Part shown: piece after piece, positions 1 to 64,000 of the stretch | Layout: every line of letters begins with the position of its first letter | Numbering within the stretch: the stretch's first letter is position 1 | Origin: Methanolobus profundi | GTDB lineage: Archaea > Halobacteriota > Methanosarcinia > Methanosarcinales > Methanosarcinaceae | Direction of reading: 5' to 3' | Assembly (NCBI RefSeq): GCF_900114835.1 | Contig: NZ_FOUJ01000005.1 | Span: forward strand, 62,001 to 126,000 | Length of the DNA stretch: 64,000 bases | Made by a program: the position numbers and the translations under genes | The notes under the pieces: model-generated | What the model was told of the DNA's origin: nothing | The model's input: the letters and a program-made list of their open reading frames with translations, nothing else | The model's database searches: none

Positions 1-1728
1 GGTATCAGCGAATACTATGTATGGTGGCACATCCTGCATCTGGGCAAGGTTCACACGTAGTTCCTTCAATTTGTCGAACAGGGCTCTGTCAGGGTCATCG
101 CTGATCTTCCTGTGAACGACCGAAGGTGATTCGAAAGACTCTTCTTTGAAAGAGGATGTTGTAACCGGTTCATAGTCTTCCTGACATTCTTCATCGATCG
201 ATCTTGTGAAGGTCACCATCCTTTTACCATCTAGAACCTCGTCGCTCTTCCTGTTCAGTTTAAGCAAAGGATAACGGGCACCTTCAACTTTGATAACGTC
301 CTGTCGGACCATTTCCCTTGCCATCTCCAGCCAGGCATCTTTAGTGTGCATGTCTCCCTGGCCGTAGTTTCTGAGAAGATGGTGCTTCTTATCGGTGATC
401 TTCTTGGCTCTGCTGCCTGTGAGCACATCGATGACATGGTTCATTCCAAATCTCTGGTCAAGTTCCCTTATGCAATTTATCATCACCCTGGCCTCAGGTG
501 TTCCATCCACTTCCATGCGTGGCTGGAGGCATACATCGCATTTCCCACAATTATCTTCTAAAACCTCTTCTCCGAAATATCCAAGAAGGACCTTGCGGCG
601 GCAGGTGTTGCTCTCACAGTAATCCACCATGTCATTGAGCTGTTTCAGGGCGATGTCCCTTTCTTCCTTCTTGCCTTTCTGTTTGATGAAATACTCTATC
701 TTATATTTGTCACCACGGCTGAAGAAAAGTACGCATTCACATTCCAGTCCGTCCCTTCCTCCTCTTCCAGTCTCCTGGTAGTATCCTTCGAGGTTCTTAG
801 GTAGGTCATAATGAACAACAAAACGGACATTGGGTTTGTCTATTCCCATTCCAAACGCTATGGTTGCAACGATGATGTCCGTCCTGTCCTTGATGAACAT
901 TTCCTGGTTCTTTGCTCTTTGCTGGTCGGTGAGCCCTGCATGGTAAGGTAATGCATTGAACCCGTCCTTCCTGAGCTTAGTGGCAAGGCTGTCCACTGTC
1001 CTGCGGCTCTGGCAGTAGATTATGCCGCTCTCACCTTTCTTCTTTCTCAGGTATTTCAGCATAGTATGATAGGTGTCCTTCTTTGCCCTGATGCGATAGA
1101 ACAGATTCTTACGGTTGAAACTTGCAACATATGTTGTGCAATCCTTGATCCCAAGCTGCTGAATTGTATCTTCCCTTACTTTCGGTGTGGCAGTTGCCGT
1201 AAGTGCAATAATGGGTACTTTCGGGAACTTTTTCTTCAACATGTTGAGCTTGCGATACTCCGGCCTGAAATCATGCCCCCATTCTGATATACAGTGGCTT
1301 TCATCGATCGCGAAAAGACATACATTAAGACCTTTCAGAAGAGTGATCGTACTGGACATTACCAACCTTTCAGGAGCAACATAGAGGAGTTTTATCTCGC
1401 CTCTTTTCAACTCATCATATATCCGCTTTGATTCGGCAGGTTTCAGAGTACTGTTCAGGTATGCGGCATCAACACCGTTCTCCCGCAGGCTGTCCACCTG
1501 GTCCTTCATGAGGGATATAAGGGGTGATACAACGATCGTGATGCCATCCTTAAGAAGGGCAGGGAGTTGGTAACAAAGAGATTTACCGCCACCAGTGGGC
1601 ATCAGCACAAACGTATCCCGGTCGTTTAGCACGTCATTTATTATGTCCTCTTGGAGGGGACGAAATTCAGAATAACCAAAGTACTTCCGGAGCGTGTCGT
1701 GCATCTTTAGACCATACTTGTTTTTCAT
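1..1728 (-). CDS. recQ: ATP-dependent DNA helicase RecQ (C-terminus cut by window edge)
   Basis: RecQ is a 3'-5' superfamily 2 DNA helicase acting in recombination and fork repair. The reading frame is open for 576 codons and runs off the left edge. In order I see a Walker A motif (MPTGGGKSLCYQLPAL), a DESHC Walker B box, ALTATATP (motif III), HAGL, a motif VI-like stretch (QETGRGGRDG) and the RecQ zinc-binding cysteines (CESNTC, then CGKCDVC). The last visible residues look like the start of an HRDC domain. The ATG at 1728 is chosen because it gives about 14 residues before the conserved FGYSEFRPLQ helicase start; an in-frame ATG at 1704 is an alternative. It is transcribed away from guaAb. 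Confidence 0.93.
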   Translation of the reverse strand, partial: MKNKYGLKMHDTLRKYFGYSEFRPLQEDIINDVLNDRDTFVLMPTGGGKSLCYQLPALLKDGITIVVSPLISLMKDQVDSLRENGVDAAYLNSTLKPAESKRIYDELKRGEIKLLYVAPERLVMSSTITLLKGLNVCLFAIDESHCISEWGHDFRPEYRKLNMLKKKFPKVPIIALTATATPKVREDTIQQLGIKDCTTYVASFNRKNLFYRIRAKKDTYHTMLKYLRKKKGESGIIYCQSRRTVDSLATKLRKDGFNALPYHAGLTDQQRAKNQEMFIKDRTDIIVATIAFGMGIDKPNVRFVVHYDLPKNLEGYYQETGRGGRDGLECECVLFFSRGDKYKIEYFIKQKGKKEERDIALKQLNDMVDYCESNTCRRKVLLGYFGEEVLEDNCGKCDVCLQPRMEVDGTPEARVMINCIRELDQRFGMNHVIDVLTGSRAKKITDKKHHLLRNYGQGDMHTKDAWLEMAREMVRQDVIKVEGARYPLLKLNRKSDEVLDGKRMVTFTRSIDEECQEDYEPVTTSSFKEESFESPSVVHRKISDDPDRALFDKLKELRVNLAQMQDVPPYIVFADT

Positions 1729-1950
1729 GCATATATCTTGCCGGAGTATTTAATTGTCATGTATGCAGGGTGAAAGTATTCGTAACCATGTCTTTCCTGC
1801 TTTCTGTTCTGTATTTGATGCTATTGTGTCCATATATCCTTATTATATTTCTCCGGCAAGGCTCTTATGTCCGGGCGAGCATTAATATGTACGAAATACT
1901 ATCTCAGGGTAAAATCCCTAATAATAATCTCATATTTGGAGTTCTCATTC

Positions 1951-2865
1951 ATGGTAAAAGTAGACAAATTCATTCCTAAGGCAATAGATAAGATAAAAGA
2001 GCAGATAGATGGTCCTGCTATCATCGCACTTTCAGGAGGTGTGGACAGTTCAGTATGTGCTATCCTCGCGCACCGTGCAATTGGTGACAAACTGACGCCT
2101 ATATACATCGACACAGGTCTCATGCGTAAGGGCGAGACCGAGAGGATAAAGGAGATCTTCTCCGACATGAACCTCGAAGTAGTGGATGCAAAGGACCGTT
2201 TCCTTTCAGCACTCGCAGGTATCGATGATCCTGAAGAGAAGCGTAAGGCTGTCGGCGAGGCTTTCATACGTGTTTTTGAGGAAGAGGCAAAGCTTCTGAA
2301 AGCAGAGTACCTTATCCAGGGAACCATCTATCCTGACAGGATCGAATCCGAAGGTGGCATCAAGTCACACCACAACGTAGGTGGTCTTCCTTCTGTAATG
2401 GATTTCAAGTCAATAGTAGAGCCAATAGAGGACCTGTACAAGGACGAGGTCCGTGAGGTTGCCCGTGCACTCGAGCTCCCACACGAGATATCAGAGAGGA
2501 TGCCTTTCCCGGGTCCTGGACTTTCAGTTAGGATCGTAGGCGAGGTAACTGAGGAACTTGTGGATGCCGTAAGGGAAGCTAATGCTATCGTTGAGGAAGA
2601 GCTTGTAGAGCAGTTCAAACCATGGCAGACATTTGCTGCGATCGTCGGTAAAGGAACCGGTGTCAAAGGCGATGTCAGGGTACATGGCTGGATCGTTGCT
2701 GTAAGGGCAGTAGGTTCAAGGGATGGTATGACCGCAGAGGCAATGGAACTTCCATGGAGTGTTCTCAGGAAGATCGAGTCAAGGATCACAGCAGAGATCC
2801 CATCTGTTGCAAGGGTCCTGTATGATGTCACACCTAAGCCACCTGCAACGATAGAGTTCGAATGA
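1951..2865 (+). CDS. guaAb: GMP synthase subunit B (ATP pyrophosphatase subunit)
   Basis: This subunit adenylates XMP and aminates it to GMP with ammonia from a separate glutaminase subunit, the archaeal split form of GuaA. The P-loop-like SGGVDSS motif lies at residues 28-34 and the conserved [11 protein letters not shown] stretch starts the C-terminal dimerisation domain. The protein ends in [11 protein letters not shown], typical of GuaA. A longer frame opens at 1867, but the ATG at 1951 follows a GGAG box at 1938-1941 and gives 304 residues, the usual archaeal length. The glutaminase subunit is not in the window. A radical SAM gene follows 27 bp downstream. Confidence 0.93.
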
Positions 2866-2892
2866 TCTTTAATTAAATTCAGAGCAAGGCAG

Positions 2893-3933
2893 ATGTCACT
2901 TAACAAAGCAGTTCTTGATATTCGTGAACGCCAAAGGATAAAACCCTCTCCTACCGACCGGCCTGCGGCAGCATGGACCGGTAAGGACCTTCTGGGTACT
3001 GAAGAGATAGACACCATAACCATCATCTTCAAAACATCCGGATGCTGGTGGGGTAAGGCAGGCGGCTGTACCATGTGCGGCTATGTCTATGACAGTGCTC
3101 AGACCGAACCATCTGATGATGACCTGATGGCTCAGCTTACAAATGCAATGCGCAAAGCATCCGGGTTCGAGAAGTTCATGGTCAAGATCTTCACCTCAGG
3201 TAGTTTCCTTGATATAAGGGAGATCCCTCTTGAAGTTAGGCACAGGATACTTTCAGAGCTTGATGCTGATGAGCGTATCGTTAAGGTACTTGCTGAGACC
3301 CGCCCTGAGTTCGTGACAGAGGAAAATGTCAGGGATTGTGTGAATGTCCTTCAGAACACTGCTTTTGAAGTTGCAATGGGTCTTGAGACAAGTTCTGATG
3401 AGATCCGCAAGCGTTCCATCAATAAAGGGTTCACATTCAAGCACTTCACAGATGCCGCAACTGCGGCAAGGAACAATGGCGCAACAGTAAAATCATATCT
3501 GATGCTGAAGCCGCTATTTTTGTCAGAGAAGGAAGCACTGGAAGATATTGTGAAGACCGTGCGCGATGCAGCACCGTATACAGATACGTTCTCTATCAAC
3601 CTGTGTAATGTCCAGCGCGGTACTTACGTAGAGTATCTGTGGGACAGAAAACAATATCGTCCGCCATGGCTCTGGAGCATAGTGGATATATTGCAAAGGA
3701 CAAAGAAGGAGTTCCCGGACATGATCATCACGTCCGATCCGGTTGGTGCTGGTTCTAAAAGAGGACCGCGTAACTGCAGAGAATGCAGCCATGCAGTGGC
3801 AGATGCCATCCGTTTGTTCTCACTTACACAGGACCTTTCATGCCTTGAACGTCTGTCATGTGACTGTAAGGATCTGTGGGAACAGGTTCTGGAACTTGAT
3901 GACCTGACCTTTGGCAGTCCTATCCTTGACTAA
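2893..3933 (+). CDS. Radical SAM protein, likely archaeosine-synthase partner RaSEA (TIGR01210 type)
   Basis: A 346-residue radical SAM enzyme. An early cysteine cluster (GCWWGKAGGCTMCGY, spacing C-x7-C-x2-C) probably binds the 4Fe-4S cluster and S-adenosylmethionine, followed by an Elp3-like barrel with KIFTSGSFLD and ETSSDEIRKRSINKGFT stretches. A second cysteine group lies near the C-terminus (NCRECSHA, SCDC). The pattern matches the archaeal family assigned to archaeosine formation on tRNA G15, where RaSEA works with ArcS; that assignment is from family memory. It probably shares a transcript with guaAb. No arcS is visible here. Another radical SAM tRNA-modifying role is possible. Confidence 0.7.
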   Translation: MSLNKAVLDIRERQRIKPSPTDRPAAAWTGKDLLGTEEIDTITIIFKTSGCWWGKAGGCTMCGYVYDSAQTEPSDDDLMAQLTNAMRKASGFEKFMVKIFTSGSFLDIREIPLEVRHRILSELDADERIVKVLAETRPEFVTEENVRDCVNVLQNTAFEVAMGLETSSDEIRKRSINKGFTFKHFTDAATAARNNGATVKSYLMLKPLFLSEKEALEDIVKTVRDAAPYTDTFSINLCNVQRGTYVEYLWDRKQYRPPWLWSIVDILQRTKKEFPDMIITSDPVGAGSKRGPRNCRECSHAVADAIRLFSLTQDLSCLERLSCDCKDLWEQVLELDDLTFGSPILD

Positions 3934-3977
3934 TAGAACAATTAAATTTAAGTTAATATCAATTTTGAGATGAGTTC

Positions 3978-4871
3978 TCACTCATCTTCTTTTTTATAGA
4001 CCATTGTGCCTATTCCGGTATCTGTGAACAGTTCCAGTAATATTGAATGGGATACGCTTCCGTCTATGATATGTATCTTCTCGACACCGCTTGTGACTGA
4101 TATGGAGGCACTTCTCATCTTGGGGATCATTCCGCCTGATATAAGTCCGCTGTCTACCATATCTTCTATCTCATCGATAGGTACTCTTGAGATGCGTGAG
4201 CTCCTGTCATTGATATCTCTCAGAAGTCCGGGTACATCGGTCATGAGGATGAGCTTCTTGGCCTTTAATGCTGCTGCCAGATCGCCAGCTACGGTATCTG
4301 CGTTGATGTTGAGTGCTTTCCCATTGATGTCCATGGCTATCGGGGATATCACTGGAATGTAATCTTCCCTGATCAGTATGTTGATCAGCTCAGTGTTGAT
4401 TATCTCTGTATCGCCGACCCATCCAAGATCTACCTCGTGCTCAACGTTCTCTATCATGACCTTCTGAGATGGCTTTTTCTTTGCTATGATCGTCTTTCCA
4501 TCCTTCCCGGAAAGCCCTACTCCTTTAGCACCATGTTTTCCGAGAAGGGCAACTATCTCTGTGTTGATGTTACCTACAAGGACCATGCGCGCGATCTCAA
4601 GTGTCTCATCGTCTGTTACACGAAGGCCACCTACGAATTGGGACTCTTTGCCCATGCGCTTCATCTTCTCTGATATTTCAGGGCCGCCACCATGGACTAT
4701 GATGGGATGTATCCCTACAAATCTCAGGAGAACGACATCCTGCATGATGTCACTCATAACTTCCGGATTGACCATTGCATGGCCTCCGACCTTGATCACC
4801 ATTATTGAGTCATGGAACTCTCTTATGTATGGTAAAGCCTCGATAAGCACATTCTCGCGATTCAGTGTCAT
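3978..4871 (-). CDS. argB: Acetylglutamate kinase
   Basis: ArgB phosphorylates N-acetyl-L-glutamate with ATP, the second step of arginine (ornithine) synthesis, in the cytosol. The 297-residue product has the amino acid kinase fold: KVGGHAM near residue 27, the glycine-rich HGGGP at residues 60-64, LRVTDDETLE, and the C-terminal SGGMIPKM with a conserved lysine. It converges on the radical SAM gene with a 44 bp gap. A short ArgA-like acetyltransferase that could supply the substrate lies 5 kb away (9932-10384) and is not in the same operon. Confidence 0.95.
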   Translation of the reverse strand: MTLNRENVLIEALPYIREFHDSIMVIKVGGHAMVNPEVMSDIMQDVVLLRFVGIHPIIVHGGGPEISEKMKRMGKESQFVGGLRVTDDETLEIARMVLVGNINTEIVALLGKHGAKGVGLSGKDGKTIIAKKKPSQKVMIENVEHEVDLGWVGDTEIINTELINILIREDYIPVISPIAMDINGKALNINADTVAGDLAAALKAKKLILMTDVPGLLRDINDRSSRISRVPIDEIEDMVDSGLISGGMIPKMRSASISVTSGVEKIHIIDGSVSHSILLELFTDTGIGTMVYKKEDE

Positions 4872-4990
4872 GATATATACCTGCGGTTGATCTATTGTCC
4901 GGTGATCTGTTCGGTTAGATGCCCGGAGCTACTAGTTAATATGCTCAATTGATTTAAAAGTTATTTCAGGTGCAGTAAATAGTAATGATG

Positions 4991-5029
4991 AAAAACAGAT
5001 ACAAAACAAAAAGACCCATTTGATGGGTC
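4991..5029 (-). terminator. Intrinsic terminator of the MC1 gene
   Basis: On the minus strand a 7-bp stem (5013-5019 with 5023-5029, GACCCAT/ATGGGTC, three-base loop) is followed by a T-rich run over 5012-4991. It begins 12 bp after the MC1 stop codon. Confidence 0.8.
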
Positions 5030-5040
5030 CTTTATGAAAT

Positions 5041-5331
5041 TCAGACTTTTTCAAGCTTTTCAATGCCAACCTTCTTTACAAAAGGCTTATTGATCTTGTC
5101 AGGCATCCAGTCAGGCTTGTTCTTAGGTGCTGCAACCTTTTCTTTCCAGCCTTTGAATACGTGTACCTTCTTGGTTCCACGCTCGCGGAGTCTTATCTCC
5201 TCTGGCTTTGATTTTGTTCCTTTACTCCTGTTTGCCACTTTGAGAGCAGCCTGTCTTGGCTGTTTCCCTGTGAATACCCCGTGTTCATTTCCTTTCTTGT
5301 CTCTTAACACAAAATTTCTTGCTTCAGACAT
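5041..5331 (-). CDS. Non-histone chromosomal protein MC1
   Basis: MC1 is a small basic monomeric protein that wraps and sharply bends DNA in Methanosarcinales and haloarchaea, where it stands in for or complements histones. The 96-residue product matches the family almost throughout: NFVLRDKKGNEHGVFTGKQP at the N-terminus, then AALKVANRS, RLRERGTKKVHVFKGW and the PDWMPDKINKPFVKK tail. The ATG follows a good ribosome binding site (GAGGTGAC). A TATA-like ATATATA/TTATATAC stretch lies at about 5377-5400. It is monocistronic with its own terminator. Confidence 0.95.
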   Translation of the reverse strand: MSEARNFVLRDKKGNEHGVFTGKQPRQAALKVANRSKGTKSKPEEIRLRERGTKKVHVFKGWKEKVAAPKNKPDWMPDKINKPFVKKVGIEKLEKV

Positions 5332-5761
5332 GATGTCACCTCGTAATCATTATGCGATTACCACTGGTATTCGTATTTAGTATATAAGGTATATATATTT
5401 TTCTTTTAATGTTGTCTTTTGTTCTTGTTTTGTAGGATATATCACAATTTGTGGCCACATTTGATACTCAATATGGATGATTTATTATATTATTTGCATT
5501 TTGTCTCCTGATGTCGGAGAGCGGCATGTGGCAACATGTCAAGTTAACTTGATTTATTATATGGCACTATATATGCGGTTCTAGTGGCATATGATACTGT
5601 ATTTACGCATTGTATCTCCTTATATGTATACTTTGTTTTGTTTTATCTTTGTAGTTATTTAACACAACATTTACATGTGATGACTCCCTTTCAGCATGAT
5701 ATAATTACTAGATGCCATTATTGAATGGTTCATCACCTTTTGAATTCTAGAGGTTATTATA
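5332..5761. promoter_or_regulatory. Divergent intergenic region between MC1 and mptA
   Basis: A 430-bp AT-rich spacer. On the minus side, TATA-like sequence at about 5377-5400 fits an MC1 promoter. On the plus side several AT-rich stretches lie upstream of mptA, with no clear single TATA box. No ORF, tRNA or strong hairpin was seen. Confidence 0.55.
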
Positions 5762-6718
5762 ATGGAAGTCCCTGTTGTTAAACTACCAGATATACAGGCA
5801 AACAAGCCGCAGATACCTATTAACCTGACACGTGTCGGTGTTACCAATGTCAAAAAACTCGTTCAGATCAAGAGGGGGGACAAGCGTCCGATCATCCTCA
5901 TCTGTACTTTTGATATATTTGTAGACCTTCCTTCCCATCTGAAAGGTGCTAATCTGTCACGTAACTTCGAGGCAGTGGATGAGGTACTCGAAAAGGCTGT
6001 CAACATGCCTGTATATGAGATCGAACAACTGTGCAGCGATGTTGCCCAGAGTCTCCTGAAACGCCACGAATATGCAACTCGTGCAGAGGTTATCCTCAAA
6101 AGCGAGTATGTCGTCAAGAGGGAGTCACCTTCCACAAAGATGGAGTGCCAGGAAGTCGTTGAGATATTCGCTGAAGCGATCGCAATGCGTGAGGATGTCG
6201 AGAACATGATCGTCAAGAAGCTCATCGGTGCAGAAGTGGTGGGAATGACCGCATGCCCATGCGCACAGGAGATCATGAGGGATAACGCAAGGAAGGAACT
6301 GGAAAAGATAGGTGTGGATGACAAGCACATTGCAGAATTCCTCCACAGAGTTCCAATGGCAACTCACAACCAGCGTGGACGCGGTATAATCTCTATTGAG
6401 GTTGTTGGCAATGTCTTTGTATCTCTTGAAACTATCATTGAGATCATTGAGAAATCCATGAGTTCCAGTGTATTTGAGCTCCTCAAGCGCTCAGATGAGG
6501 CAATGGTGGTCCAGACCGCACACAATAATCCTAAGTTCGTAGAGGACTGTGTAAGGACAATGGCAAAGAATGTTGTCAAGGACTTTGAACATCTTCCTGA
6601 TTCCGCAGTTGTTACCATCAAGCAGATCAATGAGGAAAGTATCCACAGGCACAATGCCTTTGCTGAAAGGATTGCAAGCCTTGGTGATCTTCGTCTTGAG
6701 ATCTCACAGGATGCTTAA
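5762..6718 (+). CDS. mptA: GTP cyclohydrolase MptA (archaeal Fe(II)-dependent, FolE2-like)
   Basis: MptA converts GTP to 7,8-dihydroneopterin 2',3'-cyclic phosphate, the first step of methanopterin (sarcinapterin) synthesis. The 318-residue protein has the T-fold FolE2/MptA signature: [15 protein letters not shown] at the N-terminus, the conserved cysteine in TACPCAQ (residues 163-169), and [11 protein letters not shown] (about 198-208), whose histidine takes part in metal or substrate binding in the family. The usual C-terminal HNAFAERI is also present. A DUF2098-like gene follows 57 bp downstream and may be co-transcribed. Confidence 0.94.
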
Positions 6719-6775
6719 CTATTAATCTGTTCGGATCAATATAATCATCAGAAGTGAAATAACAGGAGTTATGTC

Positions 6776-7093
6776 ATGGATGAGCCAGTAACGATCGAAG
6801 CTCTGGGTATGGATGGCAACCCTATCGAAAAGGGGTCTGTTGTCAGGTATATAAGCACAGGCACTGTAGGCCGTGTCATCGATATCAAAGAGGATGAGGA
6901 CGGTATCTGGGTACTGCTGGACAGTAACGGGCTTTTCTACAAACCTGAAACACTTGTCTCTGCTGACGAAAGTGATCTTAAGGAAGAGATGGCCCTTCGC
7001 ACATCTGCAGAGGATGCGGAATCCTATATGCGCACCTATGTTACAGATGATGAAGCAGGATATGACATCGGACAGGTTACAGGCGGCGGCTAA
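6776..7093 (+). CDS. DUF2098-like small archaeal protein
   Basis: A 105-residue acidic protein of unknown function. Residues about 18-60 form a small barrel-like segment (GSVVRYISTGTVGRVIDI, then WVLLDSNGLFYKPETL) resembling DUF2098 of methanogens. The C-terminal third is charged and ends in a glycine-rich tail. It lies just after mptA, which hints at a shared transcript but does not give a function. It could be a nucleic-acid-binding SH3-like protein; that is inference. Confidence 0.7.
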   Translation: MDEPVTIEALGMDGNPIEKGSVVRYISTGTVGRVIDIKEDEDGIWVLLDSNGLFYKPETLVSADESDLKEEMALRTSAEDAESYMRTYVTDDEAGYDIGQVTGGG

Positions 7094-7125
7094 CCGCCTA
7101 GCTGCCTATATTTAACTTTTTAAAA
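7081..7125 (+). terminator. Hairpin terminator overlapping the end of the DUF2098-like gene
   Basis: A 6-bp GC stem (AGGCGG 7081-7086 with CCGCCT 7094-7099) has the TAA stop codon in its loop and is followed by T-rich sequence. It lies between two convergent genes. Confidence 0.6.
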
Positions 7126-7147
7126 AAAGAATAAGTTAAGTTATTAC

Positions 7148-8089
7148 TTAGATATAGCCTTCTTTTTCAAGTAATGTGAGTGAGCGGATCCATTCTCCTT
7201 TTGGTTCTCTGGAAGTTCCCACTACGAGTCTTTTTATGTCTCCGACCTGTTCTACAACTCCCTGAGCTTCAATTATCTCTCCGGGAAGCGCCTGTCCTGC
7301 GTAGGTGTGAGTATAGGAGAGTACATGGTCTATCTCATCATGTTCTACTTTGTATACCGAAGGGCTATCAAAGGCAAGATCTGCATTTGTGACCTTTGCT
7401 TCTATTTTCATGGTCCCGATATCCTCTCCTCTGAGAGTTGGTTCCTTTATCTGTTCCCAGTCACGTACAAAGAGCAGATCGAAATATGTTCCTTCAACCA
7501 TTCCACGGTTACCTTTTCTCTTCTCATGAAGGATGAACTCTTCGAATGATATCTCAGGTATACGTTTGTTGTATATCTTTTCCCACATCTTCATGTCGAT
7601 ATCTTCTATGGGTCCTGGCTCTGCCTTTGCTTTTGCAATGGCATCCCTTGCAATGAACCATTCTTTTCCATATACAACAAAATCGATGTCAGATCCTTCA
7701 TTTTGAAGTCCCGGGAGGAGTGAACCGGTAACGCCCATCATGTCCCTTGGGATCCCTGCCTTCTCAAGTACATCTACCACGGTCTTTACTCTGCTGTCTG
7801 TGTTGTACAGTCCTTCAATGGCGCTGTTGGGCGGGAGTACTTTCTTAATCTGGTCCTCAGGCACCACGTGGACATCCTCTACCCATTCAGGGCGGTTCTG
7901 GCGCATGAAGTCAAAAGCCACATCAAAATCATATTTCTTGTAGCGTTTGCCGTTAAGTTCGCGCTCGCCATTCTCATCAGGCACGTATCTCATTGTTGAC
8001 CTGATGCCATGCGGATGAAAATAATCGGAAACTGCAAAGATCCAATCATCTTTTGTAACAAGGAAATCCCTGAGTCTGGTTTTTATCAT
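7148..8089 (-). CDS. Nucleotidyltransferase-domain protein (pol beta superfamily, COG1665-like)
   Basis: A 313-residue protein with a central polymerase-beta-type nucleotidyltransferase motif: GS at residues 122-123 and the metal-binding pair D134/D136 in EGSDIDFVVYG. Residues 1-115 form a unique N-terminal region rich in aromatic and charged residues. The C-terminal third is a small beta-rich segment (GEIIEAQGVVEQVGDIKRLVVGT). Methanogens annotate relatives as DNA polymerase subunit beta, but no polymerase activity is implied; tRNA- or nucleotide-directed transfer is equally possible. It is divergent from the M20 gene. Confidence 0.75.
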   Translation of the reverse strand: MIKTRLRDFLVTKDDWIFAVSDYFHPHGIRSTMRYVPDENGERELNGKRYKKYDFDVAFDFMRQNRPEWVEDVHVVPEDQIKKVLPPNSAIEGLYNTDSRVKTVVDVLEKAGIPRDMMGVTGSLLPGLQNEGSDIDFVVYGKEWFIARDAIAKAKAEPGPIEDIDMKMWEKIYNKRIPEISFEEFILHEKRKGNRGMVEGTYFDLLFVRDWEQIKEPTLRGEDIGTMKIEAKVTNADLAFDSPSVYKVEHDEIDHVLSYTHTYAGQALPGEIIEAQGVVEQVGDIKRLVVGTSREPKGEWIRSLTLLEKEGYI

Positions 8090-8288
8090 GTTTAGCCTTC
8101 CTGATGCTGATCCGGCAGTTCTCTGATGGCTTGCCGGTAATTATTTGTACAGGTAAACTGCCATTTTACATAAAAATAGTGCTGATAATGTTCTGTCCGG
8201 CACACGTGTTATTGGTATTCTGGCATTGGTATTATATTTACAATAGCATGTTCTTATTATGCTTATTAAAGGCTGCAAGGTGAAATGA

Positions 8289-9479
8289 TTGTTATCATTT
8301 GAAAATTGGGTACGGGATATCCGGCGTGAGTTCCATCGCAACCCTGAACTGAGTTTTCATGAATATGGGACACAGGCACGTATCATTTCTATTCTGGAAG
8401 GGTTGGGGATAGAATGCAGGAAGATCGCAGATACAGGAGTTATCGCAGAGGTAAGGGGCGGAGGTCCCGGGCCATGTATTGCCATACGTTCCGATACGGA
8501 TGCACTTTCGGCACACGAGTCTCTGACAAAGTTCAATGAGGATTACATTTCACAGAAACCTGGTGTTATGCATGCATGTGGTCATGACGGTCACATGGCT
8601 ATCGTTCTTGGAGTTGCCCGACTTATAAAGGAAAGGCGCAGGGAGTTCTGTGGGTCGGTAAGGTTCATCTTCCAGCCTGCTGAAGAAATACCTCCGGGGG
8701 GTGCGGTCAGGGTAATAGAGGAAGGTGGTCTTGAGGGTGTGGATGCTATCATCGGTCTTCATATATTCGGGGATGTGGATGTAGGTACCATTAACATACT
8801 TGCAGGTCCTTTCATGGCCAATTCAAATCGCTTCACCGTAAATATCACTGGGAAGGGTGGTCATCATTCGACACCTGATATGTGTATCGATCCGATCCTT
8901 GTCATGTCAGAGTTCATATCTTCCCTCAACCCACTGGTATCTCAAAAGGTATCTCCTTCTGATCACGTACTGGGTTTTGGTACCATAAATGCAGCAGGTC
9001 AGTTCAACAGGTCTCCTGATGAGGTTGAGCTTGTAGGGAGTTTCAGAACATTCGATGATGGTGATATTGATGTAATAGAGGGGACAATGTCATCGATCCT
9101 CGATTCGCTGATGGATTCCTATTCTGTCGAAGGCATTGAAGGAGTTCCCTCATATGATCTTAATATAGAGCGCGGCTATCCTGTCCTTTTCAATGATCCT
9201 GTTTTCACAGGCTCTGCATCCAGATTATTGAAAAACAAGTTCGAAAAAGTGAACACACATGTTGAACCGATATTCGGTGCTGAGGATTTCGCCTATTATC
9301 TGCAGGAGGTCCCTGGTGTGTATATGGTCATAGGGACACGGAATGTTGAGAAAGGTATCGTAGAGGGAAATCATTCTTCAAGCTTCGATATAGATGAAGA
9401 TATTCTTGTTATGGGAGTTGACATGCTTTATTCTATAGCTGTGGATTTCCTGAAAGGTCCGGGAGCATATCTTGAATGA
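8289..9479 (+). CDS. M20-family amidohydrolase/metallopeptidase (IAA-amino acid hydrolase type)
   Basis: A zinc-dependent amidase or carboxypeptidase that cleaves N-acyl amino acids or related amides. The 396-residue product has HACGHDGH at residues 95-102, the catalytic PAEE at about 130-133, a GKGGHHSTP lid-domain stretch and a C-terminal HSSSF motif. The start is TTG at 8289, preceded by AAGGTGA at 8277-8283. The nearby ATG at 8285 would give only five codons, so TTG is preferred. The stop overlaps the next GNAT by 4 bp, so the two are translationally coupled. The substrate cannot be read from the sequence. Confidence 0.88.
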   Translation: MLSFENWVRDIRREFHRNPELSFHEYGTQARIISILEGLGIECRKIADTGVIAEVRGGGPGPCIAIRSDTDALSAHESLTKFNEDYISQKPGVMHACGHDGHMAIVLGVARLIKERRREFCGSVRFIFQPAEEIPPGGAVRVIEEGGLEGVDAIIGLHIFGDVDVGTINILAGPFMANSNRFTVNITGKGGHHSTPDMCIDPILVMSEFISSLNPLVSQKVSPSDHVLGFGTINAAGQFNRSPDEVELVGSFRTFDDGDIDVIEGTMSSILDSLMDSYSVEGIEGVPSYDLNIERGYPVLFNDPVFTGSASRLLKNKFEKVNTHVEPIFGAEDFAYYLQEVPGVYMVIGTRNVEKGIVEGNHSSSFDIDEDILVMGVDMLYSIAVDFLKGPGAYLE

Positions 9480-9913
9480 GCATTGTTCCATTCTCTCCTG
9501 AATATGCATCTGCTGCAAAGTCCTTCGTACTTGACGTTCTTGCAGGTGAAGGTTTTGAGTATGATCCATTGAAGGATTCTGATCTTGATGACATTGGGAG
9601 GAGATATTCTAAAAAAGGCGGGGCTTTTTTCATGTACCTTCATGATGGCAGTGTTGTCGGGACATCTGCTGTAAAGGGCCTTGTTTCCGGTGTCTGTGAG
9701 ATCAAAAGGCTTTATGTTAAAAACGAATGTCGTGGAAAAGGGATCGGCTCAGCAATGTTCGGTAAAGCTCTTGAGCATGCAAAAAAGAACTTCTCTTGTA
9801 TCAGGCTCAAGACCGACCACACACTTGAAAGGGCCATTTCAATTTATCTGAATAATGGCTTCAGGATCGTAAAAGAAGAGAATGGGGTAATTTATTTTGA
9901 AAAGGTCCTTTGA
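9476..9913 (+). CDS. GNAT-family N-acetyltransferase
   Basis: A 145-residue single-domain acetyltransferase. The acetyl-CoA pyrophosphate-binding loop is CRGKGIGSAMF at about residue 82, preceded by the beta-4 strand (CEIKRLYVK) and followed by NNGFRIV. Its ATG lies inside the stop of the M20 amidohydrolase (ATGA overlap). This suggests paired action, for example one gene acylating and the other deacylating an amino compound; that pairing is inference. The substrate is unknown. Confidence 0.85.
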   Translation: MSIVPFSPEYASAAKSFVLDVLAGEGFEYDPLKDSDLDDIGRRYSKKGGAFFMYLHDGSVVGTSAVKGLVSGVCEIKRLYVKNECRGKGIGSAMFGKALEHAKKNFSCIRLKTDHTLERAISIYLNNGFRIVKEENGVIYFEKVL

Positions 9914-9931
9914 TGGGGATGATATGTGGTC

Positions 9932-10384
9932 TCATATCTTCTTCATCATGGCGACTTCATCACAATTAGGGAACTTGGGACACTTTATACATCCGCTCCA
10001 TACTTTATGAGGGAGCAATTGCTTGTCAATTATCTCAAATCCCTGTTTCTCAAAGAATGGAACTGCGTAGGTCAGGGTGAATACGTTGTTGATACCAAGG
10101 TCCTTTGCTTCTTTAAGGCAGGCTTTGATGAGGTCTGTTCCAATGCCCTTCTCTCTGTACTCCGGTCTGACCGCGAAGGACATTACCTCTGCCATATCCT
10201 CCCAGCTAACCTGAAGTGCACAGCATCCGATTATCTCGCCGTCCTTCTCGCATACATAGAAACTGCGTGTGAATTCATATAGTTCGCTCAATGAACGCGG
10301 AAGCATCTTCTCGATCTTTGCATAGTGGTCTATGATACTCTTTATCCCTGGTATATCATTGACATTAGCCTTTCTTATTATCAA
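9932..10384 (-). CDS. Short ArgA-like N-acetyltransferase (putative N-acetylglutamate synthase)
   Basis: A 150-residue GNAT enzyme resembling the stand-alone acetyltransferase domain of N-acetylglutamate synthase, without the amino-acid-kinase domain of bacterial ArgA. It has VRPEYREKGIGTDLI as the CoA loop, FFEKQGFEII, and the typical short-ArgA tail with a cysteine pair (KCPKFPNCDE). It would start arginine synthesis by acetylating glutamate, feeding ArgB (3978-4871). In archaea with ArgJ it would be anaplerotic. It converges with the preceding GNAT gene, with an 18 bp gap. Confidence 0.8.
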   Translation of the reverse strand: MIIRKANVNDIPGIKSIIDHYAKIEKMLPRSLSELYEFTRSFYVCEKDGEIIGCCALQVSWEDMAEVMSFAVRPEYREKGIGTDLIKACLKEAKDLGINNVFTLTYAVPFFEKQGFEIIDKQLLPHKVWSGCIKCPKFPNCDEVAMMKKI

Positions 10385-10420
10385 TTATCGATCTCCGGAA
10401 ATTGTTAAAAAGAGAAATAG

Positions 10421-10495
10421 CGAGCGTGAAGGGATTTGAACCCCCGGCTTGCAGCTTAGGAGGCTGCCGCCATATCCTGACTAGGCCACACGCTC
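10421..10495 (-). tRNA. tRNA-Arg (anticodon CCT)
   Basis: A complete cloverleaf on the minus strand: 7-bp acceptor stem (GAGCGTG/CACGCTC), 3-bp D stem (GCC/GGC), 5-bp anticodon stem (GCAGC/GCTGC) with loop CTCCTAA giving anticodon CCT for AGG codons, a 5-base variable loop, and a T arm with the TTCAAAT loop. Two outer T-stem pairs are G-U. The discriminator base is G at 10421. CCA is not encoded. No intron. Confidence 0.95.
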
Positions 10496-10631
10496 ATGTT
10501 GTGCTACTCACGTAATAACATTCAATATCTTAAAGTTATTGGTGAAAAGCTTTCTTGTCGGTAATTTCTGTTAATACCTCTGCAAAAATGCAGCTATTCT
10601 CATATTTATATTGGAAAAAGACCTTTAAGGA

Positions 10632-11522
10632 TCAATTCTGCTGATCCAGGAGGTCTGTCAATGTTCTGTTCTTCTCAATGTCCGTATCAATTCCGAGCAT
10701 CTCTGGCGGGAATCCCAGCGCAAGTCCTAGAAGCTGAGTATAATGCAGGACAGGTATGTTGAAATCCGGTCCGTTCATCTCTTTTATCTCGGTCTGGCCG
10801 GCATCCAGTTGCATGTGGCAGAATGGACATGAGTTGACTATGCAATCCACTCCTGTCTCCTCGATCCTGGAAAGCTTTGCTCTGGTCATTCCAAGGGACT
10901 TCTCCTTCATAGCAGAGCGTACTCCTCCGCCTGCTCCGCAGCATGCCATCTTGTCGGGGTAATCAACACTAGTTGCCCCAAGTGCAGTGACCAGTTCATC
11001 AAAGAAAGCGGGTCTTTCAAAGTTGCCCAGTTCTCTGTCCTTTGTTGGTTTTATGAGGTGGCAACCGTAGTGGACCGCGACCCTGATGTCCAGTTGCTTT
11101 TCAACGAACGAAGCTATCTTTTCAGGACCATGTTCCTGATAAAGGTATTCAATAATATGCCGGACATCAATGTCTCCTTTTATTTCCCTGCCTATCTTCC
11201 GGAGGTGTTTGTTAACCTCTTCTTTCGATCCCTCGTCATGCTTTATACTACGGTTGGCATCTTCAAGTGTACTGAAGCAACCGTTGCAGATAGTGAGCAT
11301 GTCTCTCTCCTTTTGTTCAGACAGTACTATGTTACGGCTTGCCAGTGTAAGCCATGTGGTTCTGTCGAATGAGCGAAACACTCCCGGTGCAGGGCAGCAG
11401 GAAGCACTTTCCAGGTCTACGCAGTCGATATCAAGTTTAGCTAGGCATAATTTGGTTGCCATTTCAATGCCAGGGTATCGGTTTGGCACAACACATCCCA
11501 GAAAGAGTGATAGTCCCTTCAT
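10632..11522 (-). CDS. hdrB: Heterodisulfide reductase subunit B (soluble HdrABC type)
   Basis: HdrB carries the noncubane iron-sulfur clusters that reduce the CoM-S-S-CoB heterodisulfide in the cytosolic HdrABC complex. The 296-residue protein has two cysteine-rich CCG modules: CCPAPGVF with CNGCF downstream, and CCGAGGGVRS with CPFCHM. The N-terminus (LFLGCVVPNRYPGIE) is characteristic. It overlaps hdrC by 4 bp. No hdrA is next to it; methylotrophic Methanosarcina likewise keep an hdrCB pair apart from hdrA. Besides methanogenesis it could link ferredoxin or F420 to heterodisulfide. Confidence 0.94.
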   Translation of the reverse strand: MKGLSLFLGCVVPNRYPGIEMATKLCLAKLDIDCVDLESASCCPAPGVFRSFDRTTWLTLASRNIVLSEQKERDMLTICNGCFSTLEDANRSIKHDEGSKEEVNKHLRKIGREIKGDIDVRHIIEYLYQEHGPEKIASFVEKQLDIRVAVHYGCHLIKPTKDRELGNFERPAFFDELVTALGATSVDYPDKMACCGAGGGVRSAMKEKSLGMTRAKLSRIEETGVDCIVNSCPFCHMQLDAGQTEIKEMNGPDFNIPVLHYTQLLGLALGFPPEMLGIDTDIEKNRTLTDLLDQQN

Positions 11523-12040
11523 ATATTGCCATCCTTTTCAGTTTGTTCTGTCTGTATTATTAGTTCCTCAAAACCACAGGATGCAAGCAGGTCCTTGACC
11601 TCTTTCAGTCCGTCCTTATATTTGTGTACGGTCTCCGGGAACTCCTCTAGCCCTATAGTTGTCCTTTTCTTCCTGATCTCTTCATTTATTGGGACCGCAT
11701 GTCCGTGTTCTATCAACATCATGCAGATATTTCTGTGCTCAGGATGGATCCTTCCGTTCTTTACGGATATGGCACGTATGTCCAGCAGTATGTCTACTAT
11801 ATCTATATCTCTGGGGCACCTTTCCTGGCAATTATAACAGGTGGTGCACATCCAGAGCTCTTCATTGCTAAGGATGTCAGTGGTCTTGCCTGCTATCTTC
11901 ACGAGTTTTCGTATGTTCAGGCTGGTATGCCTTCCTGAAGGGCAGCTACTACTGCAGATCCCGCATTGCATACATCTGAGTGCTTCGGCAGAAACTCTTT
12001 TCAGGTTGTCAAGGGTGGTTTCCTGGTCAGTGTACATCAT
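11519..12040 (-). CDS. hdrC: Heterodisulfide reductase subunit C (soluble HdrABC type)
   Basis: HdrC is the small ferredoxin-like subunit that passes electrons from HdrA to HdrB. The 173-residue protein has two 4Fe-4S motifs, CMQCGICSSSCPSG and CTTCYNCQERCPRD, and the usual helical C-terminus. It is the first gene of the hdrCB pair and overlaps hdrB by 4 bp. Two consecutive ATG codons (12040 and 12037) are possible starts. It is divergent from glnA1 across a 359-bp spacer. Confidence 0.93.
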   Translation of the reverse strand: MMYTDQETTLDNLKRVSAEALRCMQCGICSSSCPSGRHTSLNIRKLVKIAGKTTDILSNEELWMCTTCYNCQERCPRDIDIVDILLDIRAISVKNGRIHPEHRNICMMLIEHGHAVPINEEIRKKRTTIGLEEFPETVHKYKDGLKEVKDLLASCGFEELIIQTEQTEKDGNI

Positions 12041-12399
12041 ATATGATCTCGTTACCTGTCATCGCTATTTTTTAATGATCCTGAATTGTCCACAATCATT
12101 CTTATGAAGTTGCGGCAACATTAGACATAAGTGTCCTTCTTCTTCATCTTTAAGCCTTTGTAATATATGTCATTTATTTATTGGTGTCAAATTATAAATT
12201 TTGAAGATGTTGGGAGGGATTATTCATAATCCTGTTTTTTCCTAATTTTATATCATTTTGGTGGCAAATGTTAATTATCTAAGCTGTTTATTCTCTTTTG
12301 GGAAGTGGGTGTGTCTATCCATCAAAATTAGAAAACTATATATAAAGCTTGATAGGTAATGGGATACCACACCCCTTAGTGAATAGAGGAGTATTCAAA
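12041..12399. promoter_or_regulatory. hdrC-glnA1 divergent intergenic region
   Basis: An AT-rich 359-bp region holding the glnA1 promoter and operator (annotated separately). It also has a near-perfect palindrome at 12217-12232 (GGATTAT-TC-ATAATCC) followed by six T's. No ORF was recognised in it. Confidence 0.6.
12336..12368 (+). promoter_or_regulatory. glnA1 promoter with NrpR-type operator GGTA-N6-TACC
   Basis: A TATA box (CTATATATAAAG) lies at about 12337-12348. The inverted repeat GGTA-ATGGGA-TACC occupies 12355-12368, just downstream. It matches the operator half-sites described for NrpR in Methanosarcina mazei (GGTA-N6-TACC, from memory). Its place between TATA and start codon fits repression by blocking polymerase or TFB. 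NrpR itself is encoded at 59278-60252. Confidence 0.8.
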
Positions 12400-13740
12400 A
12401 TGGCAAACGCAAATCCAGTAACAAAGGAAGACGTGTTACAGGCTGTAACCGAGAACGATGTTAAATTCATAAGAATCCAATTCACCGACACCATGGGTAT
12501 GATCAAAAGCTGGGCGATCCCTGCAGAAGATCTCGAGGGTGCATTTGAGAACGGTGTAATGTTCGATGGTTCATCCATCGAGGGATTCACAAGAATCGAA
12601 GAGTCCGACATGATCCTTATGCCAGACCCAACCACCTTCAGGCTACTCCCATGGAGACCAAAGGAAGGCGCTGTTGCACGTATCATTGGTGATGTATACA
12701 GACCAAATGGCCAGCCATTCGAAGGCGACCCAAGATATGTCCTTAAGCAGTCCATTGCAAAGGCAGCAGAAATGGGATACACAATGAACATCGGCCCAGA
12801 GCTTGAGTTCTTCCTTTTCGAACTTGATGAGAAAGGTCACCCAACCACAAATCTAACCGATATGGGTGGATACTTTGACTTTGCACCTCTTGACAAAGCA
12901 CAGGATGTCAGAAGGGCGATCGATTTCGCTCTCGAAGAAATGGGATTCAAGATCGAAGCATCCCACCACGAGGTAGCTCCATCACAGCACGAGATCAACT
13001 TCAGATTCGGTGATGTACTTACCACCTGTGACAACATTGTAACATTCAAATATGTTGTAAAGTCCATTGCAGCACACATGGGCTACTACGCAACATTCAT
13101 GCCAAAACCACTCTTTGGTGTAAATGGTTCAGGTATGCACTCCAACCAGTCCCTCATGAAGGACGGAGAGAATGCATTCTACGACCCAAGCACACCTGAC
13201 CAGCTCTCAACAACTGCAAAGCAGTACATTGCAGGTCTCCTCACACACGTTCGTGAGTTCGCTGCTATTACAAACTCAATAGTCAACTCATACAAGAGGC
13301 TCGTACCTGGATATGAGGCACCTATCTATTGTACATGGTCTGCATCAAACCGCAGTTCCCTTATCAGGATCCCTGCATCAAGAGGAAAGGGTACAAGGGT
13401 AGAGCTCAGATGCCCAGACCCAGCATGTAACCCATACCTTGCATTCTCTGCAATGCTCAGTGCAGGTCTTGACGGTATTGAGAAGGGAATGGAAGCACCA
13501 GCATCAACTGATGTTAACATCTTCAAGCTTTCTGAAGAAGACAGGAAAGAAAGAGGAATTGAGTCACTCCCAGGCAACCTTAAGGAAGCTATCGACCTTA
13601 TGTCTGAAAGTGAGTTCATCAAGGGTGTTGTTGGAGAACACGTCTTTGAGAACTACATTGAGGCTAAGAAGGCTCAGTGGGATGACTACAAGGCACAGGT
13701 TCACCAGTGGGAACTTGACACATACCTTAGCATACTGTAA
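12400..13740 (+). CDS. glnA: Glutamine synthetase type I (GlnA1)
   Basis: GlnA makes glutamine from glutamate, ammonia and ATP as a cytosolic dodecamer. The 446-residue product has MFDGSSIEGF, the metal-binding GPELEFFLF, the GSGMH ATP/glutamate region, NRSSLIRIPASRGK and NPYLAFSAML. No NLYDLP-type adenylylation motif is seen, in keeping with archaeal control by NrpR and PII proteins. The ATG at 12400 is used because GAGGAG precedes it at 12386-12391; a longer frame from 12349 would run through the operator. A strong hairpin follows, then the glutamate synthase operon. Confidence 0.96.
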   Translation: MANANPVTKEDVLQAVTENDVKFIRIQFTDTMGMIKSWAIPAEDLEGAFENGVMFDGSSIEGFTRIEESDMILMPDPTTFRLLPWRPKEGAVARIIGDVYRPNGQPFEGDPRYVLKQSIAKAAEMGYTMNIGPELEFFLFELDEKGHPTTNLTDMGGYFDFAPLDKAQDVRRAIDFALEEMGFKIEASHHEVAPSQHEINFRFGDVLTTCDNIVTFKYVVKSIAAHMGYYATFMPKPLFGVNGSGMHSNQSLMKDGENAFYDPSTPDQLSTTAKQYIAGLLTHVREFAAITNSIVNSYKRLVPGYEAPIYCTWSASNRSSLIRIPASRGKGTRVELRCPDPACNPYLAFSAMLSAGLDGIEKGMEAPASTDVNIFKLSEEDRKERGIESLPGNLKEAIDLMSESEFIKGVVGEHVFENYIEAKKAQWDDYKAQVHQWELDTYLSIL

Positions 13741-13754
13741 GGGGAATTCCCCTT
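13739..13754 (+). terminator. glnA1 terminator hairpin
   Basis: A perfect 16-base palindrome (AAGGGGAATTCCCCTT) begins in the stop codon and is followed by T-rich sequence. A second hairpin (AACAGC 13804-13809 with GCTGTT 13819-13824) with a T7 run in its loop lies 50 bp further on. Confidence 0.75.
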
Positions 13755-13948
13755 ACTTTCACTTTATATTTCAAATTCATACATTTCAACATCATTTCAG
13801 CTAAACAGCGTTTTTTTGGCTGTTAAAACGTGAATAGAGGTTGTTCACGAGAACCCGGGCTTTTCCTGAATGAATTTTTGCATGGTTAAATTCATATTGG
13901 GTAAATACTATCTCATAGCCCCAAGACTAAATACTTATAGTGATCAAC

Positions 13949-15001
13949 ATGTGCGGAATTATAGGCGTAATCGATCGGACCATGGCCAGAATGGATGGCT
14001 CCAGCATAAAGGAAGCCCTGAGTCTGATGGATGAAAGAGGAAGTGGAGAAGGCGCAGGATACGTAGCCTATGGCATATATCCTGATTATGCAGATTGCTA
14101 CGCTATCCACGTATTTTTTGATAATTTGTTAGAACCAAAGACCAGGGTTGACGAAATACTAAAACAGTGGGGAAAGATAATCCATCAGGAAGAGATCCCT
14201 ACATATGAGCAACCAGGTCTCAAGAAGGAACACATATCCTGGAGATATTTCTTTAAACCATTTGCTGACCAAAAGGTGGGCACCACAAACCCTGACGATG
14301 ATAACGTCAAGCAACTTGTGATGGACATAAATGGAAATGTGGAAGGTGCACTGGTATTCTCATCAGGTATCAATCTCGGTGTATTCAAGGCATCAGGATG
14401 GCCAGAGGATGTAGCGAACTTCTTCAGGATCGAGGATTACAAGGGTTACATATGGCTTGCACACAACCGTTATCCAACCAATACAGCAGGATGGTGGGGC
14501 GGAGCTCACCCATTCAATCTACTTGACTGGTCAGTTGTGCACAATGGTGAGATCACCTCATACGGAACCAACCGTCGCTATGTGGAAGGCCACGGTTATC
14601 AGTGTACAATGTTAACTGACACTGAAGTAGTAGCATATCTGTTCGACCTTCTTGGAAGAAGGCACGGTATGCCACCAGAGATGGTTGTAGAAGCACTGGC
14701 TCCACCTTTCTGGGATGTTATTGACCAGATGCCTGAGAAGGAAGAGGAGTTCATGCGCACAATGCGTTTGACATACGGCTCTGCTCTGATGAATGGTCCT
14801 TTTGCGATAGTTGTCGCAACTAAGGACGGGATCGTTGGATTCACAGACAGGATAAAGCTGCGTCCTCTCATAGTAGGAGAGAACGGACCACGTCTTTACA
14901 TATCAAGTGAAGAAGCAGCCATTCGTACAATGGACCCTGATGTAGAGTCGATTTACATGCCACGGGCAGGCGAGCCTGTCATAGGGAGGGTTATAGAATG
15001 A
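13949..15001 (+). CDS. Glutamate synthase glutaminase subunit (class II amidotransferase domain)
   Basis: This subunit releases ammonia from glutamine for glutamate synthase, corresponding to the N-terminal domain of bacterial GltB. The ATG at 13949 places the nucleophile cysteine at residue 2 (MCGIIGV); an upstream in-frame GTG at 13940 would bury it, so it was rejected. The family stretches HNRYPTNT and VVHNGEI are present. The ribosome binding site is GTGATC, matching the archaeal anti-SD. The 350-residue product overlaps the FMN subunit by 4 bp. No GGTA-N6-TACC site was found upstream, only GGTA at 13900. Confidence 0.92.
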   Translation: MCGIIGVIDRTMARMDGSSIKEALSLMDERGSGEGAGYVAYGIYPDYADCYAIHVFFDNLLEPKTRVDEILKQWGKIIHQEEIPTYEQPGLKKEHISWRYFFKPFADQKVGTTNPDDDNVKQLVMDINGNVEGALVFSSGINLGVFKASGWPEDVANFFRIEDYKGYIWLAHNRYPTNTAGWWGGAHPFNLLDWSVVHNGEITSYGTNRRYVEGHGYQCTMLTDTEVVAYLFDLLGRRHGMPPEMVVEALAPPFWDVIDQMPEKEEEFMRTMRLTYGSALMNGPFAIVVATKDGIVGFTDRIKLRPLIVGENGPRLYISSEEAAIRTMDPDVESIYMPRAGEPVIGRVIE

Positions 15002-16506
15002 GCCTCGGAAGTGTCCCACTCAAATACAAGATAAGTATTGACCGCGACCAGTGTATGAAGTGTATGCGCTGTGTCGACAACTGTTCCTATGGTGTTTATC
15101 GTATAGAGGATGATAAGATCCTCATCGATTCACGCAAGTGTACTGCATGCCACCGTTGTATTTCCATGTGTCCAAGGGATGCCATAAATCTTAAGGAAAG
15201 ACCTGTGGATTATCGCAGTCACCCACTATGGACCGTAGAGGCACGTGAAGATGTCATTAACCAGGCACGTACAGGAAAGATCATCCTTGCGGGAATGGGC
15301 AATTCAGTTGATTATCCAATTATATTTGACAGGCTGTTACTTGATGCATGTCAGGTAACAAATCCAAGTATCGATCCTCTAAGAGAACCAATGGAGCTGA
15401 GGACATACATTGGAAAGAAGCCTTCAAAACTCGAATTTACAAAGAACAATGGTGACATTGATCTTAAGACAAAACTTAGTCCTAATCTCAAACTTGACAC
15501 TCCTATCATGATAGGTCACATGAGCTATGGTGCTATCAGTCTTCCTGCACAGCTCAGTATTGCAAAGGCAGTAGCAAAGACCGGAACATTCATGGGAACT
15601 GGAGAGGGAGGAATGCACGAGGCGATCTATCCATATCAGGACCATTCAATAGTCCAGATCGCATCAGGACGTTTCGGTGTCGATATCGACTATCTGGAAC
15701 GCGGTGCAGCTATTGAGATCAAGGTAGGACAGGGCGCAAAGCCAGGTATTGGCGGCCACCTTCCAGGAGAAAAAGTGTGTGCAGATGTATCCTGCACCCG
15801 TATGATCCCACTGGGCTCAGATGCTATCAGTCCTGCACCTCATCATGATATTTACAGTATTGAAGACCTTGCTCAGCTTGTGCGCAGTCTTAAGGAAGCC
15901 ACAAACTGGGAGAAGCCTGTCTTTGTGAAGATCGCTGCAGTACACAATGTGGCTGCAATTGCTGCGGGTATAGCAAAATCATCTGCTGATGCTGTTGTTA
16001 TTGACGGTTTCAAGGGTGGTACAGGTGCTGCACCAAAGGTATTCAGGGACAATGTAGGTATTCCGATCGAGGCAGCAATTGCTGCAGTTGACCAGAAGCT
16101 CAATGACCAGGGTATCAGGAACGAAGTATCCATTATAGCTAGTGGAGGAATACGCAACAGTGGTGACCTTGCAAAGTCCATAGCACTTGGTGCTGATGCA
16201 ATTTACATAGGAACCGCTGCACTGATAGCACTTGGATGCCGTGTCTGTGGTAACTGCTACCGTGGGCTCTGTCCATGGGGTATCGCAACCCAGAGGCCTG
16301 AACTGGTAAGTCGTATCGATTCTGATGTCGGTGCTGAGAATGTTGCAAATCTTATTCATGGCTGGACGCTTGAACTGAGCGAGCTCATGGGTGCAGCAGG
16401 TCTTAACAGTATTGAGAGTCTCCGTGGCAACCGTGAACGTCTGAGAGGGTACATGCTTGACCAGGGATTACTTGATGTACTTCAAATTGAATCAATGGGG
16501 GCCTGA
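14998..16506 (+). CDS. gltB: Glutamate synthase FMN subunit with N-terminal ferredoxin domain
   Basis: This is the catalytic subunit forming glutamate from 2-oxoglutarate and ammonia with electrons from FMN and Fe-S clusters. Residues about 15-65 hold two 4Fe-4S motifs (CMKCMRCVDNCSYG and CTACHRCISMCPRD). The TIM-barrel FMN domain follows (PIMIGHMSYGAISLPAQ, GTGEGGMHEA, DGFKGGTGAAPK, ASGGIRNSGDLAKS), then a cysteine cluster CRVCGNCYRGLCPWG for a further Fe-S centre. The 502-residue archaeal form is much shorter than bacterial GltB because its other domains are separate genes on either side. Confidence 0.94.
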   Translation: MSLGSVPLKYKISIDRDQCMKCMRCVDNCSYGVYRIEDDKILIDSRKCTACHRCISMCPRDAINLKERPVDYRSHPLWTVEAREDVINQARTGKIILAGMGNSVDYPIIFDRLLLDACQVTNPSIDPLREPMELRTYIGKKPSKLEFTKNNGDIDLKTKLSPNLKLDTPIMIGHMSYGAISLPAQLSIAKAVAKTGTFMGTGEGGMHEAIYPYQDHSIVQIASGRFGVDIDYLERGAAIEIKVGQGAKPGIGGHLPGEKVCADVSCTRMIPLGSDAISPAPHHDIYSIEDLAQLVRSLKEATNWEKPVFVKIAAVHNVAAIAAGIAKSSADAVVIDGFKGGTGAAPKVFRDNVGIPIEAAIAAVDQKLNDQGIRNEVSIIASGGIRNSGDLAKSIALGADAIYIGTAALIALGCRVCGNCYRGLCPWGIATQRPELVSRIDSDVGAENVANLIHGWTLELSELMGAAGLNSIESLRGNRERLRGYMLDQGLLDVLQIESMGA

Positions 16507-16508
16507 AG

Positions 16509-17252
16509 ATGGCAGAACCTTTGGTTATAGATGTAAAGGGTATGCACTATTCTCCATTGAACAAAATGATCCGCGAAGCAGTGGCTTCCGGTGTAAAGGA
16601 AATAGTGCTCAATAATGTCCTTGGACAGCGTTTCATTGGAAATGGAGTAAGAGGCGACGCAAAGATCACCATCAATGGTGTTCCTGGTGGAGACCTCGGA
16701 ATGTTCATGAGCGGTCCTGAATGCGAAGTATTCGGAAATGCAGAACATGCTCCTGGAAACACAATGGACAGGGGATCACTGATAATCCACGGCAGTGCTG
16801 GAGATGCAGTTGCACACAGTATGCGTGGAGGAAAGGTCTTCGTAGAAGGTAACATCGGCTATCGTGGCGGGATCCACATGAAGGAGTATGAGGGCAAACG
16901 TCCTATACTTGCAATAGGCGGTACATCCCATGCGTTCCTTGGCGAGTATATGGCAGGCGGAATTATCCTTGTTCTGGGCATTGGTCATGAACCAGCAGTA
17001 GAGGACCGTGGTATCGGTAGTGGTATACACGGTGGCGAGATCGTCATAAGAGGCGATGTGGATGATAAGCTGCTTGGTGTCGGAGCCAAGAAGGTCGAGT
17101 TTACCGATGATGATCTGGTAAGGCTATCTCCTTTGATAGAAGAGTTCTGTGGTAGGTTCGATATAGATCCAACTCCCTTCTTAGACACGAACTATTCAAG
17201 AATTATCCCTGCAAGCGCCAGACCATTTGCAGGCAAATACACATGGGAGTGA
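16509..17252 (+). CDS. Glutamate synthase GXGXG (alpha subunit C-terminal) domain protein
   Basis: A 247-residue right-handed beta-helix protein corresponding to the C-terminal domain of bacterial GltB. Regular glycine motifs (GVRGDAKITINGVPGGD, GSAGDAVAHSMRGGKV, GNIGYRGGIH, GGTSHAFLGEYMAGG) show the repeating coil. It has a structural role in the enzyme and helps form the ammonia channel. It starts 2 bp after the FMN subunit and is followed 5 bp later by the F420-type subunit. Confidence 0.92.
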   Translation: MAEPLVIDVKGMHYSPLNKMIREAVASGVKEIVLNNVLGQRFIGNGVRGDAKITINGVPGGDLGMFMSGPECEVFGNAEHAPGNTMDRGSLIIHGSAGDAVAHSMRGGKVFVEGNIGYRGGIHMKEYEGKRPILAIGGTSHAFLGEYMAGGIILVLGIGHEPAVEDRGIGSGIHGGEIVIRGDVDDKLLGVGAKKVEFTDDDLVRLSPLIEEFCGRFDIDPTPFLDTNYSRIIPASARPFAGKYTWE

Positions 17253-17257
17253 TCATA

Positions 17258-18280
17258 ATGGCAGGTAAGAATTATCTTGATCTAAAAGCAGAGATCTGGG
17301 AAACAGATAAATGTGCAGCATGTGGTGCATGTGTAGCTGTATGCCCGGCAGATGCTATTTACTTTGAATTAGGTGAGGACTCCACTCATCCTCTCAACAG
17401 TGGCTACTGTAAGGATGTAAATGATGGAGTTCCTTGTGGTGCATGCTATGAAGTATGCCCAAGAAATGAAAAACCATCATCTGATGTTCTTGGAGAATAC
17501 ATTGAGATCGTAACTGCAAAAGCAGATATGAATGTTCCAAGAAAACAGAGCGGTGGTGCTGTGACAGCAATACTTACCAATGCTCTTGATGAGGGCATGA
17601 TCGATGCAGTTGTTACTGTTGTGGAAGATCCATGGACACTCAGACCATCATCTGCTGTAATTACCTCTTCTGAAGTGCTTGTTCATCAGGCAGGAAGCCG
17701 TTACAACTGGTGGGTCCCACTTGTAGCATCACTTAAGGAAGCTGTCATGACACGCAAGTTCACCAACATAGCAGTTGTAGGTGTTCCATGTGTCACCCAG
17801 GCAATGAAACAGATGCGAACAAGTGATCTTGACCTTCTGCGTCCGTTCAGAAAGAACATCCGCCTTGTGGTTGGACTTTTCTGTACAGAGACATTTGACT
17901 ACGAGAAACTTGTGCAGGACAAACTCATCACTGAGCGTCAGATCGATCCTCTTGACATCATCCACTTTGATGTAAAAGGTAAACTTGAGATCACATTAAA
18001 GGATGGAAGCATGACCGTCATCTCACTCAAAGATGTAGAGGATTGTGTACGTCCTGGATGTCATATCTGTACCGATCTCACAGCTCTGGATGCAGACGTA
18101 TCAGCAGGTTCCATTGGAAGCGCAAAGGGATACACGACCCTTATCATACGCGACCCTGTCGGAAAACAGTTCGTCAACAGTGCAGTAAGCAATGGAAAGT
18201 TGTCAATTGAAAATGATGTGAATCTGGAATTGATCGAAAAGCTCTCTAAAAAGAAGCTTGAAAGAATGCCAGAGGAGTAA
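17258..18280 (+). CDS. FrhB/FdhB-like F420-binding iron-sulfur subunit of the glutamate synthase operon
   Basis: A 340-residue protein of the F420 hydrogenase beta-subunit family. It has N-terminal ferredoxin motifs CAACGACVAVCP and CGACYEVCPRNE, then an FrhB-type FAD/F420 region (PRKQSGGAVTAIL, GVPCVTQAMKQM, LVVGLFCTETFDYEKL, CRPGCHICTD-like VRPGCHICTDLTALDADVSAG). The ATG at 17258 follows GGGAGTGATC; an upstream in-frame GTG would overlap the previous gene. Its operon position suggests it feeds F420H2 electrons into glutamate synthase in place of the NADPH-dependent GltD. F420-dependent glutamate synthases have been proposed for methanogens on the same grounds. Confidence 0.85.
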   Translation: MAGKNYLDLKAEIWETDKCAACGACVAVCPADAIYFELGEDSTHPLNSGYCKDVNDGVPCGACYEVCPRNEKPSSDVLGEYIEIVTAKADMNVPRKQSGGAVTAILTNALDEGMIDAVVTVVEDPWTLRPSSAVITSSEVLVHQAGSRYNWWVPLVASLKEAVMTRKFTNIAVVGVPCVTQAMKQMRTSDLDLLRPFRKNIRLVVGLFCTETFDYEKLVQDKLITERQIDPLDIIHFDVKGKLEITLKDGSMTVISLKDVEDCVRPGCHICTDLTALDADVSAGSIGSAKGYTTLIIRDPVGKQFVNSAVSNGKLSIENDVNLELIEKLSKKKLERMPEE

Positions 18281-18304
18281 ATAAAAACGAAATATCATAT
18301 TTAT

Positions 18305-18376
18305 GGACACGGTGCCTATCCACTTCCTCTATTCTTCCTAACCATGTAATAGGCATTCGTGTCCTGTCTTTTTTCA
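18305..18376 (+). terminator. Large stem-loop with T-run after the glutamate synthase operon
   Basis: Two stacked stems (GGACACG 18305-18311 with CGTGTCC 18358-18364, and TGCCTAT 18313-18319 with ATAGGCA 18349-18355) enclose a 29-base pyrimidine-rich loop. The 3' side runs into CTGTCTTTTTTC. It would end the glt transcript and could leave a stable 3' RNA. Confidence 0.7.
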
Positions 18377-18498
18377 ATCAAAGCGGTCTTTCTTCAGGAA
18401 TTGGATCCTTCAGTTCATCCCGCTATGATAGTGATATTTGAGGAAGAGCCCTCTAATCCAGACTCTGATCATATATTATTGTTTTGCATAACAGTTAA

Positions 18499-19002
18499 CT
18501 AAATTTTCTTTTTGTAATATATAGTATCAACGCCGTTTCCTCTATCATTAAGGACTATCGAGTATGCGTAATATCCCCTGTCTTCATAGAACTTAATTGC
18601 AGCAGGGTTACTTGACCAGGTGCAAAGATATATTTGTCTTATACCCTGTTCTGCCAGTAATTTCTCATACCTGATCGTAAGTTCTTTGCTAATTCCGTGA
18701 CCTCTGTGATCGGGATGTGTGGCAAGGAAATTCACATAAGCAGTGTCCTTACCTTTCCAGTTCCTGGTGCATCCGATCATTCCTATAATTCCACAAAGAG
18801 GGTCAGATGAATCTGGTTCGCTTAACCTGGCAATAAGATAATTAGCTTCAGGTGTATCAAGATCTCTCTGCATCCTCTCAGAGATTCCTCCTCCCCTTTC
18901 ACTCAGGGGAGGATAAAAATCTGTATCTACAAGTTCAATGAATCTCTTCACATGTAGATAGTCTGTTCCTTTAGCTTCTTTTATAGTGAACTCCGTACTC
19001 AT
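18499..19002 (-). CDS. GNAT-family N-acetyltransferase downstream of glnA2
   Basis: A 167-residue acetyltransferase with the CoA-binding loop HPDHRGHGISKEL and the FYEDRGYYAYSIVL C-terminal motif. It starts only 3 bp after the second glutamine synthetase, so the two are almost certainly one transcript. The partner gene suggests an amino-acid or polyamine-like substrate, but nothing in the sequence fixes it. Confidence 0.85.
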   Translation of the reverse strand: MSTEFTIKEAKGTDYLHVKRFIELVDTDFYPPLSERGGGISERMQRDLDTPEANYLIARLSEPDSSDPLCGIIGMIGCTRNWKGKDTAYVNFLATHPDHRGHGISKELTIRYEKLLAEQGIRQIYLCTWSSNPAAIKFYEDRGYYAYSIVLNDRGNGVDTIYYKKKI

Positions 19003-19005
19003 GTC

Positions 19006-20334
19006 TCAAATGGTATTCAGATAACGCTGTATCTCCCAGTCATGTACCTGGGTCCTGTATGCATCCCACTCTGCCCTTGCAAGCCTCAGTATATTATCGT
19101 GGACATGTTCTCCAAGTGTATCTTTGAGGAGTTCATCGTTCTCCAGATGGTCAGCACTTTCACTGATGGTCGCTGGCAGTGTATCGATCCCACGTTCGAT
19201 ACGCTCCTTTTTGCTAAGGTCGAAGACATTGTAGTCCATTATCCTTCCCGGTTCTAGTCCGTTCTTTATTCCATCAAGTCCGGCAGCAAGTATCGCTGCG
19301 AAGGTTATGTATGGATTGCAGGATGGATCAGGACTTCTTAATTCCACTCTTGTGCTCTTTCCTCTTGCAGAAGGTATACGTATCAGAGAGCTTCGGTTTG
19401 CACCTGACCATGTGATGTAGACCGGAGCCTCATATCCTGGTATGAGTCGCTTATAGGAGTTAACCAGTGGATTTGAAATGCATGAAATAGCTTTGATGTG
19501 TTTTAATACACCGGCTATGAACTGTTTTGCAGTCTCACTTATTTCCATATCTGCTTCAGGATCATAGAATGCATTCTCCTCTCCTCTGGAAAGTGAAAGG
19601 TTAATGTGCATTCCGGAACCGTTCTCAACAGCAATGGGTTTTGGCATGAAGGTCGCATGCAGGCCGTAAAGCTTTGCAATGGTCCTTGTGACATATTTGA
19701 ATGTCATGACATTATCTGCTGTTGCCAGTGCATCTCCGTATTTGAAATCGATCTCATGCTGTCCGAAAGCAACTTCATGGTGAGATGCCTCTATATCGAA
19801 ATTAAGATCGGTTAATGTCAGGACGATATCTCTTCTGATGTCCTCTGCAAGGTCAGTGGGGGCGAACTCGAAGTATCTTCCGTAGTCATGTGGTGTTGTC
19901 GTGGCTTTACCATCTACCTTTTCGAAAAGGAAGAATTCCAGTTCAGGACCCACATTAAGTGTATATCCCATCTCTTCCGCTTCTTTCATGACCTTCTTAA
20001 GGACGTAACGTGGGTCCGCTTCGAACTGTCTTCCGTCCGGCATGTGTATGTCGCATATCAGTCTTGCAACACCACCTTTGTCCTTGCTCCATGGGAGTAT
20101 CGCAAATGTTCTGATATCCGGTTTTAATACCATATCAGATTCATCGATCCTCACGAACCCTTCTATGGATGATCCGTCAAAGGATATTCCTGTTGTCAGG
20201 GCCTTTTCTATCTGTGTGACCGGGATCTCAACATCCTTGACCACTCCCTGTATATCCGTAAACTGCAAACGTATGAATTTTACGTTATTGGTTTCAATGG
20301 CTTTGATAACGTCTTCCTTATTGCATATTATCAT
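19006..20334 (-). CDS. Second glutamine synthetase type I (GlnA2)
   Basis: A 442-residue type I glutamine synthetase, clearly a paralogue of GlnA1: SFDGSSIEGF, GPELEFFLF, GSGMHINLSLS, NRSSLIRIPSARGK and NPYITFAAIL are all present. Unlike glnA1 it has no visible GGTA-N6-TACC operator or strong TATA box upstream, and its ribosome binding site is weak (GGCGATC). It may be expressed under other conditions or act on another substrate, as some GlnA-like enzymes are gamma-glutamyl-amine ligases. The linked acetyltransferase fits such a variant role, but this is inference. Confidence 0.92.
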   Translation of the reverse strand: MIICNKEDVIKAIETNNVKFIRLQFTDIQGVVKDVEIPVTQIEKALTTGISFDGSSIEGFVRIDESDMVLKPDIRTFAILPWSKDKGGVARLICDIHMPDGRQFEADPRYVLKKVMKEAEEMGYTLNVGPELEFFLFEKVDGKATTTPHDYGRYFEFAPTDLAEDIRRDIVLTLTDLNFDIEASHHEVAFGQHEIDFKYGDALATADNVMTFKYVTRTIAKLYGLHATFMPKPIAVENGSGMHINLSLSRGEENAFYDPEADMEISETAKQFIAGVLKHIKAISCISNPLVNSYKRLIPGYEAPVYITWSGANRSSLIRIPSARGKSTRVELRSPDPSCNPYITFAAILAAGLDGIKNGLEPGRIMDYNVFDLSKKERIERGIDTLPATISESADHLENDELLKDTLGEHVHDNILRLARAEWDAYRTQVHDWEIQRYLNTI

Positions 20335-20507
20335 TAGATCGCCTGCTATTCTTCCTCTATATTCTGCACAGAAAATGCAAAATTATTTTAGGCTATCTAA
20401 GTTCATGCAATTAAAGCTTGCTATAAAAATAAAGATAAATCATCAAAATGTCAATAACAAAAATTAGATCGATCAAAAAAGTATGAAATAAAAAATTAGG
20501 CCTGAGG

Positions 20508-21227
20508 TCAGATGAACTTGAGACTTACGTCTCTCATCTTATTCCTTGCAGCCACATTGATCAACAATGGTGTAAGGGATTCGACCATACCAGCAGTTTC
20601 CAGAGGTCCGATATCAAGTGGTCTCATGTTGGATATGTCCCTGACAAGACCGAAAACCAGTTCCTTGGAATGCATTGAGTTGCCGCAGACCCCTATGTCA
20701 TAATCCAGTTCCATATCAAGATCCGCCAGCTTCTTAGCAGGAACTGTATGGAAAGCAGCAACAAGCTCTGTGCTCTCTGGTATCATTGTGAATATTTCCT
20801 GAGCTGCACTTCCCGCTTCAGGTATTGAGAAACAGAAATACTCGGTATTGAATTCCTCACTCTCGATAGGTGTTCTTGGATAGTTGCTGCCGGGACTGAT
20901 GTAACATGAATTCTTTTCCATTGGAACAACTACACTGATAACTACTTTGTCACTGATCACCGGATATATCAGTTCCATAACAGGTGCGAGTTGATTGTAC
21001 CTGATAGCAACAACTATTATCTCGGCTTTTTCGGCAGCTGTCCTGTTATCAGTACCTGTTATCACCGGTTTGTATCCATGTGTCTCAAGTACTTCGTTGT
21101 ATTCTGCAGCTACAGCTTCGGCTTTATCAATATCTCGGGATCCGATGATGATCTCATGTTTCTGGCCCCATCGAAGTGCAAAGCCTTTGCCTATATTGCC
21201 TGTGCCTCCAAGTATTGCTATCTTCAT
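20508..21227 (-). CDS. fno: NADPH-dependent F420 reductase (F420H2:NADP oxidoreductase)
   Basis: Fno transfers hydride between F420H2 and NADP+, supplying NADPH for biosynthesis. The 239-residue protein has the N-terminal Rossmann motif GGTGNIGKGFALRWG and GSRDIDKAEAVA, whose arginine usually marks NADP preference. Further on are VVAIRYNQLAPVM, the PAGS-like PEAGSAAQE stretch, and GPLETAGMVESLTPLLIN near the C-terminus, all usual for Fno/NpdG. It is monocistronic. Confidence 0.93.
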   Translation of the reverse strand: MKIAILGGTGNIGKGFALRWGQKHEIIIGSRDIDKAEAVAAEYNEVLETHGYKPVITGTDNRTAAEKAEIIVVAIRYNQLAPVMELIYPVISDKVVISVVVPMEKNSCYISPGSNYPRTPIESEEFNTEYFCFSIPEAGSAAQEIFTMIPESTELVAAFHTVPAKKLADLDMELDYDIGVCGNSMHSKELVFGLVRDISNMRPLDIGPLETAGMVESLTPLLINVAARNKMRDVSLKFI

Positions 21228-21429
21228 GACATTTCTCCTGCTCTGTGAGGATGATTATGATAATCTATTGTATGTTAACGTTTTTGGTATTATATTCCGT
21301 CCGTGGCTGACGTTATATTTGACTGTGTTAATCATTGTCATGGTATAAAAAGTAACTCCTTTTATCTACTATGGCAATAAGGAGTATTTATCTGCTGCCA
21401 GTGAGCTGATAATATGTAAAAGAGAGGAT

Positions 21430-21470
21430 GCGGACCAGTGTGCTCTGGCCCGCTTGACCGGAGGGGTCAA
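21430..21470 (-). terminator. Tandem hairpins downstream of an acidic secreted protein gene
   Basis: Two adjacent hairpins: 21430-21453 (GCGG-A-CCAG with CTGG-C-CCGC) and 21454-21470 (TTGACC/GGTCAA, five-base loop). On the minus strand they follow the 21488-22093 gene and lead into CCTCTCTTTTACAT. Confidence 0.65.
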
Positions 21471-21487
21471 TGTGAATGTCCAAAGGC

Positions 21488-22093
21488 TCAAAAGAGTCCT
21501 TTGATCATATTGATAAGACTGCTAAGGAGTCCTGTACTTTCTTCAGATGAACTTGTATCATCTGATACCTGGGTCGTGTCGTCATTGTCGGTGGTCCTGT
21601 CCATGGGAGCTTCACCGTTCGTAGTTCCATTTCCCTGGAAGTCGCCTTCATGTGGCTGCATATCTTCGCTGCCTTCCATCATGGTACCGTTCCCGTCCAT
21701 TGGGCCCCGAGCTTCTCCTTCCATCTGGCCGTTCTGCATCATTGCTTCACGAACCTCTTCAGGTGCTTCTTCCATTGAACTTCTGAACTCTTCCATGATC
21801 GCTGTTATCTCATCTTCGTCGTCAGTATCTTCAAGTTCTGTTTTCCAGGTCTCCATCTGGTCGAGAAGACTGTCAACAGAATCAAGTACGTCCTCATCTT
21901 CAAGTTCTGACTGCAGGGAGGTCAGTGAATCTATATTGTTCTCGATCATTTCGAGTGTCATCTCTTTCATCTGGTCAGCATTCATTTCAGGCATATCCAT
22001 GCCGCTATCATCCTCCAGGGCATAAACGCCTGGTATTGCAGTGCTGAACAGTATCATTAATAATGCGAATGATATCGTGATCTCTCTTCTCAT
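21488..22093 (-). CDS. Acidic secreted helical protein
   Basis: A 201-residue exported protein of unknown function. A signal peptide (MRREITISFALLMILFSTAIPGVYA) is followed by an acidic, methionine-rich helical stretch (MDMPEMNADQMKEM, then paired helices with many Asp/Glu). The tail is low-complexity Gly/Asn/Asp/Ser and ends in a short hydrophobic helix (LLSSLINMIKGLF). The ATG at 22093 follows AAGGAGATATATT; a longer frame from 22147 would read through a perfect hairpin and hide the signal peptide. It lies downstream of a related acidic gene and is probably co-transcribed with it. Acidic composition is common in envelope proteins of halotolerant methanogens. Confidence 0.75.
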   Translation of the reverse strand: MRREITISFALLMILFSTAIPGVYALEDDSGMDMPEMNADQMKEMTLEMIENNIDSLTSLQSELEDEDVLDSVDSLLDQMETWKTELEDTDDEDEITAIMEEFRSSMEEAPEEVREAMMQNGQMEGEARGPMDGNGTMMEGSEDMQPHEGDFQGNGTTNGEAPMDRTTDNDDTTQVSDDTSSSEESTGLLSSLINMIKGLF

Positions 22094-22130
22094 AATATAT
22101 CTCCTTAAAAATCGGTAAGCAAGGTTTTGT

Positions 22131-22155
22131 GAGATAGGATGTATCATCCTATCTC
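22131..22155 (-). promoter_or_regulatory. Perfect 11-bp intercistronic hairpin
   Basis: GAGATAGGATG (22131-22141) pairs with CATCCTATCTC (22145-22155) around the loop TAT. It lies between the two acidic secreted protein genes, 38 bp before the second start. There is no T-run, so it looks more like a processing or stabilising hairpin than a terminator. Confidence 0.6.
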
Positions 22156-22208
22156 GTGGTTGGTGGTATTGGATAGTTTACAGAAACTCTCTGTTGCCTA
22201 CTCTGTGT

Positions 22209-22988
22209 TCACTCTTCCCCGGATCCCTCACTCCCTGGTCTGTGCTCTCCTCTGTGTCCGCGTGGTTGAGGGTTGCTTTCTCTGTACTCTTCCAGTATCT
22301 CCTTGAGCTCATCAAGTGTTGTTACATTCTCGATGTCCTCAAGCAAAGTTTCAAGGTTGGTTATCTGCTCTTCGATGATCTCTTCTGTGATGTTCTCATC
22401 CTCTATCTCATCGATGTTCTCAAGCATCTCACTGAGCATTTCGATCTTCTTGTTGATAGATTCTGTTTCCCTTTCTACAAGGAATGCCATCTCTTCTTCA
22501 TCTGAATCGAATACCATCTCCTCCATTTCAGGTCTGTCACCCTTCATGTCCGACATGGATCCTCTTGTTTCCTGCATGATCTCTTTGAGCTCATCCATTG
22601 TAGTTACATTCTCTATCTCATCAAGAAGTGCTTCAAGTTCAGATATTTCTTCTTCGATCGTTTCTTCTGTGATGTTCTCATCCTCTATCTCATCGATATT
22701 GTCAAGCATCTCCTGAAGCATTTCGATCCTATTATTGATAGACTCGGTTCCCTTTTCTATAAAGAATGCCAGTTCTTCTTCTTCTGAATCGAACTCCATT
22801 GCTTCTATGGTTCCGTCATCGCTCATTCCCGGGTCACCCTTTGGCCCATGCATCATCGGATGATCACCAAATTCTTTCGCATCTTCTGTGGTTCCTGCAT
22901 CATCAGCAAGGGCACCGGGTGTCACAGCACCAAGTACCATTACTACTAATGAAAGACAGGCCAGAACTTTCATGAATCTGTGTTTCAT
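22209..22988 (-). CDS. Acidic secreted coiled-coil protein with two internal repeats
   Basis: A 259-residue exported protein. A signal peptide (residues about 1-28, ending GALA) precedes two copies of a roughly 70-residue helical repeat. Each starts EEE(M/L)AF and contains TESIN, a methionine-leucine heptad, NIDEIEDENITEE and NVTT(M/L)DELKEI. The repeats are strongly acidic and look like paired coiled coils. The C-terminus is Arg/Gly/Glu-rich without a membrane anchor. Function unknown. It probably forms a transcript with the 21488 gene. Confidence 0.75.
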   Translation of the reverse strand: MKHRFMKVLACLSLVVMVLGAVTPGALADDAGTTEDAKEFGDHPMMHGPKGDPGMSDDGTIEAMEFDSEEEELAFFIEKGTESINNRIEMLQEMLDNIDEIEDENITEETIEEEISELEALLDEIENVTTMDELKEIMQETRGSMSDMKGDRPEMEEMVFDSDEEEMAFLVERETESINKKIEMLSEMLENIDEIEDENITEEIIEEQITNLETLLEDIENVTTLDELKEILEEYRESNPQPRGHRGEHRPGSEGSGEE

Positions 22989-23681
22989 TCATTTTCTCCA
23001 TCATTATTTTCTCAGTCAGGTCACACTGGTATATTGGTCAGCGCTCTCTGACAATTCCAAGATTATCAGACTTTAATATAAGCATACTTAACAAAAAAAG
23101 ATGATATTATGGCTTCAAATTAAAAAATAAAACTTCAATAAAGGTTTATTTGCTGATGAAATCTTTGAAATCCTTAAATGTGGTATTACAGTCTATCATA
23201 CTCTTATTTTCATGTGACATTTATGGATTATCTCATACCTGATCTCCAAGGTCAAGTAATTCTGTACATGTTCATATGGTAGATCCCCGTATCAGTTATC
23301 TGTTCAATAAGGTACAGGTGGTATCGGTCCATACGTACTATGGAGTTCTCTGACATTGCGGTTCTGGCCGGTAAAAATATCACTTTGAATTTGCCTTATT
23401 TCTGTTTATATTAGACAATAAAGTTGATATCGTAGTTATTTAGAACTTTTATTTGCTTTTATACTTCTGTTAATCATTTTAATCATTAAAAAAGCTTCAT
23501 AAAGTTTGAAAGCCATTTATATCTATTTTTTATTTGCCAGAAAAATGGCTTATCCCTAAGTATGTTTATATTTAAATCTCTCTTTTCTGGGTTTGTAATA
23601 AAAACGTAAGGTGCATGTAATATGTTCATTTTCAATAATATGTCAAGCTATATGGGAACACCCGGAGTGAGGTGATATATA
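22989..23681. other. 693-bp AT-rich intergenic region
   Basis: A divergent spacer between two secreted-protein genes. TATA-like stretches lie near both ends (TTATATTTAAAT at about 23566-23577). A 34-codon frame on the minus strand at 23252-23356 reads like protein (RMDRYHLYLIEQITDTG) but has no clear start signal; it may be a gene remnant. Nothing else was recognised. Confidence 0.45.
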
Positions 23682-24590
23682 ATGAAAAAGCTACCACTTG
23701 TACTGATAGGGTTCCTTGTGGCGATCGTACTGATATCCGGTATGGCGGATCAGGTGAGGCATTCCGATGTCCATGGAAAACAACACGACATCCTGTCCCA
23801 GTACTCTAGCTATATAAGTGAGAAAGATATCTCAGATGACAAGCCTTCTCCAACACAGTCCGACCTCGATATCTCAAAGGATGAAAAGGTCTTTCTGAGC
23901 GAGAACATTGCAAAATCGACTGAGATGGTAGAGCGCCTGGAAGTTACAGTTGCTGCTCTTGAAAGAGATGGGAACGATGTACAGGAACTGGAACAGATGA
24001 TAAATGATTACGCTTCACTTGTATCTGAGTCAAATGATTACCTTTCCAAAGCAGATGCTTCATCATCCAGTTCAGATGAGATAAAATACCTTGCAATGTC
24101 GAGGGACAAGATAATTCTGGCTGATAAGGAACTAAAGGATATATTCAACATAATCCATTCATATCTTCCAGGACCAGTAGAACTGTCAGAGGATCAGACC
24201 CTTACTCTTGAAGGTGATGGTATCGTGATACTTTCAGGTGACATTGATGTTGACCTTGGTCTGTCTGAAGGCAAGTTCTCGATAGTTGATTTTTCAGGTG
24301 ACCTGATGGTCGACGCAGATCAGCTTTCAAGCTATGAAACAATGCCTGATCAAGTAGTAATTCCAGATTCTCAGGAGTCACCACACAATATGGTATCATA
24401 TAATGATGCAAGTGGTAATGTGACAGTATCTGGTTCACTGATCACTGTAGCTGTAATGGGCAATGATCTGTCCCTCATTGTGGAGGGTACAGGTGAAGCT
24501 GAACTGTTCGGTAACGGTACCTATTCACTTGAGAATTCCAGTTCGCAAGAGGAAGGTATCTGGATCCCATCTATATTTGAAATGAAATGA
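23682..24590 (+). CDS. Secreted protein of duplicated surface module (copy 1)
   Basis: A 302-residue exported protein of unknown function. A signal peptide (residues about 1-22) is followed by a helical region at about 65-160 (NIAKSTEMVERLEVTVAALE, ELEQMINDYASLVSE) and then a beta-rich C-terminal half with repeated short strands (LEGDGIVILSGDID, FSGDLMVD, NVTVSGSLITVAVMG, VEGTGEAELFGNGTY). The paralogue at 26189-27094 aligns over its whole length. It starts after GGAGTGAGGTGATATATA. The membrane-anchored winged-helix gene follows 20 bp later, so it may be the extracellular partner of that regulator; that is inference. Confidence 0.75.
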   Translation: MKKLPLVLIGFLVAIVLISGMADQVRHSDVHGKQHDILSQYSSYISEKDISDDKPSPTQSDLDISKDEKVFLSENIAKSTEMVERLEVTVAALERDGNDVQELEQMINDYASLVSESNDYLSKADASSSSSDEIKYLAMSRDKIILADKELKDIFNIIHSYLPGPVELSEDQTLTLEGDGIVILSGDIDVDLGLSEGKFSIVDFSGDLMVDADQLSSYETMPDQVVIPDSQESPHNMVSYNDASGNVTVSGSLITVAVMGNDLSLIVEGTGEAELFGNGTYSLENSSSQEEGIWIPSIFEMK

Positions 24591-24610
24591 TGATCCGATG
24601 GTAATGTGGC

Positions 24611-25402
24611 ATGAGACTGGCATATTATGCAGGTTGCGTTACTATTCTTCTATTTTTTCCATATATTGCTGCTGCTGAGGGCACTGCCACTGTCCATGGG
24701 GTCGCATATGAATGGAACACGTTCGAGCCACTCGATAACATTGTGATCGAGGTAAATTCTACTCCTATGCAATCTATGGTTGCAAAATATGGTATATATT
24801 CCTTTGACCTTCCAAATGGCACATATCTCATTACTGCCAGTTCTTATGAGGATGATCGTCTCTCATACTATGGAGATGAGGTTATCACTGTGTCCGATGA
24901 AGGTAACTATGTAGTTGATATGTTGCTTGTGCCTGTTTATCAGGATACTGTAAGTGATACTTCCGCTGTCCACCAGAATGATATCTCGTTCACCCATCTT
25001 TACATATTCTCATTTTCAGTTGTCCTTATTCTTTTGATCTCATTGATGCATGAATTTAGAAAAAGGCCCTCGGATACAGTTGAAGAAAAGGCAAATGATG
25101 GATGCCTTGTATCTTCTGCATCTGGGGTGACATCTGATGATATGCATGAAATGGGGTATCATCCTATTACTCCAGATGTTGCTTACGAAATGCAGTGTGA
25201 ATTACTATTGTCCTCTGAGCAGCAGGAGATCATTGATATTATAAGGTCTCATGGAGGGACCATGACACAAAAGGACCTTCGTAAGTTATTGACCTATTCT
25301 GAAGGTAAGGTCAGTGTTATGCTACTTGGGCTTGAGAATTGTGGTATGATAAGGAAGACCAGAAAAGGTCGGAGCAATATTATTTTTCTTCTAGATGAGT
25401 GA
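24611..25402 (+). CDS. Membrane-anchored winged-helix regulator with extracellular carboxypeptidase-regulatory-like domain (copy 1)
   Basis: A 263-residue membrane protein resembling COG2512 predicted membrane-associated transcription regulators. A signal peptide (to about residue 21) precedes an outside beta-sandwich (VHGVAYEWNTFEPLDNIVIEVNS, YGIYSFDLPNGTYLITAS) of the CarboxypepD_reg kind. One membrane helix lies at about 130-150, followed by a basic stop. Residues about 200-263 form a cytosolic winged helix (IDIIRSHGGTMTQKDLRKLL, SEGKVSVMLLGLE). It may carry an envelope signal to DNA. The paralogue at 27109-28008 has the same order of domains. It lies just after the secreted partner gene. 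Confidence 0.8.
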   Translation: MRLAYYAGCVTILLFFPYIAAAEGTATVHGVAYEWNTFEPLDNIVIEVNSTPMQSMVAKYGIYSFDLPNGTYLITASSYEDDRLSYYGDEVITVSDEGNYVVDMLLVPVYQDTVSDTSAVHQNDISFTHLYIFSFSVVLILLISLMHEFRKRPSDTVEEKANDGCLVSSASGVTSDDMHEMGYHPITPDVAYEMQCELLLSSEQQEIIDIIRSHGGTMTQKDLRKLLTYSEGKVSVMLLGLENCGMIRKTRKGRSNIIFLLDE

Positions 25403-25592
25403 CATCTACCTCCGGTTGCGAGTTATTTTCATGCTGTATATTTTAAACCGGATAATACGGTATATTTTTAGATATATTAAGTTTTAATGCCTTTAATAAG
25501 TTTTAAAGATTAATATGTGCTCTTTTTTAGGAATTATGTCTAATATAAAGCTTCATTCATCGTTTTAGTCTATTCTTTATCTATTTTTCTGT

Positions 25593-25620
25593 AAGTATCC
25601 TTTTATTTGAAATAGCGAAT
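25593..25620 (+). promoter_or_regulatory. Conserved promoter of RNA element copy 1
   Basis: The stretch AAGTATCCTTTTATTTGAAA includes a TATA-like box and recurs almost unchanged before the second RNA copy (from 28236). It would place transcription start near 25625-25630, just before the first stem. Confidence 0.55.
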
Positions 25621-25787
25621 TAGTGAATTGCCCGTCGGTCATACTGCTCTGACGGGTACCACCCCACTTAGGTGGCACCTAAACCCCCAACCACATCCAG
25701 CCTAAGGTGCCACCACTGTACCAACAACCCCCTCTCGCTTAAGGGATGCCCAACCTATCCTGGGCATCTCTTGATCGATACAGGTGA
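25621..25787 (+). ncRNA. Structured RNA element copy 1 (leader of a small ORF)
   Basis: Three hairpins in tandem. P1: 25631-25636 with 25651-25656, 14-base loop. P2: 25671-25680 with 25705-25714, ten perfect pairs, 24-base loop containing CCCCCAACCACATCCAGCC. P3: 25741-25752 with 25761-25772, 12 pairs including one G-U, loop ACCTATCC. A second copy lies at 28264-28430 with the same stems, compensatory base changes and nearly identical loops. The element ends just before the ribosome binding site (AGGTGA) of a 65-codon ORF, so it is probably a 5' leader, though it could act alone. I do not recognise it as a known riboswitch. Confidence 0.8.
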
Positions 25788-25791
25788 GAAT

Positions 25792-25989
25792 ATGGAAAAT
25801 ATAAGGGATTCTTTAAAACAATTCATTGATTCAAGACTTCAGGAAGCGATCCGGTCTCAGGCACTATGTCCCAGTAACTTATATGTTGCATCAGGTCTTG
25901 TCAGGAAACTCGACCCGGGGCAAATTGAGCAGTTATCAGAAGCTTCTGGAAATAAATTGTTATGTTCTAAAACTGATTTTAAATGGTAA
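25792..25989 (+). CDS. Small protein downstream of RNA element (copy 1)
   Basis: A 65-residue protein starting MENIRDSLKQFI, with a ribosome binding site (AGGTGA, 25782-25787) right after hairpin P3. The long upstream extension of this frame runs through the structured RNA and was rejected. It aligns without gaps over 52 residues to the small protein at 28437-28604, sharing M-x2-I-x-D-x2-K at the start and S-x-L-x2-K-L-x-P-x-Q-x3-L-S near the end. Mostly helical and charged, no signal peptide. Function unknown. Confidence 0.65.
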   Translation: MENIRDSLKQFIDSRLQEAIRSQALCPSNLYVASGLVRKLDPGQIEQLSEASGNKLLCSKTDFKW

Positions 25990-26188
25990 TTGGTCCAATT
26001 TGTCCTATGGGCAGTGACCAATACGGTGAAATTAGCATTGAATAACTCTTCTCATCATTATCAGAGGCATGAATTTATATATTATTTGATATCATTAAAT
26101 CAAAGAAAACGTTTAAGATACATTAATATCTGTTAATCTGTCTTGAACCTGATATATTTATCATGTATCTATTCAGATGTGATCGTCA

Positions 26189-27094
26189 ATGAAAAGTATG
26201 CCTCTTATATTATTGATCTTCCTCATGCTGCTTGTTGTTATTTCCGGCATGGTGGGTTCTGAGGATATGCCCCAATATCCTGATGAAAGGGATAAGCATA
26301 ATGATATTTTTCCTCATCTTGATACAAGAGGCCCACATGAAGGGCAGATCCTTGTAATTCCAATAGTATCCGGTCCATCTGCGGATGTGGATACTTTCCT
26401 TGAAAATAATATAGAAGAGTCAGAAGAGATAGTGTTACGTCTTGCCGATGTTATAGCTCGCCTGAATGAGGAAGGTAAGGATGTTTCTGAACTTGAACAG
26501 AAGGCTTCAAATTACTCTGCTCTCGTTGCTGAGGCAAGGGACTACATAACAATGGCTGAAAGTTCCTCTTCGGAAGCAGACAGGCAGAAATACCTTGAAC
26601 TCTCAAGGGAAAGTATTATTCGTGCAAACGATGAGCTAAAGCCAATATTCGGTATCATAAAGGCACATCTTCCCGGGCCAGTTCCTATTGGTGACAATGA
26701 TGTTCTGGTAGCTCAAGGAAGTGGTATTGCTATATTGTCTGGCGACCTTGATGCCAGTATTTTCATTTCAACAGGCAAGTTCTCTGCAGTTGACTTTTCA
26801 GGAGACCTTCTGATAGATATGGAATATGAATTTGATCAGGAAGCTATGCCTGACAGAGCTCCCAGTGGAACTCTTATTAAGCCCCAAAATACGTATTCAT
26901 ATGTAGGGGTCACAGGTAATGTATCCTTGTCCGGTTCAGCATTCTCTATTGCAGTCATGGCTGAAGATATGGAAATATCAGTGTCCGGTACAGGTGAGGC
27001 TGAACTGATCGGAAATGGGACCTACTATTTAGATGGTGTTTCTTCCGATGGAAACGAAAATGTCTGGGCAGGGCCAATATTTGATAATAACTGA
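26189..27094 (+). CDS. Secreted protein of duplicated surface module (copy 2)
   Basis: A 301-residue exported protein, full-length paralogue of 23682-24590. The signal peptide (SMPLILLIFLMLLVVISGMV) precedes a helical region (NNIEESEEIVLRLADVIARL, ELEQKASNYSALVAEA) and a beta-rich C-terminal half (GSGIAILSGDLDASIFISTG, VDFSGDLLIDM, GNVSLSGSAFSIAVM, VSGTGEAELIGNGTYYLDG). Its ribosome binding site is of the GTGATC type. The winged-helix membrane gene follows 14 bp later, as in copy 1. Function unknown. Confidence 0.75.
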   Translation: MKSMPLILLIFLMLLVVISGMVGSEDMPQYPDERDKHNDIFPHLDTRGPHEGQILVIPIVSGPSADVDTFLENNIEESEEIVLRLADVIARLNEEGKDVSELEQKASNYSALVAEARDYITMAESSSSEADRQKYLELSRESIIRANDELKPIFGIIKAHLPGPVPIGDNDVLVAQGSGIAILSGDLDASIFISTGKFSAVDFSGDLLIDMEYEFDQEAMPDRAPSGTLIKPQNTYSYVGVTGNVSLSGSAFSIAVMAEDMEISVSGTGEAELIGNGTYYLDGVSSDGNENVWAGPIFDNN

Positions 27095-27108
27095 TATAAT
27101 GGACCAGG

Positions 27109-28008
27109 TTGTGTGAAATGAAACTAATATCCATCATTGTTCCTATTGCCATGATCCTGATGTTCTCAGGAGTTGCAGCGGCAGATATTGCAACTGTACA
27201 TGGCGTAGCCTATGAATGGAGTACGTTCGAACCACTGGACAATGCAATTGTAGCAGTGAACTCTACCCCCGCACAATCAATGGTAGCAAAATACGGTGTT
27301 TATTCCTTTGAATTGCCCAATGGCACATATCAGATAACTGCAAGTTATTATGAGGATGATCAGCTTACGTATTATGCAGATGACCTTATCACTGTCTCGG
27401 ATGAAGGCAGCTATGTTCTGGATATTTTACTCTTGCCTTCGTATTCCAGTTCCGTTAATACAACGGCTACAACTACATCAGAGGATGTTACATCCTCTAC
27501 AACAGAGGACCGTAATCCATTAATTATCGGTGCATTGCTGGTTGTTGTCGTTCTTCTTGCTATTCTTGCACTTCAGATGAAGCAAAGGCCACAAGCTCCT
27601 GCTGCTTCCAGGAAGGCAAAACCAATGTCCCATCCACCGGTGACACCAGAAGTTACAGAAAAGCTTCCTGCTACTTCAAAGGAAGAGCCTCAGGATGAGT
27701 CAGTAATAGAGGAGGTTCTCGATGAGGTATCTGAACCCCTTGTTCCTGTTGCAGAGCCTATTACAAAGGAAGAACCTGCCCCTGCTCCGGTACCTTCAGA
27801 TGAACCGGTGCCTGCTGATCTTCAGGAGATCCTTGACATCCTTAAGTCGCAGGGTGGAAGGATGACCCAGAAGGACATGCGTAAACGTCTCAAATACTCC
27901 GAGGGAAAAGTAAGCCTGATGCTGCTTGATCTTGAGAAGAGGGGCAAGATACAGAAGTTCAAGAAGGGTCGTGGGAATGTTCTGTTCCTTGTGGAACCTG
28001 ATGAATGA
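27109..28008 (+). CDS. Membrane-anchored winged-helix regulator with extracellular carboxypeptidase-regulatory-like domain (copy 2)
   Basis: A 299-residue paralogue of 24611-25402 (COG2512-like). The GTG at 27109 is one possible start; the in-frame ATG at 27118 (MKLISIIVPIAMILM) fits the signal peptide better. The outside domain keeps VHGVAYEWSTFEPLDNAIVAVNS and SYVLDILLLPSYS. A membrane helix lies at about 142-160, then a proline/glutamate-rich linker of about 70 residues that copy 1 lacks. The C-terminal winged helix (SQGGRMTQKDMRKRLKYSEG, VSLMLLDLEKRGKI) is followed by a basic wing. The longer linker may change its reach to DNA. Confidence 0.8.
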   Translation: MCEMKLISIIVPIAMILMFSGVAAADIATVHGVAYEWSTFEPLDNAIVAVNSTPAQSMVAKYGVYSFELPNGTYQITASYYEDDQLTYYADDLITVSDEGSYVLDILLLPSYSSSVNTTATTTSEDVTSSTTEDRNPLIIGALLVVVVLLAILALQMKQRPQAPAASRKAKPMSHPPVTPEVTEKLPATSKEEPQDESVIEEVLDEVSEPLVPVAEPITKEEPAPAPVPSDEPVPADLQEILDILKSQGGRMTQKDMRKRLKYSEGKVSLMLLDLEKRGKIQKFKKGRGNVLFLVEPDE

Positions 28009-28235
28009 TCCTTTATTATTGATCTCTATTTTTCGAAGTTTAACAGAGTAATTATTTGTCAATAGGAGCAACTATCTTTTTATTTGGATATTATTTATGG
28101 ACTTTTATTTTTAAGATATCTCTGCTATTAATTAGATAATAAGCTTTTAAGATACTTATGTGGTATTTTATAACTATTTAAGTCTCTATAAAGCTTTATT
28201 TTTTAATTGTGGCTTATTTTATGCCTTTTCATAAT

Positions 28236-28263
28236 AAGTATCCTTTTATTTAAAACTACGAAT
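28236..28263 (+). promoter_or_regulatory. Conserved promoter of RNA element copy 2
   Basis: AAGTATCCTTTTATTTAAAA matches the stretch before copy 1 in all but one position and includes a TATA-like TTTATTTAAAA. Confidence 0.55.
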
Positions 28264-28430
28264 TAGGGAATTGCCTGTCGGCACTACTGCTCTGACAGGT
28301 ACCACCCAATTGGTGGCACCAACCCCCAACCACATCCAGCCCGGTGTCACCAATGTACCAACAACCAACCCTTCGTATAAGGGACACCTGTTTCCTATCC
28401 ACCAGGTGTCTCTTATCCGAAACAGGAGGA
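28264..28430 (+). ncRNA. Structured RNA element copy 2 (leader of a small ORF)
   Basis: The same three hairpins as copy 1. P1: 28274-28279 with 28294-28299, 14-base loop. P2: 28309-28320 with 28343-28354, 12 pairs with one G-U, 22-base loop with the same CCCCCAACCACATCCAGCC. P3: 28377-28390 with 28403-28416, 14 pairs with one G-U, loop containing CCTATCC. Compared with copy 1, P1 has one compensated pair change (C-G to T-A) and P3 has four (T-A to C-G, G-C to A-T, C-G to T-A, A-T to G-C). Loops and the linker TGTACCAACAACC are conserved. The SD AGGAGG (28424-28429) of the next ORF follows. Confidence 0.8.
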
Positions 28431-28436
28431 GAAAAA

Positions 28437-28604
28437 ATGACAGATATTAACGATACAAAGAAGAAATATGTTGGAACACTGGTTCGCAGCATGCAAAGGA
28501 CGTCTGAAAGCAGATCAGGTTCGATCTCCATTGTTTCAGCTCTGGAAGGAAAATTGAGTCCTGAACAGATGAACCGTCTGTCACACATATCCCGACTGGG
28601 TTGA
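28437..28604 (+). CDS. Small protein downstream of RNA element (copy 2)
   Basis: A 55-residue protein (MTDINDTKKKYVGTLVRSMQ...) with a strong ribosome binding site (AGGAGG, 28424-28429). It aligns without gaps to the 65-residue protein at 25792 but is 10 residues shorter at the C-terminus. Charged, helical, no signal peptide or metal motif. It lies 105 bp upstream of the ABC exporter operon, which has its own start region, so co-transcription is possible but not shown. Function unknown. Confidence 0.65.
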   Translation: MTDINDTKKKYVGTLVRSMQRTSESRSGSISIVSALEGKLSPEQMNRLSHISRLG

Positions 28605-28709
28605 TGTTGTTAGATGAGTTATTCATAGGCGCAATAAGCCAGTATATATATAATACCGGCCTATAAAAAACGAATTCAAATTATCCGGGGAATATCATTG
28701 AGGTGAATT

Positions 28710-29459
28710 ATGGACGAGAATCACACTAATGTAGAACAGGAACTTGCAGGGGACGGACCTGACACTCTCATGCGTCTGACCGACGTATGGAAGATATACA
28801 AAATGGGAGATGTCGAGTTTGCAGCATTGAAGGGCGTTGACCTGGAGATCCTCCATGGCGAGTTCGTAGTAATACTTGGACCCAGTGGAAGTGGCAAGAG
28901 TACAATGATGAACCTTCTTGGATGTCTTGACATACCAAGCAAAGGTGTTGTAGAACTGAACAACAGGGACATCGCTCAGATGAAGGAATCAGAGCTTGCC
29001 CAGATAAGAGGTCAATTAATTGGTTTCATTTTTCAGACATTCAATCTGCTACCGACACTGAACACAATAGAAAACGTAATGCTTCCTCTTGAATTTCAGG
29101 AAGCTGATCCCGATCATTCATGGAAGAGAGCAGAACAACTACTCGATATAGTCTCTCTCGGTGATAAAAAATACAATCTTCCTTCACAATTGTCTGGTGG
29201 ACAGAGGCAAAGAGTTGCGATCGCAAGATCTTTGGCAGTTGATCCCAAGGTCATCCTTGCGGACGAACCAACAGGTAATCTGGACAGTGAAACAGGAAAT
29301 TACATTCTTGAATTCTTAAGTAACCTTCACCAAAAGGAAGGTAAAACTATCATAATGATCACCCACGATCCGGAACTAACCAAATATGCAGATCGTGTGG
29401 TTCATATCAAAGATGGAATGGTCGATAATATAGAGATAATAAAGCGTGAAGCAATGTGA
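28710..29459 (+). CDS. ABC transporter ATP-binding protein (MacB/LolD type)
   Basis: A 249-residue ATPase energising the permease at 30831-32096. It has Walker [10 protein letters not shown], the Q-loop in [12 protein letters not shown], the signature [16 protein letters not shown], Walker [14 protein letters not shown] and the switch histidine in ITHDPELT, all typical of the MacB/LolD/FtsE group. About 20 N-terminal residues form an acidic extension. It overlaps the frame of the next gene only by an unused GTG. The complex probably exports or moves a substrate at the cell surface in a mechanotransmission manner; the substrate is unknown. Confidence 0.92.
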
Positions 29460-29463
29460 TAAT

Positions 29464-30828
29464 ATGAGAAAATTATTGATATTAATGTTAATACTACTGC
29501 TGCCAATAACCAATGCAGCAGCAGGCTTGAATGCAGGTGCATCAGGGGTGAATGTGGATCTGATGACCCAGAGTCCGTATCCTGCAAGGCCTGGTGAGAC
29601 CGTAGAATTAACTCTCAGTCTCCAGAACGAAGGAAGCAATGACCTCTCTGATGTCGTTGTAAGTATAGATGCTGATTATCCTTTCAGTCAGGTCTCCGGA
29701 CAGTCACTGACAAAGACGATATCCTACATGGAAGCTCGTCAGGATGAGGAAGATGCAACAACTGTAAAATTCAAGTTAAAAGTAGATTCTGATGTTTCAG
29801 ATGGAACTTATGACATAGATGTTATTGTAAAGGACAGTGAGTCTGACTCTAGCTCCGTAACAACCCTTGAAGTTGAAGTACAGGGTAAGGAATATGCTCA
29901 GATCGTCACAATAAGTGATTCCAGCATTGATGTTGCAACTGTAGAACCTCTTGAGTTTGTCATAACCAATACAGGTTCATCACCACTACAGAACATGGCG
30001 GTCTCATGGGAAGAATCAACCGGTACGATCTTACCTGTATATTCCTCTAACACCAAGTACATAACTTCTCTGGATGTCGATGAATCAGTCGCAGTAGTAT
30101 ACTCTGTAATGGCTGATGTAGATGCAGATCCCGGATTATATCAACTTGATATCACACTTGAGTTCCAGGATTATAATTCCAACACAACTTTGATAGAAAC
30201 CAAAGCTGGAATGTTTGTTGGAGGAACCACTGACTTTGATCTGAGCTACTCAGAAAGTGACGAAGGAGAGGTTTCTCTGTCCCTTGCGAATGTAGGTAAT
30301 AATGAGGCTTACTCTGTGAAAGTATCAATACCTGAACAGGACAATTTTGAAGCTACAGGAAGTACCTCTACGATCGTCGGTAACCTTGAGAAGGGCGATT
30401 ACACTATCACATCATTCTCAATAAGCCAGACAAGTTCAATGCCATCAATGGATGAAGGTTCATCTGGTACAGCAGATGCAGAGCCTTCCGAGATGACAGA
30501 AGAGGACATGGAAGCCATGCAGGAAGAAATGGAAGCAAAGACCGAACTTCTTGTCAACATTGAATACACAGACTCTGCAGGTCAGAGACACACCGTGGAA
30601 AAGGCTGTTCAGATCGAGGAATTGACTGGTGGCACAATGGGAGACATGTCCGGCGGACCAGGTCAGAGCTCATCATCTAACAGCTATCTGTTGTACGGTG
30701 CAGTTGCACTTGTAGTCGTAGTTGTAGGACTCAATTACAGAAAGAAGAAGATGATCAAAGAAGGCAACTATGTTCCACTTAACGTTGAGCTAAGAAATCT
30801 CAAGGCTAAAATATTGAAGAAGGACTAA
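29464..30828 (+). CDS. COG1361-type surface protein partner of the ABC exporter
   Basis: A 454-residue membrane-anchored extracellular protein. The ATG at 29464 gives a signal peptide (MRKLLILMLILLLPITNAAA). Then come several CARDB-like beta-sandwich repeats (PARPGETVELTLSLQNEGSN, VVSIDADYPF, FVITNTGSSPLQNM, SLANVGNNEAYSV). An acidic, methionine-rich stretch at about 340-365 precedes a C-terminal membrane helix (LLYGAVALVVVVVGL) and a basic tail. Such proteins regularly lie between MacB-like ATPase and permease genes in archaea and may serve as the periplasmic-adaptor equivalent. It starts 4 bp after the ATPase gene. Confidence 0.82.
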   Translation: MRKLLILMLILLLPITNAAAGLNAGASGVNVDLMTQSPYPARPGETVELTLSLQNEGSNDLSDVVVSIDADYPFSQVSGQSLTKTISYMEARQDEEDATTVKFKLKVDSDVSDGTYDIDVIVKDSESDSSSVTTLEVEVQGKEYAQIVTISDSSIDVATVEPLEFVITNTGSSPLQNMAVSWEESTGTILPVYSSNTKYITSLDVDESVAVVYSVMADVDADPGLYQLDITLEFQDYNSNTTLIETKAGMFVGGTTDFDLSYSESDEGEVSLSLANVGNNEAYSVKVSIPEQDNFEATGSTSTIVGNLEKGDYTITSFSISQTSSMPSMDEGSSGTADAEPSEMTEEDMEAMQEEMEAKTELLVNIEYTDSAGQRHTVEKAVQIEELTGGTMGDMSGGPGQSSSSNSYLLYGAVALVVVVVGLNYRKKKMIKEGNYVPLNVELRNLKAKILKKD

Positions 30829-30830
30829 AA

Positions 30831-32096
30831 ATGAGACGAAGCACCTATATTAAGCTCGCTACTAACATCCTGGTCCACAGTAAGATCAGAAGCTGGCTCA
30901 CTATAATAGGTATCGTCATCGGTGTTGGATCAGTTGTCACCATTATGGCACTAAGTGACAGTATGTCTGCTGATATGGAAGAACAATTTGCTGATATGGA
31001 CCTTACATTGATCCAGGTAACTCCTGGTTATTCCCATGCATCAATGGGAGGGCCAGGAGGAGGAGGAGGTCCGCCAGGCTCAGGTGGATCCTCAAGTTCT
31101 TCTTCATCCTCTGATGACGATGATCCTGAGTTGACCAAAAAGGACATACAGGCCCTAAAAGCGGTTGACAATATAGATTACATCTATGGACAGATATCCG
31201 GCAGTGATCTGGAAGTGTATTTCATGGGTGAGACTGCGGATCTTTCAGTGACAGGAGTTGACCCACAGGTCTGGCAGTACACAGTAACCTATGAACTGGA
31301 ATCCGGCAGATTGCTGGATGCCTCTGACACTAACGTTGTGGTTATAGGTTATGGTATAGCTCACGATATGTTTGATGATGAAGTAGGCCTGAACCGTGTG
31401 TTGACCATCGAAGGCAAATCATACAGGGTAGTAGGTATACTGGCAGAGGACGAAAGTGACAACGCGATCATCATGCCGATAGATTCAGCAGTCGAGATCG
31501 TAGAAGACGCAGAAGATGATGTTTACGATACCATTGTCGTAAAGGCATCGGATACCGACTATGTTGAAACGGTCGTTGAAGATGTCGAAGAACGTCTGAT
31601 GTTATCCAGAGGTATCATGGACGAAGATGACAGGGACTTCTCTGTTTCAGATTCACTTTCACAGGCAGAATCTGCCAGTGAGATGATGGAATCCATGACA
31701 ATATTCCTGGGAGCCATAGCAGGAGTTTCACTTCTTGTGGGTTCTGTGGGTATTGCAAATACGATGCTTACATCAGTAATGGAGAAAACCAAGGAGATCG
31801 GTACGATGAAGGCTATCGGTGCTAAGAACGGAGATATTCTCATGATATTCCTGTTCAACTCGGCACTTGTGGGCTTTGTAGGAGGCGTGCTTGGTATATT
31901 GCTAAGTCTTGCATTGACGTCGTTGATGCCGTATCTGGGAATTTCCATGACACGTTCATCCATGGGTATGACCGTTGCTCCATCTCTGATGGTGATGGGT
32001 ATTGCCATTGCGGTGTTCATAGGAGTGCTGTCAGGTATCATCCCGGCATACAATGCTTCAAAGATGAGACCAGTGGATGCATTGAGATACGAATAA
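30831..32096 (+). CDS. MacB/FtsX-like ABC transporter permease
   Basis: A 421-residue permease. The N-terminal membrane helix (SWLTIIGIVIGVGSVVTIMAL) is followed by an extracellular MacB_PCD domain (about 45-280), then three C-terminal helices with the FtsX signature (MTIFLGAIAGVSLLVGSVGI, EKTKEIGTMKAIGAKN, PVDALRYE). An unusual low-complexity insert of glycine, serine and aspartate occupies residues about 74-98 of the outside domain. It is the last gene of the three-gene exporter operon, starting 2 bp after the COG1361 gene. Confidence 0.92.
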   Translation: MRRSTYIKLATNILVHSKIRSWLTIIGIVIGVGSVVTIMALSDSMSADMEEQFADMDLTLIQVTPGYSHASMGGPGGGGGPPGSGGSSSSSSSSDDDDPELTKKDIQALKAVDNIDYIYGQISGSDLEVYFMGETADLSVTGVDPQVWQYTVTYELESGRLLDASDTNVVVIGYGIAHDMFDDEVGLNRVLTIEGKSYRVVGILAEDESDNAIIMPIDSAVEIVEDAEDDVYDTIVVKASDTDYVETVVEDVEERLMLSRGIMDEDDRDFSVSDSLSQAESASEMMESMTIFLGAIAGVSLLVGSVGIANTMLTSVMEKTKEIGTMKAIGAKNGDILMIFLFNSALVGFVGGVLGILLSLALTSLMPYLGISMTRSSMGMTVAPSLMVMGIAIAVFIGVLSGIIPAYNASKMRPVDALRYE

Positions 32097-32247
32097 AGAA
32101 CGAACGAAATTCCTCTCCTGAAAGGAATTGGCAGGTTTCATGTGAAGCTGTGGGAGTGCTTCATATGATCCCTTTATCTTTAGAATAAGTGGGTGGAAGA
32201 TGATCAATTGAATAGAGGATCGTATAGAATAAATAAGGTGAAATGCG

Positions 32248-33294
32248 ATGACAAAATTGGTACTGTCTACTATAATGGCATTGATACTGATGTTCTCGGC
32301 ATATACAGTGGCCGATGGGAATGATGATGCGAATATATCTTTTTCTTCCTCTCTGATCGAGGATGGTGTTTCAGGTAACATGAGAGCAAAAGCTCAGCAG
32401 ATGGCCTTTACAGCCAGCCAGCAATTCCTGAGTTCCAATATGGCCCAGAGATTAGGCTTTGGTCAGGGTCAAATGCAGAATGCTCAGAACATGCAGACAC
32501 CACAAGTCCTACAACAGAACGATATGCAGAATATGAGACAACAGGGACAGCAGGGAGAAATGAATACAGCTCCTTCAAATTTGCCTGCCCAGAATGTTCC
32601 CATTGGGCCTGTCCCAAGGATGCAACAGGAAATGACTGACAGGGAAGAACTGAGAGATTTCCTTAAAGAGAACACTTTCTCTGTAACAGATATCTCTGAA
32701 TTCCAGGAATATGTAACTCCATACGCAGATGCGGTTCAGGATTATCTTGATGATGAGGACCTTGATGATGAAGATGAGATATACGAGGCTGCAGTCGAAT
32801 GGATATGGGTATCTGATATAACCCTGATCGGCAAGCAGGAAGAATGGCTGACCCCGACCGAGTTCCTTGAGGAAACCCCGGATTACGATTCAAACCCGGT
32901 TCCTGGTGAGATCGTAAGTGACTGTGAGGATCAGGCCAATACTCTGGCATCACTGCTTATAGGCTCCGGTGAATATGACGAGAGCGATGTAAGGGTTGCC
33001 ATAGGTATTGTGAACTTCGATGGCAGCGCCGGTGGACATGCATGGGTAGAGGTCTATGAGGATGATGAATGGTTCCCTGTGGATGCTACAGTTGGTCCTT
33101 ACTACGACGATGACGAGGAAGAAGTGATCTATCCTGATGACTATGAGGATATAGACTTTGATTATTTCCTGGATGAGGATTACTCAGTGGTCGAAGTATG
33201 GTACTATTACAACAATGAATATTTCATTGATGCAAGCTCAGGAACAGGAGATGCTCCGGATAACTGGGACGATGTACCGTCCAGTTATAACTGA
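32248..33294 (+). CDS. Secreted transglutaminase-like protein (copy 1)
   Basis: A 348-residue exported protein with the transglutaminase-like (papain-fold) triad: Cys226 in VSDCEDQANTLASLL, His264 in GGHAWVEVY and Asp279 in FPVDATVG. A signal peptide (to about residue 22) precedes a Gln/Met/Asn-rich low-complexity region (about 70-115) and a helical lead-in (FQEYVTPYADAVQDYLDDED). It is very acidic, with Asp/Glu runs near 290. It may cross-link or cleave surface proteins. The paralogue at 44919-45800 has the triad, and a remnant lies at 36709-36879. It follows the exporter operon by 151 bp. Confidence 0.82.
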   Translation: MTKLVLSTIMALILMFSAYTVADGNDDANISFSSSLIEDGVSGNMRAKAQQMAFTASQQFLSSNMAQRLGFGQGQMQNAQNMQTPQVLQQNDMQNMRQQGQQGEMNTAPSNLPAQNVPIGPVPRMQQEMTDREELRDFLKENTFSVTDISEFQEYVTPYADAVQDYLDDEDLDDEDEIYEAAVEWIWVSDITLIGKQEEWLTPTEFLEETPDYDSNPVPGEIVSDCEDQANTLASLLIGSGEYDESDVRVAIGIVNFDGSAGGHAWVEVYEDDEWFPVDATVGPYYDDDEEEVIYPDDYEDIDFDYFLDEDYSVVEVWYYYNNEYFIDASSGTGDAPDNWDDVPSSYN

Positions 33295-33432
33295 GTATTT
33301 TCTTCTTTTTTTATTTTATTAAATAATTCTTCTGGATGTTAGTTATTTTTATATGGTTGTATATCTTTTTTAGACTGGGTATAAACGCATGTGTGTTAAA
33401 GTAAGTAAACTTTAGCATGTGGAGTGAATAAA

Positions 33433-34548
33433 ATGAAAGAAATTTTCAAAATATTCCTTAGTATGCTTGTTGTATCAATCATGCTCATAGGAACTGTGGG
33501 AGCTGAATCTACTGATTCAGATAAATATGAGTTGTTTGAAGGCGAATACTACTTACCAGACTATGGTCCGGATTCATTTGAATTACTAAATCAAGATTCA
33601 AATATTATTGCAACTTGGGGAACTGTACCTGAAATTACAGACGATAAAGAAAAAGTTGATTGGTTAGCCACTATCCGACCTTGCATCAATAATTCTAAAG
33701 AAGATCTTCTACCTTATATGAAATCACATGGTGGGCCTCTTCTCGGTTTTGGAACTAACTATGAGGGATATATTTTTGTAGAATTCGATGAGGAATCTAT
33801 TGATTTAGTAGACAAATCTGTCATGAATGATATATACGACACGATTACTAAAAATGCAAAAGAAATTGGCTTGTATGATGTTCCAATTGTATATAGAACA
33901 AATAAAGAAGCCACTCTTGACTCACGAACCGTTTATTCAGGTGATTTAGTTGGAGGAATTGCACTAAAACATAGAAGTACAGATGATAATCTATGGTATT
34001 CTTCAACACTATCCTTTGCTGCAGAAGACAGCAACGGTAACGAAGGATTTGTGATGACTGCACATTCAGTCGATGACGCTGGAGGTATTGGTGCATTCAT
34101 TGCACAGTATTACACCAACGTACAAGTCGGAGAAGTTACTTATTATGACCCCTACTTTGCAGATGCTGCTTGGGTAGAAGCAACTAATATCAATGTTGCA
34201 GATGACATATATTATGCGGACACCGACGTACTAAAAGATGTAACTGGTTATGGAGATACTAGCCAAGGAGCAAAGGTATACATCTCAGGCATTACGTCTG
34301 AAACAAACTATGGATACGTAACAGATGATTATATTACTCAATATAACCCGTACTTTGATCAGGATCTTTATTATCAGTTCTCTGCTGATTATGAGGCTGA
34401 TGGGGGCGATAGTGGTGCACCCATATTCCAAAAGACACTAGGAGGAGTTAAAATTGTAGGTGTACATTGGGGACATCAAGGAACAGCTACATACTTTTCC
34501 CCTATAAGCGGAGTGATTGCAGATTTAGGTATAACTCCCTTATATTAA
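33433..34548 (+). CDS. Secreted trypsin-like serine protease with repeated N-terminal domain
   Basis: A 371-residue exported protease. The ATG at 33433 follows GGAGTGA. After the signal peptide (to about residue 24) comes a domain of about 100 residues (NIIATWGTVPEITDD, GGPLLGFGTNYEGYIFVEF, DVPIVY) found again in the next two genes. The C-terminal half has a chymotrypsin-fold triad: His211 in MTAHSVDD, Asp244 in FADAAW and Ser327 in GGDSGAPIF. The N-terminal domain sits where a propeptide would be. AT-rich codon use and neighbouring remnants suggest an accessory gene. The substrate is unknown. Confidence 0.8.
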   Translation: MKEIFKIFLSMLVVSIMLIGTVGAESTDSDKYELFEGEYYLPDYGPDSFELLNQDSNIIATWGTVPEITDDKEKVDWLATIRPCINNSKEDLLPYMKSHGGPLLGFGTNYEGYIFVEFDEESIDLVDKSVMNDIYDTITKNAKEIGLYDVPIVYRTNKEATLDSRTVYSGDLVGGIALKHRSTDDNLWYSSTLSFAAEDSNGNEGFVMTAHSVDDAGGIGAFIAQYYTNVQVGEVTYYDPYFADAAWVEATNINVADDIYYADTDVLKDVTGYGDTSQGAKVYISGITSETNYGYVTDDYITQYNPYFDQDLYYQFSADYEADGGDSGAPIFQKTLGGVKIVGVHWGHQGTATYFSPISGVIADLGITPLY

Positions 34549-34567
34549 ACAGATATTTTAAAGTAAT

Positions 34568-34607
34568 GACAAATTAGTGATCTCTAATTTGTCAGCTTTC
34601 TTTTTTT
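34568..34607 (+). terminator. Terminator of the serine protease gene
   Basis: A 10-bp perfect stem (GACAAATTAG 34568-34577 with CTAATTTGTC 34584-34593, six-base loop) is followed by AGCTTTCTTTTTTT. Confidence 0.85.
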
Positions 34608-34703
34608 AAATATATAATTGTTCAGTAAAAACTCACTACTACATGGGAAATAGCACCATCATTAATCAAGAATAATAAAGCATTATTAAAGGATTAAAGA
34701 GCA

Positions 34704-35660
34704 ATGAATCGGACAATAAGAATTAGAATAATACTGATATTGATAATACTTGTGAATACATTGATACCCATATTCGCAAGTGCCGAATACAATGAATCAA
34801 TCGATAGTCATAACTCATATTTAGAAGAGTTTAGAAATGATTCTCATTTTATAGGATATAAAGGAAATCTACCAGATACTATTGACCAGGAATGGAAGAA
34901 TGCAATTAGAGATTGCTGGCTGAATCTCACAGGACCATCTTATTACAAATTTGATAAGTCGATAAAAAGCGTTGGATCTAACAGCGAATTATTAATCGTG
35001 TATTTGGGCTCTGCCTACAAAGGAGAAGTAAATGATTCAAGAATTGATCAGATGTATCAGAAAATAGAAACCTATTGTGAAGAAAATGTGGGTGTAGGTA
35101 ATGTTCCTGTTGTTTTCATGTGGGCAGAAGATGAGGAAGACCTGATAATGGTATATGATTCAGATGCATTTGAGAATGCAAAAAACAGTTCAAGCTTTGT
35201 AGCTTCTCGAGGAAACGTACCGACATTTTCAGATGAAAATGAAAGATTGCAATGGACAGATGACGTTTTTGAAGCAGGCTCCATCAAGGAGTTAAGTCCA
35301 TATTTTACTTCTCAGAAAGGACCGCTTCTTATATCTTATAGTTTCCAAAGATATGGAGGATATGTAAAAGTAGGAGTCAACAAAGATACTCCAGAAAGAG
35401 TGAATGATTCTTCTATTAATGAAATTTACCAGATTGTTTATAATCACTATGAAGAAGTAGGCATTACTGATATTCCGGTTGTATTTGTATGGGAGGAAGT
35501 GCCACAGATCGATGAAATGGCAATAGGTGAACCTCCAATAGAATATCATTCTGAAGATACCAATGTGTCAGACAATGAGGAATCTTCACAAACCACGCCA
35601 GGTTTCACCTCCGTTATGCTTGTCATGTGCATTCTTATACTGGCAAGATTTAGAAAATAA
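34704..35660 (+). CDS. Surface protein with two protease-prodomain-like repeats and PGF-CTERM-like anchor
   Basis: A 318-residue exported protein with a signal peptide (to about residue 27) and two copies of the domain seen at the N-terminus of the neighbouring protease. Each copy has IxxxGNxP, a W-x6-C- or W-containing helix, a GYVKVG-like strand, a R(V/I)NDSxIxxIY helix and (D/N)(V/I)PVVFxWxE. The C-terminus (TTPGFTSVMLVMCILILARFRK) reads as a PGF-CTERM-like sorting signal: PGF, one helix, basic end. No protease triad. It may bind or inhibit the neighbouring protease, but this is inference from the shared domain only. Confidence 0.75.
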   Translation: MNRTIRIRIILILIILVNTLIPIFASAEYNESIDSHNSYLEEFRNDSHFIGYKGNLPDTIDQEWKNAIRDCWLNLTGPSYYKFDKSIKSVGSNSELLIVYLGSAYKGEVNDSRIDQMYQKIETYCEENVGVGNVPVVFMWAEDEEDLIMVYDSDAFENAKNSSSFVASRGNVPTFSDENERLQWTDDVFEAGSIKELSPYFTSQKGPLLISYSFQRYGGYVKVGVNKDTPERVNDSSINEIYQIVYNHYEEVGITDIPVVFVWEEVPQIDEMAIGEPPIEYHSEDTNVSDNEESSQTTPGFTSVMLVMCILILARFRK

Positions 35661-35671
35661 GAGGAAATTGC

Positions 35672-36712
35672 ATGTGGAAATGGTACAAATATAGAATATT
35701 GTTTTTGCTAGCATTAGCATTGTTGTCTACATCAATAGGTTTTGCAAGTGCTGCAACTGATGTATTTGAAGAGTTTGCAGAAGACTCCCACTATATCGCC
35801 AGTAGAGGAAACGTACCTGATACTATTGATCAGGAATGGAAAAATGCATTAAGAGATTGCTGGCTAAATATTATAAAGAAAGTTGGTCCGTCTTATTCTG
35901 AATTTGACAGCTCCATTAATAACATTGGAGTGGGAAATAATATATTAAATGTGTATGTTGGTTCTGCTTATAAGGGACAGATCAACGATTCAAGAATCGA
36001 TGAAATGTACCAGAATATTGGATCTTATTGTGAAGAAAACTGTGGAATAAATGATGTTCCGGTAGTTTTCTTGTGGGATGAAGATGAAGAAGATATGGCA
36101 TTGCCTGATTACGGTTACGAGATGTTTGAAAAAGCTGCAAATAGTTCTGAGTTTGTAGCTGCCAGGGGTACCATGCCTATAATCACAGATGCAACTGAGA
36201 AAAGAGACTGGACCGATCTGCTAGTCCATTGTAGTCGTGCTAATGACAAGATTGACAATTATTTTGTGTCATCCGGTGGTCCCGTGAGTAGTTTCGGGAC
36301 GTATATTGATGGCTATTTGAAAGTAGGTCTTGATTCAGCCACTCCGGAAAGAGTAAATGATTCTGTGATCGATGAAATATACAAGACAATAGATGAAGCA
36401 GCTCAAGAAGAGGGAGTGAATGATGTTCCTGCTGTGTTTATGTGGGAACATGAAGAAGAAATAGACCTGGAAACAGACGATTCTACTAGTGATAGTGGTC
36501 TGGTTACTATAAAAGATGAAAATGGAACTTATATTGATGTAGACAAAGATGCTGTCTATATCGATGAAAATGGAAAATACGCTCTTAAAGATAATTCCAC
36601 TATAGATGAGTCCTCTGAATCAAATACGCACACTACACCGGGTTTCACTTCTATCATGCTCATTCTTTGTATGTCGATAATATCCCGGTTCACTAAAACA
36701 GAGAAGGACTGA
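35672..36712 (+). CDS. Second surface protein with two protease-prodomain-like repeats and PGF-CTERM-like anchor
   Basis: A 346-residue paralogue of the preceding gene, starting 11 bp after it, so the pair is one operon. It has a signal peptide (to about residue 28), two repeat domains (ASRGNVPDTIDQEWKNALRD; ARGTMPIITDATEKRDWTD), an acidic linker (ENGTYIDVDKDAVYIDENGK) and the TTPGFTSIMLILCMSIISRF sorting-type tail followed by TKTEKD. The first repeat is nearly identical in its opening to that of the neighbour, which points to recent duplication. Its stop overlaps a transglutaminase remnant. Confidence 0.75.
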   Translation: MWKWYKYRILFLLALALLSTSIGFASAATDVFEEFAEDSHYIASRGNVPDTIDQEWKNALRDCWLNIIKKVGPSYSEFDSSINNIGVGNNILNVYVGSAYKGQINDSRIDEMYQNIGSYCEENCGINDVPVVFLWDEDEEDMALPDYGYEMFEKAANSSEFVAARGTMPIITDATEKRDWTDLLVHCSRANDKIDNYFVSSGGPVSSFGTYIDGYLKVGLDSATPERVNDSVIDEIYKTIDEAAQEEGVNDVPAVFMWEHEEEIDLETDDSTSDSGLVTIKDENGTYIDVDKDAVYIDENGKYALKDNSTIDESSESNTHTTPGFTSIMLILCMSIISRFTKTEKD

Positions 36713-36879
36713 GGGATCTCCTGCAGGATGATACGTTCTCAGTAATAGCTGTATCAGAATCTCATAATGAGGATTCTTTAGTGGTCGAGAGTACTATTAC
36801 AAAAGAATACTTCATTGATGCAAGTTCTGGAACAGGTGATGCTCCGGATAACTGGGATGATGCACCATCCAGTTACTGA
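36709..36879 (+). pseudogene. Remnant of a transglutaminase-like gene with internal deletion
   Basis: One open frame reads LRDLLQDDTFSVIAVSES, then EDSLVVE, then EYFIDASSGTGDAPDNW and DDAPSSY before a stop. These segments match residues about 135-150 and the last 35 residues of the transglutaminase at 32248-33294. Roughly 170 residues between them, including the catalytic Cys, His and Asp, are missing, and there is no start. The 3' end is about 90% identical in DNA to the intact copy, so the loss is fairly recent. Confidence 0.8.
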
Positions 36880-36940
36880 ATCACTTTTTCTTCTCCTCTC
36901 TTCTTTCTTTTTTACTGCTATCTGACATCTACATTAGATG

Positions 36941-36959
36941 ACCAAATGGAAACCATTTG
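36941..36959. promoter_or_regulatory. Inverted repeat CAAATGG-N3-CCATTTG (candidate HxlR site)
   Basis: ACCAAATGG at 36941-36949 is followed by CCATTTG at 36953-36959. ACCAAATGG recurs at 37792-37800 between hxlR-like and fae. It lies about 60 bp before the small membrane protein gene. Confidence 0.45.
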
Positions 36960-37019
36960 TTGTGAAACAGAGTTAATATGCAGGTAATATTTTATAGTTA
37001 TAATTTAAATTAATATCCA

Positions 37020-37331
37020 ATGTCAACTCCTACTTTATCGTGGCTACCTTCTATCAACAAGAAAATAGTAATAACATCCTTTCTTGCCGTTGGCTGGTTA
37101 TTCATTGCACTGATTGCTGCTAATGCCACTGGCATGATAAGTTATGAAGCTGGAAGATATTTAGGCTGGATGATATCATTAAGCCTTCCAATATGGGTAC
37201 TGCTTATAGCTGATCCAAATACCCGGAACTTGAATACTAAAGATGAAAAAAGAGCCATTACGGCAATGGTAGTTACATTTGTTGTCTTTGTGATCGTTGC
37301 CTTAGTAGCTTTGTTGCAGGGGACTATCTAA
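37020..37331 (+). CDS. Small membrane protein
   Basis: A 103-residue protein with three probable membrane helices at about 15-38, 48-65 and 78-100 and a charged loop (DPNTRNLNTKDEKR) between the last two. No known motif. There is no ribosome binding site, and an AT-rich TATA-like stretch (about 36990-37010) lies just upstream, so the transcript may be leaderless. It shares the ACCAAATGG motif upstream with the fae/HxlR promoter region. Function unknown. Confidence 0.65.
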   Translation: MSTPTLSWLPSINKKIVITSFLAVGWLFIALIAANATGMISYEAGRYLGWMISLSLPIWVLLIADPNTRNLNTKDEKRAITAMVVTFVVFVIVALVALLQGTI

Positions 37332-37397
37332 TATCGTGTGTTCCTGTTTTCGTGACATAATATTTTCTATCTGTTTTTTAAGGATGAGAATCTCTTT

Positions 37398-37775
37398 TCA
37401 ATCATCTATCTTCAACAGTTCTTTGGTCAGCTCATAGCTATGTTCTGTGCATGTTGGAGTAGACTCGTCCGCACATTCCTTGTAGGCAAATCCTGAAAGC
37501 TCATAAAGGACCTTGTTCAGGTTCCTGCCTTTTCCGGTCAGGTGATACTCTATAGTCACGGGTGTCTTGGATACAATGATCTTCTCTATTAACCCGTCCT
37601 GTTCAAGTTGGCGTAATTTCCCGGACAGCACTTTGCTGCTAAGGTTCGGGTTGCATTTCAGGAACTCATTGAATTGTTTCTTTCCACAGAACATATCCCT
37701 GATGATGTTGAGCGTCCATTTTTTGCTTATTAGTTTTATTGCTCTGTCTATAGGGCTGTGTTCCAGGTCTCCCAT
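37398..37775 (-). CDS. HxlR-family winged-helix transcription regulator
   Basis: A 125-residue single-domain regulator of the HxlR type: SPIDRAIKLISKKWTLNIIRDM at the N-terminus, FNEFLKCNPNLSSKVLSGKLRQLEQDGLI as recognition region, and YHLTGKGRNLNKVL as wing. In Bacillus subtilis HxlR activates formaldehyde detoxification. Here it is divergent from fae, the formaldehyde-activating enzyme, across 146 bp, so control of fae by formaldehyde is likely. Cysteines in ECADESTPTCTEHS and at 29 and 41 could sense a reactive compound. The candidate site at 37792-37801 is 17 bp before its start. Confidence 0.85.
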   Translation of the reverse strand: MGDLEHSPIDRAIKLISKKWTLNIIRDMFCGKKQFNEFLKCNPNLSSKVLSGKLRQLEQDGLIEKIIVSKTPVTIEYHLTGKGRNLNKVLYELSGFAYKECADESTPTCTEHSYELTKELLKIDD

Positions 37776-37791
37776 GATATCTCACCAGGTT

Positions 37792-37801
37792 ACCAAATGG
37801 T
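37792..37801. promoter_or_regulatory. Candidate HxlR operator ACCA-AA-TGGT in the hxlR-fae spacer
   Basis: A 10-bp inverted repeat (ACCA, two A's, TGGT) lies between the divergent genes, close to the HxlR start and upstream of a possible fae TATA (TAAGTATTTACG, about 37807). The same ACCAAATGG core occurs at 36941. Confidence 0.45.
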
Positions 37802-37921
37802 TAGAATAAGTATTTACGTGTTCTCCTGATATGTATCGGATTGAAAATCATGAACAGTAGAAATGTCCTGCACACTCAGATCATGCAGGCATTTCTGAAA
37901 AGTTCAAATTGAGGTTATCAT

Positions 37922-38425
37922 ATGACAAAAATAGTAAATAGTCTGATAGGCGAAGCCCTGGTTGGTGAAGGACCGGAAGTTGCTCACATAGACCTTGTGA
38001 TCGGAAGAAAAGGAAGTGCTGTTGAAACTGCATTTATGAATTCCCTTGCAATGCCAAGGCAGGGACACTCTCCTTTACTTGCTGTACTTGAACCAAATGT
38101 TACACCAAAACCTGCAACATTACTTGTGAACAAAGTGACAATGAAGAATGCAGCTCAGGCTTCCTTGATGTTCGGTCCTGCTCAGGCATCCATTGCAAAA
38201 GCTGTGATGGACAGTGTAGAAGAAGGAGTTATTCCAAAAGAAGAAGCTGAAGATCTCCTGATCATTGTATCAGTGTTCATCGAATGGGATGCAGAGGACA
38301 AGGACAAGATCTACGAGTTCAACTACGAAGCAACAAAACTTGCAATTAAGCGTGCTGTTGATGGAACTCCTACCGTAGATGATGCACTTGCTAAAAAGGA
38401 CAGTGCAGCACATCCATTTGCTTAA
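37922..38425 (+). CDS. fae: Formaldehyde-activating enzyme
   Basis: Fae condenses formaldehyde with tetrahydromethanopterin (here tetrahydrosarcinapterin) to methylene-H4MPT. The 167-residue protein has the family's N-terminal LIGEALVGEGPEVAHIDLVIG with its active-site histidine, ETAFMNSLA, GHSPLLAVLEPN, FGPAQASIAKAV and a VSVFIEWDAEDKDKI stretch. It is the free-standing form, not fused to Hps. In a methylotrophic methanogen it would channel stray formaldehyde into the C1 pathway. The HxlR-like regulator is divergent. A terminator follows. Confidence 0.95.
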   Translation: MTKIVNSLIGEALVGEGPEVAHIDLVIGRKGSAVETAFMNSLAMPRQGHSPLLAVLEPNVTPKPATLLVNKVTMKNAAQASLMFGPAQASIAKAVMDSVEEGVIPKEEAEDLLIIVSVFIEWDAEDKDKIYEFNYEATKLAIKRAVDGTPTVDDALAKKDSAAHPFA

Positions 38426-38433
38426 ATGAACTA

Positions 38434-38467
38434 TCCTGCAAGATGATTGCAGGACTTACTTCTTTTT
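38434..38467 (+). terminator. fae terminator
   Basis: An 8-bp stem (TCCTGCAA 38434-38441 with TTGCAGGA 38447-38454, five-base loop) is followed by CTTACTTCTTTTTGT. Confidence 0.85.
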
Positions 38468-38534
38468 GTATCCTCAGTTCGATTTGTGGAATAGAAGTTC
38501 TTTTCAATGCATTGGGGATAATTTCAAGATAATA

Positions 38535-39353
38535 TCACTGCCACATAACTTCAAGTGGTTTTCTGCGGGGGATGCCGTATATCTCATATTTTTGATTCCC
38601 GAACAATATTGCATAAGCAGTTTTTCTTCCTTCAGGCAAGCCGAGCTCTTGCTGAAGTGGCTCATAGGATGTGGCAGCAGCAGCAACAAAGCCTGCCCAG
38701 CAAGTGCCTATCCCATATGCAGGTGCTGTGATGTCAAAGTGGGTGAGGGCAATTATGGCATCAACAGGCGCGATCGGACTATCTTCGGGAATGTGTGCGA
38801 AAAGCAAATGAGGAGCATCCCTACAAATAACATCATTTCCACTCTCCCATGCTGCGATCAGTGAAGGTACGTAGCCACTCATGGGGTGAGGGGTGTTCAC
38901 AAGGCTCTTCATCCATTCGATCGTGAGCCCTGCGATCTTCTGGACTCTCTCCGGGTCATGAACAACAAGCCACTGAACCGGCTGACCATTGGTTCCTGAT
39001 GCAGCGTAACGGGCAACGTCGAGGATCTCCATGATCTTCTCCCGTGGCACGGGTTCTTTTGTAAAATGCCGTACTGACCTGCGTTTCTTAAGGTAAAGAT
39101 CTATATCTTCAGCAGAGATATCACCGGCACCGGCGGGCAGGATGACTTTTTCATCCGGAAGCAGGTTTAGAAGCAGTGCCTGAGAAGGACAGAAAACCTC
39201 GCAGTGTCCGCATTTGATGCAGCGAAGTACGTTTGCCTCCTGCACCTGTGGAAGATTTGATTCTTCAGCCAACTCGATTATACGCGTTGTACATACTTTT
39301 GTGCAAATACCACAACCTGTGCAAAGGTTTTTATCAACAATAATAAGAGTCAT
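38535..39353 (-). CDS. Nitroreductase-family protein with N-terminal ferredoxin domain
   Basis: A 272-residue cytosolic FMN flavoprotein fused to a two-cluster ferredoxin. Residues about 12-56 hold CTGCGICTKVCTTR and CIKCGHCEVFCPSQ. The nitroreductase domain begins at RRSVRHFTKEPVPREKI and includes AASGTNGQPVQWLVV and GIGTCWAGFVAAAA. Electrons would pass from ferredoxin clusters to FMN to reduce nitro- or quinone-like compounds, or to act on a corrinoid or flavin. It is divergent from an aldo/keto reductase that is also fused to a ferredoxin, which suggests a shared redox response. Confidence 0.88.
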   Translation of the reverse strand: MTLIIVDKNLCTGCGICTKVCTTRIIELAEESNLPQVQEANVLRCIKCGHCEVFCPSQALLLNLLPDEKVILPAGAGDISAEDIDLYLKKRRSVRHFTKEPVPREKIMEILDVARYAASGTNGQPVQWLVVHDPERVQKIAGLTIEWMKSLVNTPHPMSGYVPSLIAAWESGNDVICRDAPHLLFAHIPEDSPIAPVDAIIALTHFDITAPAYGIGTCWAGFVAAAATSYEPLQQELGLPEGRKTAYAILFGNQKYEIYGIPRRKPLEVMWQ

Positions 39354-39581
39354 GAGTACTAAATCCTGATTTATTCAAGGTATTATACATTTTCCTTTTA
39401 AGTATTTTTCACCCTAACAATCCTGCCTTCTCCAAAAAAGCAATCCTGACACAACCCAGAATCAATACTTCAAGGTCATGAGATATCAAAAGATAAGAGA
39501 CACCTTTTTCTTTTGGAATACACACCAGCAAGCTCTGGACATTGTCATGAGCTTGAATATGTGGTGAATCTACAAAAGTAC

Positions 39582-39626
39582 TATATACTTTTAAAATAGA
39601 TTAATAGATTGACTACTCAGTCTAGT
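39582..39626 (+). promoter_or_regulatory. Aldo/keto reductase promoter with candidate TetR operator
   Basis: TATA-like CTATATACTTTT at about 39581-39592 is followed by the inverted repeat GACT-ACTC-AGTC at 39611-39622, about 25 bp downstream, where transcription would start. The arrangement fits repression by the TetR protein encoded two genes on. Confidence 0.5.
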
Positions 39627-39649
39627 GGCTGAAAGAGTGAAGTATAACT

Positions 39650-40876
39650 ATGCAATACAGAGAAGTACCCAAAACAGGAGACAAATTATCAGCGTTGGGA
39701 CTGGGAGCCATGCGCCTTCCCGAAAAGGACGGAACCATTGATCATGAGAAAGCTACAGCCCTTCTGCACCATGCAATTGACAACGGAGTGAACTATGTCG
39801 ACACTGCCTGGCCATACCATAATGAGAAGAGTGAAGTATTCCTTGGGGAAGCACTATCTGGCGGATACCGGGAAAAGATCAGGCTTGCTACCAAAATGCC
39901 TCACTGGCTTGTCAAAGACCAGACCGATATGGACAGGTTCCTGGAGATCCAGTTAAAAAGACTGAACACCGACCATATTGACTACTATCTAATCCATTCC
40001 CTGACAGAAGGTGGATGGAAAAAGATAAGGGATAAAGGTGTGCTGGAATTCCTTAACAGGGCAAAGAAGGATGGACGCATAAAGAATGTCGGTTTTTCAT
40101 TTCATGACAGAGCAGAGGTATTCCAGGAGATCATCGGTGCCTATGACTGGGACATGTGCCTGATACAGTACAACTACCTTGATGAGAATCATCAGGCAGG
40201 CACTCAAGGTTTGAAGTATGCAGCCGAAAGGAATATTGCGGTCATGGTCATGGAACCGCTCCGTGGCGGGAATCTTGTCAGGAACGTACCGCCTGAAATC
40301 GAAGACATATGGAACGAGGCTGATGTCAAAAGAAGTCCTGCCGAATGGGCATTCAGGTGGGTATGGAACCATCCAGAAGTGACTGTCGTCCTTTCAGGGA
40401 TGAATGAGATGTCCCAGCTTGATGAGAATATACGCACCGCATCCGAAGCAGAGCCTGACTCACTTACAGAAAAAGAACGGGATATAGTGCACCGAGTAGC
40501 GGAAAAGTACAGAGATCTCATGGCAGTTCCCTGCACAGGATGCAATTACTGTATGCCCTGTCCTGTGGGCGTGGATATCCCCGGATGCTTTGACCTTTAC
40601 AACAGCAAGCGAATATTCAAAGGTATAAGTGACCACGACACACAATACAGGTACCTTGTGCACCAGATGGGAGTACTGGGGAAGAACTCGTCTGCCTCGC
40701 TCTGTGTCAATTGCGGGAAATGTAAGGAGAAATGCCCACAGCAGATTGACATACCTGAAAAGCTCAAGGAAGTGGAATCACAGTTCGAAAGCTCCAGGAC
40801 AAAGCTCACCGCCAGGATAATGAGGAATTTCCTGCCTGTGATAAGGCAATTCAGCCTGCTGAAAAACAGAAGCTAA
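39650..40876 (+). CDS. Aldo/keto reductase with C-terminal ferredoxin domain
   Basis: A 408-residue oxidoreductase. The TIM-barrel AKR part has LGLGAMRLPEKDG, the catalytic Asp/Tyr region VNYVDTAWPYHNEKSE, a Lys in LATKMPHW and HIDYYLIHSL. The C-terminal 110 residues have CTGCNYCMPCPVGVDIP and CVNCGKCKEKCPQQIDIP, each for a 4Fe-4S cluster. This fused form is common in anaerobes and may use ferredoxin electrons instead of free NADPH. A TetR gene follows 56 bp later. The substrate is unknown. Confidence 0.9.
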   Translation: MQYREVPKTGDKLSALGLGAMRLPEKDGTIDHEKATALLHHAIDNGVNYVDTAWPYHNEKSEVFLGEALSGGYREKIRLATKMPHWLVKDQTDMDRFLEIQLKRLNTDHIDYYLIHSLTEGGWKKIRDKGVLEFLNRAKKDGRIKNVGFSFHDRAEVFQEIIGAYDWDMCLIQYNYLDENHQAGTQGLKYAAERNIAVMVMEPLRGGNLVRNVPPEIEDIWNEADVKRSPAEWAFRWVWNHPEVTVVLSGMNEMSQLDENIRTASEAEPDSLTEKERDIVHRVAEKYRDLMAVPCTGCNYCMPCPVGVDIPGCFDLYNSKRIFKGISDHDTQYRYLVHQMGVLGKNSSASLCVNCGKCKEKCPQQIDIPEKLKEVESQFESSRTKLTARIMRNFLPVIRQFSLLKNRS

Positions 40877-40932
40877 AAATGGGCCATAAGGACATTTTAA
40901 ATAACAGAGAATGATACAATAAAAGAGATTCC

Positions 40933-41511
40933 ATGGCAGAGAAGCAGAGCAACAAAAGACAGACGATCCTCGATGCGTCCCTGATCCTCTTTACAGATAG
41001 GGGGTTTCACGGCACTCCCACATCGCTGATCGCAAAGGAAGCAGGAGTTGCCACAGGTACGCTTTTCCATTATTTCAAGACAAAAGAGGAACTCATCGAC
41101 ACCCTTTATCTTGAAATAAAGAAAGAATCCGGATCAGTGCTTGAAGATGCAGCCAGCTGTGGAGATAGCTGCAGGGAAAAGCTTGATAATGTATCCAATG
41201 CACTCGCAGATTGGGGACTCGATAATCCCCGGAAGATATATTTCATGCAGCAGTTCTGCTATTCACCATACATCTCCTCTACTGCCCAGGAAGAAGGAGT
41301 CGCTAACTTTGCATTTCTCACCGACCTGATAAGAACAGGAATAAAAGAAGGATGGCTGCGGGACTATCCTCCGGAACTAATACGTTCAATTGTTTCTTCC
41401 GCACTAATGGATTCTGTTCTTATGGCTGCACGTGAAAGTGACCCGAGGGTACAGCGCGAGGTGTTGAAGCAGTCAATTGAGCTGGTGCTTCATGGGATTG
41501 TAAATGAATGA
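40933..41511 (+). CDS. TetR-family transcription regulator
   Basis: A 192-residue regulator. The N-terminal helix-turn-helix is GFHGTPTSLIAKEAGVATGT followed by LFHYFKTKEELIDTLY, typical of TetR. The C-terminal ligand domain has a CGDSC pair and an aromatic FMQQFCYSPY stretch. It is probably in one transcript with the aldo/keto reductase and likely represses it through the 39611-39622 repeat. A decayed copy of its last 50 codons lies at 43637-43799. Confidence 0.88.
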   Translation: MAEKQSNKRQTILDASLILFTDRGFHGTPTSLIAKEAGVATGTLFHYFKTKEELIDTLYLEIKKESGSVLEDAASCGDSCREKLDNVSNALADWGLDNPRKIYFMQQFCYSPYISSTAQEEGVANFAFLTDLIRTGIKEGWLRDYPPELIRSIVSSALMDSVLMAARESDPRVQREVLKQSIELVLHGIVNE

Positions 41512-41580
41512 TGTATCCGCGATCAGAGGATAGAGATTACTTCTTGTGTGCTCATTAAAAGAAAAAGAAGAGGGAAGTGA

Positions 41581-43440
41581 TCAATTCCCTGTAATACCAT
41601 TCAACCAATCCCAGATAGGAGTTAGAATAGTGGACATTGAACCTCCAGTATCATCTACTTGATCTGAAATCTCATCGTCCTTCACAGAGGAATAAGCATC
41701 ACCATAAACTGTCAACTCTTTTCCAGAATCAAGATATCCTTCCTTTGAAGCATTCAGCATATGAGTGCCCGGTTCATCAATGATATAATAGGTAAAGGAA
41801 CCATTTTCATCAGTGACACCAATCTCCCTGCCATCCAGAGTTATCAGTGCATGTTGTACAGGTTGTGACATACTCGTGACTGATATATGGACATCCTTTC
41901 TAACTGTGGTATAGTCTTTAAAATCCAGAGACATTATCTCATCAAATCCACTGAATCTGACAACAAGCAATTCCTCCGAGCTATGGTTCAGGCCGTTTCG
42001 TTTTATAAGCATCCTGCTTCCATCAGGACTCCAGTCATTTGAGACACTTCCATGAGGAAGCCAGTCATTTAATGAATAGCTGTAATTATCATCCGGAGAT
42101 ACCTGAGTGACTCCACTGCCATCTGAATTTGCAACATATACTTTGGTGGCATACATGTCACCTACAGGATGATCAACTTCAAATGCAATATAATCACCAG
42201 AAGGATGCCATGAGAATGTATCACCAAGCACGATCTCATGTTTCTCACTTCCATTGGCATCTATTATGTTGAATGCAGTTGCAATTTTATCGCCTTTGGG
42301 ACTCCAAGAAGCTTTTGATATCAGATACGCGTATTCAGAGGCATTCTCATCTAGTATATTTATATGTGTACCATCTGCATCCGCAATATTAAGACAGGAA
42401 GAGATCAGCTTGCCATCTTGATAGGTTGAGTTCGTGAACAATAGTCTTCCATCCGGACCAATTGACATATAATCACTCAAACTCCCGGTACTAATCTTTG
42501 TTATTTTGCTGTCATTCAGCTGCACGACAAAATGTGAACAGCTTTCATCCTCATAGCTCGAATAATAGATCATACTATCATCCAGACTCCAGCCAATGAG
42601 CCTGTCTGCATTTGATGCAAGCTGTTTCAGATCATCTCCAGTATACCTGTCTGTCGTCCAGAGACCATCTTCGACGAAGGCGATCTGGTCACCTTTATGA
42701 TTCCACATACATTCAGATACACCTTTTTCACTGTCGATAATTTGGTTCGAAGAGGAATCATATTTCTGCACCACCCATATGTCACCATTGAGAATCATTA
42801 TTGCATCCGTTCCATTGGGTTCCCATTCAAATTCTCTTTCATGATCGATCCAGTTCCATATCGAAATATTGGAGAGGTTCCTTACACCTATAACTTCCAC
42901 TGAATTTCTATTGATATCAGCAATACCGACAACACTCACCCCTGCAGCTCCTATAAAAGTATCATCGCCTACAACCATCATAGTATCACTAACATTAACA
43001 ACATTTCCATAAAATGCAAAATGGTCACCTGCAGAGTTCCAGCGGGCAATTTCGAAATGTTCATTGGCTGTTAATTCCAGTGACCGCTCCATTGTGTTAT
43101 TTCTTGTCGCTATGATCTCCCTGGGCTCAGTACCATCTGCGTTCAAAAAATATAATGCATCCAGTTCGGGCTCACCTAATGGAGCGTATCTTGTCAGCAC
43201 CAGAACCTTGCTGCCGTCAGGATTCCAGCATTCAAGCAGAGACCTGTAGTTATAAGAAACATTCTCATCTCTGGCGAGTTCATCAAAATAAATGTCTGTT
43301 ACGTTGGAAATTGAAATTATATCTGAAACCTCAAGAGAGTTCACTGTTTGTTCCTCTAATGCAGCCGAAGTTCCGGCTACACCTATGATCGACACCAAGA
43401 ATAACATAATCAAAAGACTGATTTTTAACGTCCGGTTCAT
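41581..43440 (-). CDS. Secreted TolB/WD40-like beta-propeller protein
   Basis: A 619-residue exported protein. The ATG at 43440 gives a signal peptide (MNRTLKISLLIMLFLVSIIG); an upstream GTG-type extension was rejected. Residues about 60-480 have repeated TolB-like blades of the type WxPDGSKxL or WSPKGDKIAxxF, with SADG/NSDG-like asides. Residues about 495-570 form a carboxypeptidase-regulatory or PEGA-like domain (VTSMSQPVQHALITLDGREI, NASKEGYL). No C-terminal sorting motif. Such propellers bind proteins or glycans at the surface. It is monocistronic, flanked by remnants on its 5' side. Confidence 0.78.
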   Translation of the reverse strand: MNRTLKISLLIMLFLVSIIGVAGTSAALEEQTVNSLEVSDIISISNVTDIYFDELARDENVSYNYRSLLECWNPDGSKVLVLTRYAPLGEPELDALYFLNADGTEPREIIATRNNTMERSLELTANEHFEIARWNSAGDHFAFYGNVVNVSDTMMVVGDDTFIGAAGVSVVGIADINRNSVEVIGVRNLSNISIWNWIDHEREFEWEPNGTDAIMILNGDIWVVQKYDSSSNQIIDSEKGVSECMWNHKGDQIAFVEDGLWTTDRYTGDDLKQLASNADRLIGWSLDDSMIYYSSYEDESCSHFVVQLNDSKITKISTGSLSDYMSIGPDGRLLFTNSTYQDGKLISSCLNIADADGTHINILDENASEYAYLISKASWSPKGDKIATAFNIIDANGSEKHEIVLGDTFSWHPSGDYIAFEVDHPVGDMYATKVYVANSDGSGVTQVSPDDNYSYSLNDWLPHGSVSNDWSPDGSRMLIKRNGLNHSSEELLVVRFSGFDEIMSLDFKDYTTVRKDVHISVTSMSQPVQHALITLDGREIGVTDENGSFTYYIIDEPGTHMLNASKEGYLDSGKELTVYGDAYSSVKDDEISDQVDDTGGSMSTILTPIWDWLNGITGN

Positions 43441-43636
43441 AATTGGTCCCCACATTAGAAGCTTGCTTAGAGCACTGAAAAGAAAAAGAAAGAAATCTAT
43501 TCTTTATCAGATTGCATATAACATTGCATATTTTATTAAAAATAGATATAAATTATGGCCAATGTTTAAACTATAAATGTGAATGGATTATTGAGATCTC
43601 TGAAAAACGAAATGTATGATTAATTGGAATATAATA

Positions 43637-43799
43637 AGGATTGCTCCGGGACTATCCTCTGGAACTTATACGTTCAATTGTTTCCTTCGCACTAATGGAT
43701 CCTGTTCTTATGGCTGCACGTGAAAGTGACCCAAAGGTGCAGCGTGAGGTGTTGGAGCAGTAGATTGAGCTTGTGCTTTATGGTATTGTGAAAGAGTGA
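43637..43799 (+). pseudogene. Remnant of the TetR gene 3' end
   Basis: About 160 bp match the last 53 codons of the TetR gene (41350-41511) at roughly 87% identity: LRDYPLELIRSIVSFALMDP, LMAARESDPKVQREVLEQ, then an in-frame TAG, then IELVLYGIVKE and a stop. There is no HTH part and no start. It lies in the spacer upstream of the propeller gene. Confidence 0.85.
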
Positions 43800-43829
43800 A
43801 CACCTATTCTAGTAATTTTTCAGAGAGAT

Positions 43830-44423
43830 TCACTGAAAATAGCTATCAAAATCAGCTGTCAATTCTCTCAAAGGACGTGCATTTGAAAAGTGCTCAGATT
43901 GTGGAGAAGTTACCAGTATATTTCCCAGTTTTGTGGCAACATCATATTCACCGAGAACCTGATCGAGGAACAGGAATCCTGCACCCAGCCAGAGGTCATA
44001 TTCAGCTTCATTAAACTCGTTAAAGAACAGAACTATACCTACTTTGTCAGGAGATTCGTCTTTGATCAATACATAATTGATATTTTCAAATTTGACATTC
44101 TTTCCCCCATACACCAAATCGCATGGTTCTCTTCTCGGTCTGAACTTAATAACAGACCACTTATCCAGTTGAGGCGCAGCTGAATAGAGTTTTTCAAGAT
44201 CAGGAAATACCGAAAGAATTCCGCCTGCGCTTAAAATGAACTCCCTTTTACCATTAACAACTGGACCAAATTCAAAAACAAGATCTTTGTTTACCTGCAT
44301 AATCTGGGAATGAAGTTCCTTGAAAATTGCCTCTTGACCCTGTTCGAAATTCGGTAATCTATCTTCGTTCTTCTGGAACCATGACCAGAATTTCTGTTCT
44401 TTGCTTTTAAAAAGAGAAATCAT
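43830..44423 (-). CDS. Conserved hypothetical cytosolic protein
   Basis: A 197-residue protein that I do not recognise with confidence. It begins MISLFKSKEQKFWSWFQKNE and has a beta-rich middle (LVFEFGPVVNGKREFILSAG, WSVIKFRPRREP) and an acidic C-terminus with FLDQVLGEYDVATKLGNI. No signal peptide, membrane segment or metal motif. It stands alone between remnants, in an accessory region. It could be a stress- or immunity-type protein, but nothing supports a choice. Confidence 0.6.
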   Translation of the reverse strand: MISLFKSKEQKFWSWFQKNEDRLPNFEQGQEAIFKELHSQIMQVNKDLVFEFGPVVNGKREFILSAGGILSVFPDLEKLYSAAPQLDKWSVIKFRPRREPCDLVYGGKNVKFENINYVLIKDESPDKVGIVLFFNEFNEAEYDLWLGAGFLFLDQVLGEYDVATKLGNILVTSPQSEHFSNARPLRELTADFDSYFQ

Positions 44424-44522
44424 TTTTGCACCTGCACAAACATAAACTTTTAGTATATATTTAGGTAATATCCATTGTTTTTAAGGATTCTGGTGCAATT
44501 AAGATTAAAGTATCAATGACCA

Positions 44523-44770
44523 CACATTCTTCCCCACTATCACAAACCTATTCATCCGATTCACAGTCCTTGTCACAAATCCACTCCACTTGAAGAAATC
44601 AAAACTGAACCTATTATCGATTAGCAAAAAAACAATCTCCTTCTCAGTAAAATGGTGGACAACGTAAGCAACTTCCCTAGTCTTCTGTTACCGATGGGTC
44701 TCTGATGTAACGTTCACGGCAAATCTGCAAATGCCATGTGTGTCCGAAATCCTCCAGATATGGGTGATGT
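44523..44770 (-). pseudogene. Remnant A of a SAM-dependent methyltransferase gene
   Basis: About 250 bp on the minus strand match the 3' part of the methyltransferase gene at 47669-48346, in the same order, with a deletion of about 33 bp in the middle and frame breaks. No start and no N-terminal SAM motif remain. Confidence 0.75.
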
Positions 44771-44918
44771 AGAATGTGAAGCTGCAAAACGCTTCACATG
44801 ACCAATTTTAGTTATTGGTTACTAATTTATTATGGTGACTACTAAAATTATATAAAATGAAGAGTACTATAGGTGACATACCAAACAGAATTCATGTGGC
44901 AAAATAGGGCTAAATACT

Positions 44919-45800
44919 ATGAAAAGATCGATACTTCTTATTTTCCTGGTAGCAATACTGATGTTCTCGGTTTATGCTGTATTTGATGAGGATGATGGTC
45001 CAGCTACATCTTTTTCTTCTGTTTCTCTTAAGGAAAATATTTCATACATTATGAGGTTAGAAGATACAATAAATGCTGTTCCTTCAAATCTTTCTGAAAA
45101 TATCAGTATGGATCCGGTTCCACAGGTACAGCAGGAAATAGCTGTCAAAAAAGACATCAGAGATTTCATTCCGGTGGATCCTCCTGAAACGACAGGTGTT
45201 TTACGGGTTCAGGAATATGTAACACCATATGCTGATGCTGTGCAGGACTATCTTAAGGAAGAAGATCTTAATGACACAGATGAGATATATGAGACTGCAA
45301 TTTCATGGATATGGGTGTCTGATACTACCCTGAACGACCAGCCGGATGGTTGGCTCACTCCTGCGGAGTTCCTGCAAGATACTCCTGATTTCGATTCAAA
45401 CCCTGTGCCAGGTGAGATCGTAAGTGATTGTACCGAACAGGCCAATACTCTTGCATCGTTACTGATCGGCTCCGGTGAATATGATGAAGATACCTTAAGG
45501 GTTGTTATGGGTCAGGTGACCAGCAGTAACGTTAATGGCGGACATGCATGGGTCGAAGTCTACGAGGATGGGGAATGGTTCCCTGTGGATGCCACAGTAG
45601 GTCCACGCTATGACGATGACCTTGGGGAAGTGGTCTATCCTGACAATTACGAAGATATTGGCTTCGATCACTTCCGGGATGAGAATTATTCTGTGGTATA
45701 TCTCTGGTATTATTATAACAATGAATACAGCCTTGATGTAAGTTCAGGTACAGGAAACGCACCTGATAATTGGTATTCTGTTCCTTCCAGTTACTATTGA
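44919..45800 (+). CDS. Secreted transglutaminase-like protein (copy 2)
   Basis: A 293-residue paralogue of 32248-33294 with all three catalytic residues: Cys171 in VSDCTEQANTLASLL, His209 in GGHAWVEVY and Asp224 in FPVDATVG. The signal peptide (SILLIFLVAILMFSVYA) is followed by a shorter N-terminal region that lacks the Gln/Met-rich stretch of copy 1. It ends APDNWYSVPSSYY, like copy 1 and the remnant at 36709. It lies between two remnants of one methyltransferase gene, so it was probably placed here by a duplication or insertion. Likely acts on surface proteins. Confidence 0.8.
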   Translation: MKRSILLIFLVAILMFSVYAVFDEDDGPATSFSSVSLKENISYIMRLEDTINAVPSNLSENISMDPVPQVQQEIAVKKDIRDFIPVDPPETTGVLRVQEYVTPYADAVQDYLKEEDLNDTDEIYETAISWIWVSDTTLNDQPDGWLTPAEFLQDTPDFDSNPVPGEIVSDCTEQANTLASLLIGSGEYDEDTLRVVMGQVTSSNVNGGHAWVEVYEDGEWFPVDATVGPRYDDDLGEVVYPDNYEDIGFDHFRDENYSVVYLWYYYNNEYSLDVSSGTGNAPDNWYSVPSSYY

Positions 45801-45813
45801 TCTTTCATCTTCT

Positions 45814-45927
45814 CTCGGCAGTCTTCTCATCATAAGCAAAGAATGAACCCTCTTCCTTTGTCATCGGCAGGTCTCTGATGTAGTGTTCGCGGTAAACTGC
45901 TGAATGCCATGTGCATCCGATATCTCA
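45814..45927 (-). pseudogene. Remnant B of a SAM-dependent methyltransferase gene
   Basis: About 110 bp on the minus strand match the middle-to-3' part of the methyltransferase at 47669-48346 (47810-47930 in that copy). It overlaps in content with remnant A, so the two are separate copies and not two halves of one gene. Confidence 0.75.
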
Positions 45928-45937
45928 AAAATAAAAT

Positions 45938-45971
45938 TAGAAAAAAAGAGAAGTAAGGTTATCCCTTACTT
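45938..45971 (-). terminator. Terminator of the PEF-CTERM protein gene
   Basis: An 8-bp stem (AAGTAAGG 45951-45958 with CCTTACTT 45964-45971) is followed on the minus strand by a T-rich run over 45950-45938. Confidence 0.85.
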
Positions 45972-47159
45972 TTAGTTACGTCTCTGGAAGAACAGTGCCA
46001 GACCAATTATTGCAATTACCGGAACTGCAATTGTTGGGAATTCTGGGATCTCGCCGTTTCCTCCTTCTTCCCAATCCTTAGTAACTGTCTGTGATTCAAC
46101 AGTTGTCTGTCTTTGTGAATCATAGAATGAAGCTACGATCTGGTCTGTTCCAACGCCGCCATCACCTGTGTAGGTAAATGTTGCTTCTCCACTTCCATCT
46201 GTAGTGTCAATTCCACTTTCCCCGGCATTAGGTCCTGATGTAACATTGAATGTTACGTCAATACCGGGTATAGGGGTACCAAGCAGATCAGTAATTGTTG
46301 CCGTTACTGTGTGCTGTGTGCCTACAGGATTGACATCAGAGGCCGGACTAAGGCTAATACCAACTACTGTTACACCACATGGGAGGTTAGATGGGCTGAA
46401 TGGCTGCTGCAGTTCCTGGAGCCAGATCTGGTCGAGCTCTGTAATTGACCATCCCATGTAATCCACATCAAGTCCGTTGTAGATGATAAGTCCATTATCA
46501 GTTCCAGCAGGGTACTTTGCATATGTATGAACAGGGCCTGTTGCTGCAATAGCATTTGTACCGGACATATCAAGACACCAGTTTGGATCGTAGGTTGTCA
46601 TGACATTCATATCACCAACAGCATCCGTAGTTGAAGCAAGGGTTGCTGCATCAATGTAATATGGGCCTGGAAGGGCCGTGGACAAAGTGTTCTCCTCTAC
46701 TATGGTAAGCGTACCAGTTGCACCAAGTGCACCAGGGTTGGCTGTTGTGAATGGATATGGCAGCCAGCTATAATCGATCGCTGAACATTCACTGTCATAG
46801 ATTATGAGCTTGTTCCCGTTTCCAACAAAAGCCACGATGTCTGCTTTCTGAGATGGGCTCAGAGCATTGGCGTTACACAGCATCCCCACACTACCTGCCA
46901 TGTTCAATACAACAGTATCATATGGTGCAAGGGTCGCAGCATTGACAGTTGCAGGGTCCACAGTTGTGAATGTAAAAGCAGCGTAGGTTGGACCAGTAGT
47001 TGGTAGTGTACCTCCATTGACCACTGTAGGTCCTCCGATTATTGCAACGTTTGAAGAACTTGGCAGGGCCGATGCTGACTGACCCAGCATACACAAACAC
47101 ACAGCTATTACCAGGATCGTGGTAATAGTTGATCCGAATCTTAATTTCTTGCTATTCAT
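45972..47159 (-). CDS. PEF-CTERM surface protein with an Ig-like (Big_1-type) domain
   Basis: A 395-residue exported protein. GAGGTGG just upstream favours the second of two ATGs (47159). The signal peptide (TITTILVIAVCLCMLGQSASA) is followed by a domain of about 230 residues (SNVAIIGGPTVVNGGTLPTT, YDTVVLNMAGSVG, NGNKLIIYDSECSAIDYSWL) with a glutamine-amidotransferase-like or GATase-like look. Residues about 265-350 form a Big_1-like Ig domain (VTATITDLLGTPIPGIDVTF). The end, IPEFPTIAVPVIAIIGLALF plus basic residues, is a PEF-CTERM sorting signal recognised by an archaeosortase. The partner sortase is not in the window. Confidence 0.85.
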   Translation of the reverse strand: MNSKKLRFGSTITTILVIAVCLCMLGQSASALPSSSNVAIIGGPTVVNGGTLPTTGPTYAAFTFTTVDPATVNAATLAPYDTVVLNMAGSVGMLCNANALSPSQKADIVAFVGNGNKLIIYDSECSAIDYSWLPYPFTTANPGALGATGTLTIVEENTLSTALPGPYYIDAATLASTTDAVGDMNVMTTYDPNWCLDMSGTNAIAATGPVHTYAKYPAGTDNGLIIYNGLDVDYMGWSITELDQIWLQELQQPFSPSNLPCGVTVVGISLSPASDVNPVGTQHTVTATITDLLGTPIPGIDVTFNVTSGPNAGESGIDTTDGSGEATFTYTGDGGVGTDQIVASFYDSQRQTTVESQTVTKDWEEGGNGEIPEFPTIAVPVIAIIGLALFFQRRN

Positions 47160-47668
47160 CATACCACCTCTTTCTTGGTTTTGCGATCAGTGAGGCGAAG
47201 AAATTTGTGTATATACAGCATAAGCTATATGTGTAGCAATTTTTCCCACTTCCATACCCCACGTATGCAAAAATTAAATTTAGGGCATTCAAACTTTCCC
47301 TATATAAAAAAGGGATGAACCTGATATATAATTGCACCGATTGTGCATGAAATTATGTCTTTGATAATAATCATACAGTAAAATAAAATATGATTTTAAT
47401 AAAAATTATGTACTAGTATATTCATCTATATTGAGTATATACAAAAAAAATTAAAATATATGCGTATTTTTAAAATAAAAAGATTATGTACTTAATAAAG
47501 TTACTGAACTATATTACGCAATACTAAAAATATATAGAAGTAGTCAGGGCATTTTGAAGGATTTTTATCGAATTAATATCATTTGATGCACAACGCAGTA
47601 ACAAAAGCACAATATTTAGCGCAACTATGATCTGGCAAACTTGACACTATCACACCAGGCATCATAAT
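47160..47668. other. 509-bp very AT-rich intergenic region
   Basis: It holds the promoter of the PEF-CTERM gene (TATA-like TATATAAAAAAG at about 47300) and long A/T runs at 47380-47540. No ORF, tRNA or clear inverted repeat was seen. Confidence 0.5.
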
Positions 47669-48346
47669 TCAGACTTTCTTCCCAACGATCACAAATCCAT
47701 TGACCCGATTCCCTGTTCTCGTCACAAAAGTATCCCTTTTGAAAAACTCGACCCCAAATCCATTCTTGATCAGCAGAAATACCAGTTCCTTCTCAGTAAA
47801 GTGATGAGCAGTATAAGCAACCTCGCCGGTATTCTCATCATAAGCCAAAAATGAGCCCTCTTCCTTTGTCACCGGCAGATCCCTGAGATAACGTTCACGA
47901 TAGATCTCTGAATGCCATGTCTGTCCGAAATCTGCAATGTAGAGATGACCATCCGGTTTAAGAACGCGGCAGGCTTCACGCACGATGCGGGAGCGGTCTT
48001 CTTTTGAGACTACTACTGTAAGAAAAGCCTGCATTATAACTACATCAAAACTCTCATCTGAAAATGGGAGAGCAACGGCTGTAGCTCTTGTAAATGACGG
48101 GAGGGTTGAGAGTTCATTATCTGTAGCAGCTTTTGCTGTTATATTCAGAGCATCATGGTTGATGTCAATGCTTGTGACTGAAAACTCATGTGATGCTAGT
48201 TCTATGCTCACCTTACCTGTTGCACATCCTACATCAAGGATACGGGCATCAGGATCTGTGTACCTGAAGATGACAGGGTCAAGTTCGATGGTTGCAGGAA
48301 TATCCTTGCCGACCACATCGATCCACGTTCTCTCATGTTCATTCAT
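47669..48346 (-). CDS. Class I SAM-dependent methyltransferase (UbiE/Methyltransf_11 type)
   Basis: A 225-residue cytosolic methyltransferase. Motif I is ARILDVGCATGKVSIELA, with the acidic VTSIDINHDAL at the end of beta-2, FDVVIMQAFLTVV as motif IV-like and ACRVLKPDGHLYIADFG as motif VI. The C-terminus (FTEKELVFLLIKNGFGVEFF) resembles ubiquinone/menaquinone-type enzymes. The substrate is unknown. Two decayed partial copies lie at 44523-44770 and 45814-45927. Confidence 0.87.
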   Translation of the reverse strand: MNEHERTWIDVVGKDIPATIELDPVIFRYTDPDARILDVGCATGKVSIELASHEFSVTSIDINHDALNITAKAATDNELSTLPSFTRATAVALPFSDESFDVVIMQAFLTVVVSKEDRSRIVREACRVLKPDGHLYIADFGQTWHSEIYRERYLRDLPVTKEEGSFLAYDENTGEVAYTAHHFTEKELVFLLIKNGFGVEFFKRDTFVTRTGNRVNGFVIVGKKV

Positions 48347-48387
48347 GGTCCCACAGTACTCCTTGATATCGGTGACGAAAAATGGTC

Positions 48388-48720
48388 TTATAAGGCAGAA
48401 CCTGGTGAGCTCTTAGCAGAAAGTTCACATTCTGCCGTATGCCTGCACTCATTCATAATAGGCTTAGGGATCATCTTTATTGCAAGTATCAATGCCAGGG
48501 GGATCAATAGTATATCATCCATAACGCCAATGACAGGGACAAAACTCGGAATAAGGTCAATGGGACTAAGAATATAGATAGTGACAAAAGCTGCGAGCAA
48601 CCTTGTATGGATCGGCAGGTCGGAGCGTTTGCTGGCAATGGATAATGTCTTTGTATGCAATTGCAGCTTGTAGAACCGTTCCTTCAGTATTGCTTTCAGG
48701 ATGAACGTTATTATGCCCAC
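48388..48720 (-). CDS. DUF1232 (YkvA-like) membrane protein
   Basis: A 110-residue protein of the DUF1232/YkvA family. The core LPIHTRLLAAFVTIYILSPIDLIP is followed by the DDILLIPLALILAIKMIP helix, the usual hallmark. One or two membrane helices are likely. The C-terminal 25 residues are polar with two cysteines. Function of the family is not established. Confidence 0.85.
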   Translation of the reverse strand: MGIITFILKAILKERFYKLQLHTKTLSIASKRSDLPIHTRLLAAFVTIYILSPIDLIPSFVPVIGVMDDILLIPLALILAIKMIPKPIMNECRHTAECELSAKSSPGSAL

Positions 48721-49059
48721 TTGATCTGGCTCCCGGTTGTTTTACAGAAATTAATTAACTAATATTAGTTTTCAGAATTAATATATCGATCGGAACTAGA
48801 AATTGGCATTATATAATTCCAGAGACAAAAGTACAAGGTATTATGCAGATCACTTGTTTCTTCTTGTGGGAAAACGCCGGCTTTGCCGGACCCTTCGGTC
48901 TCACTCCGTATATTCATGACCCATGATAAATAATATCTCGATCCTGCCAGACATGAACGAACTGCTTAACCAACATTTTTAATATAATCGCCTGCTTTTC
49001 TAAGACTTAAATTATTACATATTATAACTATACTCTATTTCAAATCAGAGGAACTTACG
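48721..49059. other. Intergenic region upstream of gatC with two tandem GC-rich hairpins
   Basis: A 339-bp spacer. At 48877-48900 two small hairpins overlap head to tail (CCGGC/GCCGG with loop TTT, then GACC/GGTC with loop CTTC) in otherwise AT-rich DNA. They resemble REP-type repeats. An AT-rich TATA-like region at about 48995-49035 precedes gatC. Confidence 0.5.
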
Positions 49060-49341
49060 ATGATCACTAAAGAAGAAGTAGAACACGTAGGCTGGCTCGC
49101 ACGTATCGAGATCGATGAAAAAGAATCCGATGCTTATGCAGAGAAGCTTAACTCCGTACTGGACTATTTCGGACAGCTCGATGAGGTCGACACCGAAGGC
49201 GTAGAGCCAACATACCACGTTGCGGACATTGTTAACGTGTTCAGGAAGGACGAGGTAACCGAATCGATGTCACAGGAAGATGTGCTGGCAAACACCGAGA
49301 ACAAACAGGAAGGCAATTTCAAGTCTCCAAGGATCATGTGA
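49060..49341 (+). CDS. gatC: Aspartyl/glutamyl-tRNA amidotransferase subunit C
   Basis: GatC stabilises GatA in the GatCAB amidotransferase. The 93-residue protein has the family's [16 protein letters not shown] start, [24 protein letters not shown], and ends KSPRIM. It starts the gatCAB operon; gatA begins 10 bp after it. Confidence 0.93.
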
Positions 49342-49351
49342 GGTGTACAAA

Positions 49352-50779
49352 ATGGCAGCATGGACAGACATTTCAGGCATTAAACAGAAAATTGCAGACT
49401 CTTCAGCCGAAGAGGTCACTGCTTCTTACATTGAGACTATCGGCAAGAGCAAGATCAACGGTTTCACAACAATGTGGGACGAAGCTATCAATGTAGCTCG
49501 TGAGATCGACTCTGAAGGTCATGAAGGACCTCTTGCAGGTGTACCAATAGCGATCAAGGAGAACATATCCACAAAGGGACTCTCCACTACTTGTTCATCA
49601 AAGATACTTCAGGGATATGTGCCACCATACGATGCACATGTCATTGAAAGGCTCAGGGAAGCAGGTGCGGTAATTCTTGGAAAGACCAACATGGACGAAT
49701 TTGCCATGGGAACTTCCACCGAATCAAGTTACTACGGACCTACACTTAACCCATGGGATATGGACAGGGTACCGGGAGGTTCATCCGGTGGAAGTGCAGC
49801 AGTAGTTGCAGCAGGTGAAGTGCCGGTATCTCTTGGATCAGATACAGGTGGTTCTGTCAGGTGTCCGGCAGCATACTGTGGTGTGGTTGGACTTAAACCA
49901 ACCTACGGATGCATTTCAAGATACGGACTTATCTCTTATGCAAACTCACTGGAGCAGATCGGACCTCTTGCAACCAATGTTGCAGACATCGCAACCATCA
50001 TGGACGTTGTAGCAGGATATGACAGCAGGGACAGCACATCCATCAACAGGGAGAACACTTACAGCGATGCCCTGAAGGACGATGTGAACGGACTGAAGAT
50101 CGGTGTGCCTGAAGAGTACTTCGGAGAGGGTATCGATGAGAAGGTCGAAAAGGCAGTATGGGATGCGATATCTAAATTCGAGGACATGGGAGCTACTTAC
50201 GAGAAGGTATCCATGCCACACACAAAATATGCTCTTGCATCATATTATATTATAGCCATGAGCGAAGCATCATCGAACCTTGCACGCTTTGACGGTACAA
50301 GATACGGATACCGTGCAGAAGGTGAGAACTGGCACGTTATGGCATCAAGGACCCGTGCACAAGGCTTTGGCGAAGAGGTCAAACGCAGGATATTGCTCGG
50401 TACCTATGCACTTTCAGCAGGTTACCATGACAAATACTATCTGAAAGCACTCAAGGTCAGAACTCTTGTTAAACAGGACTTTGACAGGGCACTTGATAAT
50501 GTTGATGTGCTCATGGCGCCAACAATGCCTGCACCTGCATTCAAGATCGGTGAGAAGATAGATGATCCTCTTTCCCTGTATCTGGCAGATGTCAATACAG
50601 TACCTATCAACCTCGCAGGTGTACCATCCATATCAGTTCCATGTGGCTTCTCAGGTGATATGCCAGTGGGACTTCAGATAATAGGTAAACACTTCGATGA
50701 GAATGCTATCATCAAAGCTGCTTACAGCTTTGAGCAGAATACCGATCATCACACCAGAAGACCTCCGGAGGTGGCATAA
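49352..50779 (+). CDS. gatA: Aspartyl/glutamyl-tRNA amidotransferase subunit A
   Basis: GatA is the glutaminase that supplies ammonia to convert Asp-tRNA(Asn), or Glu-tRNA(Gln), to the amide. The 475-residue amidase-family protein has the Ser-cisSer-Lys triad: Lys in VPIAIKENI, cis-Ser in [14 protein letters not shown] and nucleophile Ser in GSDTGGSVR. The ATG at 49352 follows GTGAGGTGT and is preferred over a frame extending back into gatC. In archaea GatCAB usually makes Asn-tRNA, as GatDE handles Gln-tRNA. The stop shares one base with the gatB start. Confidence 0.95.
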
Positions 50780-52200
50780 TGGTTTACGAGAACCCTGACG
50801 GAATTAGGATCGGACTTGAGGTCCACGTTCAGTTGAACAAGCTTAACACAAAGCTGTTCTGTGGCTGTTCCACAGACTACCATGACTCTGAACCAAACAC
50901 TCATGTATGTCCGATATGCCTGGGACTTCCTGGTTCACTGCCAGTTCTTAACGAGAGGGCAGTGGAATTTGCAATAAAGATAGGACTTGCACTTAACTGT
51001 AGTATCGTGGAGCAGACCCAGTTCCACAGGAAGAATTACTACTATCCTGATCTTCCAAAGAACTTCCAGACAACGCAGTACGATTATCCTATCGCAGCTG
51101 AGGGAAAGATCATCATCGAAGGTGAGGATGGAGAACATAACGTTGGTATCACCCGTGCTCATATCGAAGAAGATCCTGCAAGGTTGCAGCACATGGGAAC
51201 CATTGACAAGTCCAAGGGTACGCTCATTAACTACAACCGTTCAGGTATGACACTTATCGAGATCGTCAGTGAGCCTGATATGAGAAGCCCAAAGGAAGCA
51301 AGACGTTATCTTGAGAAGCTCAGAAGCATTCTTGATTATCTTGGCGTGTTCGATGGTGATCTTGAAGGTGCAATGAAAGCGGATGCGAACGTTTCCGTAT
51401 TCTGGGGCGAACGTGTTGAGATCAAGAACATATCATCCTTCAAGGGTGTCGAGAGGGCTCTGCTCTATGAGATCATGAGGCAGAAGAACCAGATCAGACG
51501 TGGAGGAGAGATCGTCATGGAAACAAGGCACTTCGACGAGGCAAGAGGTGTGACAATTTCCATGCGTACTAAGGAAGATGAACAGGATTACCGTTACTTC
51601 CCAGAGCCAGATCTTGTACCTATGCGAGTTGCCGACTGGGTGCCAAAGGTACGTGAGACACTGCCGGAACTTCCTGATGCAAAGAGAGCACGTTTCATGG
51701 AGGAGTACAGTCTTGGCGAGACCCATGCAAGGGCACTGACCACCGAGATAAAGGTAGCTAACTTCTTTGAAGAGGTAGCAAAAAAGGTCGATCCAAAGGA
51801 TGCGGCTGTCTGGGTATCTGATATCCTCAAGGGTGAGCTCAACTACCGTGAACTTAGCATTGATGCTTTCACAGTGGAGGACATGGTTGCTGTTGTCGAA
51901 CTTGTAACAGCTAACAAGATCACGGAAAAGAGTGCTGTTGATGTCATACGCACAGTCCTTGATGATGGTGGCAAGCCACAGGAGATCGTCGAAAAGAAAG
52001 GTCTTCTCAAGGTAGAGGATGATATCGTTGCAACAGCAGTGGACGAGGCAATTGCTGAGAACCCTGAAGCAGTGGCAGATTATCTTGGAGGAAAGGAAAA
52101 ATCCCTGAACTTCATTGTAGGTAAGGTCATGCAGAAAACAAAGGGAAGAGCTGACGCCCGTGAAGCAAGAGAGAAAGTGCTTGCAAAGCTCAATGAGTGA
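50779..52200 (+). CDS. gatB: Aspartyl/glutamyl-tRNA amidotransferase subunit B
   Basis: GatB binds the mischarged tRNA and carries out phosphorylation and amidation. The 473-residue product shows IGLEVHVQLNKLNTKLFCGC, the zinc-site cysteines CPICLGLPGSLP, FHRKNYYYPDLPKNFQTTQY and the C-terminal YqeY-like helical domain ending AREKVLAKL. It overlaps gatA by one base (TAATG). It is followed by a terminator. Confidence 0.95.
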   Translation: MVYENPDGIRIGLEVHVQLNKLNTKLFCGCSTDYHDSEPNTHVCPICLGLPGSLPVLNERAVEFAIKIGLALNCSIVEQTQFHRKNYYYPDLPKNFQTTQYDYPIAAEGKIIIEGEDGEHNVGITRAHIEEDPARLQHMGTIDKSKGTLINYNRSGMTLIEIVSEPDMRSPKEARRYLEKLRSILDYLGVFDGDLEGAMKADANVSVFWGERVEIKNISSFKGVERALLYEIMRQKNQIRRGGEIVMETRHFDEARGVTISMRTKEDEQDYRYFPEPDLVPMRVADWVPKVRETLPELPDAKRARFMEEYSLGETHARALTTEIKVANFFEEVAKKVDPKDAAVWVSDILKGELNYRELSIDAFTVEDMVAVVELVTANKITEKSAVDVIRTVLDDGGKPQEIVEKKGLLKVEDDIVATAVDEAIAENPEAVADYLGGKEKSLNFIVGKVMQKTKGRADAREAREKVLAKLNE

Positions 52201-52224
52201 ATTAAGAACTGAAACTAAAAAAGA

Positions 52225-52256
52225 ATGGGGTTATACCCCATTTCGATCTTTTTCTA
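52225..52256 (+). terminator. gatCAB terminator
   Basis: A 7-bp stem (ATGGGGT 52225-52231 with ACCCCAT 52235-52241, loop TAT) is followed by TTCGATCTTTTTC. Confidence 0.85.
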
Positions 52257-52325
52257 TATCTGACTAAAATCTACTACTCAGGTGGATATTGGTATTATTG
52301 TGATCAGCACAACAACATTTCATGG

Positions 52326-52997
52326 TTACAGATGATGTTCATCTACATTCGCAAGGAATGCTTCACCGCGTGGAGTGATTACGTAGGTTCTCTCCCCCTC
52401 TTTCTCAATGTATAGGGTATCCTCGAGCATATCGAGATTCAGTTTGGTCTGTACATCATTCAGTTCGAACTTTTCCTTGACCTCATCGTAGTTCATCTTC
52501 CCTTCACCAAAAGCTTCAAGCATGTGCCTGCGGACAGGATTCTGCATGGCTTTCAGGCCTGCTCTGTGGTCCTCGGTTGGGTTTCTCTTGAGCTTGCCTT
52601 CTTTCTTTGCTTTCTCGTACCATTCGTCCCTTCTTTTCTTCAGGTCGTCCAGTTTTTCATCCTTTGATGCGGGTTTGGTTTCAATGCTCTCAAGGTATTC
52701 CTCGCCACGTGGGGTGATCACATATGTATTCTCATCTTCTTTTTCAATGTAGAGAGTATCCTCCAGCATTCCAAGATGTAGTTTCAGCGGCATGTTATCA
52801 AGGTCGAACTCTGCCTTTAGCTCGTCGAATGTCATCTTCTTTTCATTAAGGCTTTTGATGATATTCCTTCTGACAGGATTTTGCAGGGTCTTCAGTTTTG
52901 CATCATGGTCCTCTTTAGGATCCCTGTTGAGCTTCCCCTCTTTTTTTGCTTTCTCATACCATTCCTGTCTTCTCTTTATTTGATCATCATCGCTCAT
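52326..52997 (-). CDS. Protein with two tandem winged-helix (ArsR-like) domains
   Basis: A 223-residue protein made of two similar halves. Each begins with RRxEWYEKAKKEGKL(N/K)R(D/N), continues LQNPVRR or MQNPVRR plus a helix, and ends LEDTLYIEKE, TYVITPRGE. These are winged-helix modules preceded by a helical lead. The ATG at 52997 is preferred to an upstream TTG at 53006; neither has a good ribosome binding site. A single chain with two such domains could bind a palindrome without dimerising. No operon partner. Confidence 0.78.
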   Translation of the reverse strand: MSDDDQIKRRQEWYEKAKKEGKLNRDPKEDHDAKLKTLQNPVRRNIIKSLNEKKMTFDELKAEFDLDNMPLKLHLGMLEDTLYIEKEDENTYVITPRGEEYLESIETKPASKDEKLDDLKKRRDEWYEKAKKEGKLKRNPTEDHRAGLKAMQNPVRRHMLEAFGEGKMNYDEVKEKFELNDVQTKLNLDMLEDTLYIEKEGERTYVITPRGEAFLANVDEHHL

Positions 52998-53213
52998 ATC
53001 AATCAATCATTATTAATGATTATATTTCTTATAAAGTTTGTCCCGCATGAACTTAGATGAATGACAATGTTTATACCATAGAAGATAGTGACTGGATTAT
53101 TCAATAGGACGTGAAAATGAGCATGGATTTGGCAAAACAATTATATGTTTTGAGCATCATGTAAGCAGCCTATTATTCTAATAATACATATTACAATCAT
53201 TTAGGTGAAAATA

Positions 53214-53360
53214 ATGGCAAGATTCCCAGAAGCTGAAAACAGAATACTGATCAAGAAGATCTGTATGGAGTGCAATGCACGCAATGCAGTACGTGCAACA
53301 AGATGCAGGAAATGCGGTAGCAAAGGCCTGCGTATGAAATCCAAGGAAACAAGAGGCTGA
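53214..53360 (+). CDS. rpl40e: Ribosomal protein L40e
   Basis: A 48-residue zinc-ribbon protein of the large ribosomal subunit: [20 protein letters not shown], then two CxxC pairs (CMEC and CRKC), [19 protein letters not shown]. The start is set by AGGTGAAA upstream and by the MARFPEAE start typical of archaea. The GGGP synthase gene follows 8 bp later, a pairing common in Methanosarcinales. Confidence 0.92.
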
Positions 53361-53368
53361 TCGTTCTC

Positions 53369-54112
53369 ATGCAAGTGGAAGAGTACCTTAACAAGATCGC
53401 AGAAAGCGAGGGTACAGTTCACTTGACACTTATCGACCCGGCATCCCAGACCCCGGATGAGGCGGCAGAGATAGCTCATGCTGCTGCACTCGGAGGTACG
53501 GATGCCATAATGGTCGGGGGTTCCACCGGAGCCGGAGGAGTGATACTGGATCAGACACTCCTTAAGATCAAAGAGAAGACAGACAAACCTACAATATTGT
53601 TCCCGGGCAACGCATCAGGTGTCAGCAGATATGCAGATGCTATCTTCTTTATGAGCCTGCTCAATTCCCGTGACATAAATTTCATCACCACCAATCAGGC
53701 AATGGGTGCTCCTGTAGTTTACAAGAGCGGTATAGAGCCCATCTCCATGGCATATCTTATAGTAGAGCCTGGAGGAACTGTTGGATGGGTCGGTGATGCA
53801 AAGCTCATACCAAAACACAAACCTGAACTTGCGGTCGCATATGCACTTGCAGGAAAATATCTTGGTATGCACTACACCTACCTCGAGGCAGGTTCCGGTG
53901 CCGATGCACCAGTGACCCCTGAGATGATAGGTGCGGTAAAACATGTCCTTGGGGACAACAAACTTATCGTTGGTGGCGGAATACGTGATGGTGAGACTGC
54001 AAAGCTTTGTGCTCTTGCAGGTGCTGACATGATAGTCACAGGGACCATCCTTGAGGAAAGTTCCAATGTCACTGCAAAGATAGAAGAACTTGTTTCTGCG
54101 ATCAAGAAGTAA
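53369..54112 (+). CDS. Geranylgeranylglyceryl phosphate synthase
   Basis: This enzyme joins geranylgeranyl diphosphate to sn-glycerol-1-phosphate, the first committed step of archaeal ether lipid synthesis, at the membrane. The 247-residue TIM-barrel protein has VHLTLIDPAS, DAIMVGGSTGAGG, PTILFPGNASGVSRYADAIF, YLEAGSGADAPV and the phosphate-binding GGGIRDGETAKLCALAGADM. It is of the GGGPS group II type and pairs with rpl40e upstream. Confidence 0.94.
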   Translation: MQVEEYLNKIAESEGTVHLTLIDPASQTPDEAAEIAHAAALGGTDAIMVGGSTGAGGVILDQTLLKIKEKTDKPTILFPGNASGVSRYADAIFFMSLLNSRDINFITTNQAMGAPVVYKSGIEPISMAYLIVEPGGTVGWVGDAKLIPKHKPELAVAYALAGKYLGMHYTYLEAGSGADAPVTPEMIGAVKHVLGDNKLIVGGGIRDGETAKLCALAGADMIVTGTILEESSNVTAKIEELVSAIKK

Positions 54113-54174
54113 TAAGAACTCCCTTTTTTTTCTTTACATCCCTTTGAACTGTAGCCATCCATGGAGGTTCGATC

Positions 54175-55896
54175 ATGCTTGAAGTATGCAATGTCGTAAA
54201 AACGTACGAATTAAATGGCGAAAGAAGAACGATCCTTGATAACATAAATTTCACTGTCGCAGACGGGGAAATACTTGGTATCACTGGAAAAAGCGGTAGT
54301 GGAAAGACCACTATACTCAAGCTCCTCAGAGGAATAGAGGAACTTGATTCAGGCTACTTCGAGCTGGATGGCGAGAGAATAGGACCTGATGCAGACAGGG
54401 AAAAGCTCAAATTCCTTGTACGCAACAGCGCAATACATCTTCAGCGTAACTTCGGACTCTGGAACGGCCCTGCTGTGGAGAATATTGTCCGCAGGCTTAA
54501 TTTCCTGGCAGAAGGACACGAGGGATTACCCGAACCTGAAGCTTTCCATTATGACGACTTGCATGAAGAAGCAATGTACTATATGCGTCTTGTCAAGCTC
54601 GAACACAAAGCACAGCATTCATCTAACCTGTTAAGTGGTGGCGAGAAACAAAGGCTTATACTTGCACGTCAGCTTGCAGCAAAACCAAGACTTCTTCTCC
54701 TTGACGAACCGGTAACCATGACAGATCCCGGTACAAAACAGGAGATGCTTGATGTCATAAAGAACATCAAAAAAGAGCTTAACATTCCTATTATTGTAGT
54801 ATCACACCTGCCTGAGATCCACATGTATCTTGCAGACAGGGTGGTCTATCTTGAAGATGGAAAGGTCGTAGAGACAGGCGAGGCCGAACAGGTACTCAAA
54901 CATTTCCTTAAAGATATAGTGGAAAAAGCACCTCTTCCCGAGATGTCAGGGAAGGAGCCTATCATAAAAGTAAGGGGTCTTTCCAATCGTTTCTCACTTC
55001 TGAGGGTTGGAGAGGTACTGAAGTTCGAAGATCTGTCACTTGATATCAATAAAGGTGAGATCACAGCACTTATCGGACCGTCCGGTTCCGGGAAGACAAC
55101 TCTTCTTAAGATGATAGAGGGTCTGAGGTATCCAAAGGAAGGGGATATTACATATCTGCACAATGGCGAGTGGCTGAATATCATTGAGTTCACCTTACAG
55201 CGTCTTGACCTTCGCAGGAAGATGAGCACGATGCAGCAGGAGTTCACGCTTTCTCCGCATTCTACTATCAGGGACCAGCTTGCGTTCAAACTCCGTCTCA
55301 AGGGCGAAGGCTCACTTGAATATGCAAGAGAAAAAGCTGCTGAGATTGGTATCTCTGATGAGTATCTCGATACACTTTACAAACTTACAGAAGTTACTGA
55401 AGAGGAGAAGGACAAGTCCCTTAGGGAAATGAACCTCTCTCTTGATATCTATTCAAAGCTCTTCCCTGTCGTAACAAAAGACACAGTTGATGAGCATGCT
55501 GCTGAGGTTTTCGAAGCTCTGGACCTTCCAATGTCCGTGCTGGATAAAACACCATACCAGATAAGCGGTGGCGAGCACGTAAGGGCATACATTGCACTGG
55601 CACTGGTCTCTCGCCCGGAGATACTGATGCTGGATGAGCCGTTCGGTGACCTCGATCCGGTAACTCTCAGGGATGTAACCAATTCCCTGAAGAACATAAA
55701 CAGGAAGTTCGGCACCACAATAGTTTTTGTCAGCCATCACACCGATTTTGTGAAAGAGGCTGCTCACAGGGCGATCCTTATTGATTCTGCAAAGATCATC
55801 ATGGACGGTAAGCCTGATGAGGTATGTGACAAGCTAATTGAGATGTCTCATGCAGATTATCTCGAACATGATATCAGTGACCTCATTGAGAACTGA
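54175..55896 (+). CDS. atwA: Methyl-coenzyme M reductase activation component A2 (AtwA), double ABC ATPase
   Basis: AtwA is the ATP-binding protein that takes part with the McrC-containing complex in reducing Ni-F430 to active Ni(I) in methyl-CoM reductase. The 573-residue chain has two ABC domains: Walker A GKSGSGKTT and GPSGSGKTT, signatures LLSGGEKQRL and QISGGEHVRAYIALAL, Walker B LLLLDEPVTM and ILMLDEPFGDLDP. The second signature's SGGEH form and lack of membrane parts mark it as soluble AtwA rather than a transporter. It is monocistronic. A different soluble ABC2 protein cannot be excluded. Confidence 0.88.
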   Translation: MLEVCNVVKTYELNGERRTILDNINFTVADGEILGITGKSGSGKTTILKLLRGIEELDSGYFELDGERIGPDADREKLKFLVRNSAIHLQRNFGLWNGPAVENIVRRLNFLAEGHEGLPEPEAFHYDDLHEEAMYYMRLVKLEHKAQHSSNLLSGGEKQRLILARQLAAKPRLLLLDEPVTMTDPGTKQEMLDVIKNIKKELNIPIIVVSHLPEIHMYLADRVVYLEDGKVVETGEAEQVLKHFLKDIVEKAPLPEMSGKEPIIKVRGLSNRFSLLRVGEVLKFEDLSLDINKGEITALIGPSGSGKTTLLKMIEGLRYPKEGDITYLHNGEWLNIIEFTLQRLDLRRKMSTMQQEFTLSPHSTIRDQLAFKLRLKGEGSLEYAREKAAEIGISDEYLDTLYKLTEVTEEEKDKSLREMNLSLDIYSKLFPVVTKDTVDEHAAEVFEALDLPMSVLDKTPYQISGGEHVRAYIALALVSRPEILMLDEPFGDLDPVTLRDVTNSLKNINRKFGTTIVFVSHHTDFVKEAAHRAILIDSAKIIMDGKPDEVCDKLIEMSHADYLEHDISDLIEN

Positions 55897-56043
55897 ATAT
55901 CATATCCTTTTCTTTTTTACCAGCTGTTCTTTATTCTGGCATTCATTTCTTTTCGGTACTAGCTTTAGATCACCACATCTTTGAACTGGTTCAGAATAAG
56001 ATATTTATTGTAACACATGATAATTAATCATTGGAGGTTTATA

Positions 56044-56385
56044 ATGAAAGATGCTAATGATATCGCAGAGATCATGAAAAAGGTAGGTCTTTTTGGAATT
56101 GGTCTATGGGCACTTACTGAAGAAAAGGTCCAGGACATTGCAGATGACCTTATCGAGAATGGGGAGATGAAAAAGGAAGAGGGTAAGAAGTTCGTTCGCG
56201 AAGTTGTTGAGGAACAGAAGAAGCAGAAGGAAGATATGGAGAAGAAGATCTCATCCAAGGTTCAGGAGACCATTAACAAGGCTGATATAGCAACAAAGGA
56301 TGAGGTCAGTGAGCTCAAGGATATCATCAAGAGCCTCGAAGAGAAGATCGATAAGCTTACCAGTTCTGAAGAAAAAGACATGTAA
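56044..56385 (+). CDS. Phasin-like coiled-coil protein
   Basis: A 113-residue protein rich in Lys and Glu. The ATG at 56044 follows GGAGGT (56034-56039). The N-terminus (MKKVGLFGIGLWALTEEKVQ) is amphipathic, and residues about 35-110 form one long coiled coil (KKFVREVVEEQKKQKEDMEK, VSELKDIIKSLEEKIDKL). It resembles the PhaF/PhaI phasin superfamily that coats polyhydroxyalkanoate granules in bacteria. Most methanogens make no such granules, so here it more probably coats another inclusion or has a chaperone-like role. Confidence 0.7.
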   Translation: MKDANDIAEIMKKVGLFGIGLWALTEEKVQDIADDLIENGEMKKEEGKKFVREVVEEQKKQKEDMEKKISSKVQETINKADIATKDEVSELKDIIKSLEEKIDKLTSSEEKDM

Positions 56386-56541
56386 ACTCATGAGGAGGGG
56401 GTTATCTTTAGTAAAAGCACTAGCCTCTTTCTGACTTTTTCTAAAATATTCTACTCATTTATCTTTGATCAGGCAGAAAGCAATCCTGATGTTCAGCTTG
56501 ACCAGTGGAGCATCCTTCCTGAAAATCCTGTTGTAGGGGAT

Positions 56542-57015
56542 GTGCTGGATATAAATGGACAGACCGATCCCGGGGAGATGATCGGGATGACCGTTTCATT
56601 CACAGTGAATGTCCCTGTAATAGATAATGAATACAGGTATGTCTTCCAGGATATCAACATACCAGGTGGCAGCAATAGTTTTCAGGTAAGGTCTCAGAAG
56701 GTTGATGACCTTAATTTTGTAGTTCGTATGTTCGTAGACTTTAAACGAAGCTTTGATGCTGAGGAAGGAGTTGCCGAATTTTTTGAAAAGAATGTTCCTG
56801 CAGGTAACTATGAGATCGTTGTAGAGGGAAATGCTCAGGATGGGGAGAAAACTGTCAGAATGGACTTTGTTGCAAGTCAGACCATAAGGGCAGATGAAGA
56901 AGGCAACTTCCATCATGAATATGATACAAGCTCGCTTCCAGAGGGTAATTTCACTGTAAAGATAGGTGACATTGAAAAGGTCATCGAGCTGATGCCTTCA
57001 GTTTCCGGGAATTAA
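56542..57015 (+). CDS. Secreted beta-domain protein with unclear start (possibly broken)
   Basis: The open frame from GTG 56542 encodes 157 residues of a beta-rich domain (PGEMIGMTVSFTVNVPV, YRYVFQDINIPGGSNSFQV, GNYEIVVEGNAQDG, YDTSSLPEGNFTVKIGD) of a type common in Methanosarcina surface proteins. The protein-like reading continues upstream in the same frame to about 56401 (a hydrophobic, signal-like stretch, then AESNPDVQLDQWSILPENP), but contains no ATG, GTG or TTG. A strong AGGAGGGG box lies at 56393-56400. Either the start codon has mutated or an unusual start is used. Confidence 0.6.
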   Translation: MLDINGQTDPGEMIGMTVSFTVNVPVIDNEYRYVFQDINIPGGSNSFQVRSQKVDDLNFVVRMFVDFKRSFDAEEGVAEFFEKNVPAGNYEIVVEGNAQDGEKTVRMDFVASQTIRADEEGNFHHEYDTSSLPEGNFTVKIGDIEKVIELMPSVSGN

Positions 57016-57043
57016 AAAAGAGAAATGGTTCAATAAAAGGGCT

Positions 57044-57313
57044 TTATAGTCCCTTTGAAACCATGAGCTTTATGAAATCTGTCGATTCCATAACAGGAAC
57101 ACTGTCAATTATGCATATGTCCGACCATGGGAGGTTGAACTCAGCATATGCTTCTGCGCTGTCTGCTTCATAAAGGATGAAATATCGTCCTCCATTGAGG
57201 TCTACCCACTGATTGACCACATTTATTCCGGCAGGTGGTTTCAATTTCTTGAAATGCTCAATTACTTTCTCAGTATCCCTTGGCTCCCATGAACTTATAT
57301 CAAAAAATAACAT
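57044..57313 (-). CDS. DUF3303-like small protein
   Basis: An 89-residue protein resembling DUF3303, a dimeric alpha-beta barrel family: MLFFDISSWEPRDTEKVIEH at the start, GINVVNQWVDLNGGRYFILYEA and the terminal DIEPVMES-like SVPVMESTDFIKLM. Such domains bind small aromatic or fatty substrates in relatives. Function unknown. Confidence 0.75.
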   Translation of the reverse strand: MLFFDISSWEPRDTEKVIEHFKKLKPPAGINVVNQWVDLNGGRYFILYEADSAEAYAEFNLPWSDICIIDSVPVMESTDFIKLMVSKGL

Positions 57314-57513
57314 CTTTTCTCACTCCTTATCTTATCTATTCTCCAACTCTGCGCCACATAAAAATGGCTATCAATAATTTGGATCATGAACTTATTTAAC
57401 TGTTACTCTAACTTTTGATATTTATTGTATGAATTGAATATCAACGATAAATTAATAATAAATCCAGTCATAGATCAATACATCTAAAAAAAATCAAAAT
57501 AAAAGGGACCACA

Positions 57514-59193
57514 ATGAGACCCCGGAAAATACACCGATATTCGATGATCAAAAGATATGGGAAGATCGTTGATGCTCTTGTCAAGTATGAGTTCGGCTAT
57601 ATAGCTGACAGGATGGGTATTGGAGGTATCCGGCCTCTTCGGTCACGGATAAAGAAACCGGAGAAGGTGCATAAGGATACGGATTCTGGCCCGAAGAAAG
57701 CACGATTGATGCTTGAGGAACTTGGTCCTACTTACATAAAGCTCGGTCAGATACTTAGTATGCGTCAGGACCTGATCCCTCCTGAGTATGCCGATGAGTT
57801 CTCAAAACTCCAGGATGAAGTGCAGCCTTTTGGTATGGAGGAAGTTGAAAGGCTCATAATGGAAGAACTGGGTTCGCATATCACTGATATTTTTGAATGC
57901 TTCGAGAACACTCCTATTGCTGCTGCTTCTATTGGTCAGGTCCATCGTGCGAAGTTAAAGACCGGTGAGGATGTTGTTGTCAAGGTCCAGAGGCCCGGTA
58001 TCAAAAAGATAATAGAGGCCGATCTGGATATAATGTACAGTATAGCGGCATTTGCAGAGGAGCATCTTCCTGAAGCAAAGTTATATCGCCCTGTCGAGAT
58101 CGTGGAGGAGTTCGAACGGTCTATCAAGGCTGAGATGGACTACACGCAGGAAGGCAGGAACGCTGATCATTTTGCCCGTAATTTCCGTGATCACCCACGG
58201 ATATACATCCCAAAGGTCTACTGGGACCATTCCAGTATGAAAGTGCTGACACTGGAATATATCGATGGGGTAAAGAGCAATTCCTTTGGGGAACTTGAAC
58301 GGATGGGAGTTGACAGGACAGAAGTGGCCACTGAGGTCCTGAAGTCTTTCATGAAGCAGATCTATGATGATGGTTTCTTCCATGCAGACCTGCACCCCGG
58401 TAATGTGTTCATAATGAAAGATGGCATGATAGCTCTCCTTGATTTTGGAATGGCTGGCTTCCTTTCAAGGGATATGCGCAATCTTCTGATCGATGACCTC
58501 ATTGCAATAACAAAGGGGGACACGGTGCTCTACATCGAGCTTCTTAGAGACCTTGGTTCTATCGGTGATGATGTGGACCTTTCTTCATTGAAGGTCGATA
58601 TTGACCATCTTTTGTACAAGTATTACGGAAGGCCAATAAGGCAACTTAACACTGCTCTGATCCTTGAAGAAATGATAAACCTTCTGAGAAAATACAAGGT
58701 AAGGGTTCCCGCAAATGTGGCTTTGCTCTCAAAAGGTGCTATGACCGCAGAGAGCTTTGGCAGCATAATGGACCCTGATGTAAATCTTACAGTTATTGCG
58801 GAACCATTTGCAAAGCAGGCTATAAAGGACCGTCTGCGTCTGACAAATATCGCAAGCAGTGTGTATCGGGATTATAATAACTGGACCCGCGTCCTTCACA
58901 AGGCACCAATGCAGATATCCCATATTCTTGAGATCGCTGAGAGGGGCTATTTGAAATTACGTTTCGATTCGCATGGCTTTGACCGGATCGTTGCGGAGCT
59001 GGATGCAGCAAGTAACCGTCTTTCGTTCAGTCTTATTATCTCTGCCATTATCGTGGGTTCGTCGCTTATCATCCAGACAGGGATGGAGCCACATATATGG
59101 GGAGTGCCTTTACTTGGCGTAATAGGATTCCTGGTGGCAGGATTCTTTGGTATGTGGCTGGTAATATATATACTCCGCACAGGAAGGATCTGA
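57514..59193 (+). CDS. ABC1/UbiB-family atypical kinase
   Basis: A 559-residue member of the ABC1/ADCK/UbiB family. The KxGQ motif is in GPTYIKLGQILSMRQDLIPP, the A-rich loop in AAASIGQVHRAKL, the catalytic DLHPGN and the DFGMAG metal loop. Two C-terminal membrane helices (about 505-555) anchor it. In bacteria and eukaryotes relatives support ubiquinone synthesis; in methanogens with methanophenazine it may help polyprenyl lipid or quinone-like cofactor synthesis, which is inference. It is monocistronic. Confidence 0.9.
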   Translation: MRPRKIHRYSMIKRYGKIVDALVKYEFGYIADRMGIGGIRPLRSRIKKPEKVHKDTDSGPKKARLMLEELGPTYIKLGQILSMRQDLIPPEYADEFSKLQDEVQPFGMEEVERLIMEELGSHITDIFECFENTPIAAASIGQVHRAKLKTGEDVVVKVQRPGIKKIIEADLDIMYSIAAFAEEHLPEAKLYRPVEIVEEFERSIKAEMDYTQEGRNADHFARNFRDHPRIYIPKVYWDHSSMKVLTLEYIDGVKSNSFGELERMGVDRTEVATEVLKSFMKQIYDDGFFHADLHPGNVFIMKDGMIALLDFGMAGFLSRDMRNLLIDDLIAITKGDTVLYIELLRDLGSIGDDVDLSSLKVDIDHLLYKYYGRPIRQLNTALILEEMINLLRKYKVRVPANVALLSKGAMTAESFGSIMDPDVNLTVIAEPFAKQAIKDRLRLTNIASSVYRDYNNWTRVLHKAPMQISHILEIAERGYLKLRFDSHGFDRIVAELDAASNRLSFSLIISAIIVGSSLIIQTGMEPHIWGVPLLGVIGFLVAGFFGMWLVIYILRTGRI

Positions 59194-59277
59194 TGCGAAC
59201 AGTATACCTTAAATAGACATAGAATGTAACTTACAGGCCGGTGAGATGTCCACGGACAAACATCTTCGGGTGAAAAA

Positions 59278-60252
59278 ATGACAGATCCAAATGTTGAGAG
59301 AAAGCTTGTTGAGATCATGCGAATTATCAGTGAGAGCGACAAGCCCCTAGGTGCGCGCCTTATAGCTGATGAGCTTCATAACCGTGGTTATGCGATAGGG
59401 GAGCGAGCCGTAAGGTATCATTTGCGGATACTTGATGAGAGAGGCTTCACTAAAAAGCATGGTTACATTGGGCGCACTATCACCGAGCGTGGTAAGAAGG
59501 AACTCAATGATGCACTTATAAGTGACAGGTTCGGATTCGTCATTACAAAGATCGAAGAGCTCATCTATAAAGCTGACTATAATATAGAAACAGGCAAAGG
59601 CAACGTTATTGTCAATGTGACCAACATCGACAAGGATGATTATGACAATGCCACTGAGATAATTAAGTATGCAATGGACCATGGTGCGACCATCAGTCCC
59701 CGGGTTGGTGTCATTGAAGAAGATACTGATCTTGACATCTATGTCCCGGAAGGTAAAGTGGCTGTTGCAACTGTATGTAGTATAACTTTCGACGGGCTTC
59801 TTTTGAATAATGGTATACCGGTTGTCCCGGTATATGGTGGATTAATGGAAATGCAGGATTATTCTCCTGCTGGTTTCCTGGACCTTATCTCCTATAATGG
59901 AACATCCATTGACCCCATCAAGATCTTCCTCAGGCGTAAGGCAACTTCTATACTCGAAGCTATCGAGACCGGTAATGGTAAAATGCTTGCAAATGTCCGC
60001 CAGATACCAGCATCTGCTACTAAAAGAGCAGAGGAGTTACTGGAGATCGCAAGCAAACATGACATCAGCGGACATCTGGCGATCGGGGATCCGGGAGATG
60101 ACGTCCTTTTTGCTCCGATAGAGCGTGGAAAGGTCGGTATTCCTGTGATGGTTGGAATTAATTCAGTTGCTGCTGTTGAAGAGGCAGGTATTAATGTAGA
60201 GACCAATCCGGTCTCAGCCGTGATGGAATACAGCAAGATGAAAAAGCTTTGA
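59278..60252 (+). CDS. nrpR: Nitrogen repressor NrpR (NrpRI type, HTH plus one NRD domain)
   Basis: NrpR represses nitrogen assimilation genes and leaves its operators when 2-oxoglutarate rises. The 324-residue protein has an N-terminal winged helix (residues about 5-75: LVEIMRIISESDKPLGARLI, RAVRYHLRILDERGFTKKHG) and one NRD effector domain (FGFVITKIEELIYKADYNIE, VPVVPVYGGLMEMQD, GKMLANVRQIP, IGDPGDDVLFAPIERGKVGI). One NRD is the Methanosarcina NrpRI form, which needs a separate NrpRII not seen here. It lies just before amtB-glnK, and the likely target glnA1 is at 12.4 kb. Confidence 0.92.
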   Translation: MTDPNVERKLVEIMRIISESDKPLGARLIADELHNRGYAIGERAVRYHLRILDERGFTKKHGYIGRTITERGKKELNDALISDRFGFVITKIEELIYKADYNIETGKGNVIVNVTNIDKDDYDNATEIIKYAMDHGATISPRVGVIEEDTDLDIYVPEGKVAVATVCSITFDGLLLNNGIPVVPVYGGLMEMQDYSPAGFLDLISYNGTSIDPIKIFLRRKATSILEAIETGNGKMLANVRQIPASATKRAEELLEIASKHDISGHLAIGDPGDDVLFAPIERGKVGIPVMVGINSVAAVEEAGINVETNPVSAVMEYSKMKKL

Positions 60253-60270
60253 AGAACCGTTTTTGGTTCT
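60253..60270 (+). terminator. nrpR terminator
   Basis: A 6-bp stem (AGAACC 60253-60258 with GGTTCT 60265-60270) right after the stop is followed by T-rich sequence. Confidence 0.7.
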
Positions 60271-60727
60271 GAAACTTATTTCTTTTAATATATCTGTTGA
60301 TCTTGAATGATGGTTGATTTTATCCTTAGCTTTGCTTTTGATTCATTTCTGTGATCATTTGGGGTAATATGGTCCTATATTCTTATGTGCGTGGGCCCAC
60401 ATGATGTATAAAGATATTCGATAAGTCTAAAGAACTGCTTTTTTAGTTGTATTAATCTTTTACCCCCGCACAACTCGTGAATAAGGCTAAGATGTGTGCA
60501 AATGATGCAACTCTTTTTATATTACTTAGATATAAAAATATATAATGTGTGGAATTTGTTGATATTTGATCCAGTTCGGGCTCTAAATGCCTGTTACTTT
60601 TATAGGAAATTAACATTTTCTATCACTTAATATATGAAGTATGATGAAGAAACCAGAATATTTAAATAGAATGAAGTCTACACATAGCATCCGTCTTCCT
60701 AATGAAGATGAAACAAAGGTGTTACTC
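60253..60727 (+). promoter_or_regulatory. Upstream region of amtB-glnK
   Basis: A 475-bp AT-rich region. TATA-like stretches lie at 60517-60545 and at 60656-60666. An imperfect palindrome ATAGGAAAT-TAAC-ATTTTCTAT occupies 60602-60623. No exact GGTA-N6-TACC site was found; the nearest is GGTA-N6-TCCT at 60363-60376. No ORF was recognised. Confidence 0.5.
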
Positions 60728-62140
60728 ATGTATGGAATATCACAGAAACTCAATTCAAAGATGATCTGGCAGGCTTTACTGCTAATGAGCGTCATATTTA
60801 TGTTATTTATAGTTCCGGCATCCGCTGGAACAGTTGAAGAGAACAGCGAATCAATAGCAAACCTCGAGACAGCACTCACATTTATGTGGCTGATCATCGC
60901 TGGTGCAATAGTGTTCCTGATGCATGCAGGTTTCTCACTTGTTGAGATCGGCCTGACAAGGACCAAGAACACAGCCAACATCCTCATGAAGAACTTCATG
61001 ACCATCTGTCTTGGTGTAGTTGTATACTGGGCAGTCGGCTGGGGGATCATGTATGGTGCTGACTTTGCAGGACTTATTGGTATTGACCAGTTCTTCCTTG
61101 TAGGAGCTGACAATGCATTATGGAACAGTTGGTGGTTCCAGATGGTCTTCGCAGCAACTGGTGCAACTATCGTTTCCGGTGCAATGGCTGAGAGGACTGA
61201 CTTCAAGGCATATCTTATTTATACAGTACTTATGGTAGCACTCATCTATCCAGTATATGGTCACTGGGTATGGAGTGGTGCAGGAATTCTTACAAGCGGT
61301 TTCCTTGTTGACGCAATTGGTGTCGGACACCACGACTTTGCAGGTTCCGGTGTAGTACACTCAATTGGTGGATACTCAGCTCTTGCTGGTGTTCTTCTTG
61401 TAGGTCCAAGGATCGGTAAGTTCAAGAACGGAAAGCCAATGGCAATTCCAGGTCACAGTCTTCCACTCGCATTCCTCGGTACACTTATACTGGCATTCGG
61501 CTGGGTAGGATTCAACGGTGGTAGTACCCTTGATGCAATGGACCCATTCGTCAACCTTGTGATCGCAAACACATTCATAGCTGGTGCATCTGGTGGTATC
61601 ATTGTCATGCTCATCACCTGGATGAAGACAGGAAAGCCAGACCCATCCCTTACAGCAAACGGACTTCTCGCAGGTCTTGTAGCTATCACAGCACCTTGTG
61701 GCTCAGTCAGCAACACTGGTGCACTTATCATCGGTATCATCGGTGGTATAGTGGTATACGCAGGTGTAATGTTCAATGAGAACGTACTTAAGCTCGATGA
61801 TCCGGTAGGTGCAATTGCAGTACACGGATACACAGGTAGCTGGGGACTTATCGCAGTCGGTCTCTTCGCACTCGGTACAGATGGTACAATACTTGAAGGT
61901 GCAGCATACACTGCAGAGACAGCAGGTCTCTTCTACGGTGGAGGAGTAGGTCTCCTTATGATCCAGATCGTAGCTGTAATACTCAGTATCGTATGGGCAT
62001 TTGGTATCTCATTCGTGATCTTCAAGATCCTCGATGTAGTGATCGGACTCCGTGTCTCTGAAGAACATGAAATTGCAGGACTGGACATTGTAGAACATGG
62101 AATCAGCGCATATCCAGAATTCATGATCCAGGAGGAGTGA
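60728..62140 (+). CDS. amtB: Ammonium transporter Amt
   Basis: Amt proteins are trimeric channels for ammonium uptake. The ATG at 60728 follows AAGGTG and gives 470 residues with a signal-like first helix ending in PASA; a frame from 60641 has no such support. Eleven membrane helices follow. The twin-histidine pore is visible in FAGSGVVHSIGGYSAL and VHGYTGSWGLIAVG. The C-terminal tail (VIGLRVSEEHEIAGLDIVEHG) is the GlnK-contact region. GlnK follows 5 bp later, as in most prokaryotes. Confidence 0.95.
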   Translation: MYGISQKLNSKMIWQALLLMSVIFMLFIVPASAGTVEENSESIANLETALTFMWLIIAGAIVFLMHAGFSLVEIGLTRTKNTANILMKNFMTICLGVVVYWAVGWGIMYGADFAGLIGIDQFFLVGADNALWNSWWFQMVFAATGATIVSGAMAERTDFKAYLIYTVLMVALIYPVYGHWVWSGAGILTSGFLVDAIGVGHHDFAGSGVVHSIGGYSALAGVLLVGPRIGKFKNGKPMAIPGHSLPLAFLGTLILAFGWVGFNGGSTLDAMDPFVNLVIANTFIAGASGGIIVMLITWMKTGKPDPSLTANGLLAGLVAITAPCGSVSNTGALIIGIIGGIVVYAGVMFNENVLKLDDPVGAIAVHGYTGSWGLIAVGLFALGTDGTILEGAAYTAETAGLFYGGGVGLLMIQIVAVILSIVWAFGISFVIFKILDVVIGLRVSEEHEIAGLDIVEHGISAYPEFMIQEE

Positions 62141-62145
62141 TTTAA

Positions 62146-62505
<360 letters not shown>

Positions 62506-62529
62506 AGAACTTAATTGTATATTCACAGT

Positions 62530-62616
62530 GAGCCCCGGGAATTCAACATACCTATTACAATAGGATTCTGCAGTCCAGTTGTCACAATATAGCACTTCCA
62601 TAGTTTTCCGGGGCTC
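62530..62616. other. Long inverted repeat with inner hairpin downstream of glnK
   Basis: GAGCCCCGG (62530-62538) pairs with CCGGGGCTC (62608-62616); a bulged G allows two more pairs. An inner hairpin CCTAT/ATAGG lies at 62551-62564. The GC-rich arms stand out from AT-rich surroundings. It could be a small RNA or a mobile-element remnant. The rest of the spacer (62617-62830) holds AT-rich promoter-like DNA. Confidence 0.5.
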
Positions 62617-62830
62617 TTCCCTAACTACTTACTGTTCTCATCTCTCATCTGCCACGGTGGGAATGTTATTTCAGTATCAATGCTTTTTATATGTGCTATT
62701 TTCTCAAATGTTATTTGTTTTTTGATGATGCTTCTGTTATAATAGCTAAGTAAATACACATACGCTGGCTGTATATACAGGTCTGTAAAAATAGCAACAA
62801 TAATATACTATTGTGATTTATATTTAACAA

Positions 62831-64000
62831 ATGACTGGTGATGGTAGACACAAGATATTGATAGTTGATGATGAGAAGATCAATGTAGCACTTCTAACTT
62901 CTTATCTTTCAGAAAATTATGATGTCATTACGGCATCGAATGGTGAACGTGCGCTTCCGATCGTAAAAGAGGAGGAGCCAGATCTCATACTACTGGATGT
63001 AGTTATGCCTGGGATGGATGGGTTTGATGTCTGCCGGGTAATAAAGCATGAATACAAACTTGATTTCATACCAATAATAATGCTCACTGCACTTACGTCC
63101 AAAGATGATCATCAGAAAGGTATTGAGGTTGGTGCGGATGATTTTCTTAAAAAGCCTGCTGACAAGTTCGAACTTGAGAAGAAGATAACAGCTCTTCTCA
63201 GGATCAAAGAACAGCACGATTCACTTTTAATGGACCGTAACAAGGCATATGAATATCTTGATTATGTAGGTAATCTGGTAGCTGTTCTTGATCATGAGTA
63301 TAAGCTCATACATATCAATAAGAAAGGATCTGATATGCTTGGCTATACAAGGAAGAATATTCTCCATCGCGACTGGCTGGACCTGTTCGTTGCAGATAGT
63401 TATGCTGATCATGTAAAGAACAGATATGAAAAGCTATTGAAGGATGGTACAGGTGCATCGGACTACCATGAATATCCTGTCATGACCATTACCCGGAAAG
63501 AACGACTTTTCAGATGGTATGATTCCCTGCTCAAGGATGGTAATTGTGGTGCAAAGTGCATCCTGATATCCGGGGAAGATATAACTGATAAAAGGAAAGA
63601 TGAGATAAAGCTCATTGAATACTCAAAACAGTTGCAGCATTCTAATGAACTGAAAGATCTGTTCACAGATGTTCTGCGTCATGATCTGCTCAATCCTGCT
63701 GGACTTATCAAATCGTTCACCGAGCTCCTTGAAGATACGGAGATATCTGACAAGCAGGCGCATATCATTGGTAATATCAAAAGGTCGAATTCAAAACTTA
63801 TCGAACTCATTGAAGATGCTGCTCAACTTGCTAAACTTGAATCCATGGAGGAAATGGTCATAGTAAGGACTGATATCGGGCATTTGTTGCGGAGTATGCG
63901 TGAGAATTTCTCCCCTGTCATGGCTGGAAAGAACATTGAACTTGTCATGGATACTACCAGTTCTTATCCCTCTCTTGCCAATCCTATGATCGAGGCAGTT
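62831..64000 (+). CDS. Response regulator/PAS/histidine kinase fusion (C-terminus cut by window edge)
   Basis: A frame open for 390 codons to the right edge. Residues about 8-125 form a receiver domain: KILIVDDEKINVALL, the phospho-acceptor Asp in LILLDVVMPGMDGFDV, Thr in IIMLTALTSK and Lys in DDFLKKPADKFELE. A PAS domain follows at about 140-260 (VGNLVAVLDHEYKLIHINKK). The H-box VLRHDLLNPAGLIKSFTELL at about 285 begins the HisKA domain, with the ATPase part lost at the edge. ATG 62831 has no ribosome binding site, and the upstream AT-rich region suggests a leaderless transcript. Confidence 0.88.
   Translation, partial: MTGDGRHKILIVDDEKINVALLTSYLSENYDVITASNGERALPIVKEEEPDLILLDVVMPGMDGFDVCRVIKHEYKLDFIPIIMLTALTSKDDHQKGIEVGADDFLKKPADKFELEKKITALLRIKEQHDSLLMDRNKAYEYLDYVGNLVAVLDHEYKLIHINKKGSDMLGYTRKNILHRDWLDLFVADSYADHVKNRYEKLLKDGTGASDYHEYPVMTITRKERLFRWYDSLLKDGNCGAKCILISGEDITDKRKDEIKLIEYSKQLQHSNELKDLFTDVLRHDLLNPAGLIKSFTELLEDTEISDKQAHIIGNIKRSNSKLIELIEDAAQLAKLESMEEMVIVRTDIGHLLRSMRENFSPVMAGKNIELVMDTTSSYPSLANPMIEAV

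Follow-up and report, generated by a model that had tools for sequence, protein, structure and literature searches.

A structured RNA element with fixed loop words precedes small open reading frames and a MacB-type exporter operon in Methanolobus

Structured cis-regulatory RNAs described in archaea are few. The bacterial CsrA/RsmE and TRAP systems employ repeated single-stranded words (GGA sites and NAG repeats, respectively) that lie before several operons. The element described here resembles them in that different scaffolds display short single-stranded words in front of several operons; in contrast, its word is ACC-rich and G-free, and its host is an archaeon. Unlike the words of CsrA/RsmE and TRAP, the ACC-rich word has no cognate protein that we know of, and to our knowledge no ACC-word-binding factor has been reported in archaea. 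Among the regulatory RNAs of the Methanosarcinaceae, sRNA162 of Methanosarcina mazei (PMC3510493) differs in being a trans-acting sRNA. The sRNA154 of that species also acts in trans. In Methanolobus psychrophilus, a member of the genus in which the element occurs, leaders longer than 150 nt were proposed to act post-transcriptionally (Li et al. 2015, PMC5378194). Those long 5´ UTRs share with the present locus a TATA box located about 19–22 nt from the start. However, they are diverse single leaders with no common fold, whereas the element is a family whose members covary in their stems, keep their loop words fixed and share a promoter.

The window, which is the whole stretch of 64,000 nt of Methanolobus profundi DNA that was analysed, contains two copies of the element within the following set of features.

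23682–25402, + strand: first tandem unit, genes A (23682–24590) and B (24611–25402)
25548–25553, no strand: AAGCTT palindrome of copy 1, 44 nt before its TAAGTAT box
25592–25610, + strand: predicted promoter of copy 1 (TTTTATTTGA), TAAGTAT and TATA boxes (genome-wide pattern, reversed control near zero)
25620–25782, + strand: first copy of the candidate RNA leader element, assigned to class 1 (covariance model 168.6 bits; covariation)
25629–25658, + strand: hairpin P1, copy 1 (fold, covariation)
25657–25665, + strand: linker UACCACCCC 3´ of P1, copy 1, the most conserved single-stranded word of the element (identity 98.4%), also present in leaders of other genera
25671–25714, + strand: hairpin P2, copy 1, with loop CCCCCAACCACATCCAGCC at 25684–25702 (fold, covariation, loop identity)
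25717–25729, + strand: linker TGTACCAACAACC, copy 1 (exact-word search)
25735–25778, + strand: hairpin P3, copy 1, with loop CCTATCC at 25754–25760 (fold, covariation)
25792–25989, + strand: small ORF 1, 65 aa, SD AGGTGA at 25782–25787 (orthologues, median dN/dS 0.36)
26189–28008, + strand: second unit, paralogues A´ (26189–27094) and B´ (27109 or 27118 to 28008)
28191–28196, no strand: AAGCTT palindrome of copy 2 (promoter-spacing survey)
28235–28253, + strand: predicted promoter of copy 2, TAAGTAT and TATA boxes (genome-wide pattern, reversed control near zero)
28263–28424, + strand: candidate RNA leader element copy 2 (covariance model 164 bits)
28272–28301, + strand: hairpin P1, copy 2 (fold)
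28309–28354, + strand: hairpin P2, copy 2 (fold)
28354–28366, + strand: linker TGTACCAACAACC, copy 2 (exact-word search)
28372–28421, + strand: hairpin P3, copy 2, with loop CCTATCC at 28394–28400 (fold)
28437–28604, + strand: small ORF 2, 55 aa, SD AGGAGG at 28424–28429 (orthologues, median dN/dS 0.44)
28710–32096, + strand: MacB-type exporter (Pfam, NCBIfam), comprising the ATPase (28710–29459), an exported repeat protein (about 29464–30828) and the MacB_PCD/FtsX permease (30831–32096)

A preliminary description of this DNA had reported two copies that fold into the same three hairpins, and had read their changing stems and fixed loops as those of a conserved functional RNA, one not recognised as a described riboswitch or sRNA. 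The covariance model places both copies where they had been located, and full-length folding predicts P1, P2 and P3 for each of them (z = −5.9 for copy 1 and −5.5 for copy 2; 0 of 200 dinucleotide shuffles equally stable). The base changes are also as reported: P1 carries one compensated change between the copies (C-G to U-A), P3 carries four compensated pairs (U-A/C-G, G-C/A-U, C-G/U-A and A-U/G-C), P2 differs by a single G-C to G-U change, and CCCCCAACCACATCCAGCC, TGTACCAACAACC and CCTATCC are identical in both. Since two paralogues alone constitute a weak covariation test, 27 close homologues from 15 Methanolobus genomes were aligned on a three-helix structure of 34 pairs and compared with shuffled and slid controls. 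Paired cells make up 96.4% over the 34 pairs. Compensatory changes exceed both types of control: 15 of the 34 pairs show both-sided changes (mean 7.5 in 500 shuffles, none as high; 1–7 in slid controls), and the covariation score is 0.324, versus 0.215 after shuffling and at most 0.105 after sliding. The alignment contains 84 G-U cells but 8 A-C cells, which shows that it is the sense-strand RNA that folds. Identity is 94–98% in loops and linkers and 86% in stems, and the unpaired positions consist of 47% C, 33% A and 5% G. Rfam 15, searched over the whole window at the gathering threshold, returned a single match, a tRNA at 10421–10495; lax thresholds returned nothing relevant to the element, and literature searches found no paper describing it. 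The element is a real and apparently undescribed archaeal RNA family, and the earlier interpretation, which the covarying homologues support, is extended below.

Among 60 relatives searched at the DNA level, Methanolobus yielded strong matches, and covariance models added further divergent copies there. Of 27 Methanolobus genomes, 19 have the element; the matches of covariance model R3 in G016 and G026 (the latter at G026:C1:1348539-1348717, minus strand) are independent of its training sequences. All 19 genomes that encode an orthologous MacB-type exporter ATPase, including G011 with a partial match of 73% identity, carry the element, and it is found in none of the 8 genomes that lack the ATPase. 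In other genera of the same family, covariance models recognise two copies in G157 and, more weakly, two in G145; they gave no match outside the family among 295 genomes drawn across the phylum. An Lcl-domain protein and a DUF4405/flavoprotein cluster follow the two copies in G157; an 11-codon ORF (MKIMGCTYYSK; L133) lies directly 3´ of both, with a synonymous change between them. A second exporter ATPase (G001:C1:894245-894946), 88% identical, is located far from the element, and the covariance model reported no element at this gene. The exact linker TGTACCAACAACC occurs in 11 of the 27 Methanolobus genomes, where 20 of its 23 matches fall in class-1 leaders and 1 in a class-2 leader. A distant-order match to the P2 loop word (G044/G056) was discarded because the rest of the element is absent there, and of the 51 stretches of the species collection with the exact loop word, some of them from Methanolobus, most are bacterial and were collectively taken as chance.

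Each copy is preceded by a conserved TATA promoter, TAAGTATNYTTWTATT, and 44 nt before this promoter there is usually an AAGCTT. The extended promoter pattern has dozens of matches in 112 family genomes and almost none in the reversed control; a survey of 91 promoters gave 35 cases of AAGCTT 43–45 nt 5´ of TAAGTAT, and the background frequency is 0.054 per 120 nt. Because TATA boxes lie 19–22 nt from the transcription start site in M. psychrophilus (PMC5378194), the 5´ end of the RNA is placed just before P1. The promoter position predicts starts at about 25625–25630 for copy 1 and 28268–28272 for copy 2, which agrees with the starts near 25625 and 28268 suggested in the preliminary description.

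The element is located between this promoter and the RBS of a conserved operon. In most copies the SD sequence and start codon lie directly 3´ of P3, and copy 2 is followed by ORF 2, the MacB-type ATPase, the exported protein and the FtsX/MacB permease, in that order. The promoter recurs, together with a 5´ hairpin, at orthologous exporters in other genera of the family; in several of them UACCACC follows the hairpin or lies within it. A third fold (L182/L183) precedes the exporter in another genus. The small proteins form a family of 55–80 aa with a KLTPEQMxRLxxISP-like core, and most of the type-1 and single-copy forms also have DFxW at the C terminus; ORF 2 and the ORF 1 family share a KLSPEQMxRL core, and no Pfam or NCBIfam match was obtained for the family. 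As a single copy the small ORF is under purifying selection (median dN/dS 0.15); in the duplicated clade this selection is weaker (medians of 0.36 for ORF 1 and 0.44 for ORF 2), and the ORF is broken or missing in several genomes. In one of them (L047) it is absent and the leader lies directly 5´ of the exporter ATPase. In the first unit, A is an exported protein and B is a membrane-anchored DUF7343 winged-helix protein. The existence of a single-copy state (L137) suggests that the two copies in the window arose by tandem duplication of A, the DUF7343 regulator B, the RNA and the ORF.

The same promoter pattern, with AAGCTT about 25 nt before TAAGTAT, marks class-2 leaders before DUF4405 and VTC-domain genes (20 matches in 14 Methanolobus genomes; alignment A4, 16 sequences). 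The class-2 fold, a long stem AAGATCACATGTT/AACATGTGATCTT that closes a loop with ACCACCAACCACC and GTACCACCA, differs from that of class 1, but the UACCA(A/C) loop words are common to both. UACCA(A/C)/GUACCA words number 78 in class 1 versus 10.5 in dinucleotide shuffles, and 44 versus 6.9 in class 2. They are strand-specific, with 1–8 per leader of either class on the sense strand and almost none on the opposite strand. The class-2 leader of G019 contains the class-1 word TGTACCAACAACC exactly. Class-2 and class-3 leaders are found at L156, L158, L161 and L182–L214.

We propose, with roughly even confidence, that the copies are cis-acting 5´ leaders of an envelope regulon that are read by a putative trans factor. 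The dedicated promoter (AAGCTT, then TAAGTAT, then TATA) would start transcription just before P1, and P1, P2 and P3 would hold almost G-free, ACC-rich words (UACCACCC, CCAACCACAUCCAGCC, GUACCAACAACC and CCUAUCC) single-stranded. The leader would end at the RBS of the small ORF; the ORF of copy 2 would head the MacB-type exporter operon, and that of copy 1 would head the duplicated upstream unit of that operon. The factor, probably an RNA-binding protein, would most likely recognise the repeated UACCA(A/C) words and set the translation or stability of the transcript; the sequences themselves show the fold, its strand, the promoter, the position, the shared words and the co-occurrence with the exporter, and from them we infer transcription, the factor and the direction of control. 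The DUF4405 and VTC leaders, which have the same words and promoter, would be co-regulated. For TRAM RNA chaperones, no sequence motif was found that could be compared. That a single RNA-binding factor reads UACCA(A/C) on unrelated scaffolds, under one promoter type, at export, polyphosphate-related (VTC) and heme-membrane (DUF4405) genes is a tentative and somewhat doubtful extension. If it is true, this factor would coordinate envelope export with the VTC and DUF4405 genes, and the regulon would do in an archaeon what the CsrA or TRAP systems do in bacteria. The leader family predicts a specific RNA-binding factor that should be amenable to pull-down, and its strong covariation, defined promoter, clear gene context and second class may offer a handle on post-transcriptional control in methanogens.

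Some observations fit this proposal less well. The RNA is retained where ORF 1 is lost or broken (L036, L046), and in G157 the nearest sizeable ORF lies about 190–210 nt past the element; neither is expected of a leader that purely controls translation of that ORF. Predicted masking of the SD is inconsistent: folding gives a mean unpaired value of 0.33 for the SD, with 0.5–0.7 in many type-2 copies and partners that vary by copy. Pairing of ACCACC with the SD was rejected as a general mechanism; of the 27 copies, a single one shows it strongly and two more show it partially.

The main rival is a free-standing trans-acting sRNA, since the RNA is still present when the ORF has decayed. Such an sRNA would be transcribed from its own promoter and bind G-rich mRNA sites through its C-rich loops, and the ORFs would be neighbours or give it a dual function. 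Such loops, when single-stranded, resemble those of SD-targeting bacterial sRNAs, and the RNA is kept where the ORF is lost (copy 1 of G002 and of G005) or absent (the two copies of G157, in another context). Intergenic sRNAs are also numerous in M. psychrophilus (195; PMC5378194). We nevertheless regard this reading as unlikely, because the element strictly co-occurs with the exporter and adjoins it, the SD comes directly behind P3, and other genes have leaders with the same words, as would be expected of a cis site. The linker TGTACCAACAACC has no recurrent genomic match outside leaders; its complements, sought as sRNA targets, did not recur in the genomes, and two isolated matches lie outside leaders.

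The leader could alternatively be passive, its 5´ stem-loops blocking 5´-3´ decay and its G-free linkers keeping the ribosome landing site open with no factor involved. P1 at the predicted 5´ end suits this role, and long 5´ UTRs are common in a cold-adapted methanogen, in which they stabilise mtaA/mtaC mRNA (PMC5378194). Yet conservation of the loop and linker words exceeds that of the stems, and these words turn up in more than one leader class; mere unpairedness would not require as much, and a passive leader is distinctly unlikely. A riboswitch that senses a metabolite or ion and controls export would account for fixed loops on variable stems and for the position before a transporter, and ACCACC can alternatively pair with GGUGG of P2. 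This pairing is nearly invariant in class 1, where it therefore affords no covariation test, and is missing in some genera. The element contains no multi-helix junction with conserved purines and has no Rfam match, and its conserved parts are G-poor repeats that vary in number and recur on the unrelated class-2 scaffolds; a riboswitch is accordingly a poor candidate. It is highly improbable that the feature acts as DNA (operator or recombination palindromes) or that a recent duplication merely mimics conservation, despite the inverted repeats close to a conserved promoter and the tandem duplication, since the stems drift with compensation, G-U is tolerated on one strand only (84 versus 8) and the words are strand-specific.

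The promoter type is also found at neighbouring genes of the window. A divergent gene for an exported protein (22209–22988) has the same TAAGTATGCTTATATT promoter (23020–23090, minus strand), and a P1-like hairpin, AATTGTCAGAGAGCGCTGACCAATATACCA, opens its leader, which has no other part of the element. The window also appears to contain two glutamine-synthetase-like genes (19006–20334, minus strand, and around 12627, + strand), judged from sequence only. Gene A has the same promoter, TAAGTATGTTTATATTTAAA, at 23556–23575 (+ strand), and its leaders contain no ACC words, so the promoter type and the ACC words are not always paired. In orthologues of gene A, AAGCTT often occurs twice, at distances of 64 and 54 nt upstream, and this double site is perhaps autoregulatory.
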